Origin: a virus
Strand: one strand, 5' to 3'
Length of the DNA stretch: 34,873 nucleotides
IMG/VR virus record: IMGVR_UViG_3300043632_000006
Span: 64,001-98,873 of that record
The position numbers and the translations under genes are program-made. Of the stretch, positions 1-34,873 are shown piece by piece. Numbering within the stretch: position 1 is the first letter of the stretch; every line of letters starts with the position of its first letter. The notes under the pieces were generated by a model. It was not told the origin of the DNA. It ran no database searches and saw nothing but the letters and a program-made list of their open reading frames with translations.

Positions 1-117
1 GAGGGCGTCAAAGCCGCAGCCAAGGCCCCCCGTGTCTTCGCTCCCCCATCACGTCCCTCCCCCAAGCCGTCCCTCCTCGGCAACCCGATCGACCTCATCT
101 CGGGGAAGCGGCTGTGA
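1..117 (+). CDS. C-terminal end of an unidentified protein (5' truncated)
   Basis: The reading frame is open from the first base to the TGA at 115-117 and gives 38 residues rich in Ala, Pro, Ser and Lys (start EGVKAAAKAPRV, end LISGKRL). The stop overlaps the GTG of the next gene (GTGA, 114-117), the same coupling used by all downstream genes, so this is the tail of the first visible gene in the long plus-strand chain. No domain can be recognised in the visible part. The basic, proline-rich tail could be a flexible C-terminus. The start and any promoter lie outside the window. Confidence 0.6.
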   Translation, partial: EGVKAAAKAPRVFAPPSRPSPKPSLLGNPIDLISGKRL

Positions 118-443
118 AGCTCTGGGAGTTCGAAGCGGAGCGCCGTAGCGTCGGAAGCATCTTCGTGCTTGCCGAGACCGAGGAAGAGGCATTGGAGGCG
201 GCTCAGGACCAACTGCACGAGTACCTCGGCCAATGCGAACCAGAGGATGAGGTTAACCCCCAAGGCGAATCCACGATGGAGCGCGTGGCGACAGAAAACG
301 AGTCGGTCTGGTCGGTTGCCGAGGAAGCGTGGATCGATCAGAGGGAAGCCGAGAGGCTCCTAGCGGAGTCGGATGGCCCCCTGCGCTTGGAAGATCGCCC
401 AGTGTTCATCCCGGGCCAGATCCGCTTGGGGGCAGTCTCATGA
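114..443 (+). CDS. Hypothetical acidic protein, 109 aa
   Basis: This is an acidic protein with an N-terminal segment that looks like one beta-strand followed by a Glu-rich helix (FVLAETEEEALEAAQDQL). That pattern is common in small phage and plasmid proteins of unknown function. There is no signal peptide, membrane segment or Cys motif. The GTG start overlaps the previous stop by 4 bp, and its stop overlaps the next ATG in the same way, so the start is well supported by coupling. No function is assigned. Confidence 0.6.
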   Translation: MKLWEFEAERRSVGSIFVLAETEEEALEAAQDQLHEYLGQCEPEDEVNPQGESTMERVATENESVWSVAEEAWIDQREAERLLAESDGPLRLEDRPVFIPGQIRLGAVS

Positions 444-763
444 CCACCACTCACGTCGGTCAGGGCATCGCGATCCCCGAGGGCCAGCCCTACGAGATCC
501 CCGACCGAGCCGACATAACGCGCCGTGCCGCCCAACGAGAAGTGCAGGAGCGGAAAGCCCGCATGGCATCCCTGGCTGAGACCGAGGAATCCGAGCGCCG
601 CACCGTAGCCGAGCAACACGGCATAGGTGCCGCCATGCGCTCCTACCACGAGCAGGGTGGCCGAGCCGCAATCCAGTGGGTGGTCACGGCAGTCCCGATC
701 GAGGACGAGCCAGATCCGTTCAACGGGCTCCCTGGCAACGGCTACGCGCGGGGGAAAGCATGA
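440..763 (+). CDS. Hypothetical protein, 107 aa
   Basis: The start is placed at ATG 440, inside the ATGA overlap with the previous gene; a longer open frame reaching back to 329 would overlap that gene heavily and is unlikely. The protein begins MTTTHVGQGI, has a charged central helix (about residues 28-60, rich in Arg, Glu and Ala) and an acidic, proline-containing end. It lacks Cys clusters and membrane segments. It is not recognised. Its position in the coupled chain suggests co-production with the neighbouring phage-type proteins. Confidence 0.55.
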   Translation: MTTTHVGQGIAIPEGQPYEIPDRADITRRAAQREVQERKARMASLAETEESERRTVAEQHGIGAAMRSYHEQGGRAAIQWVVTAVPIEDEPDPFNGLPGNGYARGKA

Positions 764-1074
764 CAGCCGTCGCAGGCGAGGCGATCCCGGACCCGCTGAG
801 CGATCCGTGGCGGGTCGTGAGAATGGCGTTGCTCTGTGAAGCCCGAGGCGAAGCCTTCTCGGAGGCACTCACCGACGCTGTGGAGGATGCCGCCGTACTC
901 CTGACCTGTCGGGCGCTCATGGCGGCGGGCATGTCCTCCGAGAAGGCCATGAGCCAGTTCGATGGCCGGGACTACGAGATCTGCCTGAGCTTCAACGGGG
1001 CCACGGACGAGTTTGGTCTGACCGTCGTCTGGGCCGACGGCGAGGGAACGACCGTGAACGGGAGGGTCGGATGA
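760..1074 (+). CDS. Hypothetical protein, 104 aa
   Basis: The start is ATG 760 in an ATGA overlap with the upstream stop. The sequence is mildly acidic, with a predicted helical core (about residues 20-60, including DAVEDAAVLLTCRALMAAGM) followed by alternating hydrophobic strands (ICLSFNGATDEFGLTVVWAD). That suggests a small alpha/beta fold. No catalytic motif, signal or membrane helix is visible. It ends in an ATGA overlap with the zinc-motif gene at 1071. Function unknown. Confidence 0.55.
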   Translation: MTAVAGEAIPDPLSDPWRVVRMALLCEARGEAFSEALTDAVEDAAVLLTCRALMAAGMSSEKAMSQFDGRDYEICLSFNGATDEFGLTVVWADGEGTTVNGRVG

Positions 1075-1688
1075 CCCTTGCCGGCCTGGCTCTCGCCTCC
1101 AACCTGTCGGGTCGTCCCGAGCCCGAGTTGCTCGCTCAAGCGGTGGACGGTGTCCTGCCGGTCTGGCGTGACGCCAATGGTGGCTTCTACTTCGACCCGG
1201 CCGACCTGACCTCTCTCCCCCGCCGCGCCATCTGCGCCGTCAAGGGCTGCGGCCGTTCCCGGCATGTCTCCAACCTGTGTCTCTGCTCCACCTGCTACAA
1301 GCGGTACCGCAGGGGAGCGGATCTGACCGACCGCATCCACACCGAGAAGGCACGAGGCGCCGCCTACGTCCCCCGCTCCGGCCGCGAACCGACGCCTGTG
1401 GCGGAACGAGGGGAGCAGGCTTGGGAGGACGTCCTGGAACGCCACCCTCATCGGGTGCGCCGACTGGTGCGGCTGGGATCGTATGAGGACCGTCAGGCCG
1501 AGCAGCTTGGCGATCCCGAGATGTGGCGGGCCGTAGCCGACGAGGCCCTTGAGCGGGCCTGGTACGACCTCACCAGCGGAACCTACGAGCAGCGTCTAGC
1601 CGGTCGTCTCGCCGCGCTACGCCCCCCCAAGCCCAAGACCATCCAGTCCCCGCTGGTGGCAAGCGTGAGAGGCGGGCGCAGTCAGTGA
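1071..1688 (+). CDS. Zinc-finger-containing hypothetical protein, 205 aa
   Basis: Residues 55-75 hold C55-x4-C60 followed after a short loop by C72-x2-C75 and a Tyr-Lys-Arg-Tyr basic patch. This resembles the 'C-x4-C...LC..(C/H)Y.R.R' treble-clef motif of many phage HNH-associated and nucleic-acid-binding proteins. No HNH catalytic His pair is seen, so nuclease activity is not claimed. The C-terminal 100 residues are helical and rich in Arg and Glu. It is coupled by 4-bp overlaps on both sides and lies directly before the MT-A70 methyltransferase. DNA or RNA binding is an inference from the zinc motif and context. Confidence 0.6.
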   Translation: MTLAGLALASNLSGRPEPELLAQAVDGVLPVWRDANGGFYFDPADLTSLPRRAICAVKGCGRSRHVSNLCLCSTCYKRYRRGADLTDRIHTEKARGAAYVPRSGREPTPVAERGEQAWEDVLERHPHRVRRLVRLGSYEDRQAEQLGDPEMWRAVADEALERAWYDLTSGTYEQRLAGRLAALRPPKPKTIQSPLVASVRGGRSQ

Positions 1689-2212
1689 CTACCAAGTACC
1701 GAACCATCGTGGCCGATCCGCCGTGGGGATTTTCGTTCAGCAAACCGGGAGCCACGCACCGGGCAAACCCCCACGCTCACTACGGAACGATGACGCAGGC
1801 TGAGATTGAGGCGCTGCCCGTCTCCGATATGGCCGAAGCCGATGCCCACCTCTGGCTTTGGGTGATGAACAGCAACGTGCCAGACGGGTGGAAGGTGGCG
1901 CAGGCGTGGGGTTTCCAGCCTCAGACGATGGTGACGTGGTGCAAGACCCAGCCGGGTGTCGGCCAATGGTTTCGCAACAACACTGAACACCTTCTGTTCT
2001 GTACCCGTGGTCGACCGCTGACTCGCCAAACAGTCCCGACATCGACTTGGATCGTCTGCAAGCGCGGCGAGCACTCAGCCAAGCCGGAAGTGTTCCTAGA
2101 CCTCGTGGAACAGGTCTCCCCTGGCCCTTACCTTGAACTCTTCGCCCGCCGTAACCGCCTCGGCTGGGATACATGGGGCAACGAGTGCCTCGACTCCGGG
2201 GTGGCCCTGTGA
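1685..2212 (+). CDS. MT-A70 family N6-adenine methyltransferase
   Basis: The protein (175 aa) begins with a beta-strand and the catalytic DPPW motif at residues 11-14 (TIVADPPWGF). It is followed by the MT-A70 features HAHYGTMTQAEIEALPV and DAHLWLWVMN, and by a C-terminal strand with LELFARRNRLGWDTWGNE. The family transfers a methyl group from S-adenosylmethionine to N6 of adenine; phage and plasmid members generally act on DNA, often to block host restriction. The length matches compact phage MT-A70 proteins. The GTG start at 1685 lies in a GTGA overlap. It is the first of four modification-type genes in this operon, which supports an anti-restriction role (inference). Target site unknown. 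Confidence 0.9.
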   Translation: MTTKYRTIVADPPWGFSFSKPGATHRANPHAHYGTMTQAEIEALPVSDMAEADAHLWLWVMNSNVPDGWKVAQAWGFQPQTMVTWCKTQPGVGQWFRNNTEHLLFCTRGRPLTRQTVPTSTWIVCKRGEHSAKPEVFLDLVEQVSPGPYLELFARRNRLGWDTWGNECLDSGVAL

Positions 2213-2871
2213 GCCTCCAGCGGGTCAACGGCGAGTACCTGGGCACCTGCCGGTGCGGCTGCGGCACGGACCTCTACGAGCGCATCTGGCTGCGCCCCAC
2301 CGGCTCCGTCTCTTCCAGCATCCGTCCCCGCTACGCCCGCAACCACAGCCTCCGGGTGAACCACCAGGACCGTCACGGCCTCGACAACTACCCGGTCTAC
2401 GAGGCCCGCAAGGCCCTGATCCTGTCGGTTGGGCTGGAGCTCGACGCCCTGATCCACCGACGCCGCCAGGAGCTCGGTCTGTCCTCAGTGGAGATGCACG
2501 CCCTCCTCGGCTGGAAGGGCCGCAACAACCTGCACCGCTACAAGTTCAAGCCCAACATCATGCGCTCCACCCTCCACAAGACTCTCGACCATCTCTACGC
2601 CGACGAGGGCGGCTGGGTGGAGGCAGGCAAACTCTGGACCCTCGTCCGTGAGCGCCAGGCCTACTGGGGCATGACCGACGCCGAGATGGCTGCCGTCCTG
2701 GGGACCACCGAGGCGCCCTGGATCGGCAAGGCCACGGCACGCCGCATCCTGCTCGCCCTGACTTCCCCACGCCGTCCCTGCGAGTTCGAGTCGGCCCACA
2801 CCCGCCGGGCGAAGGACCGAGCCGAGCGGGCCGAGGACCGGGCCGAGGCCGCAGAGAGACAGGCGTCGTGA
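2209..2871 (+). CDS. Zinc-knuckle/HTH-like hypothetical protein with basic-acidic helical tail
   Basis: The start is GTG 2209, in a GTGA overlap with the methyltransferase; an in-frame ATG at 2173 would overlap that gene by 40 bp and is less likely. Residues 14-18 form a tight C-x-C-x-C cluster (TCRCGCG). Residues about 79-125 resemble a helix-turn-helix (IHRRRQELGLSSVEMHALLG followed by a basic helix). The end is a repetitive charged helix (RAKDRAERAEDRAEAAERQ) likely to form a coiled coil. DNA binding is inferred. No catalytic residues are visible. Confidence 0.55.
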   Translation: MSLQRVNGEYLGTCRCGCGTDLYERIWLRPTGSVSSSIRPRYARNHSLRVNHQDRHGLDNYPVYEARKALILSVGLELDALIHRRRQELGLSSVEMHALLGWKGRNNLHRYKFKPNIMRSTLHKTLDHLYADEGGWVEAGKLWTLVRERQAYWGMTDAEMAAVLGTTEAPWIGKATARRILLALTSPRRPCEFESAHTRRAKDRAERAEDRAEAAERQAS

Positions 2872-2900
2872 GGATCGACTTGGAGGCAGCCCGTGGGTGA
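2868..2900 (+). other. Bridging mini-ORF (10 codons) between 2209 gene and DUF5131 gene
   Basis: GTG 2868 overlaps the preceding stop (GTGA) and the frame ends at TGA 2898-2900, just inside the next gene, which starts at 2893. The encoded peptide is V-R-I-D-L-E-A-A-R-G. It contains a TTGGAGG ribosome-binding-like stretch for the next gene. It could carry ribosomes across the only sizeable gap in the first 3.7 kb. This may also be coincidence. Confidence 0.3.
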
Positions 2901-3750
2901 GGGAACGACCATTGCCTGGTGTGACCACACCTTCAACCCCTGGTGGGGCTGTACAAACGTCTCCCTGGGCTGTGTCAACTGCTATGCACACACATGGTCG
3001 AAGCGCACCGGTTTCGACCTCTGGGGAGCCAAGGGCGACCGCCGTACCTTCTCCGAGAAGCACTGGCGGGAGCCGCTGGCCTGGAACGCCGCCGCGCAAC
3101 GGGCCGGCGAGAGGCGCCGGGTGTTCTGCGCCAGCATGGCCGACGTCTTCGAGGACCATCCTGCCCTGCCTCCCGAGCGCGCCAAGCTCTGGCCGCTGAT
3201 CGAGGCCACACCCTGGCTCGACTGGCTGCTCTTGACGAAGCGAATCGAGAACGTCTCGGGCATGGTGCCGTGGGGCGACAACTGGCCCGAGAACGTGTGG
3301 ATGGGGACCTCCGTCGAGAACCAGGAGTGGGCCGACCGCCGCATCCCGATCCTGCTGGACCTTCCCGCCACCGTCCGGTTCCTCTCGTGTGAGCCCCTGA
3401 TCGGCCCCGTAGACCTCGGGCACTTCCTGGAGCCGGGCTACGAGACGCAAGGCGGGGACTGGACGGAGACGCCCTCCGTGGACTGGGTCATCGCCGGGGG
3501 GGAGTCCGGAGGCCACGCAAGGCGCATGGCTCCCGAGTGGGCGCGGTCGCTCCGGGACCAGTGCCGCCCCCGCGATCTGCCCTACCGATTCGATGGCGTG
3601 CCGTTCCTCTTCAAGCAGACCGGCGCCGTCCTCGCTCGAGAGTGGAAATTGCTGGACGCCAAGGGCGAGGACATGGCGGAGTGGCCCGTGGACCTCCAGA
3701 TCCGCCAGTGGCCTGACCCGCTGGGCGCAGCGCAGGGGACCCTCCTGTGA
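2893..3750 (+). CDS. DUF5131 (phage Gp37/Gp68) family protein
   Basis: The 285-aa protein carries the family signature: the N-terminal TIAWCDHTFNPWWGCTNVS, then C20-x6-C27-x2-C30 followed by Tyr-Ala. It continues with the conserved blocks VFCASMADVFEDH, WLLLTKRIENV, VWMGTSVENQEWADRRIPIL, FLSCEPLIGPV and WVIAGGESGGHARRM, and ends in PFLFKQTG. This Cys pattern resembles a radical-SAM-type cluster, but the biochemical activity of DUF5131 is not established. The family is common in phages and mobile elements and is often next to a 'three-Cys-motif partner' (TcmP) gene; none is seen here. The GTG start at 2893 follows a GGAGG-like stretch. Confidence 0.9.
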   Translation: MGEGTTIAWCDHTFNPWWGCTNVSLGCVNCYAHTWSKRTGFDLWGAKGDRRTFSEKHWREPLAWNAAAQRAGERRRVFCASMADVFEDHPALPPERAKLWPLIEATPWLDWLLLTKRIENVSGMVPWGDNWPENVWMGTSVENQEWADRRIPILLDLPATVRFLSCEPLIGPVDLGHFLEPGYETQGGDWTETPSVDWVIAGGESGGHARRMAPEWARSLRDQCRPRDLPYRFDGVPFLFKQTGAVLAREWKLLDAKGEDMAEWPVDLQIRQWPDPLGAAQGTLL

Positions 3751-4322
3751 CCGGCGTTCGGCTTCTCCTAGATGTGGACGGTGTGCTCAACGCTGTCACG
3801 AGCGAGCCCGGGCCCCACTGGAAGGATTGGCGCAGCGACCGAGCGTTCTACAGCGCTGAGCAGCGAGGCTTCGCGGTCACGTGGGCAGCCGAAGTTGTCG
3901 CTTTCCTGCATGAAATGCATGACCAAGGGGTGGAGGTTATCTGGCTGACCACCTGGGGCAAGGACGCTGTGGAGATCATCGCTCCCCTGCTTGGTCTGCC
4001 CCTGGATTGGGCGGTTGCCGGTGAGGTGCCGCAAGATGCCGATCCGGAGTGGTGGAAGCTTCCTCTAGCGAAGGCGCTGTGGGAGAAGGACGGCAAGCCC
4101 TTCGTGTGGATCGACGACGATCTGATCTACGCGCCCGAGGCGGATGACTGGCTTGCGTCCCTCCCCGGTGACACTCGCTACCTCGCCATCGCTCCGAACT
4201 GGGAGGAGGGCATTACCCCTGCCCACGTAGAACAGGTGCGGGCGTTCGTGGCTGACTTCGTGGCAAACGGGGCGGAAAATATGCCACAAAATATTCCCGC
4301 AGGAAGCCGCACAAATGGGTAG
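3747..4322 (+). CDS. HAD-superfamily-like hydrolase
   Basis: The protein (191 aa) opens with the HAD motif I, DVDGVLN, at residues 9-15 (nucleophile D9, acid/base D11). Motif II is IWLTTW with T68-T69. A WIDDD block at 121-125 fits the acidic motif IV that binds Mg2+. HAD enzymes hydrolyse phosphate esters through an aspartyl-phosphate; small members beside phage genes often act on nucleotides or RNA/DNA ends, but the substrate here is unknown. GTG 3747 overlaps the DUF5131 stop by 4 bp. Its last 8 bases overlap the next gene. The last 30 codons cross an AT-rich patch (4274-4297). Confidence 0.8.
   Translation: MTGVRLLLDVDGVLNAVTSEPGPHWKDWRSDRAFYSAEQRGFAVTWAAEVVAFLHEMHDQGVEVIWLTTWGKDAVEIIAPLLGLPLDWAVAGEVPQDADPEWWKLPLAKALWEKDGKPFVWIDDDLIYAPEADDWLASLPGDTRYLAIAPNWEEGITPAHVEQVRAFVADFVANGAENMPQNIPAGSRTNG
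4274..4297 (+). repeat. AT-rich imperfect inverted repeat upstream of RHH gene
   Basis: GGAAAATAT (4274-4282) faces AAATATTCCC (4288-4297) with one extra base in one arm. The patch is strikingly AT-rich for this window and sits inside the end of the HAD gene, just before the RHH-like start. Possible operator, internal promoter or mRNA hairpin. Confidence 0.35.
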
Positions 4323-4578
4323 GCCCCGGCAGTACGGTCCTGGTGAACGCGCCGAGGCGAGGATCCGGCTGCCGAGGCAACTGCTTGCGCAAGCCCAGGA
4401 GGCAGCGGAGCTACGCGACGTGGGCGTGAACCTCCTGTTCGAGCGGGCGCTCCGGGACTACCTCGTGAGGCTCCGGCTGGGGCCGACATCAGGCCGCGTC
4501 GAGGACACCCTTCCGGTGACATCGGCCCCTGAGGCTTTCAACGTGCGCGTGCGGCTGCGAGAGGGCGTGCAGCGGTGA
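4315..4578 (+). CDS. Ribbon-helix-helix-like small DNA-binding protein
   Basis: The 87-aa protein begins MGRPRQYGPGERAEARIRLP. It has a short strand (ARIRLP) followed by two helices (LLAQAQEAAELRDVGV and LFERALRDYLVRLRL), the usual order for a ribbon-helix-helix domain. It lacks a toxin partner with an obvious match. The ATG start overlaps the HAD stop by 8 bp (ATGGGTAG) and is preceded by AGGAAG, a reasonable ribosome-binding site. An imperfect inverted repeat of AT-rich DNA lies 20-40 bp upstream and might be its operator. RHH assignment is by pattern only. Confidence 0.6.
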   Translation: MGRPRQYGPGERAEARIRLPRQLLAQAQEAAELRDVGVNLLFERALRDYLVRLRLGPTSGRVEDTLPVTSAPEAFNVRVRLREGVQR

Positions 4579-4934
4579 CCTCAGCTTCCGTCAAAGTCAC
4601 CCGCCAGCTGCTGGCCAGCCAGGTGAGCGAGGCCGACTTCCAGCGCGATGTGATCGACTTCGCCAAGCGCCGGGGCTGGCTGGTCCAGCACTCCCGGCCC
4701 GCCTACAACAAGAGCGGCCGCATCTCGACTCCCCTGCAGGGGCACAAAGGCTTCCCCGATCTTGTCCTCGTTCGGGAGTCCGTCCTGTTTATCGAATTGA
4801 AAAAGGTCGGTGCCTACCCCTCGCCAGAGCAGCGGATCTGGATCGCCCGCCTACAAGCCCTGCAGGGCGATTACATGCGGTGCTTCGTGTGGCGGCCGAC
4901 CGACTGGCCCGAGATCGAGGCGGTGCTAGCGTGA
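4575..4934 (+). CDS. VRR-NUC domain nuclease
   Basis: The 119-aa protein shows the complete VRR-NUC (PD-(D/E)XK) pattern. E19 is in SEADFQRDVIDFAKRRGW, followed by HKGFPDLVLVR with D62 and LFIELK with E74 and K76, then Q86 in the final helix. Stand-alone phage VRR-NUC proteins of this size are structure-selective endonucleases, related to the nuclease domain of FAN1, and probably act on branched DNA. GTG 4575 is in a GTGA overlap and the stop is coupled to the next GTG. A role in replication or recombination intermediates of the element is inferred. Confidence 0.88.
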   Translation: MTSASVKVTRQLLASQVSEADFQRDVIDFAKRRGWLVQHSRPAYNKSGRISTPLQGHKGFPDLVLVRESVLFIELKKVGAYPSPEQRIWIARLQALQGDYMRCFVWRPTDWPEIEAVLA

Positions 4935-5209
4935 AGGCCCAGCGCCTTGTGGTCGTCTCAGGCGACGCCCCCTGGACTCCCGGCCAGGAGCTGGAGATGC
5001 TCCAGCCCCTCGGAGCCGGGCAGCGCCTGATCCTGGCCGCCCTCCGGTCCGTCTACGCCAGCAAAGGTCGAGCCTGCACCGTCCGTGAGGTGGCGCTGGC
5101 AACGGGATCAGACGACGCCGAGCGCGTTCACGCCACCCTCCTCACCCTCGTGGAGATGGGCTACCTGGAGCACGACCCGACCCGGTTTGTCCCGAGGTTC
5201 CGGCCATGA
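4931..5209 (+). CDS. Small winged-helix-like protein, 92 aa
   Basis: The start is GTG 4931, in a GTGA overlap with the VRR-NUC gene; the longer frame from 4880 is rejected. Residues about 30-85 resemble a winged helix: LGAGQRLILAALRSVYAS, a turn, CTVREVALATG, then DDAERVHATLLTLVEMGYLE with a final strand pair. Such proteins bind DNA, often as regulators or primosome-like factors. No catalytic residue is visible. The stop is coupled to a 53-aa zinc protein by ATGA. Confidence 0.55.
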   Translation: MKAQRLVVVSGDAPWTPGQELEMLQPLGAGQRLILAALRSVYASKGRACTVREVALATGSDDAERVHATLLTLVEMGYLEHDPTRFVPRFRP

Positions 5210-5367
5210 GCGTCATCCTCAAGGACGGCCACTACGTGGTGCCCAATCTCCCCGTCCGGGATTGCTCCTTCCCCGGCTGCACGACCGAGGTCCACGGCGG
5301 CTTCTCCTGCATCCAGCACCGCCACTACACCGAGGCCGAGTTGCGGATGAAGGCGAGGTCGACGTGA
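5206..5367 (+). CDS. Small zinc-ribbon-like protein, 53 aa
   Basis: ATG 5206 overlaps the previous stop and the frame closes at TGA 5365-5367. The protein has C20-x4-C25 and C35-x2-H38-x-H40-Y, the same 'C-x4-C...C-x2-H' zinc pattern seen in many small phage proteins and echoed in the 1071-1688 product. Its start and end are both coupled (ATGA and TGATG), which supports it as real despite its size. Nucleic-acid or protein binding is likely; function unknown. Confidence 0.6.
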   Translation: MSVILKDGHYVVPNLPVRDCSFPGCTTEVHGGFSCIQHRHYTEAELRMKARST

Positions 5368-5594
5368 TGCGCCAACGTGAGGGTGACCAGCCGCTCCCGG
5401 TTCCAAACGACCGCCCGTGCGTGCAGGACGCCGTGATCGCAGACATCGAAGCCCGCAAGCAACTGGGCATCCAGCGCTACGGGACCGTGCTCCAGCCGGG
5501 AAACGGGAGGGATGCCCTGCTGGACGCCTACCAGGAATCGCTAGACCTGGCGTGCTACCTCAAGCAAGCCCTCATGGAACGGGAAGGGGTATGA
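5367..5594 (+). CDS. Conserved small phage-type helical protein, 75 aa
   Basis: The start is ATG 5367, sharing one base with the previous stop (TGATG). The core runs CVQDAVIADIEARKQLG, then QRYGTVLQPGNGRDALLDAY and QESLDLACYLKQAL. From memory, this 'RYGT.L...NGRDAL.DAY.E.LDLA.YL' arrangement recurs in actinobacteriophage and plasmid accessory proteins. It is all-helical with paired acidic positions, which is loosely like MazG-type NTP pyrophosphohydrolases, but that link is only a guess. Confidence 0.6.
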   Translation: MRQREGDQPLPVPNDRPCVQDAVIADIEARKQLGIQRYGTVLQPGNGRDALLDAYQESLDLACYLKQALMEREGV

Positions 5595-5749
5595 GGGCGT
5601 ACGTCGCCGAGTTCCGGCGGTTCTGGCGCTATCTTGCTCACGTTCGCTACGTGGGCCGTGTCGTTGGGATCCGCAACGTTGTGCGATGCGAAGCGTGTCG
5701 AGGCTGGCACCACCGGGCGTATCACGATCACCACCCGAGTCGGCCGTGA
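5591..5749 (+). CDS. Small basic protein with Cys-x2-Cys, 52 aa
   Basis: The start is ATG 5591 (ATGA overlap) and the stop overlaps the next GTG. The protein is basic and aromatic at its N-terminus (AYVAEFRRFWRYLAHVRYV) and ends with RCEACRGWHHRAYHDHHP, giving one C-x2-C and a His-rich tail that could bind zinc. No function is recognised. The intact couplings on both sides are the main evidence that it is a gene. Confidence 0.5.
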   Translation: MRAYVAEFRRFWRYLAHVRYVGRVVGIRNVVRCEACRGWHHRAYHDHHPSRP

Positions 5750-6072
5750 CTCCTCGCCGCTGGAACGTGCTCGGCAGACCGGTGGTGCACTCCCCCATCC
5801 AAGGCGACCCGGCAGTCCTCGTTACCGGCGAGTGGCTCAAGCCGGGGCACGAGAGGAAACTCTGGGTCTACGTGGCTGGCGCTCTTGAGCCTGTCGAGGC
5901 TCTGAGCGCAGCGAAGCGCATGGTCTCCGCCAACGAGCTTGAGTGGGTCCGTCTCTACTCCCTCATCTTCGAGAAGTGCGGCAAGGGTCCCGCCGCCATC
6001 CGCTGGGCCGTCCAGGTCCTCGTGCGCCTCCCGGAGCAAGCCGTGGAGCCTCAGCCGGAGGCGATGCTGTGA
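5746..6072 (+). CDS. Hypothetical protein, 108 aa
   Basis: GTG 5746 lies in a GTGA overlap; the longer frame from 5686 is rejected for that reason. The protein begins with VTPRRWNVLGRPV and then has strand-rich segments (AVLVTGEWLKP, KLWVYVAGALE) followed by helices (EALSAAKRMVSANELEWVRL and a second to residue 95). An alpha/beta fold is likely. It has no Cys cluster, membrane segment or catalytic motif that can be named. Function unknown. Confidence 0.55.
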   Translation: MTPRRWNVLGRPVVHSPIQGDPAVLVTGEWLKPGHERKLWVYVAGALEPVEALSAAKRMVSANELEWVRLYSLIFEKCGKGPAAIRWAVQVLVRLPEQAVEPQPEAML

Positions 6073-6278
6073 GCGAGACCTGCAGGATTTGCGGAGCGGT
6101 CATCGGGGACCAGGATGTCCACGACACGTGGCACGAGAACGTCACGGCTGCTATGCACATCCTCCTAGCCGATCTCAAGGCCCGTCACCACGACGGCGGG
6201 CCGTCGTTCCCGGGCTGTACCTGCCACCCGGGCTCCACGGCTTGCTCCGGACCAGGCCAGTGCTTGGAGGCAGGATGA
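6069..6278 (+). CDS. Cys/His-rich zinc protein, 69 aa
   Basis: GTG 6069 overlaps the previous stop. The N-terminus has C5-x2-C8 followed by H18 and H22 (CRICG...HDTWHEN), a plausible C2H2 finger. The C-terminus is a second Cys cluster (GCTCHPGSTACSGPGQC). The helix between (TAAMHILLADLKARHHDGG) is amphipathic. It is one of at least five small metal-binding proteins in this operon. Its role is unknown; adapter or nucleic-acid binding is inferred. Confidence 0.55.
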   Translation: MSETCRICGAVIGDQDVHDTWHENVTAAMHILLADLKARHHDGGPSFPGCTCHPGSTACSGPGQCLEAG

Positions 6279-7102
6279 CCGCCGCCCGGCTCCCGATTCC
6301 TCCGGAGAAGATGACCGAGGCCAACGTCCTCGCCCTGCTCCGCGCCCGCTTCACCAAGGGCGGGAACGGGGGCAACGGAGAGTTCTGCTTCCTTGAGAAG
6401 GTCCGCAACGCGGCATCCTTCAACGCCACCCGCACACTGGACGCCGTAGCAATCTCTCTGTGGCCGTCCCGAGGACTCACGATCGACGGCTTCGAGGTCA
6501 AGGTCTCACGCTCCGACTGGCAACGGGAGCTGGCGCAACCGGACAAGGCCGAGGACGCCTGCAAGCTCGTGGACCGGTTCAGCATCGTGGCGCCTCGTGG
6601 CGTTGTCCTGGACGGAGAACTACCGGCGACCTGGGGACTCCTGGAGGTGGTCGGCAAGCGCCTGGTGACCACGAAGGCGGCACCACCGCTCAGGCCCCCA
6701 GTACCGGCCCGCCTCAGCACCATCAGCCGTGACTTCCTGGTGGGCATCCTCCGCTCGATTCCCGCTGCCGTCCCCCGTGTCACCGCCGACGGTGAGCTAC
6801 GGGCGGCAGAGCGCAAGGGCCATGACGAGGGTTACAAAGTGTCTGAGGAACAACGCCGGGATGCCAAGCGCCGGGAGCGGCAAGCCTTGGATGCTCTGGC
6901 CGAGTTCGGCACCATTCTGGGGATCGACCTACGTCCCGGCTGGACCCGTCACTACGAAGAGAGGGTGAAGGAGGTCGCGGACGGGCTCCGGACGGTGCTC
7001 TCCGGTGACGAGAGGGTGGAGCAGGCCCGCACCCGTGTGGAAAGCGTCGTTCGCCAGCTCCGGGACGAGGCGGACCGCATCGAGAAGGGCGTGCGCTGGT
7101 GA
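6275..7102 (+). CDS. MmcB-like PD-(D/E)XK protein with coiled-coil tail
   Basis: The start is ATG 6275 in an ATGA overlap. Residues 51-125 match the MmcB/restriction-endonuclease-like pattern. D56 is in TLDAVAISLWPSRG, E74-x-K76 is in DGFEVKVSRSDW, then PDKAEDACKLVDRFSIVAP and ELPATWGLLEV follow. This is a PD-(D/E)XK core of the kind found in phage proteins related to the DNA-damage factor MmcB. The C-terminal half (about 180-275) is charged and helical, likely coiled coil. DNA binding or cleavage in repair is inferred; activity of this subgroup is not established here. Confidence 0.75.
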   Translation: MTAARLPIPPEKMTEANVLALLRARFTKGGNGGNGEFCFLEKVRNAASFNATRTLDAVAISLWPSRGLTIDGFEVKVSRSDWQRELAQPDKAEDACKLVDRFSIVAPRGVVLDGELPATWGLLEVVGKRLVTTKAAPPLRPPVPARLSTISRDFLVGILRSIPAAVPRVTADGELRAAERKGHDEGYKVSEEQRRDAKRRERQALDALAEFGTILGIDLRPGWTRHYEERVKEVADGLRTVLSGDERVEQARTRVESVVRQLRDEADRIEKGVRW

Positions 7103-7470
7103 GCGACCTCTCCCTCTTCCTGCTCGCCGGCCACATGCTGGGCGATTGGGTCGTGCAGACCGATTGGCAGGCTGCCAACAAGACGACCTCGTGGCGAGCC
7201 AACCAGGCCCACGTCTACACCTACCATCTGACGCTGCTAGCTGCCCTCGCCTACCCGCTGTGGCCCTGTCCCCCGACGCTGCGCCTGCTCATCGCCTTCG
7301 CTCTCTCTTGGGCGCTGCACTCGCTGATTGACCGGCGCTGGCCCGTGCGCTGGCTGGTGCGGGTGACGGGCTCCCCGGAGTTCGCTCAGACCACCCTGGG
7401 CATCCTGGCAGCCGATCAGGCTCTCCACGTAGCCACGTTGGCAGTCATGGCCGCGGTGATCGGGCGATGA
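7099..7470 (+). CDS. DUF3307-family membrane protein
   Basis: The 123-aa protein matches the DUF3307 layout. It has an N-terminal helix with FLLAGHMLGDWVVQTDWQA, then an NKTTSW/HVYTYH region, two further hydrophobic helices (LAALAYPLWPCPPTLRLLIA and FALSWALHSLIDRRW) and a C-terminal helix with ADQALHVATLAVMAAVI. Conserved Asp and His positions (GD, HSLID, DQALH) lie at helix ends. The biochemical role of the family is unknown. It probably sits in the cytoplasmic membrane. GTG 7099 is coupled to the previous stop. Confidence 0.8.
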   Translation: MSDLSLFLLAGHMLGDWVVQTDWQAANKTTSWRANQAHVYTYHLTLLAALAYPLWPCPPTLRLLIAFALSWALHSLIDRRWPVRWLVRVTGSPEFAQTTLGILAADQALHVATLAVMAAVIGR

Positions 7471-8072
7471 GCGAGACCGAGGCCGGAAAGGTCCTGCGGC
7501 CAGGGAGCACTGGCGGCAATGGCGGCTCGCTCATCGGGTCCTGCATGTGGACCGCCTCGGGTCAGGTCTTCGACATCCTCGCATTCGACCCGGCCGCCAT
7601 TGATCTGCACGACATCGCCCACGGCCTGTCGAACATCTGCCGCTTCGGAGGCCAGACGAAATCCTTCTACAGCGTGGCTCAGCATTCGGTCTTGGTCTCG
7701 GAGCTGTGCGACACCGCAGACGCCAGGATCGGACTGTTCCATGACGCCACCGAGGCCTACCTGGGCGATGTGATCTCCCCTCTCAAGCGTCAGCCGGGTA
7801 TGGAGACCTACCGGGACATCGAGGCGAAGATGGCCGACGCTGTCGCCATCCGCTTCGGGCTGCCGAGCTTGGAGACGCCGAGCGTGGAGTTAGCAGACCG
7901 CCTCGCCGTGTTCCTGGAGATGCGGGACCTGATGGTCGGCAAGCCCATGAAGTACGGCCGGGAGGTTGCCCGGCCTGACCTGTCGGTCTTGCGGCGCACC
8001 ATCCGCCCTCTACGCCCTGCCCGAGCGAAGGCGTTGTTTCTGGCTCGGGCCGCAGACCTGGGGATCTCGTGA
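7467..8072 (+). CDS. HD-domain phosphohydrolase (YfbR-like)
   Basis: The 201-aa protein carries the HD metal set: H73 in YSVAQHSVLVSEL, H92-D93 in LFHDATEAYLGD and D144 in ELADRLAVF. The 'SVAQHSV...HDA.EAYLGD...PLK' arrangement is characteristic of phage and bacterial YfbR-type 5'-deoxynucleotidases. These remove phosphate from dNMPs and alter nucleotide pools. Phages that make modified DNA often carry such an enzyme, which fits the modification genes around it (inference). The first 25 residues are Gly-rich and probably flexible. ATG 7467 is in an ATGA overlap. Confidence 0.85.
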   Translation: MSETEAGKVLRPGSTGGNGGSLIGSCMWTASGQVFDILAFDPAAIDLHDIAHGLSNICRFGGQTKSFYSVAQHSVLVSELCDTADARIGLFHDATEAYLGDVISPLKRQPGMETYRDIEAKMADAVAIRFGLPSLETPSVELADRLAVFLEMRDLMVGKPMKYGREVARPDLSVLRRTIRPLRPARAKALFLARAADLGIS

Positions 8073-8278
8073 AGGCCACTCCCCCACCTGTCCAGTGCCT
8101 CCATCTCACCGTGGTAAGTGCCACGGGCGCGAAGCACCACTGCACGAACTGCGGCGAGGAGATGATCGTCATGGCCACAAGCCGAGCGGTGTGGGCCGAG
8201 ATGGGCCGGCGCCTCCAGGGCGGGCGCAGGGTCGTGGCCGACAAGGGGCCGAACCGGCAGAGGAAGTTGGCGCTGTGA
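8069..8278 (+). CDS. Small zinc-ribbon-like protein, 69 aa
   Basis: GTG 8069 overlaps the HD gene stop and the TGA overlaps the methyltransferase start. C10 with a following His, and C25-x2-C28 (HHCTNCGEEM), form a probable zinc site, followed by a basic helix (AVWAEMGRRLQGGRRVV). Placed immediately before a methyltransferase, it could be an accessory DNA-contact factor, but nothing in the sequence proves this. Confidence 0.55.
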   Translation: MKATPPPVQCLHLTVVSATGAKHHCTNCGEEMIVMATSRAVWAEMGRRLQGGRRVVADKGPNRQRKLAL

Positions 8279-9711
8279 CCGTCCAGATCGTCCAGGGCGA
8301 CGCCCGCAAGCTGGACGGTGTAGCCGACGGCTCTGTGGCAGCCATCGTTACCTCGCCGGGCTATTTTGGGCAGCGCTTGTACGAGGACGACGGCAAGCCC
8401 ATCGCCGGGCAGATCGGTGCCGAGCCGCACCCGCAGGAATACCTCGAGAACCTGTGGGCGTGCTGCAAGGAATGGTGGCGCGTGCTGGACGACCGCGGCT
8501 CCCTGTTCGTGAACTTGGGCGATAAGCGCGCAGCGAGCGGGGCGCCGGGAACGACGTCGGGACTCGGGAGCAAGCCGCAGGGCAAGCGCACCGGGATCGA
8601 CTCGGGCTACAGCCGCTCACACTTCGGTCGCCCCAAGTCCCGCCAGATGATCCCCGAACGCTTCGCTATCGGCTGTGAGGACGGGCTGGCCGACCCAGAG
8701 GGCATCGGCTGGATCGTGCGGCAGACGTTTCTTGATGGCGTCGTTCCGCTTACTTGGGAAAAGGCCAACGGACTCCCGGAGAGCGTTACAGATCGAACAA
8801 GGGATAACTGGGAGGTCATCTACCATCTCACCAAGAGCGAGCGGTACTACTCAGCGGTAGATGAGCTCCGGGAGCCGCAACAAGCCCCAGACGACCAGCG
8901 GTGGCAGCGCAGCGCGGGGAGTAAGTACCGGGAGACGGGCCAAACGTGTGATATCAAGTCACCACCGAATCCCCTCGGCCGCCTCCCCGGCTCCGTGTGG
9001 CGCATCGCAACCGAGCCGCTGACCATCCCGGACTGGGCGAAGACCAAGTACAACCTCCCCTCCCACTTCGCTGCCTTCCCTTCTGAGATCCCGAGGCGCC
9101 TCATCCTCGGCTGGAGCCCATCCGCCATCTGCCTGACCTGTGGCGAAGGTCGCTGGCCGGTGGTGCACAGCGATCTTGGGGTTAAGGAGCGGCAGGTCCC
9201 GCGGTACATCGAGGGGCCCGCCGGTACGGCACGCCACGGGGCGCAAGGAACCACCTTGGGCAGCCGCGGCCCCAGCGCCACCATCCTCGGCTACGCCTGC
9301 GCCTGCACCCCGACCCACATAGAGACCGAGACGACGCTCACCCACGAGTCCAAAGAGTGCGACGGAACGATCCTGGTGCCAACGGGCGTGGTGGACATCT
9401 GGGGCGACGACCGGCTCGAGGAGCGCCCCTGCACGGACCCCGCCCACATGACGGAGACCACGAAGCACGTCACCATCTACGACCTCGCCGGCTGGACTCC
9501 CCCACCAGACCGCCCCGCCCTGATCCTCGACCCCTTCTGTGGCACCGGCACCACCGCGCTCGTGGCGCAGGCTCTCGGCCGGGATGCGCTCGGTGTGGAT
9601 CTGTCGGCCGATTATGTTCGTCTCGCGAAGTGGCGCTGCTCGCAGCCCTCCCAAGCCGCCAAGGCCAAGGCCCGGACATGGGGCGAAGCGCAGGGGTCGC
9701 TGGCTCTGTGA
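8275..9711 (+). CDS. Site-specific DNA methyltransferase, beta class, with variant TSPGY motif
   Basis: The start is GTG 8275 in a GTGA overlap; the open frame from 7966 is rejected. The 478-aa protein has the order of a beta-class amino-methyltransferase. The catalytic motif IV is near the N-terminus (AIVTSPGYF, residues 23-31) and the SAM-binding motif I is near the C-terminus (ILDPFCGTGTT, from D419). Typical enzymes have TSPPY or DPPY; here the second Pro is Gly. Between them is a target-recognition region with a Cys cluster (CLTCGEG and YACACT). Compared with the usual 250-420 residues it is long. It probably methylates DNA; the base is unknown. Confidence 0.85.
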   Translation: MTVQIVQGDARKLDGVADGSVAAIVTSPGYFGQRLYEDDGKPIAGQIGAEPHPQEYLENLWACCKEWWRVLDDRGSLFVNLGDKRAASGAPGTTSGLGSKPQGKRTGIDSGYSRSHFGRPKSRQMIPERFAIGCEDGLADPEGIGWIVRQTFLDGVVPLTWEKANGLPESVTDRTRDNWEVIYHLTKSERYYSAVDELREPQQAPDDQRWQRSAGSKYRETGQTCDIKSPPNPLGRLPGSVWRIATEPLTIPDWAKTKYNLPSHFAAFPSEIPRRLILGWSPSAICLTCGEGRWPVVHSDLGVKERQVPRYIEGPAGTARHGAQGTTLGSRGPSATILGYACACTPTHIETETTLTHESKECDGTILVPTGVVDIWGDDRLEERPCTDPAHMTETTKHVTIYDLAGWTPPPDRPALILDPFCGTGTTALVAQALGRDALGVDLSADYVRLAKWRCSQPSQAAKAKARTWGEAQGSLAL

Positions 9712-9749
9712 TCCCGACCGAGCGACTCGTCGCGGGATCCGGGGCATGA
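9708..9749 (+). other. Bridging mini-ORF (13 codons) between two methyltransferase genes
   Basis: GTG 9708 overlaps the preceding methyltransferase stop (GTGA) and the frame ends at TGA 9747-9749, which overlaps ATG 9746 of the next methyltransferase (ATGA). The peptide is V-I-P-T-E-R-L-V-A-G-S-G-A. It exactly bridges the 34-bp gap with the same 4-bp overlaps used elsewhere, suggesting translational coupling. No peptide function is claimed. Confidence 0.45.
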
Positions 9750-10564
9750 TGGCGCTTCCCGCCGGCCGGGTCCTCCAGGGCGACTGCCTCGCCTTGCTGA
9801 TGGATCTCCCGTTGGAGTCGGTGGATCTCGTCTATTTGGATCCCCCGTTCTTCTCCGGTCGGGACTTCGGAGCATTCGACGACCGCTGGAAAGGTGGCAT
9901 GTCGGAGTACCTCGCCTTCATGCGGGAGCGCCTGGTCCAACTCCACCACGTCCTCAAGCCGATGGGCTCCCTGTACCTGCACTGCGACGACTCGGCCGCC
10001 GCCTACCTGCGCGTCGTGCTCGACGACATCTTCGGCATGCCCGAGGGCGATGACGAGTCGTGGTCGGGCCTCCAGAACGTCATCGCCTGGAAGCGGACAA
10101 GCGCCCACTCCTCAGCGAACCAGCGGGGCTACGGCAAGGTCACGGACACGATCTTCTTCTACGCCAAGGGTCCGACCCACACGTGGCACGCACCGTTAGC
10201 GCGAGCCGGATCACCGGCAACTGACCGAGGCGACGACGGATGGGCACTGCTGTTCGGTCACGAGCTGGTTCCCGTCGGCGATGTGTGGACCGACATCGGC
10301 GTCCTCAACAACCAGAGCAAGGAGCGCACCGGCTACCCAACTCAGAAACCCTTTGCCCTGCTGGAGCGGATCATCTCGGCGAGCTCGAACCCTGGCGATG
10401 TCGTCCTGGATCCCTTCTGCGGCAGCGGGACAACGCTGGTAGCAGCGGAGCGCCTAGGGCGCCGCTGGATCGGGATGGACGTGTCGGCCGAGGCAGTGGC
10501 GATCTCACGGCACCGGACGAAGTCGGCGGCTGGAGAGCCGAAGCGGCTGTTCGAGGCCTCGTGA
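9746..10564 (+). CDS. Site-specific DNA methyltransferase, beta class (DPPF)
   Basis: The start is ATG 9746 (ATG 9749 is also possible). The 272-aa protein has motif IV LVYLDPPFFSGRDF with D32-P-P-F35, a conserved GSLYLHCDDSAAAYLRVVLD block, then TGYPTQKPFALLERII and motif I VLDPFCGSGTT from D222. It ends in GRRWIGMDVSAEAVAISR. This is the classic layout of phage and restriction-type N6-adenine or N4-cytosine methyltransferases. No cognate restriction endonuclease is seen nearby, so it is probably an orphan protecting enzyme (inference). Its stop overlaps the Mom-like gene start. Confidence 0.92.
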   Translation: MMALPAGRVLQGDCLALLMDLPLESVDLVYLDPPFFSGRDFGAFDDRWKGGMSEYLAFMRERLVQLHHVLKPMGSLYLHCDDSAAAYLRVVLDDIFGMPEGDDESWSGLQNVIAWKRTSAHSSANQRGYGKVTDTIFFYAKGPTHTWHAPLARAGSPATDRGDDGWALLFGHELVPVGDVWTDIGVLNNQSKERTGYPTQKPFALLERIISASSNPGDVVLDPFCGSGTTLVAAERLGRRWIGMDVSAEAVAISRHRTKSAAGEPKRLFEAS

Positions 10565-11139
10565 TTCCCGCTCCCCTGCTGGATCTTCCCATAGCTGGTC
10601 TCTACCCGATCCCCATGTGGGCAGCCAACGAACTCCTGGTGGAGTGGGAGCACAGCCTCGGACCCTGCAAGCGCCCGATGCGCAACGACGCCTTCGCCAT
10701 CCAGCTCGACGGCCGGCCGATCAGCGTGGCCATCACGTCCACCATCGTCTCGGGCCACGTCGCCTGGACGGAGACGTCCACTGTGGAGTGTGACAAAGGC
10801 GCTAATAATATTTCGGTCAATGTCACACCGGTCCGCTACGACCGCACCGAGGTCGTGGAGCTCGCCCGGCTGTGCTCGGCGCCGGGCTGCGCCTGGGCGA
10901 CCCGGATCATGCTCAGAATGTGGCGGGAGGTCTGCGCTCCGCGCTGGGGACCCTGGACGCCGAAGGTGGCCGTCTCCTACTCCCAGAACGCCAAGCACAA
11001 GGGCAGCATCTACCGGACGGACGGCTGGGCGAAGGTCCGCGAGGACTGCGGAAGCAGTGGGGGGGGGGCTTGGTCGAGGAAGCGGTACGCGGGTGAAGCG
11101 CACCACGGTCAGAAGACGCTGTGGGTGTGGCGCTACTGA
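10561..11139 (+). CDS. Mom-like GNAT DNA-modification protein
   Basis: The start is GTG 10561 in a GTGA overlap. The 192-aa protein contains a GNAT-like core: RTEVVELARLCSAPG (about 95-109), a helix with ATRIMLRMWREV, a strand plus KVAVSYSQNAKHKGSIYR and the turn TDGWAKV, then a basic end finishing LWVWRY. This order resembles phage Mu Mom and its relatives, which convert adenine in DNA to an N6-acetamido derivative that blocks restriction. Identification is by remembered pattern, so a different GNAT role is possible. A run of ten G (11059-11068) encodes three glycines; slippage there would shift the frame. The last gene of the chain. Confidence 0.65.
   Translation: MIPAPLLDLPIAGLYPIPMWAANELLVEWEHSLGPCKRPMRNDAFAIQLDGRPISVAITSTIVSGHVAWTETSTVECDKGANNISVNVTPVRYDRTEVVELARLCSAPGCAWATRIMLRMWREVCAPRWGPWTPKVAVSYSQNAKHKGSIYRTDGWAKVREDCGSSGGGAWSRKRYAGEAHHGQKTLWVWRY
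10788..10828 (+). repeat. AT-rich island flanked by 8-bp inverted repeat inside Mom-like gene
   Basis: GTGTGACA (10788-10795) and TGTCACAC (10821-10828) are perfect inverted arms around a 25-bp stretch containing TAATAATATTT. The base composition is unlike the rest of the gene. Possible regulatory site or mRNA structure. Confidence 0.4.
11059..11068 (+). repeat. G10 homopolymer tract in Mom-like gene
   Basis: Ten consecutive G at codons 167-170 (the run spans Ser-Gly-Gly-Gly) near the C-terminus. Tracts of this length slip readily and are a known mechanism of phase variation in modification genes; the count is also vulnerable to sequencing error. Confidence 0.8.
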
Positions 11140-11158
11140 GTAGGTTGCTGCTCCCCCG

Positions 11159-11383
11159 CTAACGTTCCGGCTCGTCATTGAGCCGATGGCCGTCACAGGT
11201 GCCAACCCAGTAAATAGTCCGTGGCCCCACGGGCTCGAGACGGGTAACCCGGAGCACGCAGCCGCAAAAGCTGCACGGGTCGCGTCCTAGGCGCGGGGTG
11301 GGGTCGATGCCGGGCACGTAGACGCGCAGCATCGCACCGGCCGGCTCGGGCCGCTCCACTTCCGCCAGTGCGGTAGCGCTCAT
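11159..11383 (-). CDS. Small zinc-ribbon-like protein, 74 aa
   Basis: The protein (start MSATALAEVERPEP) has C-x2-C-x-C (DPCSFCGC) and a later C-x2-H (GTCDGH), enough for one zinc site, with beta-strand-like segments between. The frame could begin at GTG 11419. ATG 11383 is preferred because TAGAAT lies 7 bases upstream, which would give a leaderless mRNA as at the Xre gene. It is the only minus-strand gene between the modification chain and parA. Function unknown. Confidence 0.55.
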   Translation of the reverse strand: MSATALAEVERPEPAGAMLRVYVPGIDPTPRLGRDPCSFCGCVLRVTRLEPVGPRTIYWVGTCDGHRLNDEPER

Positions 11384-11390
11384 GGCAGTA

Positions 11391-11396
11391 ATTCTA
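11391..11396 (-). promoter_or_regulatory. Candidate leaderless -10 (TAGAAT) for the 11159-11383 gene
   Basis: TAGAAT on the minus strand ends 7 bases before ATG 11383. No good -35 is seen at 17 bases. Supports the shorter start. Confidence 0.4.
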
Positions 11397-11430
11397 CCCA
11401 GGTCGGGAGCATTCCGCACTTACCGAATTC

Positions 11431-11476
11431 CGGCATGCCGCTACCCCGCCATGATAGGGTTAGGGTGTTCCGGAAC
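11431..11476 (+). promoter_or_regulatory. parA control region: two 10-bp palindromes and extended -10
   Basis: CGGCATGCCG (11431-11440) and GTTCCGGAAC (11467-11476) are perfect palindromes. Between them is TG-A-TAGGGT (11452-11460), an extended -10. The second palindrome would lie just downstream of the transcription start, a good place for autoregulation by the ParA partner. Confidence 0.45.
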
Positions 11477-11499
11477 CCCACAACAACGGAGTCCCGCAA

Positions 11500-12084
11500 A
11501 TGGCGAGAGTGATCGTGGTGGCAAATCAGAAGGGCGGCCCAGGCAAAACGACTACTTCGGTAGGCCTGGCGGCCGCACTCGCAAGATACGGTTCAACCCT
11601 ACTCGTGGACCGTGACCGGCAGGGATCATCGACCAAATGGCATACCGCGGCGGAAGGAACTCTGCCGTTCGATGTGATCGGCCCGTCGTCCCTGCCGCTG
11701 GCCGAACTACTCCGGGCCCGCGAGGTGGAGTACGTGGTGGTGGATACACCGCCGGGTCGGGAAAACAAGCAGGTCCTGGCCGATGCCTTCCAGGTGGCTG
11801 ACGAGGTGCTGATCCCGGTTGGTGCGTCGATCATCGAAGTAACGGAGCTCCAGCCGACTCTGGAGCTTATCGCCAGCATCCGGCCCGACCTACCAGTCTC
11901 AATTCTCATGGGCAAGGTCAAGGCCGGGACGCTTCTCGCCGCTGGCGTTCGAGACCACCTCGCCAAGATGGGGCTCCCCGTTCTCGCCGCCGAAGTGCCC
12001 GAGCGGGAGGCCATTCGGGGGGCGTTCGGCAATGGGGCAGCGACTCCGTTCTTCTCAGCAGTGGCTGACGAGATGCGCTCATGA
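11500..12084 (+). CDS. parA: ParA-family partition ATPase
   Basis: The 194-aa protein has the deviant Walker A KGGPGKTT at residues 11-18, with K11 as signature lysine and K16 contacting phosphate. It continues with TLLVDRDRQGSSTKW (Walker A' region) and VVVDTPPG (Walker B). This compact form without an N-terminal DNA-binding domain is typical of plasmid ParA type Ib/ParF proteins. These polymerise or coat the nucleoid and segregate DNA with a small partner. One oddity: the A' motif reads DRDRQGS where DxDPQGS is usual. A GGAG site lies 8 bases before ATG 11500. The next gene, overlapping by 4 bp, is the likely partner. Confidence 0.92.
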   Translation: MARVIVVANQKGGPGKTTTSVGLAAALARYGSTLLVDRDRQGSSTKWHTAAEGTLPFDVIGPSSLPLAELLRAREVEYVVVDTPPGRENKQVLADAFQVADEVLIPVGASIIEVTELQPTLELIASIRPDLPVSILMGKVKAGTLLAAGVRDHLAKMGLPVLAAEVPEREAIRGAFGNGAATPFFSAVADEMRS

Positions 12085-12482
12085 GCGGGGCTCGTCCGGT
12101 GGGGGACTTGATCGCCAGGGCCACCAGTACGCGGCTTCCGGATGAGGTTCCGGAGGTTCGCCCTGAGTCCCCGGCCCCGGCGCCGGTTCCGTCTCTGACT
12201 GAGATCCCGCCGGAGGTTTCACCCAAACCCGTACTGCGCCGGTTCGACTTCATGCTTGACGCCGAGACGCGAGACGCGATCAAAGAGGTGGCACGAGAAT
12301 CTGACGCACGTGTCCGTGGCCGACGGGGGAAGGGGATGGAACTCTCGACGGCAGGGATCGTTAGGGCAGCGCTAATGGAGATGCTGGCTGATTCCAAACT
12401 GAGGGCCAAGGTCCAGCGTAGGGCTGAGGAAGAGTGGAAAACCATAACGGCGGAAGCCCGTAAGACGGGCAAGGGGGAGTGA
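12081..12482 (+). CDS. Probable ParA partner (RHH-like centromere-binding protein)
   Basis: The 133-aa protein has a Pro-rich N-terminal arm (about 20-55), which could be the ATPase-contacting tail. The C-terminal part runs RRFDFMLDAETRDAIKEVA, then a basic RVRGRRGKG loop and STAGIVRAALMEMLAD. The strand-helix-helix order fits ribbon-helix-helix partners of ParF-type systems. ATG 12081 is coupled to parA by ATGA, and the pair forms a compact partition operon. Assignment rests on position and fold pattern; no sequence-level match is claimed. Confidence 0.6.
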   Translation: MSGARPVGDLIARATSTRLPDEVPEVRPESPAPAPVPSLTEIPPEVSPKPVLRRFDFMLDAETRDAIKEVARESDARVRGRRGKGMELSTAGIVRAALMEMLADSKLRAKVQRRAEEEWKTITAEARKTGKGE

Positions 12483-12483
12483 T

Positions 12484-12528
12484 GGCATTACACAATGCCG
12501 GTACCCCATAAGGCCACCATGATACAAT
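12484..12528 (+). promoter_or_regulatory. Hairpin and extended -10 promoter before GIY-YIG gene
   Basis: GGCATT/AATGCC (12484-12489 and 12494-12499, 4-base loop) is followed by TG-A-TACAAT (12520-12528), an extended -10. It may end the parA transcript weakly and start a new one. No U-run follows the hairpin. Confidence 0.4.
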
Positions 12529-12574
12529 GGGGGAACGGGGGAAACCCATAACCACGGCTAAGGGGAATGGTGTA

Positions 12575-13084
12575 ATGAGTCAGGTTTACGTGCTGATCGA
12601 CCCTCGGACGGATGAGGTTCGCTATGTGGGTCGAACGGCTATGGGTTTGAGCATCAGGCTTGCTCAGCATTGCGAACTGGGCCGACCCGGGCAGGAAAAG
12701 AAGCAGAAGTGGGTCAAGGAGCTGCTTGATGAGGGTCTCCAGCCGGTCATCCAGAGCGTTGCGCTTGTGGCCCCCAAGGACGAAGCGGCTGCTGAGTGGC
12801 ACTGGATTACCTACTACAAGGAGAGCGGGTGCAATCTCCTCAACAACGGCGTAGCGGAGCGGCCAGTAAAGGCCCACCTCACCGTGCGTCTTCGGTACTC
12901 TCTGGACGAGGCCTTGGAGACATGCGCTTTCGGGCTCCGGCGGTTCGGGCTCAAGAGCGTCAGCAAGACGGAGTTGGTCGAGTTGGCGCTCACGGAGTGC
13001 ATTCCTGCCGAGCCCACGGAGGAGTTGGCAGCTAAGATCCGGGCACGCAGGGTAGTGCTTGTCAACGAAGGTGAGCGACCATGA
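12575..13084 (+). CDS. GIY-YIG nuclease-domain protein
   Basis: The start is set at ATG 12575 because AAGGGGAA lies 8 bases upstream; the frame from 12527 would begin inside the promoter. The 169-aa product has the GIY-YIG signature SQVYVLIDPRTDEVRYVGRT (Y5, Y17-V-G), the catalytic R28 in SIRLAQH, E74 in AAAEWHWI and a late Asn (NLLNN). Residues 95-169 form a helical tail with ETCAFGLRRFGLKSVSKTEL, which may be RHH-like. Phage and plasmid members cut DNA in homing, repair or interference. No inteins or introns are seen to suggest homing. Confidence 0.82.
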   Translation: MSQVYVLIDPRTDEVRYVGRTAMGLSIRLAQHCELGRPGQEKKQKWVKELLDEGLQPVIQSVALVAPKDEAAAEWHWITYYKESGCNLLNNGVAERPVKAHLTVRLRYSLDEALETCAFGLRRFGLKSVSKTELVELALTECIPAEPTEELAAKIRARRVVLVNEGERP

Positions 13085-13548
13085 CTGTCCAGGTCTCCTG
13101 GCGGGCCGTCCAGGGCGACGTACTGATCTCCGTCGAGGATGCAGCTTGGCTCGCAGACTCTCTGGCGGTGCTGGTGACGGCCGTCCATCACCCGGAGCGA
13201 CTCCTGCCTGAGCATGGCGCTCTCGGGATCGCTCCCGTCGTCCTGGAGGTGCTGCCAGAACTCGAACTTGCCTGGCACACCGCCGAGGCCCAGGAGAAGG
13301 CGCTCATCGACTCGGGGACCCTGGATCCCGACGACATCCCGAGCGTCGATACGGTTGAGGTGGCCGGCGCTGAGATCCGGTTCACGCCCGGGTCAGACTT
13401 CGGTGCCACCATCCTGCTGTTCGACATCTTCGCCCGGGCCGTCATCGGGGAGCCCAAAGCGCTGGAGACCGCCCAGGGCACCATCGGGTATGCGGCAGCC
13501 GCGTGGGTGAAGCAGCTGCAGGCGCTGACGCCGGAGAGCGAAGCGTGA
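13081..13548 (+). CDS. Hypothetical acidic protein, 155 aa
   Basis: ATG 13081 overlaps the GIY-YIG stop by 4 bp. The acidic sequence starts MTVQVSWRAVQGDVLISVED and has a helix (AAWLADSLAVLVTAVH), a Pro-containing middle and a C-terminal helix (GTIGYAAAAWVKQLQAL). No transmembrane segment is clear, and there are no metal or nucleotide motifs. It is the last gene of the ParA/GIY-YIG operon and faces the GntR gene tail to tail. Function unknown. Confidence 0.55.
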   Translation: MTVQVSWRAVQGDVLISVEDAAWLADSLAVLVTAVHHPERLLPEHGALGIAPVVLEVLPELELAWHTAEAQEKALIDSGTLDPDDIPSVDTVEVAGAEIRFTPGSDFGATILLFDIFARAVIGEPKALETAQGTIGYAAAAWVKQLQALTPESEA

Positions 13549-13604
13549 CCGGATGGCCAGCGAGGCGCAGTCCTGGTCGGACGGTTCCGGTAGAGGGTGC
13601 GGCC

Positions 13605-13657
13605 TGAGCAGCGCCGCCGGAGCGCACTTCCCCGGGACACCCCCACGGCGCTGCTCA
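13605..13657. terminator. Inverted repeat between convergent genes (possible bidirectional terminator)
   Basis: TGAGCAGCGCCG (13605-13616) and CGGCGCTGCTCA (13646-13657) are perfect 12-bp arms with a 29-base GC-rich loop. The position between two convergent genes fits transcription termination, but there is no T-run and the loop is long. A protein-binding site is the alternative. Confidence 0.45.
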
Positions 13658-13671
13658 CACTTCACCAGGTG

Positions 13672-14442
13672 TCAGGCGAGCGGTAAGTCCTCGTAGACAA
13701 GTATCGTCGCCTCGCCGCTGGCGATGACCTCCAGGACCTCCAGCATCCGATCCGTATCGCCCTGAGTGGTCCGGGTGATGACGAACACCGGCACGCCCGG
13801 CCCGAGGCGCAGCATAATCGCCTCCTCGGGGGTGGGGGCCCGGGTAGCCACCTCTTCGGTTGCCGACATCGGCCGATGGCCAGCCCTCTCGAGAGCGGCG
13901 TAGACGCCGTCAAGGATCCTCTCCGACCCGACCAGTTCTGTGTCCTGCACCAGATCCAGGGGGTACCAGGCGCTCTGGATCTGGGTCGGGTGCCCGTTCG
14001 CCAGCATGAGACGGCTCCGCAGGACCACGGCGGCGCCGTCCGGGATCCCGAGCCGGTAGGCCAGCTCAGCGTCCGCGGTCTGATGTTCCACGGCCAGCAT
14101 GCGTGTCTCACCCACAACGCCTGCGCGCTGTGTGGCGGCCTCCCACGGTCCCAGCCCGGGCTCCCGCCTACGCCGGCTGAACCGGCTGAACTCAAGCCGG
14201 ACGGGGGGGGATTGGCGTACGAACGTCCCCCGGCCCGGCCCTGAGGAGACGAGGGCCTCCGCCTTGAGGACGGCCAGAGCGGCACTCACGGTCGTCCTTG
14301 ACGTGCCGTACGTCTCCACGAGGGCACGTTCCGGGGGAAGCCGATCGCCCGGCTTGAGCTCGCCTCTCCGGATCTGGCCCCGTAGCTCGCCAGCCAACTG
14401 ATCCCGCAATGGTTGTCCGCTCTGGGGGTTTAGGGGCGTCAT
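13672..14442 (-). CDS. GntR-family (HutC/UTRA) transcriptional repressor
   Basis: The 256-aa protein has a winged helix at about residues 12-75 (LRDQLAGELRGQIRRGELKP, DRLPPERALVETYGTSRTTV, GPGRGTFV). A UTRA-type ligand domain follows at about 95-250. This is the HutC subgroup, which includes KorA-type repressors of actinobacterial conjugative plasmids and sugar regulators such as DasR. ATG 14442 is preferred over ATG 14457, which falls inside the candidate -10 (TATGCT). It is divergent from the transfer operon, and a HutC-type operator lies in between, so repression of transfer is inferred. The ligand is unknown. Confidence 0.9.
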   Translation of the reverse strand: MTPLNPQSGQPLRDQLAGELRGQIRRGELKPGDRLPPERALVETYGTSRTTVSAALAVLKAEALVSSGPGRGTFVRQSPPVRLEFSRFSRRRREPGLGPWEAATQRAGVVGETRMLAVEHQTADAELAYRLGIPDGAAVVLRSRLMLANGHPTQIQSAWYPLDLVQDTELVGSERILDGVYAALERAGHRPMSATEEVATRAPTPEEAIMLRLGPGVPVFVITRTTQGDTDRMLEVLEVIASGEATILVYEDLPLA

Positions 14443-14461
14443 GTTGCCCCATAGCATACGG

Positions 14462-14477
14462 TTTGGCTACGTCCAAA
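14462..14477. promoter_or_regulatory. Inverted repeat TTTGG-N6-CCAAA in GntR/T4SS intergenic region
   Basis: TTTGG (14462-14466) and CCAAA (14473-14477) flank six bases, just upstream of the GntR candidate -10. Possible second operator for autoregulation. Confidence 0.35.
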
Positions 14478-14496
14478 GTCGAATTTTCGTCCCAGA

Positions 14497-14509
14497 TGGT
14501 CTAGACTTG
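14497..14509 (+). promoter_or_regulatory. DasR/HutC-like operator over the T4SS promoter
   Basis: TGGTCTAGACTTG contains the perfect 8-bp palindrome GTCTAGAC and matches 10 of 12 bases of the DasR site core TGGTCTAGACCA. TAGACT (14502-14507) inside it can serve as -10, so a bound GntR protein would block the T4SS promoter. It is 31 bases before the first transfer gene start. Confidence 0.65.
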
Positions 14510-14540
14510 GCCTCTGCCATAGAGGCCAAGGAGGATCCGG

Positions 14541-14876
14541 ATGATGCACCTACCCGCTGTAGCCATCCCCGCGTGCGGCTTCATCCCGTGGGCGTCAAGC
14601 AAGCTCACCGATATCAGGACGCTTGCCATCACGGCTGTGGTCGTCGTCGCCCTGCTCGGTCTCGTGATCGGGTTCTTCCGGGGCATGACGAAGGGCCAGC
14701 CTCTCGTCGCCCTTTTCTCGGCCGGTGCCGTGGCCGCAATCGCTATCTGGCTCGTTGCCGGTGGTGGAGCGATCTGGGGTGCCAAGCAAGCCGTGGGCGA
14801 AACGGGCTCCACGTCGACCTCGGCACTGGTCCAGTCGGCCACCTCTCCCGCTGCCAACACCGACGGAGCGTGCTAG
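14541..14876 (+). CDS. VirB2/TrbC-like pilin candidate, 111 aa
   Basis: A clear AAGGAGG site (14528-14534) lies 6 bases before ATG 14541 (ATG 14544 is an alternative). The protein has two membrane helices: ITAVVVVALLGLVIGFF and LVALFSAGAVAAIAIWLV, separated by the short basic loop GMTKGQP, then a polar Ser/Thr-rich tail. The size, helix-loop-helix form and first position in the transfer operon fit a VirB2-type pilin or membrane subunit of an actinobacterial T4SS. The sequence itself is not diagnostic. Confidence 0.6.
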   Translation: MMHLPAVAIPACGFIPWASSKLTDIRTLAITAVVVVALLGLVIGFFRGMTKGQPLVALFSAGAVAAIAIWLVAGGGAIWGAKQAVGETGSTSTSALVQSATSPAANTDGAC

Positions 14877-15334
14877 TGGACGACGACACCCGCTCCATCC
14901 CCGTCGTTCCCTACACGCCCGCCAAGCGCTACCCGAACATGGTGGGCGACATCGGGGGATACCATGGCCCGCCTCTCCCCGGCACCGTCACGCAGGTCGG
15001 AGCGGCCATCCTCGCCGTTCTCGTGCTCTACGTCACAAAGGGCGCATGGGCGCACTTCGGCATGTTCCGGCTCATCCTCTTCCCCGGCTTCGTGTTCGGC
15101 GCCTACTTCGCCGCCCGTGCCGCCCGCCCCGAGGGTCGCACCCCGCTTGAGTGTGTCCTCGGCCTCCTGGCCTACCTCTGCGCCTCCTACCGGCTGCAGG
15201 GCAAGAGGTTCCGGGCCGGCAGGGGATTTCACCGCTCCTATGTCGAGACGTTCAAGGGGGCCCGCATCCTCATGATCCCCGCCGACTACCGCAAGCGCCC
15301 GCGGGCCCACCACGCGCTGAGGTGGTCCCGGTGA
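14876..15334 (+). CDS. PrgI/TcpE-like T4SS membrane protein
   Basis: GTG 14876 shares one base with the previous stop (TAGTG). The 152-aa protein has a polar N-terminus, then two membrane helices (VGAAILAVLVLYVT and LILFPGFVFGAYFAARAA), and a basic cytoplasmic tail with LAYLCASYRLQGKRF and MIPADYRKRPR. Two helices followed by a basic domain, encoded shortly before the VirB4 ATPase, is the usual arrangement of PrgI/TcpE family subunits, which anchor VirB4 at the membrane. Family identity is inferred from topology and position. Confidence 0.6.
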   Translation: MDDDTRSIPVVPYTPAKRYPNMVGDIGGYHGPPLPGTVTQVGAAILAVLVLYVTKGAWAHFGMFRLILFPGFVFGAYFAARAARPEGRTPLECVLGLLAYLCASYRLQGKRFRAGRGFHRSYVETFKGARILMIPADYRKRPRAHHALRWSR

Positions 15335-15549
15335 AGGGTCGGCGATTTTGGAGGCTGGCCGCTACCGACGCTGTTGTCATGTTCGTGGCGGCGTTCGGTC
15401 TGCTCTGGCTCACTGAGCCGAGAATGCCGGTGGACGCGGCCGAGACGGCGCTCCTCGCTGCAGGGGTAAGCATGGGCGTGGGGCTTGTGGGCGTGGTCAT
15501 CCATGTGGTGCTGCGCCAACGCTGTCGGTCGAAGCGGCTCCTGCCGTGA
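15331..15549 (+). CDS. Small two-helix membrane protein, 72 aa
   Basis: GTG 15331 (GTGA overlap) and a stop overlapping the VirB4 start define it. A basic N-terminus (MKGRRFWRLA) precedes helices AVVMFVAAFGLLWLT and LLAAGVSMGVGLVGVVIHVV, and the end is basic (RQRCRSKRLLP). Both ends should face the cytoplasm. It is probably a minor structural subunit of the secretion channel. No named family is recognised. Confidence 0.55.
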   Translation: MKGRRFWRLAATDAVVMFVAAFGLLWLTEPRMPVDAAETALLAAGVSMGVGLVGVVIHVVLRQRCRSKRLLP

Positions 15550-18089
15550 AGGCTCCCCAGCGCTTCGGCAGCGGCAACCTCGTGTGGACCCTTGACGGCG
15601 TCTGGGCTGTGTGGCGCGTCGCCCCGTGGTCCTGGCACTGGCGCAGCACGGAGCAGCGCCTCCGACTCCACGAGGACATCCGCCGCGGTCTCATGGCGCT
15701 CCCTGAAGACTCCCTGATCCTCTCCGTCTGCGCCCCGCTCAACAAAACGTCCCTCGCTACGGGGATGCTGACCGGGACAAGCCTCGGGTCCTTCGAGACC
15801 GCTCGCTCGCAACTGGAGTGGATCGACCGCTGGGGCTCCTACGAGCGCCGGGACTACATCGCCCTCAAGCTCGGCGCTGGCATCGGCTCGCAGGCCTCCA
15901 CCTTCGCCTCTCAGACCGTCGCAGGCTTCTCCCGCGGTCCCTTCCACCCGACGGAGAAGGAACGCCTCAAGCGGCACCGGGAAGCAGCGGACCTCAGCCA
16001 AGCCCTCGGGCGAGCGTGGTCTCTCTCCGAGCCCGACGCCGGTGAGGTGCGCTGGCTCCTCGGCCGGGCACTGCACCGGGGGATCACGGACCTGGAGCTC
16101 GCTGGGTGGCAAGCCAGCCGCGTGACCTCTCCCGCCTACGCCTCAGCAGCCGATGTTGTCACGAAGGATGGGGGCGGGAAGGGCCGCGCTGGCCTCCTGC
16201 ACCGCTACTTGGAGGTTCAGGAGGGCGAAGGCATCGGCTACCAGGCCCATCTTGTCGTCGTCGAGATCCCCGAGCACGACTTCCCCGACGACAAGTCCGG
16301 GCTGCTCGCCAAGATCGACACCGTCGGCTTCCCTGTGGACTACGCCGTCCGGATCCACCGCCGGGGCGTGGACACGGCCATCGCCAAGGCGACGAAGAAG
16401 GCCAAGGGCCTGACGGGGCAGAGCGACGAGCAGATGGCTACCACCTTTGCCACCGGAGGGGAGTCAGGGCGGCTCGCCAAGGCCAAGCGCGCCGTGCAGG
16501 TTCACCTCCTCCGTCTCGACCCCCAGGGCGGCGGGGAGATGGACACGACCATCGTCTTCACCGTCTGGTCCCCCGACCTCGCCGTCTGCCAGGAACGGGC
16601 CAAGGCGCTGGAGTCCGGTCTCGCATCCGTCGCCTACGGAATCTACCGGCCGATCGGGGGCCAGATTCCTCTCCTGAAAACCGGCCTGGTCGGTGCCCCC
16701 CGCAACATGGTCGCAAAGGGCTACGCGCAGCGTGAACGCCTGGAGGTCGTCGCCAGCCTCGTTCCTTTCGCAGGCACCGACCTCGGCACCGAATCCGGCC
16801 CTCTTCTCGGCGCCTGCCTCGACGGGGGAGTGCCCCGCCCGGTCCTGTTCGACCCTGCTCTGGCGGTAGGCGCGGACAGATCCGGTTCTATCGCACTTAT
16901 CGGCAATGTCGGAAGCGGGAAAACTTACACCATGAAGCTCAACGCCGCTGGTGTTCTGGAGCGCGCGGGGCGCGGGTGCGTGCTGGACCGCACCGACCTG
17001 GGGGAGTGGGGCCTCTTCGCTGACGCCATGCGGGAGATGGGCTACAGCACGAGCGTCCTCCGGGTGGGCCCCGGCGCCGACGTGTCCTTCTCGCCCATCG
17101 GGATCTTCCGGACCGACTCTACGGACCCCGCGGTGATCCAAGCCGCCAAGGACGACGCCGAGACCTATGCGACCGGCGTCTGCGAGCTCGCAGCGCAGAC
17201 CGAGACGGGGAGCATGGAGGCAATCTCAATCCAGGAAGCCGTCGCCCACGTCCTGGGACAGCCCGAGCCGTCGATGGGCAAGGTGCTCGCCCGTCTCGAG
17301 GCGATGGCCGAGCAGGGGGCGAAGGGGGCCGACACGGTCTCCCGCAAGCTGGCCAGCTTCGCCCGCTCCCGCCTTGGCCGCTTAGTCTTCGATGACTCCC
17401 TCCCGGCGGTGAACCTCGACGCCGACTTCATCGCCTTCCTCGCCAGCGATCTGACGCTGCCCGACCGGGAGCAGATGCGCTCCGAGCAGGGCCGGCGCCA
17501 CCTCCTCACGGAGCAGGTCGGGGCGATGGTCATGTTCTACGTCGTCGCCGCCGTCGGCCGTGCCGTGACCTTGGCCGATCACGACCGCTTCGCCTTCTTC
17601 GCTGCCTCGGAGGCATGGGCTCTCACCGACACCCCCCAGGGTGCCGCCTTCATCGACACCACCTCGCGCGACGGCCGCAAGCGCAATGCCGCCGTCTGGC
17701 TGGACTACCAGGACCCCGGGGATCTCAGCGACGAGAGCGTGCTGGCCCACATGACGACACGATTCGTCTTCGCCCAGGGCACCCGCCAAGCTGCCCGCCG
17801 TGCCCTGGAGTTCGTGAGCATCGAACCGACCGACGATCTGATCGAGATGCTGCTCCGACCGATGCAGCGCAACGACCACCCCGGCGACAAGCCCCGCCAC
17901 GGCCTCTGCTTCATGCAGGACTTCTCGGGACGTGTCGGCAAGCTGGCCGTAGCCGAAGCCCCCACCCAAGCGCTCCGGGACGCCTTCGAGACCAACCCTC
18001 ACCGCCTGGAGGCAATCCGCCAGCGCCGCGCTGCAACCAACGGCAAGGGCCACGCCGACGCCGTGATAGCCGAAACGGTGACACCATGA
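15546..18089 (+). CDS. VirB4-family conjugation ATPase
   Basis: The 847-aa protein has an N-terminal domain of about 400 residues, then the P-loop ALIGNVGSGKTYTMK (about 448-462; Walker A GNVGSGKT) and an ATPase domain with VLDRTDLGEWG and ISIQEAVAHVLG. The Walker B-like block DRFAFFAASEAWALTD lies near residue 680. It ends with QAARRALEFVSIEP, MQRNDHPGDKPRHGLCFMQD and a variable tail. Size and layout match actinobacterial VirB4/TraC-like ATPases, which energise pilus assembly and substrate transfer. The usual Walker B 'DEAW' reads 'SEAW'. GTG 15546 is coupled to the previous gene. Confidence 0.88.
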   Translation: MKAPQRFGSGNLVWTLDGVWAVWRVAPWSWHWRSTEQRLRLHEDIRRGLMALPEDSLILSVCAPLNKTSLATGMLTGTSLGSFETARSQLEWIDRWGSYERRDYIALKLGAGIGSQASTFASQTVAGFSRGPFHPTEKERLKRHREAADLSQALGRAWSLSEPDAGEVRWLLGRALHRGITDLELAGWQASRVTSPAYASAADVVTKDGGGKGRAGLLHRYLEVQEGEGIGYQAHLVVVEIPEHDFPDDKSGLLAKIDTVGFPVDYAVRIHRRGVDTAIAKATKKAKGLTGQSDEQMATTFATGGESGRLAKAKRAVQVHLLRLDPQGGGEMDTTIVFTVWSPDLAVCQERAKALESGLASVAYGIYRPIGGQIPLLKTGLVGAPRNMVAKGYAQRERLEVVASLVPFAGTDLGTESGPLLGACLDGGVPRPVLFDPALAVGADRSGSIALIGNVGSGKTYTMKLNAAGVLERAGRGCVLDRTDLGEWGLFADAMREMGYSTSVLRVGPGADVSFSPIGIFRTDSTDPAVIQAAKDDAETYATGVCELAAQTETGSMEAISIQEAVAHVLGQPEPSMGKVLARLEAMAEQGAKGADTVSRKLASFARSRLGRLVFDDSLPAVNLDADFIAFLASDLTLPDREQMRSEQGRRHLLTEQVGAMVMFYVVAAVGRAVTLADHDRFAFFAASEAWALTDTPQGAAFIDTTSRDGRKRNAAVWLDYQDPGDLSDESVLAHMTTRFVFAQGTRQAARRALEFVSIEPTDDLIEMLLRPMQRNDHPGDKPRHGLCFMQDFSGRVGKLAVAEAPTQALRDAFETNPHRLEAIRQRRAATNGKGHADAVIAETVTP

Positions 18090-18427
18090 GCGACCTCCCC
18101 GAGCCCGTAGCGACGGTGCAGCCGATGGAGTACCTACTTACATGGCTCCCCTATGACGACCCAGACTGTTTTGTATGGTCTGTGTCCGTCGAGTGGCGAG
18201 GAGACGACTTCTGGGTAGCGTGTCACCACCGACACTACGTTCTGAGCAAGGCCGGGAAGTGGGACCGTGAACCCAACCCGAGCGACCGCACCGACGCATG
18301 GCGTCGGCGTCACTACTTCGATTTTGATACCGCGCTAACTCTCGCCAAGGAGCACGGGCCGAAGATTCGCATCAACGGGTGCACCATCCCAGACTTGCTC
18401 GCCAAGAAGGCGCAGGGATCATCGTGA
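18086..18427 (+). CDS. Hypothetical protein, 113 aa
   Basis: ATG 18086 overlaps the VirB4 stop by 4 bp. The protein is aromatic and acidic (EYLLTWLPYDDPDCFVWSVS, then VEWRGDDFWVACHHRHYVLS), followed by a charged middle and the helix DFDTALTLAKEHG. It looks like a small antiparallel beta domain. There is no signal or membrane segment. Its place between VirB4 and the HNH-membrane gene suggests a role in transfer or exclusion, but this is only context. Confidence 0.5.
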   Translation: MSDLPEPVATVQPMEYLLTWLPYDDPDCFVWSVSVEWRGDDFWVACHHRHYVLSKAGKWDREPNPSDRTDAWRRRHYFDFDTALTLAKEHGPKIRINGCTIPDLLAKKAQGSS

Positions 18428-18876
18428 GCCGCATGTCCGCGCGTTACAACGCCACTATGCACTCGCCAGCTTACTACCGCCGCCGTGACCGATCCATGAA
18501 GTTCTGGGGCGGGAAGTGCCTTGCGTGCGGCTCCCGGCGGCGGATTGAGGCCCACCACCTCGGCTACCACCGGCTAGGCCACGAGGGAGTCCTGAGCATG
18601 GTGCCGCTCTCTAGGGACTGCCACGAGATCGTCACGTTCCTGGTGCGCCACGGCGTGGGAGTCCTTTTAGGAGTGCTGGCGTGGGTCTTCCTTCACCGCA
18701 CCGACTACGCCGTGGCAGCTGCGCTGGTCGGGTTCGTCTCCCGCCGCCGTCTCCCTATCCTCCCCGTGACGCTCCTGTGGATCCTCGCCAGACGCCTGTG
18801 GTGGCTCTGGCTGGTCGGGGGAGCATGGCTGTACTTCCGGCCTGACCTTCTCGTGGGCAAGGTGGCAGGGCTGTGA
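18424..18876 (+). CDS. HNH-like nuclease domain fused to membrane helices
   Basis: GTG 18424 is coupled to the previous stop. Residues about 28-65 contain KCLACGSRRRIEAHHLGYHR and LSMVPLSRDCHEIV, an HNH/treble-clef pattern with C-x2-C, His-His and a terminal C-H. Residues about 70-135 contain hydrophobic helices (VGVLLGVLAWVFL, AVAAALVGFV, LPVTLLWILARRLWWLWLVG), so it should be membrane anchored. A soluble HNH head on a membrane tail is unusual. In a T4SS operon it could act on transferred DNA at the channel or serve in exclusion (inference). Confidence 0.65.
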   Translation: MSRMSARYNATMHSPAYYRRRDRSMKFWGGKCLACGSRRRIEAHHLGYHRLGHEGVLSMVPLSRDCHEIVTFLVRHGVGVLLGVLAWVFLHRTDYAVAAALVGFVSRRRLPILPVTLLWILARRLWWLWLVGGAWLYFRPDLLVGKVAGL

Positions 18877-19067
18877 GCGTCCTTCTAGGGTTCCAGCACA
18901 TCGACTCGGCCCCTCCGTGTCCCTACTGCCTAGGCCAGCACTTTGCAATCGAAGATGACGGAGCAGGGGAGACGTACAAGGTGCTGTGCTGGTGTGGGGC
19001 GTCGGCGCGGGTGGCAAAGGCCGACCCGGATCTTGTGGAACTCCTGCGCCAAGCGAAGTCCCAGTGA
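18873..19067 (+). CDS. Small zinc-ribbon protein, 64 aa
   Basis: GTG 18873 and the stop at 19067 are both in GTGA overlaps. The protein carries C-x2-C (PPCPYCLGQHF) and C-x-C-G (VLCWCGASARV), a four-Cys zinc ribbon, followed by an acidic helix (DPDLVELLRQAKSQ). The fold is clear; the role is not. It sits between the HNH-membrane protein and the VirB6-like protein. Confidence 0.6.
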   Translation: MSVLLGFQHIDSAPPCPYCLGQHFAIEDDGAGETYKVLCWCGASARVAKADPDLVELLRQAKSQ

Positions 19068-21334
19068 AGCGTCTCGCCCTCGGCTTGGCAACGCTCGCCT
19101 ACGTGGTGCTCCCGACTACCGCCAGCGCCCAGACCGTTCCGACCCCTACCACCTCAGCTACTTGCCCCGCCACCGTCGTCGGATGCTTCACCCCTCCCGG
19201 AGCCGCGGCCAGCACCCCCACGCCCGCTCCGACGACCACCCTCGGCCCGAATGACATCCCGAAGATCCCGGGCCCGTCTGATCCCTGCACCGGCCTCTCG
19301 GATGTCGTCGCCCGGGAGTGTCGCATCGTCCACCAGCATGACCCCGCAGAGGGCAACCCGAACCAGGCCACCCGGGACTTCCTGAATGGGATGGTGCCTG
19401 ATGTCAGCGGGGGAGCGGTACCGGTCACGAACTACGACCTCGGCTCGAGCGGCTCCCTCCAGCACGGCGCCGCCCTCTTCTGGGGCTTGCTCATGGCAGG
19501 TCTGTTCGGACTCTCGACCATCATCGCCTCCGCCGGCCTCTGGCTGATCTCCTGGGCCTACAGCTTCAACTTCGCCCACAGCGGCTCCCTGATCGTCAGC
19601 CAGATCGACTCCCTCCTGCAGACCCGCATCTTGGGCGCCCTCGGGCTGGGACAGCTGGCGATAACCATCGTCGGCTTCGTGGTGGCGTTCAATCTCATCT
19701 TCCGCCGTGCCCACAAGGCTATGAGCGAGGTAGCCGTAACCGTCCTCGTCCTCGTCCTCGGGTCTTTCCTGCTGGCCGACCCTGCCCATCTCGTTCGCTC
19801 CACCCTCAAGGCCGAGCAGGGAGCCAACTCCATGCTCCTCGGCCTGGCCGACCCCGCCCCCACCTCGACAGTTACCTCTACCGACGCTCTGACCCCCCTC
19901 AAGCGGGTGGTTATCGACACGCTGGTCAAATCGCCCCACGAGCGTCTGGACTGGTCCCAGCACCTCACCGGCCGCTGCGCCGCCATCCGTGACGAACTCG
20001 TGGCGAGCGGCCCGTGGAACGACTCGGACACGCCCCGCAACGTTATGCGCCAGGCCCCCGAGTGCCGCGCCTTCGCAGACTTCAACGAGGCGCCCACCAT
20101 CTGGCGCTTCCTTGGTGCCGCGGGCTACCTGTGCGTTACCATCGTCTCCCTCTTCCTGCTGGCCCTCATGTCCCTGGTGGTGGGCTCCGCGCAATGGCTC
20201 CTGATCTTCTTGACGAGCATCACGCGTCTCGCCGTCCTCGTGGCGCTGATCCCCAAGGTCCGGGTCGCAGCGGCGAAGTGGTGGGAGGGGATCCTCAAGA
20301 CCATCTTCGTGACGCTGACCGTCTCGTTCCTCCTCGCCTACTGGTCGATCGCCATCCAGTCCGTCCTCAAGGTGGAGGCCTCCGCCCCCCTCATCGCCCA
20401 AGCCGTGGACTCCCTCATCGTGGCCATCGCCATGATCGTCATCCTCCGTCGGGCTATTCACGGAAGCGCCTCGCTGGCATACGGCATGGCGAAGGGCATC
20501 GGAGGCGAGGGCGGCTGGCTTCCGCATCGTCGGCCGAAAGCCACCGGGCTGGACCTCGGCCTCGCCGCTGCTGGCGTCTACGAGCTCAGCAGGATGCGCA
20601 ACGCCTTCCGGGGCGGCGGGCGCGGAGCCTCCGGACTCTGGAACCGTTTCGGTGGGGAGGGAGGGAGTGACGGAGATTCCGATGGCGCTTCCAGCGGGCC
20701 GGGTGGAAACGGTGGAGGCTGGAACGGGCTGCGCCGTTTCATCTCCGGGGGCCCGATCCTCCCGCCGATGGACCCCGCCCAGATTGCCGCCGAGGGCAAG
20801 GCTGCCTCGCACGATGTTTTCGAAACGGAAGTCTCACAGGCAGCGGGACGGCTCGGACTCGCCAGCGACCGTCACGCCTATGCCAACGGAGGCCGGGAGC
20901 AGGGCGACCGCATCGACCACTCAGAGGGTGTCGCAGCCCTCCAAGCCTCCGTGGCAGCCGAGCAGCAGCCGAGTGTATGGGATGCCCATGTCAGCGCCAT
21001 GAGCAACGCTGCGTGGGCAGGGGACCGCTCAGGGCACACCTCGTCGGTGGACCGGGCAATCCAGGAAGCCGAGTTGGTGTTGTCCAGGAGTAGGACTCGT
21101 CCCTCTCCGCCACCCGCTTCGACGCCTCCGCCTCTTTCGTCCCGCCGCCCAGCAGTTGATCGGGCGCTGCTGCACCGGGCTAGGGATCTAGCGGCTTGGC
21201 GTGCCACCCGCGGTCTACCGGCAGTAGGGGTGGCGGACATCCAGAAGGCGCTGAATATTACGCCCGCCTCGGCTAAGGATGTGTGGGAGGCCCTGAACAA
21301 CCCGGAGATGCCGCCGGGAGTCTGGGGAAACTAG
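19064..21334 (+). CDS. VirB6/TrbL-like polytopic membrane protein
   Basis: GTG 19064 starts a protein of 756 aa with a signal peptide (VKRLALGLATLAYVVLPTTASA, cut near residue 23) and a Pro/Thr-rich linker. Six or seven hydrophobic helices follow, including ALFWGLLMAGLFGLSTIIAS, LAITIVGFVVAFNLIF, EVAVTVLVLVLGSFLLAD, VTIVSLFLLALMSLVVGS, IFVTLTVSFLLAYWSIAI and VDSLIVAIAMIVILRRA. The last 250 residues are Gly/Ser-rich and end in a helical domain (ALNITPASAKDVWEALN). This topology fits the VirB6/TrbL inner-membrane channel protein. The gene position after VirB4 agrees. Confidence 0.8.
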   Translation: MKRLALGLATLAYVVLPTTASAQTVPTPTTSATCPATVVGCFTPPGAAASTPTPAPTTTLGPNDIPKIPGPSDPCTGLSDVVARECRIVHQHDPAEGNPNQATRDFLNGMVPDVSGGAVPVTNYDLGSSGSLQHGAALFWGLLMAGLFGLSTIIASAGLWLISWAYSFNFAHSGSLIVSQIDSLLQTRILGALGLGQLAITIVGFVVAFNLIFRRAHKAMSEVAVTVLVLVLGSFLLADPAHLVRSTLKAEQGANSMLLGLADPAPTSTVTSTDALTPLKRVVIDTLVKSPHERLDWSQHLTGRCAAIRDELVASGPWNDSDTPRNVMRQAPECRAFADFNEAPTIWRFLGAAGYLCVTIVSLFLLALMSLVVGSAQWLLIFLTSITRLAVLVALIPKVRVAAAKWWEGILKTIFVTLTVSFLLAYWSIAIQSVLKVEASAPLIAQAVDSLIVAIAMIVILRRAIHGSASLAYGMAKGIGGEGGWLPHRRPKATGLDLGLAAAGVYELSRMRNAFRGGGRGASGLWNRFGGEGGSDGDSDGASSGPGGNGGGWNGLRRFISGGPILPPMDPAQIAAEGKAASHDVFETEVSQAAGRLGLASDRHAYANGGREQGDRIDHSEGVAALQASVAAEQQPSVWDAHVSAMSNAAWAGDRSGHTSSVDRAIQEAELVLSRSRTRPSPPPASTPPPLSSRRPAVDRALLHRARDLAAWRATRGLPAVGVADIQKALNITPASAKDVWEALNNPEMPPGVWGN

Positions 21335-21366
21335 TACCGAAAGACTACCGCTACAAGGGAACACTG

Positions 21367-21375
21367 TGCTATTCT
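21367..21375 (+). promoter_or_regulatory. Extended -10 promoter candidate (TG-C-TATTCT)
   Basis: In the 69-bp gap after the VirB6-like gene, TGCTATTCT is followed by GGAGG (21396-21400) and ATG 21404. It may drive the second half of the transfer operon. No clear -35. Confidence 0.4.
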
Positions 21376-21403
21376 CGCAGGCAGCGGATTAGATCGGAGG
21401 AAA

Positions 21404-21649
21404 ATGATGAGGCAGCCAATGACGAGGCTCCGCAGGATCACCAGCTGGTCGGCCCTCGGCGCGGCCACCCTCGCCTCCCTGCTCATGCTGATCCTCCCCG
21501 GCTATGGCAACCATGCCCGTCAGGCCATCGCGGTCTGGCCCGGCGTGTATGTCTTCGTTTGGGGAATCGGCCTGACCATCGAGACAGAAGGCGCCCGGCT
21601 CCGTTCCCGCCTCCAGCGGCGCTGGACCTCGGAAAGCAACGGTGCCTAG
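21404..21649 (+). CDS. Small two-helix membrane protein, 81 aa
   Basis: A good GGAGG lies 4 bases before ATG 21404. A basic N-terminus (MMRQPMTRLRRITSW) leads into helix ALGAATLASLLMLIL; a second helix (AIAVWPGVYVFVWGIGLTI) is followed by a basic tail. It resembles the 72-aa protein before VirB4 in form but not in sequence. Its stop overlaps the next gene by 8 bp. Likely a T4SS membrane subunit; unnamed. Confidence 0.6.
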   Translation: MMRQPMTRLRRITSWSALGAATLASLLMLILPGYGNHARQAIAVWPGVYVFVWGIGLTIETEGARLRSRLQRRWTSESNGA

Positions 21650-22763
21650 CGATGGCATCCGGTGGGGAAGGTGGGCGCTCCTGCTCATCGGCCCCACCGG
21701 AGTCGGCCTCACACTTATGGCAGCCTTCATCCCTCTCCTCGTGACTCTCTCCGCCTCAGACCCCGTCGCTGCCAGCACAGCTGCCTCCGCAGGTGCCCTC
21801 GGCATCCGCCCCGTGGTCCTCAATGCCTACAAAGCGGCAGCGACCCGGGCCCCGAGCATCGTCCCCGGCTGCAAGATTGGTTGGTGGGTACCAGCCGCCT
21901 TCGGTAAGGTGGAGTCCTCCCACGGCGGCACATCGCAGGTCGCCCCCGACGGCACCATGATCCCGCCGATCTTTGGAGTCCCCGTCGTGCTGGCCGACGG
22001 TACTCTTGATCGGGCTGAGGGACTGATGCAGTTTCTGGCCAGCACATGGGCGCTGGAGGGCATCCGAGCGGCCTCCGACGGCAACGCCCCCGATTCTCAG
22101 AATCTCTACGACGCCACTCTGAGCGCAGTGGCGAAGCTCTGCCGGGATGCTGGCGCTCTGGACATGAGCGATCCGAACGCCGATCTCACCCCCGTCGCCG
22201 TCACCTACAACTGCGGCTCGACGTCACCCGCGTGCATGACGGCCTCCGCCGACTACGCCGTCGAGGTTGCCTCCTGGGTCCGCTACTACGCCCACTTCGA
22301 GACCGACTCGACTGGCAATGTGTTCACGGCAGGCCTCTACGCCCTCCCCGTGGACCCCTCCCTCCTGACAGACAAGATGCTCGCGGAGCCTCACCACGAC
22401 CACCCCTCCCTTGATCTCCCCGTCCCCTCCGGCACCCCCGTGTTCGCCGTCGAAGGGGGCCTGATTGACCTCACAACGGACCCAGCCTGTGGTCAGGGAT
22501 TCCGCCTCATGGCTGACTCAGGTGACCTGTGGACCTACTGCCACGCCTCCGAGTTGGACGTGAAGCAGGGAGACTGGGTTTCCACCGGCCAGCAGGTCAT
22601 GCTCTCGGGATCCTCGGGCGAAGGTGTCACCGGCCCCCATCTACACATCCAGATAGTGGACCCCATGACCGGTCTCTACTGCCCCGGTCCGATCTTCGCC
22701 CTGTGGCTCAAGGGCATCCCCCTTGCTCCTACGCAACTCGAGCGCACGGACTGCGTGGGCTGA
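21642..22763 (+). CDS. Bifunctional lytic transglycosylase / M23 peptidase (VirB1-like)
   Basis: The 373-aa protein has an N-terminal membrane anchor (WALLLIGPTGVGLTLMAAFI). A transglycosylase domain follows with catalytic E91 (FGKVESSHGG) and AEGLMQFLASTW at 125-136. The M23 endopeptidase domain has H254 and D258 (HPSLDLPVPSGTPVFAV), H301 (YCHAS) and the HLH pair H333/H335 (TGPHLHIQIVD). Together these cut glycan strands and peptide cross-links, opening the wall for the transfer channel, as expected for VirB1-type proteins of Gram-positive systems. GTG 21642 overlaps the previous stop by 8 bp. Confidence 0.9.
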   Translation: MPSDGIRWGRWALLLIGPTGVGLTLMAAFIPLLVTLSASDPVAASTAASAGALGIRPVVLNAYKAAATRAPSIVPGCKIGWWVPAAFGKVESSHGGTSQVAPDGTMIPPIFGVPVVLADGTLDRAEGLMQFLASTWALEGIRAASDGNAPDSQNLYDATLSAVAKLCRDAGALDMSDPNADLTPVAVTYNCGSTSPACMTASADYAVEVASWVRYYAHFETDSTGNVFTAGLYALPVDPSLLTDKMLAEPHHDHPSLDLPVPSGTPVFAVEGGLIDLTTDPACGQGFRLMADSGDLWTYCHASELDVKQGDWVSTGQQVMLSGSSGEGVTGPHLHIQIVDPMTGLYCPGPIFALWLKGIPLAPTQLERTDCVG

Positions 22764-22850
22764 CATGGACCGAACGTATGTGCGTAGGCTACGAATGGTT
22801 AGCCCGCTACCGAATTCCTACCGCCTCCCGCGATCGACGCAACCCTCTGA

Positions 22851-22879
22851 TTGCACATCGCGGCAGGTAGGGGTACAGA
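22851..22879 (+). promoter_or_regulatory. Promoter TTGCAC-N17-TACAGA before the coupling ATPase
   Basis: TTGCAC (22851-22856), exactly 17 bases, then TACAGA (22874-22879). Transcription would begin near 22886, after ATG 22880. If used, translation of this transcript must start downstream, for example at GTG 22943. Confidence 0.5.
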
Positions 22880-25450
22880 ATGCTTGAGGCAACATCCCCC
22901 GTAACTACGGCCCTCAGGGCCGTAGTTACTACCGGGCCCGCAGTGGCCTCTGGTGCCGTCCCGAGCGCCCTCGGCGCGGCAACCCTCAAGACGCTGCGAA
23001 TCGCCACGCGTCACGTCTCCGAATCGAGACGAGAAGTAGCCCTCCTCCCCTCCAAGGACTTCGAGCCCTCTTCGTCGGAACTCATGGCTTGGGCCTCCGG
23101 TCTGCTCCCCACGCGACAGCATGGGTTCCAATTAGGACGGTCGGCGTCAGCCGTCCGATTGATCCTGCGCCACGTCCCTCCGGGCAGACTCGGGATGTTC
23201 CTCAGCGCCCCCGACAGGGTCATGGCTCTCGTCGAGCAGGCTCTCCCCGACGGTGTAATCGCGGTCCCATCCGATGGTCTGGTTGAACCCGCGACCGACC
23301 GATCGCGATACGTGGCCCGTGCAGACCTCACCCTCAGCCAGCCGGACAGCAATCCCCTTGCTGTCATCTCGCTGCGCGATTTTGATCCGAAGGGTCCGTG
23401 GTCTTCGGTGATGGGGGGGTGTGGGGGGGACGAGTCAGCCGAGCTCATCCTCGACCTCATGCCCGTTTCGCCGGCCTCAACCCGCACTTGGGCTCGCCGC
23501 CTTGCCCGCCAGCCCTCGGGGGTCCAAAGTGGAGGGTCGGCCCGCCTGTCTGAGCTGACCGGTAAGGCTCAAGTGTCCATGTCGAGCATCAAGGTCGGTA
23601 TGGCTGCTGGGGGACTTTCTCTCGGCAAGCCTGTTCGGCAGGGGAGCGCACCTCGTCCTCCTGTCCCAAAGCCAGGGCCCGGCGCCAAGGAGGGTGTCCG
23701 GAAGTCCCTCGGCCCCATGTTCCACATCCGTATCCTCGTTCGTGCCTCCACCACCGCCGGCCCCGACCGCGCAGCTCATCTCGTCCACGCCCTCATGGCC
23801 CCGCTCTCCGCCTGGGGGGCGACGTCGGGCGATGGGCGCGGTAATCACTGGCGAGCCCGCGGCGTTACGCTCGGTCCCTGGTTTCTCGGCATGGACCTCC
23901 CCATCCTGCGCTCCAGCTTCGACCGCTCTTACTCGACTGGCGTGTTCCACGGCTGGAAACACCGGCCCCGGGTGTCGGCAGACGAGCTCGGGGGCCTCCT
24001 CGTGCCTCCCACGGTCAACTGTCCGGGGGACAACATCGTCCGGGACCTCGGTGTGCCGAAGGGTCTCAAGCCGCTCTCACCGTCCGTCTTCCCTGTCGGG
24101 ATCCCTGAGGGAACGAACCAGAAAATGGGCGTGCCGATGGCGCAGATGTTCTTCGGCTACAGCGCCGGAAAGACCCGGGCCGGCAAGACCTCAAACGCTC
24201 TGGCCCAGATGGTCCATATGGCCCGCCACGGTCACGGGGTGGCCTTTATGGACCCCCACCACGACGCTATGGCGATGGGGCTGCCCTACGTCGCCAAGAC
24301 CGACCTCGAGCGGCTATGGCTCATCGACCTCACCCAGCCCTGGGACACCTGCCGGGTCCCCGGCTACAACGTCATCGACGCCCGGGGCCTCAACGACGAG
24401 CAGGCGCACCGTCGCCTTTCCGCCGTCATGGCCGCCTTTCAGGCCGGGACCGGCTGGAACGTCCAGAGCACCGCCCGCTCGATGGCCTTCGCCGCCGATG
24501 CCTCCGCCTTCCTGATCGAGCTCTCCCGCCTCATGCCCGCCGGCGGGCCCGTCCCCACTATCTTCCAGATCCCCACCGTTCTAGGGGACGAGGACTGGCG
24601 CAAGGAGCTACTGCCCTACCTTCCCCCAGGAATTCAGAAGTTCTGGCGCAACGACTACTCCCAGAAGTCCAAGGGAGAGGAACAGCCCGTCGTCCGGTTC
24701 TTCCGGGCCCTCCAGCGGGTCGTTCCCGTGGCTGCCATGCTCGGTGCCCAGACCTCAACCCTGGATCTACGAGCAGTCATCGACTCGGCTCCCATCCTGT
24801 TTTTCGTCCCTCCCCGTACCGGCGAGGACCAGCAGGACCAACTCGCCACGAAGATTTTCGTCCGAGGGCTCATGCAGGCCATCCTCTCCCGGGCCGACGT
24901 CCCCGCCGAGCGCCGCGCCAAGGAGTGCCCCGACCTGTGGCTCTGGGGCGACGAGGTGCAGACCTGGGACGGCCCGGACCTCCCCCGCATCCTCCAGGAG
25001 TCCGGCAAGTTCGGGCTCCGGGCAGTGCTCATGAACCAGGACCCCTCAGCCCTCTCGCCCTCGACCCTGGCCGCGCTGGGGGTGAACGCCTCCATCCTTA
25101 CCAGCCACGCCCTGGACGGCGCAGCGTCAGCCAAAGCGATCACGTCACGCTGGGGGGAGGGTGTCGAGCCCGACGACCTGATCCGCCTGCCCCGCTTCCA
25201 CTTCTATGGCTCCGTCACCGTCAACGGGGTCCGCACGAAGCCCTTCCGCCTGACCGGCCTCCAGCCCTCCGATCTCTACGACGCCGATCCCTCCATCACC
25301 GAGGAGCGGGTCCTGGCAAGCGACCGCTACCTCTCGGGAGCCGATGTCGTGGCGGGCCTCAAGGATCTGGACGAGCGCATTCTCGCCGCCGTCACCGCCA
25401 ATGGTCGCCCGAAGCGCCGGGGGCCGGTCAGAGTCGTGGTGGACGAGTGA
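22880..25450 (+). CDS. Coupling-protein-type ATPase (VirD4/HerA-like) of the conjugation system
   Basis: The 856-aa frame contains Walker A GKTRAGKT at 430-437 (FFGYSAGKTRAGKTSNALAQ), GVAFMDPHHDAMA, and Walker B DLWLWGDEVQTW with D691-E692. The motif GLRAVLMNQDPSAL follows, and the end is basic. This is the HerA/TrwB-type ATPase fold used by conjugative coupling proteins. No N-terminal membrane anchor is seen; instead a domain of about 400 residues precedes the ATPase, beginning with LLPSKDFEPSSSELMAW near residue 55. ATG 22880 is the longest start; GTG 22943 (residue 22) would place the palindrome in the leader. The next gene is GTGA-coupled. Confidence 0.85.
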   Translation: MLEATSPVTTALRAVVTTGPAVASGAVPSALGAATLKTLRIATRHVSESRREVALLPSKDFEPSSSELMAWASGLLPTRQHGFQLGRSASAVRLILRHVPPGRLGMFLSAPDRVMALVEQALPDGVIAVPSDGLVEPATDRSRYVARADLTLSQPDSNPLAVISLRDFDPKGPWSSVMGGCGGDESAELILDLMPVSPASTRTWARRLARQPSGVQSGGSARLSELTGKAQVSMSSIKVGMAAGGLSLGKPVRQGSAPRPPVPKPGPGAKEGVRKSLGPMFHIRILVRASTTAGPDRAAHLVHALMAPLSAWGATSGDGRGNHWRARGVTLGPWFLGMDLPILRSSFDRSYSTGVFHGWKHRPRVSADELGGLLVPPTVNCPGDNIVRDLGVPKGLKPLSPSVFPVGIPEGTNQKMGVPMAQMFFGYSAGKTRAGKTSNALAQMVHMARHGHGVAFMDPHHDAMAMGLPYVAKTDLERLWLIDLTQPWDTCRVPGYNVIDARGLNDEQAHRRLSAVMAAFQAGTGWNVQSTARSMAFAADASAFLIELSRLMPAGGPVPTIFQIPTVLGDEDWRKELLPYLPPGIQKFWRNDYSQKSKGEEQPVVRFFRALQRVVPVAAMLGAQTSTLDLRAVIDSAPILFFVPPRTGEDQQDQLATKIFVRGLMQAILSRADVPAERRAKECPDLWLWGDEVQTWDGPDLPRILQESGKFGLRAVLMNQDPSALSPSTLAALGVNASILTSHALDGAASAKAITSRWGEGVEPDDLIRLPRFHFYGSVTVNGVRTKPFRLTGLQPSDLYDADPSITEERVLASDRYLSGADVVAGLKDLDERILAAVTANGRPKRRGPVRVVVDE
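22901..22929 (+). repeat. 29-bp perfect palindrome at the 5' end of the coupling ATPase gene
   Basis: GTAACTACGGCCCT and AGGGCCGTAGTTAC are perfect 14-bp arms with a single C between them. It lies about 15 bases after the predicted transcription start. It could be an operator, a strong mRNA hairpin or a DNA-processing site; no T-run follows, so a simple terminator is unlikely. Confidence 0.8.
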
Positions 25451-26121
25451 GCGGGCCTCGGTTCGATCCGCCCTCGGCCTGGGATCTCCTTGTCCAGCAC
25501 GACGCCATCGAGGCGCAGATTTTCGATGATGTCGAGTTGAAGCAACCGGGAATGCAGCCCGTTCTTCTGCTGGCACTCGGCATGGCCCGGGTCTGCCGGG
25601 ACTGGCACGACAGGAAGCTGCTGGGAGGCAATTACTGGGAATGGCTGTTCCGCTACCTCTATGACGGAACGGTAGACGACCGCGAGACCATCAGGCACTT
25701 CCAGAGCAACCTCCAGTACGACGTGCCGCGCTACGTCTCCGGTATCTCCAACATCGGCGGGAGGTGCCAAGGGCCCGCTAAGACAGCAGATGGCCGATGC
25801 AACCAGAGCAGCACCTGCGGGCCGCACGTTGAGTTGCGTCCCGATGGGACACGCGTCGGGCACCACTTCTGTGCTCGCCACCGTCATCTTGGGAAGGCCA
25901 TCGAGGCAGCCAACCCGGATCGGCTTACGCTCCCGAAGCCCCCCATGAACACCGGAGGCCGGCTGGCGGAGCACTTCGCGATGGACTGGACGTATCTCTA
26001 CGGCTGGGCTGAGAACGGGAACCGGCACGCCGAGTGGGAACCGCCACCGGGCTGGGAGAGCCCGACACCCCCACGGCCTCGCCTGGCAATCGTTCCGAAG
26101 TCCCAGGACGAGACTCCATGA
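25447..26121 (+). CDS. Hypothetical protein with Cys-rich centre, 224 aa
   Basis: GTG 25447 overlaps the ATPase stop. The N-terminal half is helical and aromatic (PSAWDLLVQHDAIEAQIFDD, NYWEWLFRYLYDG). The middle has a possible zinc site: C in GGRCQGPAK, then GRCNQSSTCGPHVEL and HHFCARHRHLG. The end is Pro-rich. It is encoded between the coupling ATPase and the replication-relaxation protein, so a DNA-processing accessory role is plausible. The product is not recognised. Confidence 0.6.
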   Translation: MSGPRFDPPSAWDLLVQHDAIEAQIFDDVELKQPGMQPVLLLALGMARVCRDWHDRKLLGGNYWEWLFRYLYDGTVDDRETIRHFQSNLQYDVPRYVSGISNIGGRCQGPAKTADGRCNQSSTCGPHVELRPDGTRVGHHFCARHRHLGKAIEAANPDRLTLPKPPMNTGGRLAEHFAMDWTYLYGWAENGNRHAEWEPPPGWESPTPPRPRLAIVPKSQDETP

Positions 26122-26930
26122 CCACCCGCACGATCCGTTTCTCCACGCTCGACGAGAAGGTCTGCACGACGATCCTCCGTCACGGCTGTCTCACTACGGA
26201 GCAGGCCCAGGCCCTCATCTGGCCGACCAACTCCCCCGAGGCCCGCGCCGCCTGGAAGGTGCTCGACCGCCTCCGGGAAGCGGGCTACCTCGCCAAGACG
26301 AAATCCCGTCCGACGGTCTGGTGGCTCTCCCCCGACGGTCGCAAGATGCTCGCCAGTAAGCGCCCCGGTGTCACCGAGGAGAAGGCCCTCGGCCCCCTCC
26401 GTCCCCACTGGGAGGGCGTGAACGACGTCCACGTCGCCTTCGTCCGCGCAGCGATCGCACACGGCGACATCTGCGGGCCGACCGACTTCGAGACGGAAAT
26501 CGGGCTGGGCTCCGAGGCCGGCTCACAGCCGATGGTGCGGGCCGACGGGCTCCTGCACTACACGGTCAGGGACGAGGGCAGCGCAACGTTCCGAGATGCC
26601 TTCGTGGAGCTCCACCGGGCCACCTACGGCCTCCAGCGCCTTACCGCCAAGCTGCGGGCCTACGCCTCCGTCTCCGCTCGCAAACACCTCTGGGAGTCCC
26701 GTTTCCCCGGCGAGTTTCCCGCGGTCCTGGTGGTCATCGACGGAGATCAGCGTGAGCCGGCGACCGTGCTGGCCGGCGCCCTCGAGTACCACCACCTCGA
26801 CGCCGAGCGCACAGGCACCGATCTGATCGTTTACATGACGACTCTGGAGGCCCTCAAGAACAGGGGAGCGCGGGAGCCGATCTGGCACACCGTGGACGGC
26901 CGGGTGGTGGACTGGCTGAGTTCATCCTGA
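26118..26930 (+). CDS. Replication-relaxation family protein
   Basis: The 270-aa protein has an N-terminal winged helix (ILRHGCLTTEQAQALIW, then AWKVLDRLREAGYLAKTKSR and a WWLSPDGRKML wing). A C-terminal domain follows with VNDVHVAFVRAAIAHGD, MVRADGLLHYTV, AFVELHRATYGLQRLTAKLR and AYASV, then FPAVLVVIDG. The N-terminal HTH plus nuclease-like alpha/beta domain with HxxH, Asp and Glu positions matches the replication-relaxation family of actinobacterial and firmicute plasmids. It is thought to act in plasmid replication or DNA relaxation for transfer. ATG 26118 is ATGA-coupled. This is the best candidate for the element's replication or mobilisation initiator. Confidence 0.85.
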   Translation: MTTRTIRFSTLDEKVCTTILRHGCLTTEQAQALIWPTNSPEARAAWKVLDRLREAGYLAKTKSRPTVWWLSPDGRKMLASKRPGVTEEKALGPLRPHWEGVNDVHVAFVRAAIAHGDICGPTDFETEIGLGSEAGSQPMVRADGLLHYTVRDEGSATFRDAFVELHRATYGLQRLTAKLRAYASVSARKHLWESRFPGEFPAVLVVIDGDQREPATVLAGALEYHHLDAERTGTDLIVYMTTLEALKNRGAREPIWHTVDGRVVDWLSSS

Positions 26931-27149
26931 CGACGGAGGAATGAAGGCATGTGGACGTTTTTCTTGGAAGCTTTGCTCACATGGTTCACATACCTCGTCG
27001 GTGAGTTCTACTTCGAACATCTCGGCAAGTCGGACCCGTTGTCCGCAAAAACTTGTTCCCCGCCAACGATCCGCCTTATCCGGTTGCTCCAGGTAATGCA
27101 GGAGTTCTAACGAGTCTTCGACTACGTAGAACGGGGCAGGACCGGTCAT
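26922..27149 (-). CDS. Small zinc-binding protein, 75 aa
   Basis: The start is ATG 27149, preceded by GGGAGGG at 5 bases, which rules out the longer frame. The protein (MTGPAPFYVVEDSLELLHYL) continues with TSFCGQRVRL and DEVCEPCEQSFQE, giving a Cys, then C-x2-C. This 'HYL...CG...C.PC' arrangement is common in small actinobacterial phage and plasmid proteins. It is the last gene of the minus-strand array and its end overlaps the replication-relaxation gene tail to tail by 9 bp. Confidence 0.65.
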   Translation of the reverse strand: MTGPAPFYVVEDSLELLHYLEQPDKADRWRGTSFCGQRVRLAEMFEVELTDEVCEPCEQSFQEKRPHAFIPPSSG

Positions 27150-27270
27150 GTTCCCTCCCGACGAACAATGAGAACGGCCCACCGGCCCCGACTCAACCCC
27201 AACACGATGCGTACCCAACTGCCATTGGCCTCCAAGAGTTCTACAAAGTGATGAAGGTTCCCCCGTCGAA

Positions 27271-27456
27271 TCATGGTGCGAGTCCAGCGTCTTCAAGTGC
27301 ATCAGCCAGTGCCGGACGGTAGAAATTCTCCAAAACAGCCCCTACGATACGATCCGTAAACTCAACGGCAGCGTCATCGCTCAAATCCGACAACTCCAAG
27401 AGATGCCATACGATGTCTCTGAGAGCATGCCTCTCAAGTCGAAAGTCCTCAGTCAT
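27271..27456 (-). CDS. Small helical acidic protein, 61 aa
   Basis: ATG 27456 overlaps the end of the previous minus gene by 8 bp. The protein begins MTEDFRLERHALRDIVWHLL and continues with acidic amphipathic helices (ELSDLSDDAAVEFTDRIV, GAVLENFYRPALADALEDAG). It is all-helical with no Cys or membrane segment. Overlap with the upstream coding sequence supports it. Function unknown. Confidence 0.5.
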   Translation of the reverse strand: MTEDFRLERHALRDIVWHLLELSDLSDDAAVEFTDRIVGAVLENFYRPALADALEDAGLAP

Positions 27457-27598
27457 CGGTTTCCTCGTCGCCGTAGGCGTCACGGCCGAAGCAGACGTGA
27501 CGAATGTCCTTGCCCCAAGGCGTCTCGTCCACCACTGTGACCCAGAGTCGCCCGAGTTCATCTCGCTCGGTCTCATTGTTCTCCCAAGAGTTGCCCAT
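27449..27598 (-). CDS. Small acidic protein, 49 aa
   Basis: ATG 27598 overlaps the stop of the 75-aa gene (TAATG) and is preceded by GGGAGGGATCG, a strong ribosome-binding site. The protein reads MGNSWENNETERDELGRLWV and on to a very acidic end (GRDAYGDEETDD). Net charge is strongly negative, which some anti-restriction or decoy proteins share, but no assignment is made. Confidence 0.5.
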   Translation of the reverse strand: MGNSWENNETERDELGRLWVTVVDETPWGKDIRHVCFGRDAYGDEETDD

Positions 27599-27825
27599 TA
27601 CGATCCCTCCCCCTCGCTCACCTTGCATCGGTCCGAACCCACCCAAATCTCCCCCTCGCCGCCGACCGGCGTGATGCGGTAGTCAAGGCGCCCATAGACC
27701 TTCCGCACGTCCGTAATCTGGGCCGGGAAGGTGATGCTGTCCGAGAGCCAGACTGTGACCATGCACCGTTGGCCGACGACCTCTGCCAGCTCCTTGATGC
27801 TGGTGGGAGCGTTCCTGTCGATCAT
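27598..27825 (-). CDS. Small beta-rich protein, 75 aa
   Basis: ATG 27825 follows GAGAGG by 8 bases and is downstream of a clear minus-strand promoter. The sequence starts MIDRNAPTSIKELAEVVGQR and has alternating strands (CMVTVWLSDSITFPAQITDV, RLDYRITPVGGEGEIWVG), suggesting a small beta-barrel. It is the first gene of the promoter-proximal group of three overlapping genes. Function unknown. Confidence 0.55.
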   Translation of the reverse strand: MIDRNAPTSIKELAEVVGQRCMVTVWLSDSITFPAQITDVRKVYGRLDYRITPVGGEGEIWVGSDRCKVSEGEGS

Positions 27826-27856
27826 GTCGCTGTCCTCTCGCTAGGCGGTAGCCCTG

Positions 27857-27885
27857 ATACTAGCAGTTATCCTTAGCAGGCGCAA
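27857..27885 (-). promoter_or_regulatory. Minus-strand promoter TTGCGC-N17-TG-C-TAGTAT
   Basis: On the minus strand TTGCGC (27885-27880), 17 bases, and TAGTAT (27862-27857) with an extended TGC just before it. It is positioned about 32 bases upstream of ATG 27825 and would start transcription near 27850. Confidence 0.65.
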
Positions 27886-27890
27886 GAGGT

Positions 27891-28094
27891 TCAGAGAAGA
27901 TTTCGCCGGGAGTGCCGCCGCCGCACCAGCACGAGAACAGCCAGCACCACCAAGACAACGAAGAGGTTCACGCCGCCAGCCCGAGCGTGCCCCGTCAAGA
28001 GACCGAAGAGGATCACCACGCCCAGCGCAACAAGCACACCCCGCCAGTGCGTCAGCGCAGCGCCAGCGATCAGCAACCCGACCAGCAATCCCAC
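27891..28094 (-). CDS. Small two-helix membrane protein, 67 aa
   Basis: GTG 28094 follows GAGGAGGGC by 9 bases. Two hydrophobic helices (MGLLVGLLIAGAALTH with WRGVLVALGVVILFGLL, and VNLFVVLVVLAVLVLV) end in a basic tail (RRRHSRRNLL), so the C-terminus should be cytoplasmic. It begins immediately after the truncated resolvase and its 20-bp repeat. Role unknown. Confidence 0.6.
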   Translation of the reverse strand: MGLLVGLLIAGAALTHWRGVLVALGVVILFGLLTGHARAGGVNLFVVLVVLAVLVLVRRRHSRRNLL

Positions 28095-28110
28095 GTTCTT
28101 CCAGCCCTCC

Positions 28111-28362
28111 TCAATAACGAAAACTATTACGGACGGCCTTGAGATGCTTCATGGAGCGCCCCAGCCGATCGAGGCGGGTGATGACGAGCGTGTCACCCTC
28201 CCGCAGATACCCGAGACAGGCGTCGAGCTGCGGGCGCTGGCTGAGGACGCCGCTGGCATGCTCCTGGAAGACCTTCTCGCACCCGGACGCCGTGAGAGCG
28301 TCCACCTGCGCTTGGGGGTTCTGGTCGGCGGTGGAGACCCGGGCATAGCCGATCATGGTCAC
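28111..28362 (-). pseudogene. Truncated serine resolvase (N-terminal catalytic half only)
   Basis: GTG 28362 (GTGA overlap; ATG 28356 alternative) begins MIGYARVSTADQNPQAQVDA with the catalytic Ser in ARVST, and continues LREGDTLVITRLDRLGRSMK-HLKAV. Tn3-type resolvases are about 185 aa; this one stops after 83 residues, ending RNSFRY, and lacks the long E helix and the DNA-binding HTH. The break coincides with the 20-bp repeat at 28114-28133. It is probably inactive, though a dimerisation-defective fragment could still be made. Confidence 0.85.
28114..28133 (-). repeat. 20-bp direct repeat, copy 1 (resolvase break point)
   Basis: Minus-strand TCCGTAATAGTTTTCGTTAT, matching copy 2 at 29412-29431 in 19 of 20 positions and in the same orientation. 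AT-rich in a GC-rich context. It forms the last codons of the truncated resolvase. Confidence 0.75.
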
Positions 28363-28865
28363 GGGAGGCCTTTCTCCGGCCTAGTCCGCACACCCCAGAT
28401 ATCGCCCTTCCAGTGCCAATGATCTACGTCGGACGTGGGGGTGCTGTCGTGCAGCGCCAGGTGCTCGGCTACGAGGGTGGCGTACGGGAGCCCCGACCAC
28501 TGGCGCCGGACCTCATCCCCGTACATCAAGCGGCTGTGGTGGGCAAGGTGGCTCGCGGCACCATCGGCTACCCCGCACTTGCATGAAGGCGAGGTTCCCC
28601 GGACGATGTCCAGGATGTGACCAGCCGTTGAGCAGGACTCGAACAGGCATTGGAGGCACCGGCGGCTCGATGTGTACGTGGTCCCGATCATGTCGTGACG
28701 GGCGCGCATTGTGTGACCGCACTCCAAAGTTTCCAGACCGCCGGATCCCGCCACGCCGCCCCGGATCGCGCGCAACGGTGCGTACCGGGTGGGGGTTGCC
28801 GCTGATGCCCTGCCTCCGGCTATTGCCCGACTGTGCTCATGCGCCCCACTCCCGCTCCGGGTCAT
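28359..28865 (-). CDS. Zinc-motif hypothetical protein, 168 aa
   Basis: ATG 28865 overlaps the upstream stop (ATGA) and the gene's own stop overlaps the resolvase start. After a Gly/Ala/Arg-rich arm of 45 residues it has ETLECGHTMRARHDM and SRRCLQCLFES, a 'C-G-H...C-x2-C' zinc pattern, then SCKCGVADG. A His/Trp-rich C-terminus (HLALHDSTPTSDVDHWHWKG) follows. Proteins with this first motif are frequent in actinobacteriophages. Function unknown. Confidence 0.6.
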   Translation of the reverse strand: MTRSGSGAHEHSRAIAGGRASAATPTRYAPLRAIRGGVAGSGGLETLECGHTMRARHDMIGTTYTSSRRCLQCLFESCSTAGHILDIVRGTSPSCKCGVADGAASHLAHHSRLMYGDEVRRQWSGLPYATLVAEHLALHDSTPTSDVDHWHWKGDIWGVRTRPEKGLP

Positions 28866-29047
28866 AGATCAACCTCGGTTCGGGCCTTAGCGGGCATCAG
28901 GGCGTCACCAAACGTCAGTCGCCTGGCAGAGATTTCCGACACGGGAAACCTACGTCCTGCCGAGCACAGCGTCGCGCGGTGCCGTTCGCACACAGCAAAC
29001 GATCGTTTGGCGACAGGGCGAGCCAAGGGCCTTGGCCGCGCGGTCAC
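28862..29047 (-). CDS. Small basic Cys/His protein, 61 aa
   Basis: GTG 29047 overlaps the previous stop (GTGA) and the TGA overlaps the next ATG. The alternative start at 29095 would overlap by 51 bp. The protein is basic (VTARPRPLARPVAKRSFAVC) with C-x2-H...C (AVCERHRATLC). The two exact 4-bp overlaps are the main support. Function unknown. Confidence 0.45.
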   Translation of the reverse strand: MTARPRPLARPVAKRSFAVCERHRATLCSAGRRFPVSEISARRLTFGDALMPAKARTEVDL

Positions 29048-29262
29048 AGCGGTCGGGCTTTCCGAAGCACGGTCGCCTTGTGCGTTCGGTGCCATGCTCG
29101 GCGCTCCACGGCTGTGTACTTCAAGCTAGACATCTCACCGCACTCGCAAAGACCGTGCCCCATCCCGAAAGACCCGTTGGGAAAGATGCGCTCTCCGCTC
29201 TCGCTGAAAGCGGCTCCCTCGGCTCTTAGAGCGTGTCCGCTCACTCGACGCTCATGTCTCAT
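29044..29262 (-). CDS. Small zinc-motif protein, 72 aa
   Basis: ATG 29262 lies 11 bases before the end of the upstream coding region and follows GAGG. The centre reads FGMGHGLCECGEMSSLKYTA followed by RRAWHRTHKATVLRK, a C-x-C-G...W-H-R-x-H-K pattern typical of small actinophage zinc proteins. It is basic and likely binds nucleic acid. The longer start at 29355 is rejected. Confidence 0.6.
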   Translation of the reverse strand: MRHERRVSGHALRAEGAAFSESGERIFPNGSFGMGHGLCECGEMSSLKYTAVERRAWHRTHKATVLRKARPL

Positions 29263-29775
29263 TCGTTGCCTCTGTCGTCCTTCCGCAAAGGCATCCCTCG
29301 ACACAGCACCTGGGCGTCGAGTCGTCCTCGTCACGGTCGTGAAGGATGCTTCCATGCGGACAAGGGGGATCGTTAGGGCACTTCCACCAGAGGTTGACCG
29401 CTCGAGTGGACATAACGGAAACTATTACGGATGGGTGCCCGGTCACGGGCTCGGCCCGCCGCAGGCAGCGCCGGCATGGAACCCAACCCGCCAGCATCCA
29501 CGGATCCGTGTTCCCCCGGAGCTCGCCAGAGACACGGCACACGATGTCGTCCCAGCAGAACTCCAGGATGCAGCAGAGCGGGTAGCTGTACAGCCGGCCC
29601 TTGCGGTAGTGAGCGGGCACCGTGTGGAAGAGGCGCCAGGGGAGCCATGGCCACCATTCGGCGTTGACCCACCGCCCACGACCGACGATCCAGCAGGGGT
29701 CAGTCGTGACAACCGGGCGTCCCGCGTGATGCGCTGCGCTCTGGCCAGTCCCCTGCTCAGGTTGTTGAGATTCAC
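29252..29775 (-). pseudogene. Frameshifted WWPWLPW-family gene fused to Cys-rich domain
   Basis: GTG 29775 overlaps the previous stop (GTGA) and opens VNLNNLSRGLARAQRITRDA in one frame. The family part lies in the -1 frame: VTTDPCWIVGRGRWVNAEWW, PWLPWRLFHTVPAHYRKG, YSYPLCCILEFCWDD, WVPCRRCLRRAEP. It matches the 31157-31471 protein (GRGQWIDGVWWPWLPWRLWH). The same frame continues from Met (29413) into a second zinc domain, KCPNDPPCPHGS and RCCVEGCLCG. The shift is near 29715 and is explained by one lost base or a sequencing error. The frame from GTG 29620 alone is open for 122 residues. Confidence 0.65.
29412..29431 (-). repeat. 20-bp direct repeat, copy 2
   Basis: Minus-strand TCCGTAATAGTTTCCGTTAT, one mismatch to copy 1. 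It lies at the junction between the WWPWLPW domain and the following Cys-rich domain, ending on the Met codon at 29413. Confidence 0.75.
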
Positions 29776-30308
29776 GCTGACGTCTCCTGGCTCACTCTGA
29801 TCGTCATGCCTGCCGACTCCAGTTGCGCCTTCGCGTCCTTCGCCGCGACCTCGTCGGCAACCGTGAAGACGAACGGTGTGCCGTGGCGTATGGCGTCAAC
29901 AGCAGCTTTGGCATCAGCCAAGCTGAGGCGCCATCCGAGCTCATCGGTGCCCACGAGTCGCAGCGCCTTGATGGCTGGGATAAAACCCGTGCTGTCGTAC
30001 TTGGATCCGGGCATCGGCCGCACGGCCGTAATGGTGACGAACCAAGGGCGGAGATCGACCGCCGCTTCCACCGGCTCCTCGTCCAGCTTCACGATGGCAT
30101 AGCCCTGCTCGTACAGGCTCTCGAAGAAGTTGACGGCCAAAGCCAGCGACAGCGGGCTCTCGTGGTCCTCCGCCGACCTCGCACCTGCGACCCCGAGCAC
30201 CCGGAAGCAATCCGAGACCGCGACAAAGGCTGGCTCAGGCCAAGTCCACGGAGCCATGCCCTCTGGCCGCTCCACCTTCGTTGCCTCTTCCTTGCTCAGA
30301 ATCCTCAT
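29772..30308 (-). CDS. MRIL-family hypothetical protein, 178 aa
   Basis: ATG 30308 follows GGGGGAAGCGGC. The protein starts MRILSKEEATKVERPEG, which parallels MRILTEAEATTHNRLRG in the 31157-31471 protein. It shares NFFESLYEQGYAIVKLDEEP with QALYAEGYAVVCVHSED there. The C-terminal half has a Ser/Ala helix (LSLADAKAAVDAI) and a strand-helix end. It has no Cys cluster. The shared N-terminal module shows a local family expansion, but the function is unknown. Confidence 0.6.
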   Translation of the reverse strand: MRILSKEEATKVERPEGMAPWTWPEPAFVAVSDCFRVLGVAGARSAEDHESPLSLALAVNFFESLYEQGYAIVKLDEEPVEAAVDLRPWFVTITAVRPMPGSKYDSTGFIPAIKALRLVGTDELGWRLSLADAKAAVDAIRHGTPFVFTVADEVAAKDAKAQLESAGMTIRVSQETSA

Positions 30309-30363
30309 GCCGCTTCCCCCTCGTTTCGTGCTTGCCGTCTCCGAGCCGATACGACCCGGAGTC

Positions 30364-30575
30364 CTACAGTCCTCGCCAGCGGCGGATGAGCTTGCCGATG
30401 ATGCCCTCCTGCTCGTAGAGCGTGCATGGCGTGGCGAACCCGTCAGGCGTGCGGGGGATCACGCAGTCCTCGTCCAGCCAATCGTCAATCGAGCCGCGCA
30501 CGATGACCTTGTACCAGCGGCCATCGGCGAACTCGCCTAAGCGTTGTGAAACTCCAGCAGGTTGCGAAGACCCAT
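30364..30575 (-). pseudogene. Frameshifted small gene (70 aa if joined)
   Basis: ATG 30575, after GGAGGAG, reads MGLRNLLEFHNA and stops at TAG 30539-30537. One base back the frame is open to TAG 30364 and reads LGEFADGRWYKVIVRGSIDD, WLDEDCVIPRTPDGFATPC, TLYEQEGIIGKLIRRWRGL. Joined, this is a coherent 70-aa protein. A single missing base at GCTTAGG, or a sequencing error, explains it; no classical slippery sequence is present. Function unknown. Confidence 0.6.
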
Positions 30576-30608
30576 CTTGGTTCTCCTCCTCCAGATCGGT
30601 CGCTGCTC

Positions 30609-31106
30609 CTAGACGCTCGGCTTGAGGATCCAGCCCTTCTCTTCCGCTGCCTTCCGCTTGACCTCGACCGCTGCCGCCAGCTCCTGCGCCGCGTCACGCC
30701 CGAACCCCAGGGCGCCGAAGATGTCCTCCGGGTTCACCGCCCAGGACCGCACGATGCGGCCACCGCCCCAGGGCTTCGGGCCGGCGAAGCGGGTGCCGCC
30801 GTCCTTGTCGGTCTGCGTCAGGCAGAGGGAGGGACCCTCGACGCCGTCGACGTACTGGATGACCCACGACCGCATGCCTTCCCGCTCCGCGGGCGCCTCG
30901 GGATCCGGCTTGTCCTCCAGGTCGGAGTCGTCAAGGCAGAGCTCATCGAAGAGTCGGTCGGCCTCGCTGGCGTTGATCTCGCCACCATCGGCGATGGCCT
31001 CGAACCGGCTCACCGAGAACCCGGAGATCGCCATAGCCAGATCCGACAGCATCCCGGCCTCCTTCCCGTGCTTCAACTCCTCACGTACCGCCTCTTCCTT
31101 CGTCAC
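30609..31106 (-). CDS. Hypothetical acidic protein, 165 aa
   Basis: GTG 31106 follows AAGGGGGAG by 4 bases; the frame is open back to 31607, but that stretch overlaps other genes. The protein begins VTKEEAVREELKHGKEAGML, has an acidic helical half (INASEADRLFDELCLDDSDL) and a strand-rich second half (SWVIQYVDGVEGPSLCLTQT, FAGPKPWGGGRIVRSW), then a charged helix. Its leader duplicates that of the 31471 gene. Function unknown. Confidence 0.6.
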   Translation of the reverse strand: MTKEEAVREELKHGKEAGMLSDLAMAISGFSVSRFEAIADGGEINASEADRLFDELCLDDSDLEDKPDPEAPAEREGMRSWVIQYVDGVEGPSLCLTQTDKDGGTRFAGPKPWGGGRIVRSWAVNPEDIFGALGFGRDAAQELAAAVEVKRKAAEEKGWILKPSV

Positions 31107-31155
31107 GCGCTCCCCCTTGCTCTGTTCGACCCCGCCGGCGACTGCCGTACGGGGA
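31107..31155 (-). repeat. Duplicated leader, copy A
   Basis: About 48 bp before GTG 31106 closely match 31472-31520 (shared core GCCGGCGGGGT, ACAGAGCAAGGG). Copy B is coding at the end of the 31468 gene, so copy A is probably a relic of a gene-end plus start duplication. Confidence 0.65.
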
Positions 31156-31156
31156 A

Positions 31157-31471
31157 CTAGGGTCTTGCTCGCAGGATCAACCAACACTCCACCAAGGCTT
31201 GCGAGACTGTGTCTCCGGGCCAGTGACGCCCGCCCCGCCAGTAAGACGGAACCATGTGCCATAGACGCCACGGCAACCACGGCCACCACACGCCGTCGAT
31301 CCATTGGCCTCGCCCAGAGAATGAATGGACGTCCTCGCTGTGCACGCACACAACTGCGTAACCCTCGGCGTAGAGGGCCTGGATATCTTTGCCGCGAAGG
31401 CGATTGTGAGTCGTCGCTTCCGCTTCGGTCAAAATCCTCATACGCTCGGGAACGACTCCCTCTTTGCTCAT
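31157..31471 (-). CDS. MRIL/WWPWLPW-family protein, 104 aa
   Basis: ATG 31471 follows AAGGGAGGG and overlaps the previous stop (ATGA). The protein has the module MRILTEAEATTHNRLRG near residue 11, ALYAEGYAVVCVHSED, and GRGQWIDGVWWPWLPWRLWH, ending RHWPGDTVSQALVECW. The intact member of the local family; the Trp-rich stretch suggests a tight hydrophobic core or a binding surface. Function unknown. Confidence 0.65.
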   Translation of the reverse strand: MSKEGVVPERMRILTEAEATTHNRLRGKDIQALYAEGYAVVCVHSEDVHSFSGRGQWIDGVWWPWLPWRLWHMVPSYWRGGRHWPGDTVSQALVECWLILRARP

Positions 31472-31740
31472 GCGCCCTCCCTTGCTCTGTCCAACCCCGC
31501 CGGCTCCTGCCAGACGGGAAGTTCCACCACGACCGCATCAAGAACGGGCCGCAGCTGGTACGTGTACACCTTGCTCCTGCCGAACCACAGCTCCAGTTCG
31601 CTTCCATCGTGGGAGAGGCGCGTCCCCCCGATCCCGGGGTGCATGTCCTTGACCGTCTCCCGTGCCTGACAGGGGCCGAGCAGGCAACGCCGGACGAACT
31701 TCCCGTCCAGCGTGTAGAGGTCCACGGGGCCGGTCACCAT
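31468..31740 (-). CDS. Hypothetical beta-rich protein, 90 aa
   Basis: The start is ATG 31740 or GTG 31737; the latter overlaps the upstream stop exactly (GTGA). The protein reads MVTGPVDLYTLDGKFVRRCL with GPCQARETVKD, then strands (RLSHDGSELELWFGRSKVYT and LDAVVVELPVW). A small beta sandwich is likely. The longer frame from 31827 is rejected. Function unknown. Confidence 0.55.
   Translation of the reverse strand: MVTGPVDLYTLDGKFVRRCLLGPCQARETVKDMHPGIGGTRLSHDGSELELWFGRSKVYTYQLRPVLDAVVVELPVWQEPAGLDRAREGA
31472..31520 (-). repeat. Duplicated leader, copy B
   Basis: Partner of 31107-31155. Here it encodes the last residues of the 31468-31740 gene (VWQEPAGLDRAREGA) and supplies the ribosome-binding site of the 31471 gene. 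Confidence 0.65.
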
Positions 31741-31997
31741 TGGTTCGCCTTGCAGACCGGCCCACAGCCAGCCTCGACGCAGTCGTGCTCGCATGCCTCG
31801 CACTCGCAGAACTCCTGGACGGGGCACTCGGAATGATCCGGGAAGTTGTCCTGCTCGACCGGCACCAGCGGGATCGGGTAGTCGTACTCCAGGGTCCTGA
31901 CGAACCGGGTCACGAGCCGAGCAACGAAGCGGAACCGTGTCGTGAACACCACGTCGCCGTGGCGCAACGTGAAGACCTCGAAGCGCTGGCGGGTCAT
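31734..31997 (-). CDS. Cys-rich hypothetical protein, 87 aa
   Basis: ATG 31997 overlaps the upstream stop (ATGA). The N-terminal half is basic and strand-rich (FEVFTLRHGDVVFTTRFRFV). The C-terminus has seven Cys in a short stretch (ECPVQEFCECEACEHDC and EAGCGPVC), suggesting one or two bound zinc ions or an iron-sulphur site. The order of the two halves is unusual, but no family is recognised. Confidence 0.6.
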   Translation of the reverse strand: MTRQRFEVFTLRHGDVVFTTRFRFVARLVTRFVRTLEYDYPIPLVPVEQDNFPDHSECPVQEFCECEACEHDCVEAGCGPVCKANQW

Positions 31998-32224
31998 GAC
32001 ATGCGCCCCTTAAGGCCTGCTGTCAGCAGGTCCAAGGCGAGTTGCCGCATGGCAATGGTGCGTTCCTCGCCCGCAAGGTTCGCCGTCGCTGTCCGAGCAT
32101 TCCGCCGTGCTCGGCGCAGTCCTTCCTCATGGATCTTGATGAGGGTTACCAGATCAGCGTTGCCCTCGATGGCTCTAGCCACTGAATCCCGCACCACGAT
32201 CTCGTCGTCAGGCGACAGTCCCAT
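31994..32224 (-). CDS. Small helical protein, 76 aa
   Basis: ATG 32224 directly follows the upstream stop (TAGATG). The protein is helical (DEIVVRDSVARAIEGNADLV, KIHEEGLRRARRNARTATAN, RTIAMRQLALDLLTAGL) and mildly basic in the middle. It could be a small dimeric coiled-coil protein. Function unknown. Confidence 0.55.
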   Translation of the reverse strand: MGLSPDDEIVVRDSVARAIEGNADLVTLIKIHEEGLRRARRNARTATANLAGEERTIAMRQLALDLLTAGLKGRMS

Positions 32225-32404
32225 CTACGCCACCGCCCCGCCTGCTGCGAGTGCATCCCGGTCCCGAATCGCCTCCGCCTCGAGACCGCGCTCCCGGACA
32301 CAGAGGAACCGGGCCCGCAGCCGGTGCGGCATGCGCTGCTCCGTGGTGGGTTCGGGACGTGAGATCCCGAGAAGCCCTGCGATCCCTGCGTGGTCCTGAG
32401 TCAT
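32225..32404 (-). CDS. Small helical protein, 59 aa
   Basis: ATG 32404 overlaps the previous stop (ATGA) and AAGGGAG lies 7 bases upstream. The protein reads MTQDHAGIAGLLGISRPEPT, then TEQRMPHRLRARFLCVRERG and a charged helix. GLLGISR could be a short HTH-like turn. The 4-bp overlap and ribosome-binding site support it as a gene in spite of its size. Confidence 0.5.
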   Translation of the reverse strand: MTQDHAGIAGLLGISRPEPTTEQRMPHRLRARFLCVRERGLEAEAIRDRDALAAGGAVA

Positions 32405-32763
32405 TGTTCGCTCCCTTCCAGTCCGAGGTAGGTTCGGGCGTTGTGACCGCGGTAGGCGTCGGTAAGGTCGATCCGTCCCCCGGCCGTGCGGATCGCCACC
32501 AACCTCATGCCGTTCGGATTACCTTCCTCAGCCTCTCGGTCGGCATGGAACTGGGCAGGTGTCGGGCGGTCCTCGGAGTAGACATCGCCGTATGCGTCCA
32601 CCCAGTCGCGGTCATCCCCGGTCTGCATCTCGAGCGAGTCCACGCCGAAGAGGGCAGTGCCCGGAGTGGAGATGAACGCCCACACGCGGTCAGAGCTGAC
32701 GAGGTGCAGACCGGGGATGTCCTCCCAAAGTTCAACGGCTGTCTCGTCTGCATCGTTGCCCAT
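32401..32763 (-). CDS. Acidic hypothetical protein, 120 aa (first gene of minus array)
   Basis: ATG 32763 follows GAGGAGG by 7 bases and lies downstream of a strong promoter, so the longer frame is rejected. The protein is acidic (MGNDADETAVELWEDIPGLH, DRDWVDAYGDVYSEDRPTPA) with aromatic strands (DRVWAFISTPGTALFGVDSL) and a C-terminal RIDLTDAYRGHNARTYLGLE. It leads the accessory operon and so should be its best-expressed gene. Function unknown. Confidence 0.6.
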   Translation of the reverse strand: MGNDADETAVELWEDIPGLHLVSSDRVWAFISTPGTALFGVDSLEMQTGDDRDWVDAYGDVYSEDRPTPAQFHADREAEEGNPNGMRLVAIRTAGGRIDLTDAYRGHNARTYLGLEGSEQ

Positions 32764-32796
32764 TCCGTGACCTCCTCGTTGGTCGGACTCTCTGTG

Positions 32797-32810
32797 GACT
32801 GATATCAGTC
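32797..32810. promoter_or_regulatory. 14-bp palindromic operator over the minus-array promoter
   Basis: GACTGATATCAGTC is a perfect palindrome overlapping the -10 (32812-32807) and start of the minus-strand promoter. A repressor here, most simply the divergent Xre protein, would silence the accessory operon. Confidence 0.6.
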
Positions 32811-32835
32811 TAATGGGTGGGCGGCAATCCGTCAA
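32807..32835 (-). promoter_or_regulatory. Minus-strand promoter TTGACG-N17-TAGACT
   Basis: On the minus strand TTGACG (32835-32830), 17 bases, TAGACT (32812-32807). Near-consensus spacing and hexamers; transcription should begin near 32800 and read the accessory array. Confidence 0.75.
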
Positions 32836-32859
32836 TAGATATTGGAGCAGTGCTATAGT
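32833..32859 (+). promoter_or_regulatory. Xre promoter: inverted repeat CAATA-GA-TATTG and extended -10 TG-C-TATAGT
   Basis: CAATAGATATTG (32833-32844) lies upstream of TGCTATAGT (32851-32859). The start codon ATG 32866 is 6 bases after the -10, so the transcript should be leaderless. The inverted repeat may be an autoregulatory operator. Confidence 0.6.
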
Positions 32860-32865
32860 ACGGGC

Positions 32866-33132
32866 ATGGCAACCCTCCTCGACCTTCGGCAGCACATCGG
32901 GTTGACTCAGATGGCCCTAGCATCCAAGGTGGGGTGTACACCCGCGCAGGTGAGCGGGTGGGAACTCGGCCATACCCACCCGTCCATTAAGTACCTGCGC
33001 CCGCTGGCTAAGGCGTTCGGTGTTTCGGAGGGCAGAGTGCTGGACGCCATAGAGGAGACGAGACGGGTCGCTGTGCCTCGAACGAAGAAGCTATCCGGTG
33101 ACGCTGTTATCCCACCCGCTGCACCTGAATGA
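32866..33132 (+). CDS. Xre-family HTH regulator
   Basis: The 88-aa protein is a single HTH-XRE domain: LLDLRQHIGLTQMALASKVG, CTPAQVSGWELGHTHPSIKY and LRPLAKAFGVSEGRVLDAI, with a short basic tail. It binds DNA as a dimer, like phage and plasmid Cro/CI repressors. ATG 32866 is preferred over the in-frame TTG 32842 because the -10 lies between them. It faces the accessory operon promoter. The 3' end overlaps the convergent 3D-domain gene by 26 bp. Confidence 0.88.
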   Translation: MATLLDLRQHIGLTQMALASKVGCTPAQVSGWELGHTHPSIKYLRPLAKAFGVSEGRVLDAIEETRRVAVPRTKKLSGDAVIPPAAPE

Positions 33133-33661
33133 CCCTCAGCCCGTAGTCTCGGGCCCGCCCACACTCCCCCGGCATCGCTACATCGAACTGGGTGCCATGC
33201 CCGTAATGATCGGCCGCCGTGAACACCCCGCCGGCGAGGGGCCCCGAGAGGACCAGCCATAGGGAGCCGAACGGCTCGGCCATCGCCACGGCGCCCCAGT
33301 AGGTAAAGACCCCCGACGCGGTCCGTCCCGTTTCGCAGTAGGCGGTACTCACCAGCGAGCGGATAGGCGCAACCTCCGAGTTGCTCGTCACGCTCCGAAC
33401 GACTGGCGCTGAGACTGGTTGGGGAGGGACCGCAGCCACCCGCGCAGGGCTCGGAGCGGGCTTGGGCGGAACAACTGGGGCGGTCGCGGAGGGCATCGGT
33501 TCGGGCGCTTTAAGGACTGCGGTATCGACCTGCGGGCTTGCCGAAGCGACCTGACGACCGTGGGGCGTCGCCTGGCCGGAGCCTGTGATGGTGGCCGCCA
33601 TGAGGAGCAGAAGGACTACGACGGCCCCCGGCAGGACAGCGCGGGGCACCACGGGAGTCAA
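33107..33661 (-). CDS. Secreted 3D-domain protein
   Basis: The 184-aa protein has a basic start and a hydrophobic stretch (PGAVVVLLLLMAATITGSGQ), a signal peptide or anchor, then a Pro/Ala/Val-rich linker of about 60 residues. The C-terminal 3D domain has STAYCETGRTASG, WGAVAMAEPFGSLWLVLSG, GVFTAADHYGHGTQFDVAMP and ARDYGLRVIQV. The three Asp-type positions (3D, as in MltA-like and YocH-type wall enzymes) are in D/H/D variants. A cell-wall role is likely. The start is TTG 33661 or GTG 33652; neither has a clear ribosome-binding site. Confidence 0.75.
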   Translation of the reverse strand: MTPVVPRAVLPGAVVVLLLLMAATITGSGQATPHGRQVASASPQVDTAVLKAPEPMPSATAPVVPPKPAPSPARVAAVPPQPVSAPVVRSVTSNSEVAPIRSLVSTAYCETGRTASGVFTYWGAVAMAEPFGSLWLVLSGPLAGGVFTAADHYGHGTQFDVAMPGECGRARDYGLRVIQVQRVG

Positions 33662-33702
33662 TCACGGATGCCGCTATGCGTCCACAATGCTGGGCACAAT
33701 GA

Positions 33703-33711
33703 TGGTAGAAT
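33703..33711 (+). promoter_or_regulatory. Extended -10 candidate TG-G-TAGAAT before tnpB
   Basis: TGGTAGAAT is 67 bases before tnpB ATG 33779. A direct repeat CACAATG (33683, 33695) precedes it. No good -35. Confidence 0.4.
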
Positions 33712-33725
33712 TAGGAGTAATAGAC

Positions 33726-33754
33726 GCCCCCGCACCGTTGACGCGGCCGGGGGC
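33726..33754 (+). repeat. Inverted repeat GCCCCC...GGGGGC upstream of tnpB
   Basis: GCCCCC (33726-33731) and GGGGGC (33749-33754) with a 17-base loop, 25 bases before the gene. It could be the left-end hairpin of an IS200/IS605-like element or a leader structure. Confidence 0.4.
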
Positions 33755-33778
33755 TGGCAGATCCCACGAGAGGGGACC

Positions 33779-34873
33779 ATGCGTTTCAGACTCTACCCCA
33801 CGCCAGCCCAGACCCTCATTCTTGAGCGCCATTGCGCCGATGCCCGCTTCATGTGGAATCTGGCGCTGGAGCAGCGCAACTGCTGGCAGTCAGGATCCAA
33901 CCGTCACTCGCCTAGCCTCGCAGAGCAGTGCCGTCAGTTGACCGATTTGCGCGCCTCGGAGGCATGGGTAGCCGAGGGATCACGGATAGTCCAAACCCAG
34001 GCGCTCCGAGACTTCGATCAGGCCACACGCAACTTTTTCGCAGGGACGCATCGCCAGCCACGCTGGCGAGTCAAAGGGCTGGACGAGGGTTTCCGTGTCT
34101 CGGGGCGGGGAGGACAACATGGCAATTGGAACATGTGGTGTCTAAACCGCCACTGGGCAGAGGTGCAGATCCCTAAGGCTGGACGGGTACGGTTCCGCAT
34201 GTCCCGCCCCATACCAGCCGAGGTGAAGTCCTTCAGAGTCACCCTCAAGGCAGGTCAGTGGCACATCGCCTTTGCCTGCATCCCCGAGCCTATCCCCGGT
34301 CCCGGCGACGGTTCCATCCTCGGCATCGACCGTGGAGTCGTGGTCCCGTTCGCCTGTTCCGATGGCACCTCCTACGCCCTTCCCGCTGAGGACGCCGCAA
34401 AGCTCCGCCGCCTCCAGCGCCACCTTGCTCGGCAGAAGAAGGGCAGCGGCCGGCGCAACCGAACGAAAGCCCACATTGCCAAGGTGAGAGTCAAGGATGC
34501 CCGTTGCCGCAAAGACGCCATTGAGAAAGCCACCACAGATCTCGCACGGCGTTGTGACTTCTTCCGCATTGAGGATCTGCGAACCTCGGCCATGACCCGC
34601 AGTGCCAGGGGCTCCGTCGCTGACCCTGGCAAGAACATCCGACAGAAGGCGGGACTCAACCGAGGCATCCAGCGATCCGGCTGGGCTGTCTTCGCCACCC
34701 GTCTGGAAGACAAGGCTCCATACCGAGTCGAGAAGGTCAACCCGGCGTTCACCAGTCAGTGTTGCGCTGCCTGCGGCCATGTCGCACGAGAGTCGAGAGA
34801 GAGCCAATCTCGGTTCCGGTGCGTCGCCTGCGGGCACACGGCCAACGCTGACCTGAATGCAGCCAGGAACATC
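33779..34873 (+). CDS. tnpB: TnpB RNA-guided nuclease (3' end outside the window)
   Basis: The 365 visible residues (start MRFRLYPTPAQTLILERHCA) have the TnpB layout: an N-terminal domain with DARFMWNLALEQR, and RuvC I GIDRGVVVPF with D184. RuvC II is FRIEDLRTSAM with E265, the zinc finger is CCAACGH...CVACGH, and RuvC III is ADLNAARNI with D358. All catalytic acids are present, so the nuclease is probably active. TnpB cuts DNA guided by an omega RNA made from the element's right end, which would lie beyond 34873. No TnpA is seen. AGAGGGG lies before ATG 33779. Confidence 0.93.
   Translation, partial: MRFRLYPTPAQTLILERHCADARFMWNLALEQRNCWQSGSNRHSPSLAEQCRQLTDLRASEAWVAEGSRIVQTQALRDFDQATRNFFAGTHRQPRWRVKGLDEGFRVSGRGGQHGNWNMWCLNRHWAEVQIPKAGRVRFRMSRPIPAEVKSFRVTLKAGQWHIAFACIPEPIPGPGDGSILGIDRGVVVPFACSDGTSYALPAEDAAKLRRLQRHLARQKKGSGRRNRTKAHIAKVRVKDARCRKDAIEKATTDLARRCDFFRIEDLRTSAMTRSARGSVADPGKNIRQKAGLNRGIQRSGWAVFATRLEDKAPYRVEKVNPAFTSQCCAACGHVARESRESQSRFRCVACGHTANADLNAARNI

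Follow-up and report, generated by a model that had tools for sequence, protein, structure and literature searches.

The product of the gene at 18424-18876 is tentatively interpreted as a non-catalytic, membrane-anchored, lineage-specific accessory of a transfer channel (rough probability 0.4), and we consider a structural or exclusion factor more likely than a working nuclease. This protein joins the head of a phage-type HNH endonuclease, with a partly lost metal site, to a hydrophobic tail, and its gene is embedded in a T4SS operon.

The gene and its place in the T4SS cluster

The window, meaning the whole 34,873-nucleotide stretch of DNA that was analyzed, covers positions 64001-98873 of a 98,873-bp virus record. 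On its plus strand, the ORF at 18424-18876 encodes 150 aa from a GTG start that overlaps the stop of the preceding gene by 4 bp (GTGA), and its own stop overlaps the GTG of the following gene at 18873, so that there are 4-bp overlaps on both sides. An earlier note on this DNA had placed the gene inside a T4SS operon, and this was borne out, as it lies between VirB4/TcpF-like and VirB6-like genes. The features of the region are as follows:

14541-15549, + strand: three small ORFs 5' of virB4, at least two of them with two hydrophobic segments; candidate small T4SS membrane parts, judging by gene order
15546-18089, + strand: VirB4/TcpF-like conjugation ATPase (NF052333, E 4.6e-28, below the curated cut-off; PF12846)
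18086-18427, + strand: 113-aa actinophage-type protein (41%, E 2e-13, to Gordonia phage Apricot gp82; also in mycobacteriophages), part of the same insertion
18424-18633, + strand: HNH-family head of the studied gene, aa 1-70, with C32xxC35, H44H45, S58 (D in relatives), and S63xxC66H67
18634-18876, + strand: hydrophobic tail of the studied gene, aa 71-150 plus stop, with predicted membrane helices
18873-19067, + strand: 64-aa zinc-ribbon protein, weakly Lar-like (TIGR03655, E 0.0025, below the cut-off)
19064-21334, + strand: VirB6-like polytopic protein (NF046089, CD3337/EF1877 family, E 1.4e-8, below the cut-off)
21642-22763, + strand: M23 peptidase of the T4SS cluster
22880-25450, + strand: VirD4-like coupling ATPase (32% to the T4SS ATPase of Kitasatospora plasmid NZ_CP108405)
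26034-26930, + strand: replication-relaxation family protein (PF13814)

Since the NCBIfam scores fall below curated cut-offs, the VirB4 and VirB6 names are given by kinship, and the completeness of the T4SS is unproved because the TcpC (PF12642) and TcpE (PF12648) profiles found no match in the record. The VirB4 protein keeps its Walker A motif, and the Walker B Asp is replaced by Ser (FAASEAW, with SE for DE), as is also the case in Arthrobacter pAL1. Directly upstream of the cluster and divergent from it, a GntR/UTRA regulator gene (13672-14457, minus strand) encodes a possible transfer regulator.

The HNH head, its metal site, and the hydrophobic tail

The earlier note had also described a C-x2-C/His-His/C-H head, and the residues in question are present (C32-x2-C35, H44-H45, and C66-H67). 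By sequence comparison, the head is a true HNH-family domain, beyond a chance motif. In tblastn it matched the annotated HNH endonuclease of Streptomyces phage Annadreamy (gp57) at E 6e-5, with weaker matches to sister phages, and an unannotated ORF of an Azospirillum plasmid at E 5e-7; the match to the PHROG HNH families stood at 0.001. Relatives of the head were found through alignment at 24 loci in IMG/VR, and an HMM built solely from relatives scored the window protein at 46 bits, with an E-value of 1.8e-16 that applies to a one-sequence search. The relatives are soluble and have an intact site, and this family of HNH heads is found as small phage genes that stand alone, which in the Streptomyces phage group adjoin replication genes.

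The state of the site was judged by comparison with the crystal structures of GVE2 HNHE and Gme HNHE. All 23 sequences (the window protein and 22 relatives) share C32, C35, H44, H45, Y48, E54, C66, and H67 without exception, so that loss of the catalytic His in homologues, which the earlier note had taken as the sign of a purely structural zinc domain, was not encountered. The first zinc pair, C32 and C35, is present as in 22/22 relatives, and so are the catalytic His-His (H44, H45) and the metal-binding His after the last Cys (H67). In contrast, the second zinc pair is broken, reading S63-x2-C66 where all 22 relatives have Cys at 63, and the central N/D position is S58, which is D in 20 of the 22 relatives, E in one, and H in one. 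Three further substitutions are confined to the window protein: W17 to Y (W in 20/20 relatives), T47 to G (T in 22/22), and L59 to M (L in 22/22). The Pfam profile PF01844 did not match the window protein at E<=0.1, compared to 20 of 22 relatives matching at E<=0.01. As read from the alignment, the four-cysteine zinc site lacks a single ligand and the HNH triad has a different middle residue, with the catalytic and last His kept. Given that W17Y, T47G, D58S, L59M, and C63S are unique to this protein, both the C4 zinc site and the HNH triad are likely weakened.

AF2, run with the alignment of relatives, gave a confident beta-beta-alpha head (residues 1-70, pLDDT about 85-96), a confidence that partly reflects the intact relatives steering the model. 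AF2 without the alignment failed on the head. The top VIA-align match was the GVE2 HNH endonuclease (5h0m, Z 9.3, 79 residues, 2.5 A), followed by Cas5-HNH Cascade chains (Z 9.2-7.0) and, at lower rank, Legionella DotN (6sz9_C, Z 6.5 at 6.0 A; 5x1h_C, Z 5.5, 63 residues, 2.4 A). The DotN matches (6sz9_C, 5x1h_C, and 5x42_A) thus rank below nuclease HNH domains, and with GVE2 HNHE above DotN, ancestry points to a phage HNH, leaving DotN as a functional parallel only. An intact beta-beta-alpha-metal site, put forward earlier as a check by structure prediction, was therefore recovered as far as the fold is concerned, but not in the site itself, where positions 63 and 58 are both Ser.

The tail is hydrophobic, its best 19-mers scoring 1.98 (residues 72-90) and 1.41 (residues 112-130). 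AF2 predicts helices only, at low to middling confidence, compatible with two helices or with three to four short ones; of the several hydrophobic helices described previously, the hydrophobicity stands. No homologue of aa 71-150 was found in the searches made for full-length relatives.

The earlier note had proposed that a membrane-tethered HNH processes or destroys DNA at entry, for example as an exclusion factor. The location agrees with this proposal, since in several systems the exclusion gene neighbors the gene of its VirB6/TrbL/TraG target (PMC8923210), but its nuclease component has fared poorly given the loss of the zinc Cys, the N/D, and other invariants. An active tethered nuclease, cutting DNA at the channel in exclusion by destruction or in processing, would fit the retention of H44, H45, and H67 at catalytic and metal-binding positions and the beta-beta-alpha fold of the AF2 head. 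It would also fit the partial nicking retained by GVE2 HNHE N109A, which indicates that the N position is not absolutely required in all HNH enzymes (PMC5304195). However, it is in the window protein alone that the third zinc Cys and N/D are lost, and for Gme HNH a tight coupling between zinc site and active site is described, along with a critical role of N68 (PMC3765158). Moreover, a second HNH gene of the same family, intact and soluble, is located at record positions 58117-58665 (L013:18117-18665), so a nuclease copy is available elsewhere on the element. The nature of the substrate also argues against cutting, since conjugation delivers single strands. The characterized HNH relatives, in contrast, nick duplex plasmid DNA (PMC5304195, PMC3765158). 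Taken together, we regard an active nuclease as unlikely. A still catalytic or conditionally active HNH tethered at the mouth of the conjugation channel, excluding or trimming incoming DNA on a genome able to spread in two ways, as a tailed phage and through its own T4SS, would be quite improbable.

A sequence or assembly artifact, in which base errors mimic decay or a frameshift joins two genes, could also produce such a protein, given that it comes from a single uncultured record and that the change from Cys to Ser63 takes one base. Yet W17Y, T47G, and D58 to Ser (AGC) take two base changes each, and a single frame runs through head and tail, with a coding pattern of GC by codon position in both (0.61/0.51/0.84 in the head, 0.74/0.46/0.81 in the tail), the other frames of the tail having stops or the wrong pattern. 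The tetranucleotide make-up is likewise even across the record, and we judge an artifact to be highly improbable. Because the ORF is intact and tightly coupled to its neighbors, with normal codon-position GC in head and tail, the gene looks maintained, although it is a single sequence with no orthologue by which to judge selection on its tail or its lost residues.

The virB4-virB6 junction and the parent record

Among 29 related operons with a readable virB4-virB6 junction, 26 have the VirB6 ORF directly adjoining or overlapping VirB4, indicating that the HNH-membrane protein is an accessory and not a core T4SS part; its gene is absent from all 29 junctions. The other three hold a 208-aa gene (one Mycolicibacterium plasmid) or a 116-aa membrane protein (two actinobacterial loci), and a Streptomyces katrae contig has a 113-aa ORF with two hydrophobic segments at this junction. 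The junction proteins of these few actinobacterial systems (L008, L062, L063, and, for S. katrae, L025) are unrelated, small, and mostly equipped with hydrophobic segments. It is possible that the junction is a variable site for accessory or exclusion genes, and differing small proteins there fit expectation because accessory genes change fast. In the window, three ORFs fill the junction as one insertion: those for the actinophage-type protein, the HNH-membrane protein, and the zinc ribbon. The weak likeness of the last to Lar restriction-alleviation proteins suggests that it might protect incoming DNA.

The composition of this insertion bears on the main rival, and a close one, to a channel accessory, namely that the gene is a drifting phage accessory gene (moron), neutral or involved in host takeover, that was inserted with its two neighbors and has no role in transfer. 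This alternative, which we hold to be a real possibility though a doubtful one, is favored by the presence of both neighbors in the same insertion, the 113-aa protein being an actinophage gene, by the free-standing phage genes that HNH heads of this family represent, by the absence of the gene from the 29 related operons, and by the loss of several family-invariant residues. It is opposed by the undamaged frame, the overlaps at both ends of the gene, and the intact codon-position GC, and by the hydrophobic tail, which simple decay of a soluble nuclease would not yield.

No relative with an HNH head and a hydrophobic tail in a T4SS operon has so far appeared in the collections searched. Full-length relatives of the window protein were not confirmed in viral contigs or genome contigs, and none was found in plasmids or phages; 396 sampled Actinomycetota genomes gave HNH-domain matches only, none full-length, and 66 genomes of one class, in a search run without a positive control, likewise gave no full-length relative. 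PADLOC returned no match. One IMG/VR locus, L082, was considered as a precedent because of a weakly hydrophobic C-terminal segment (1.62) and was rejected, as its Cys and Asp are intact and no T4SS genes were seen nearby.

The parent record begins and ends with the same 127 bases and therefore closes into a 98,746-bp circle. PHROGs identified a terminase large subunit, portal, major head protein, major tail protein, minor tail protein, and endolysin, and the capsid protein most closely matches its counterpart in Actinomycetia phage DSL-LC01 (38.7%). With tailed-phage structural genes and a T4SS cluster on one record, it is a candidate conjugative phage-plasmid by gene content. A simple chimera is argued against by the even tetranucleotide make-up and by the actinophage gene inside the T4SS operon. 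Queries with VirB4, VirB6, VirD4, and capsid found no like record in viral contigs. They recovered one VirB4 relative at 27% identity, on L099 (IMGVR_UViG_3300014838_000687), the sole other IMG/VR contig found with such a relative, whose neighboring genes appear by eye to encode an integrase and a DNA methylase. In a set of 50,697 phage records, VirB4 matched one 6-kb Enterococcus record and VirD4 matched none. A recent review of phage-plasmids mentions acquired mobilization genes but not T4SS (PMC11652158).

Other genes of the element also merit mention. A 762-aa phage protein (L011:16066-18354) matches portal/virion families and a 2'-5' RNA ligase/LigT-like domain (PF13563, E 1e-6, above the cut-off) that is possibly an anti-defense phosphodiesterase. 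In the window, an MT-A70 methylase (1685-2212) and ORFs at about 8000-10600 that look DNA methyltransferase-like by eye suggest heavy DNA modification.

A proposed role and comparison with known systems

Under the preferred interpretation, that of a non-catalytic channel accessory, an actinophage-type HNH domain would have lost part of its metal site and gained, or been fused to, a membrane-helix tail, and the fusion gene would have been incorporated into the transfer operon, with virB4 on one side and virB6 on the other. The protein would sit in the inner membrane with its basic head probably in the cytoplasm and would work by binding a partner instead of cutting. It might be a structural adaptor that engages VirB6 or the VirB4/VirD4 ATPases; alternatively, when made in a carrier cell, it might block the VirB6 channel of an incoming copy, resulting in entry exclusion. 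The latter is considered because exclusion genes often adjoin virB6, and it is possibly the role of this protein by analogy of gene position, mostly with Gram-negative systems. Against an accessory of either kind, the catalytic His-His and C-H are kept, which is needless in a purely structural domain, and the loss in the zinc site may reflect decay instead of a new role.

The cluster as a whole resembles actinobacterial conjugative T4SS (TcpF/VirB4, CD3337-type VirB6, NlpC/M23 peptidase, and VirD4) in gene order, with VirB4 identities of 30-37%, and differs from them in the three inserted small genes, the lack of PF12642 and PF12648 matches, and the circular record with tailed-phage genes. The window protein is like the small phage HNH endonucleases (PF01844; the Annadreamy gp57 group, GVE2 HNHE 5h0m, and Gme HNH 4h9d) in head fold, CxxC, His-His, C-H, and N-terminal helix region, but has Ser at the third zinc Cys and at N/D, an added hydrophobic tail, and a location in a T4SS operon.

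An HNH-like fold has precedent in T4SS, and Kwak et al. reportedly described one in DotN in 2017. DotN/IcmJ has a structural role in the Dot/Icm coupling complex of Legionella, where it binds the VirD4 homologue DotL (PMC7280309). Orf38 of pOXA-48, discussed together with genes that efficient transfer requires, was matched to DotN by DALI (PMC12365149). These two have an HNH-like fold, as the window head is predicted to have, in a T4SS setting. The fold match of the window head to DotN is weaker than that to phage HNH, however, and sequence kinship with DotN was not found. The statement in the earlier note that no standard T4SS component has this form consequently holds for the membrane fusion, but not for the HNH fold. 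To our knowledge, DotN has no hydrophobic tail of the type seen here.

The entry-exclusion proteins TrbK, IncN Eex, TraS, and ExcA provide a second comparison. They are small, lineage-specific, and membrane-associated, with a gene beside a VirB6-like gene, and the window protein, with 150 aa, a hydrophobic tail predicted to lie in the membrane, and a gene one 64-aa gene upstream of the VirB6-like gene, has the same kind of placement. No sequence relation between it and these four was found, and we know of no entry-exclusion protein with an HNH domain. If the window protein is a transfer accessory, it would represent a possible exclusion factor for Gram-positive T4SS, where few are known, and a case, in parallel to DotN, of a phage HNH nuclease that was taken into a conjugation system, in which it is bound to the membrane and does not cut. 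Of wider importance is the setting in which it occurs, a circular 98.7-kb record on which structural genes of a tailed phage and a T4SS gene cluster are found together.
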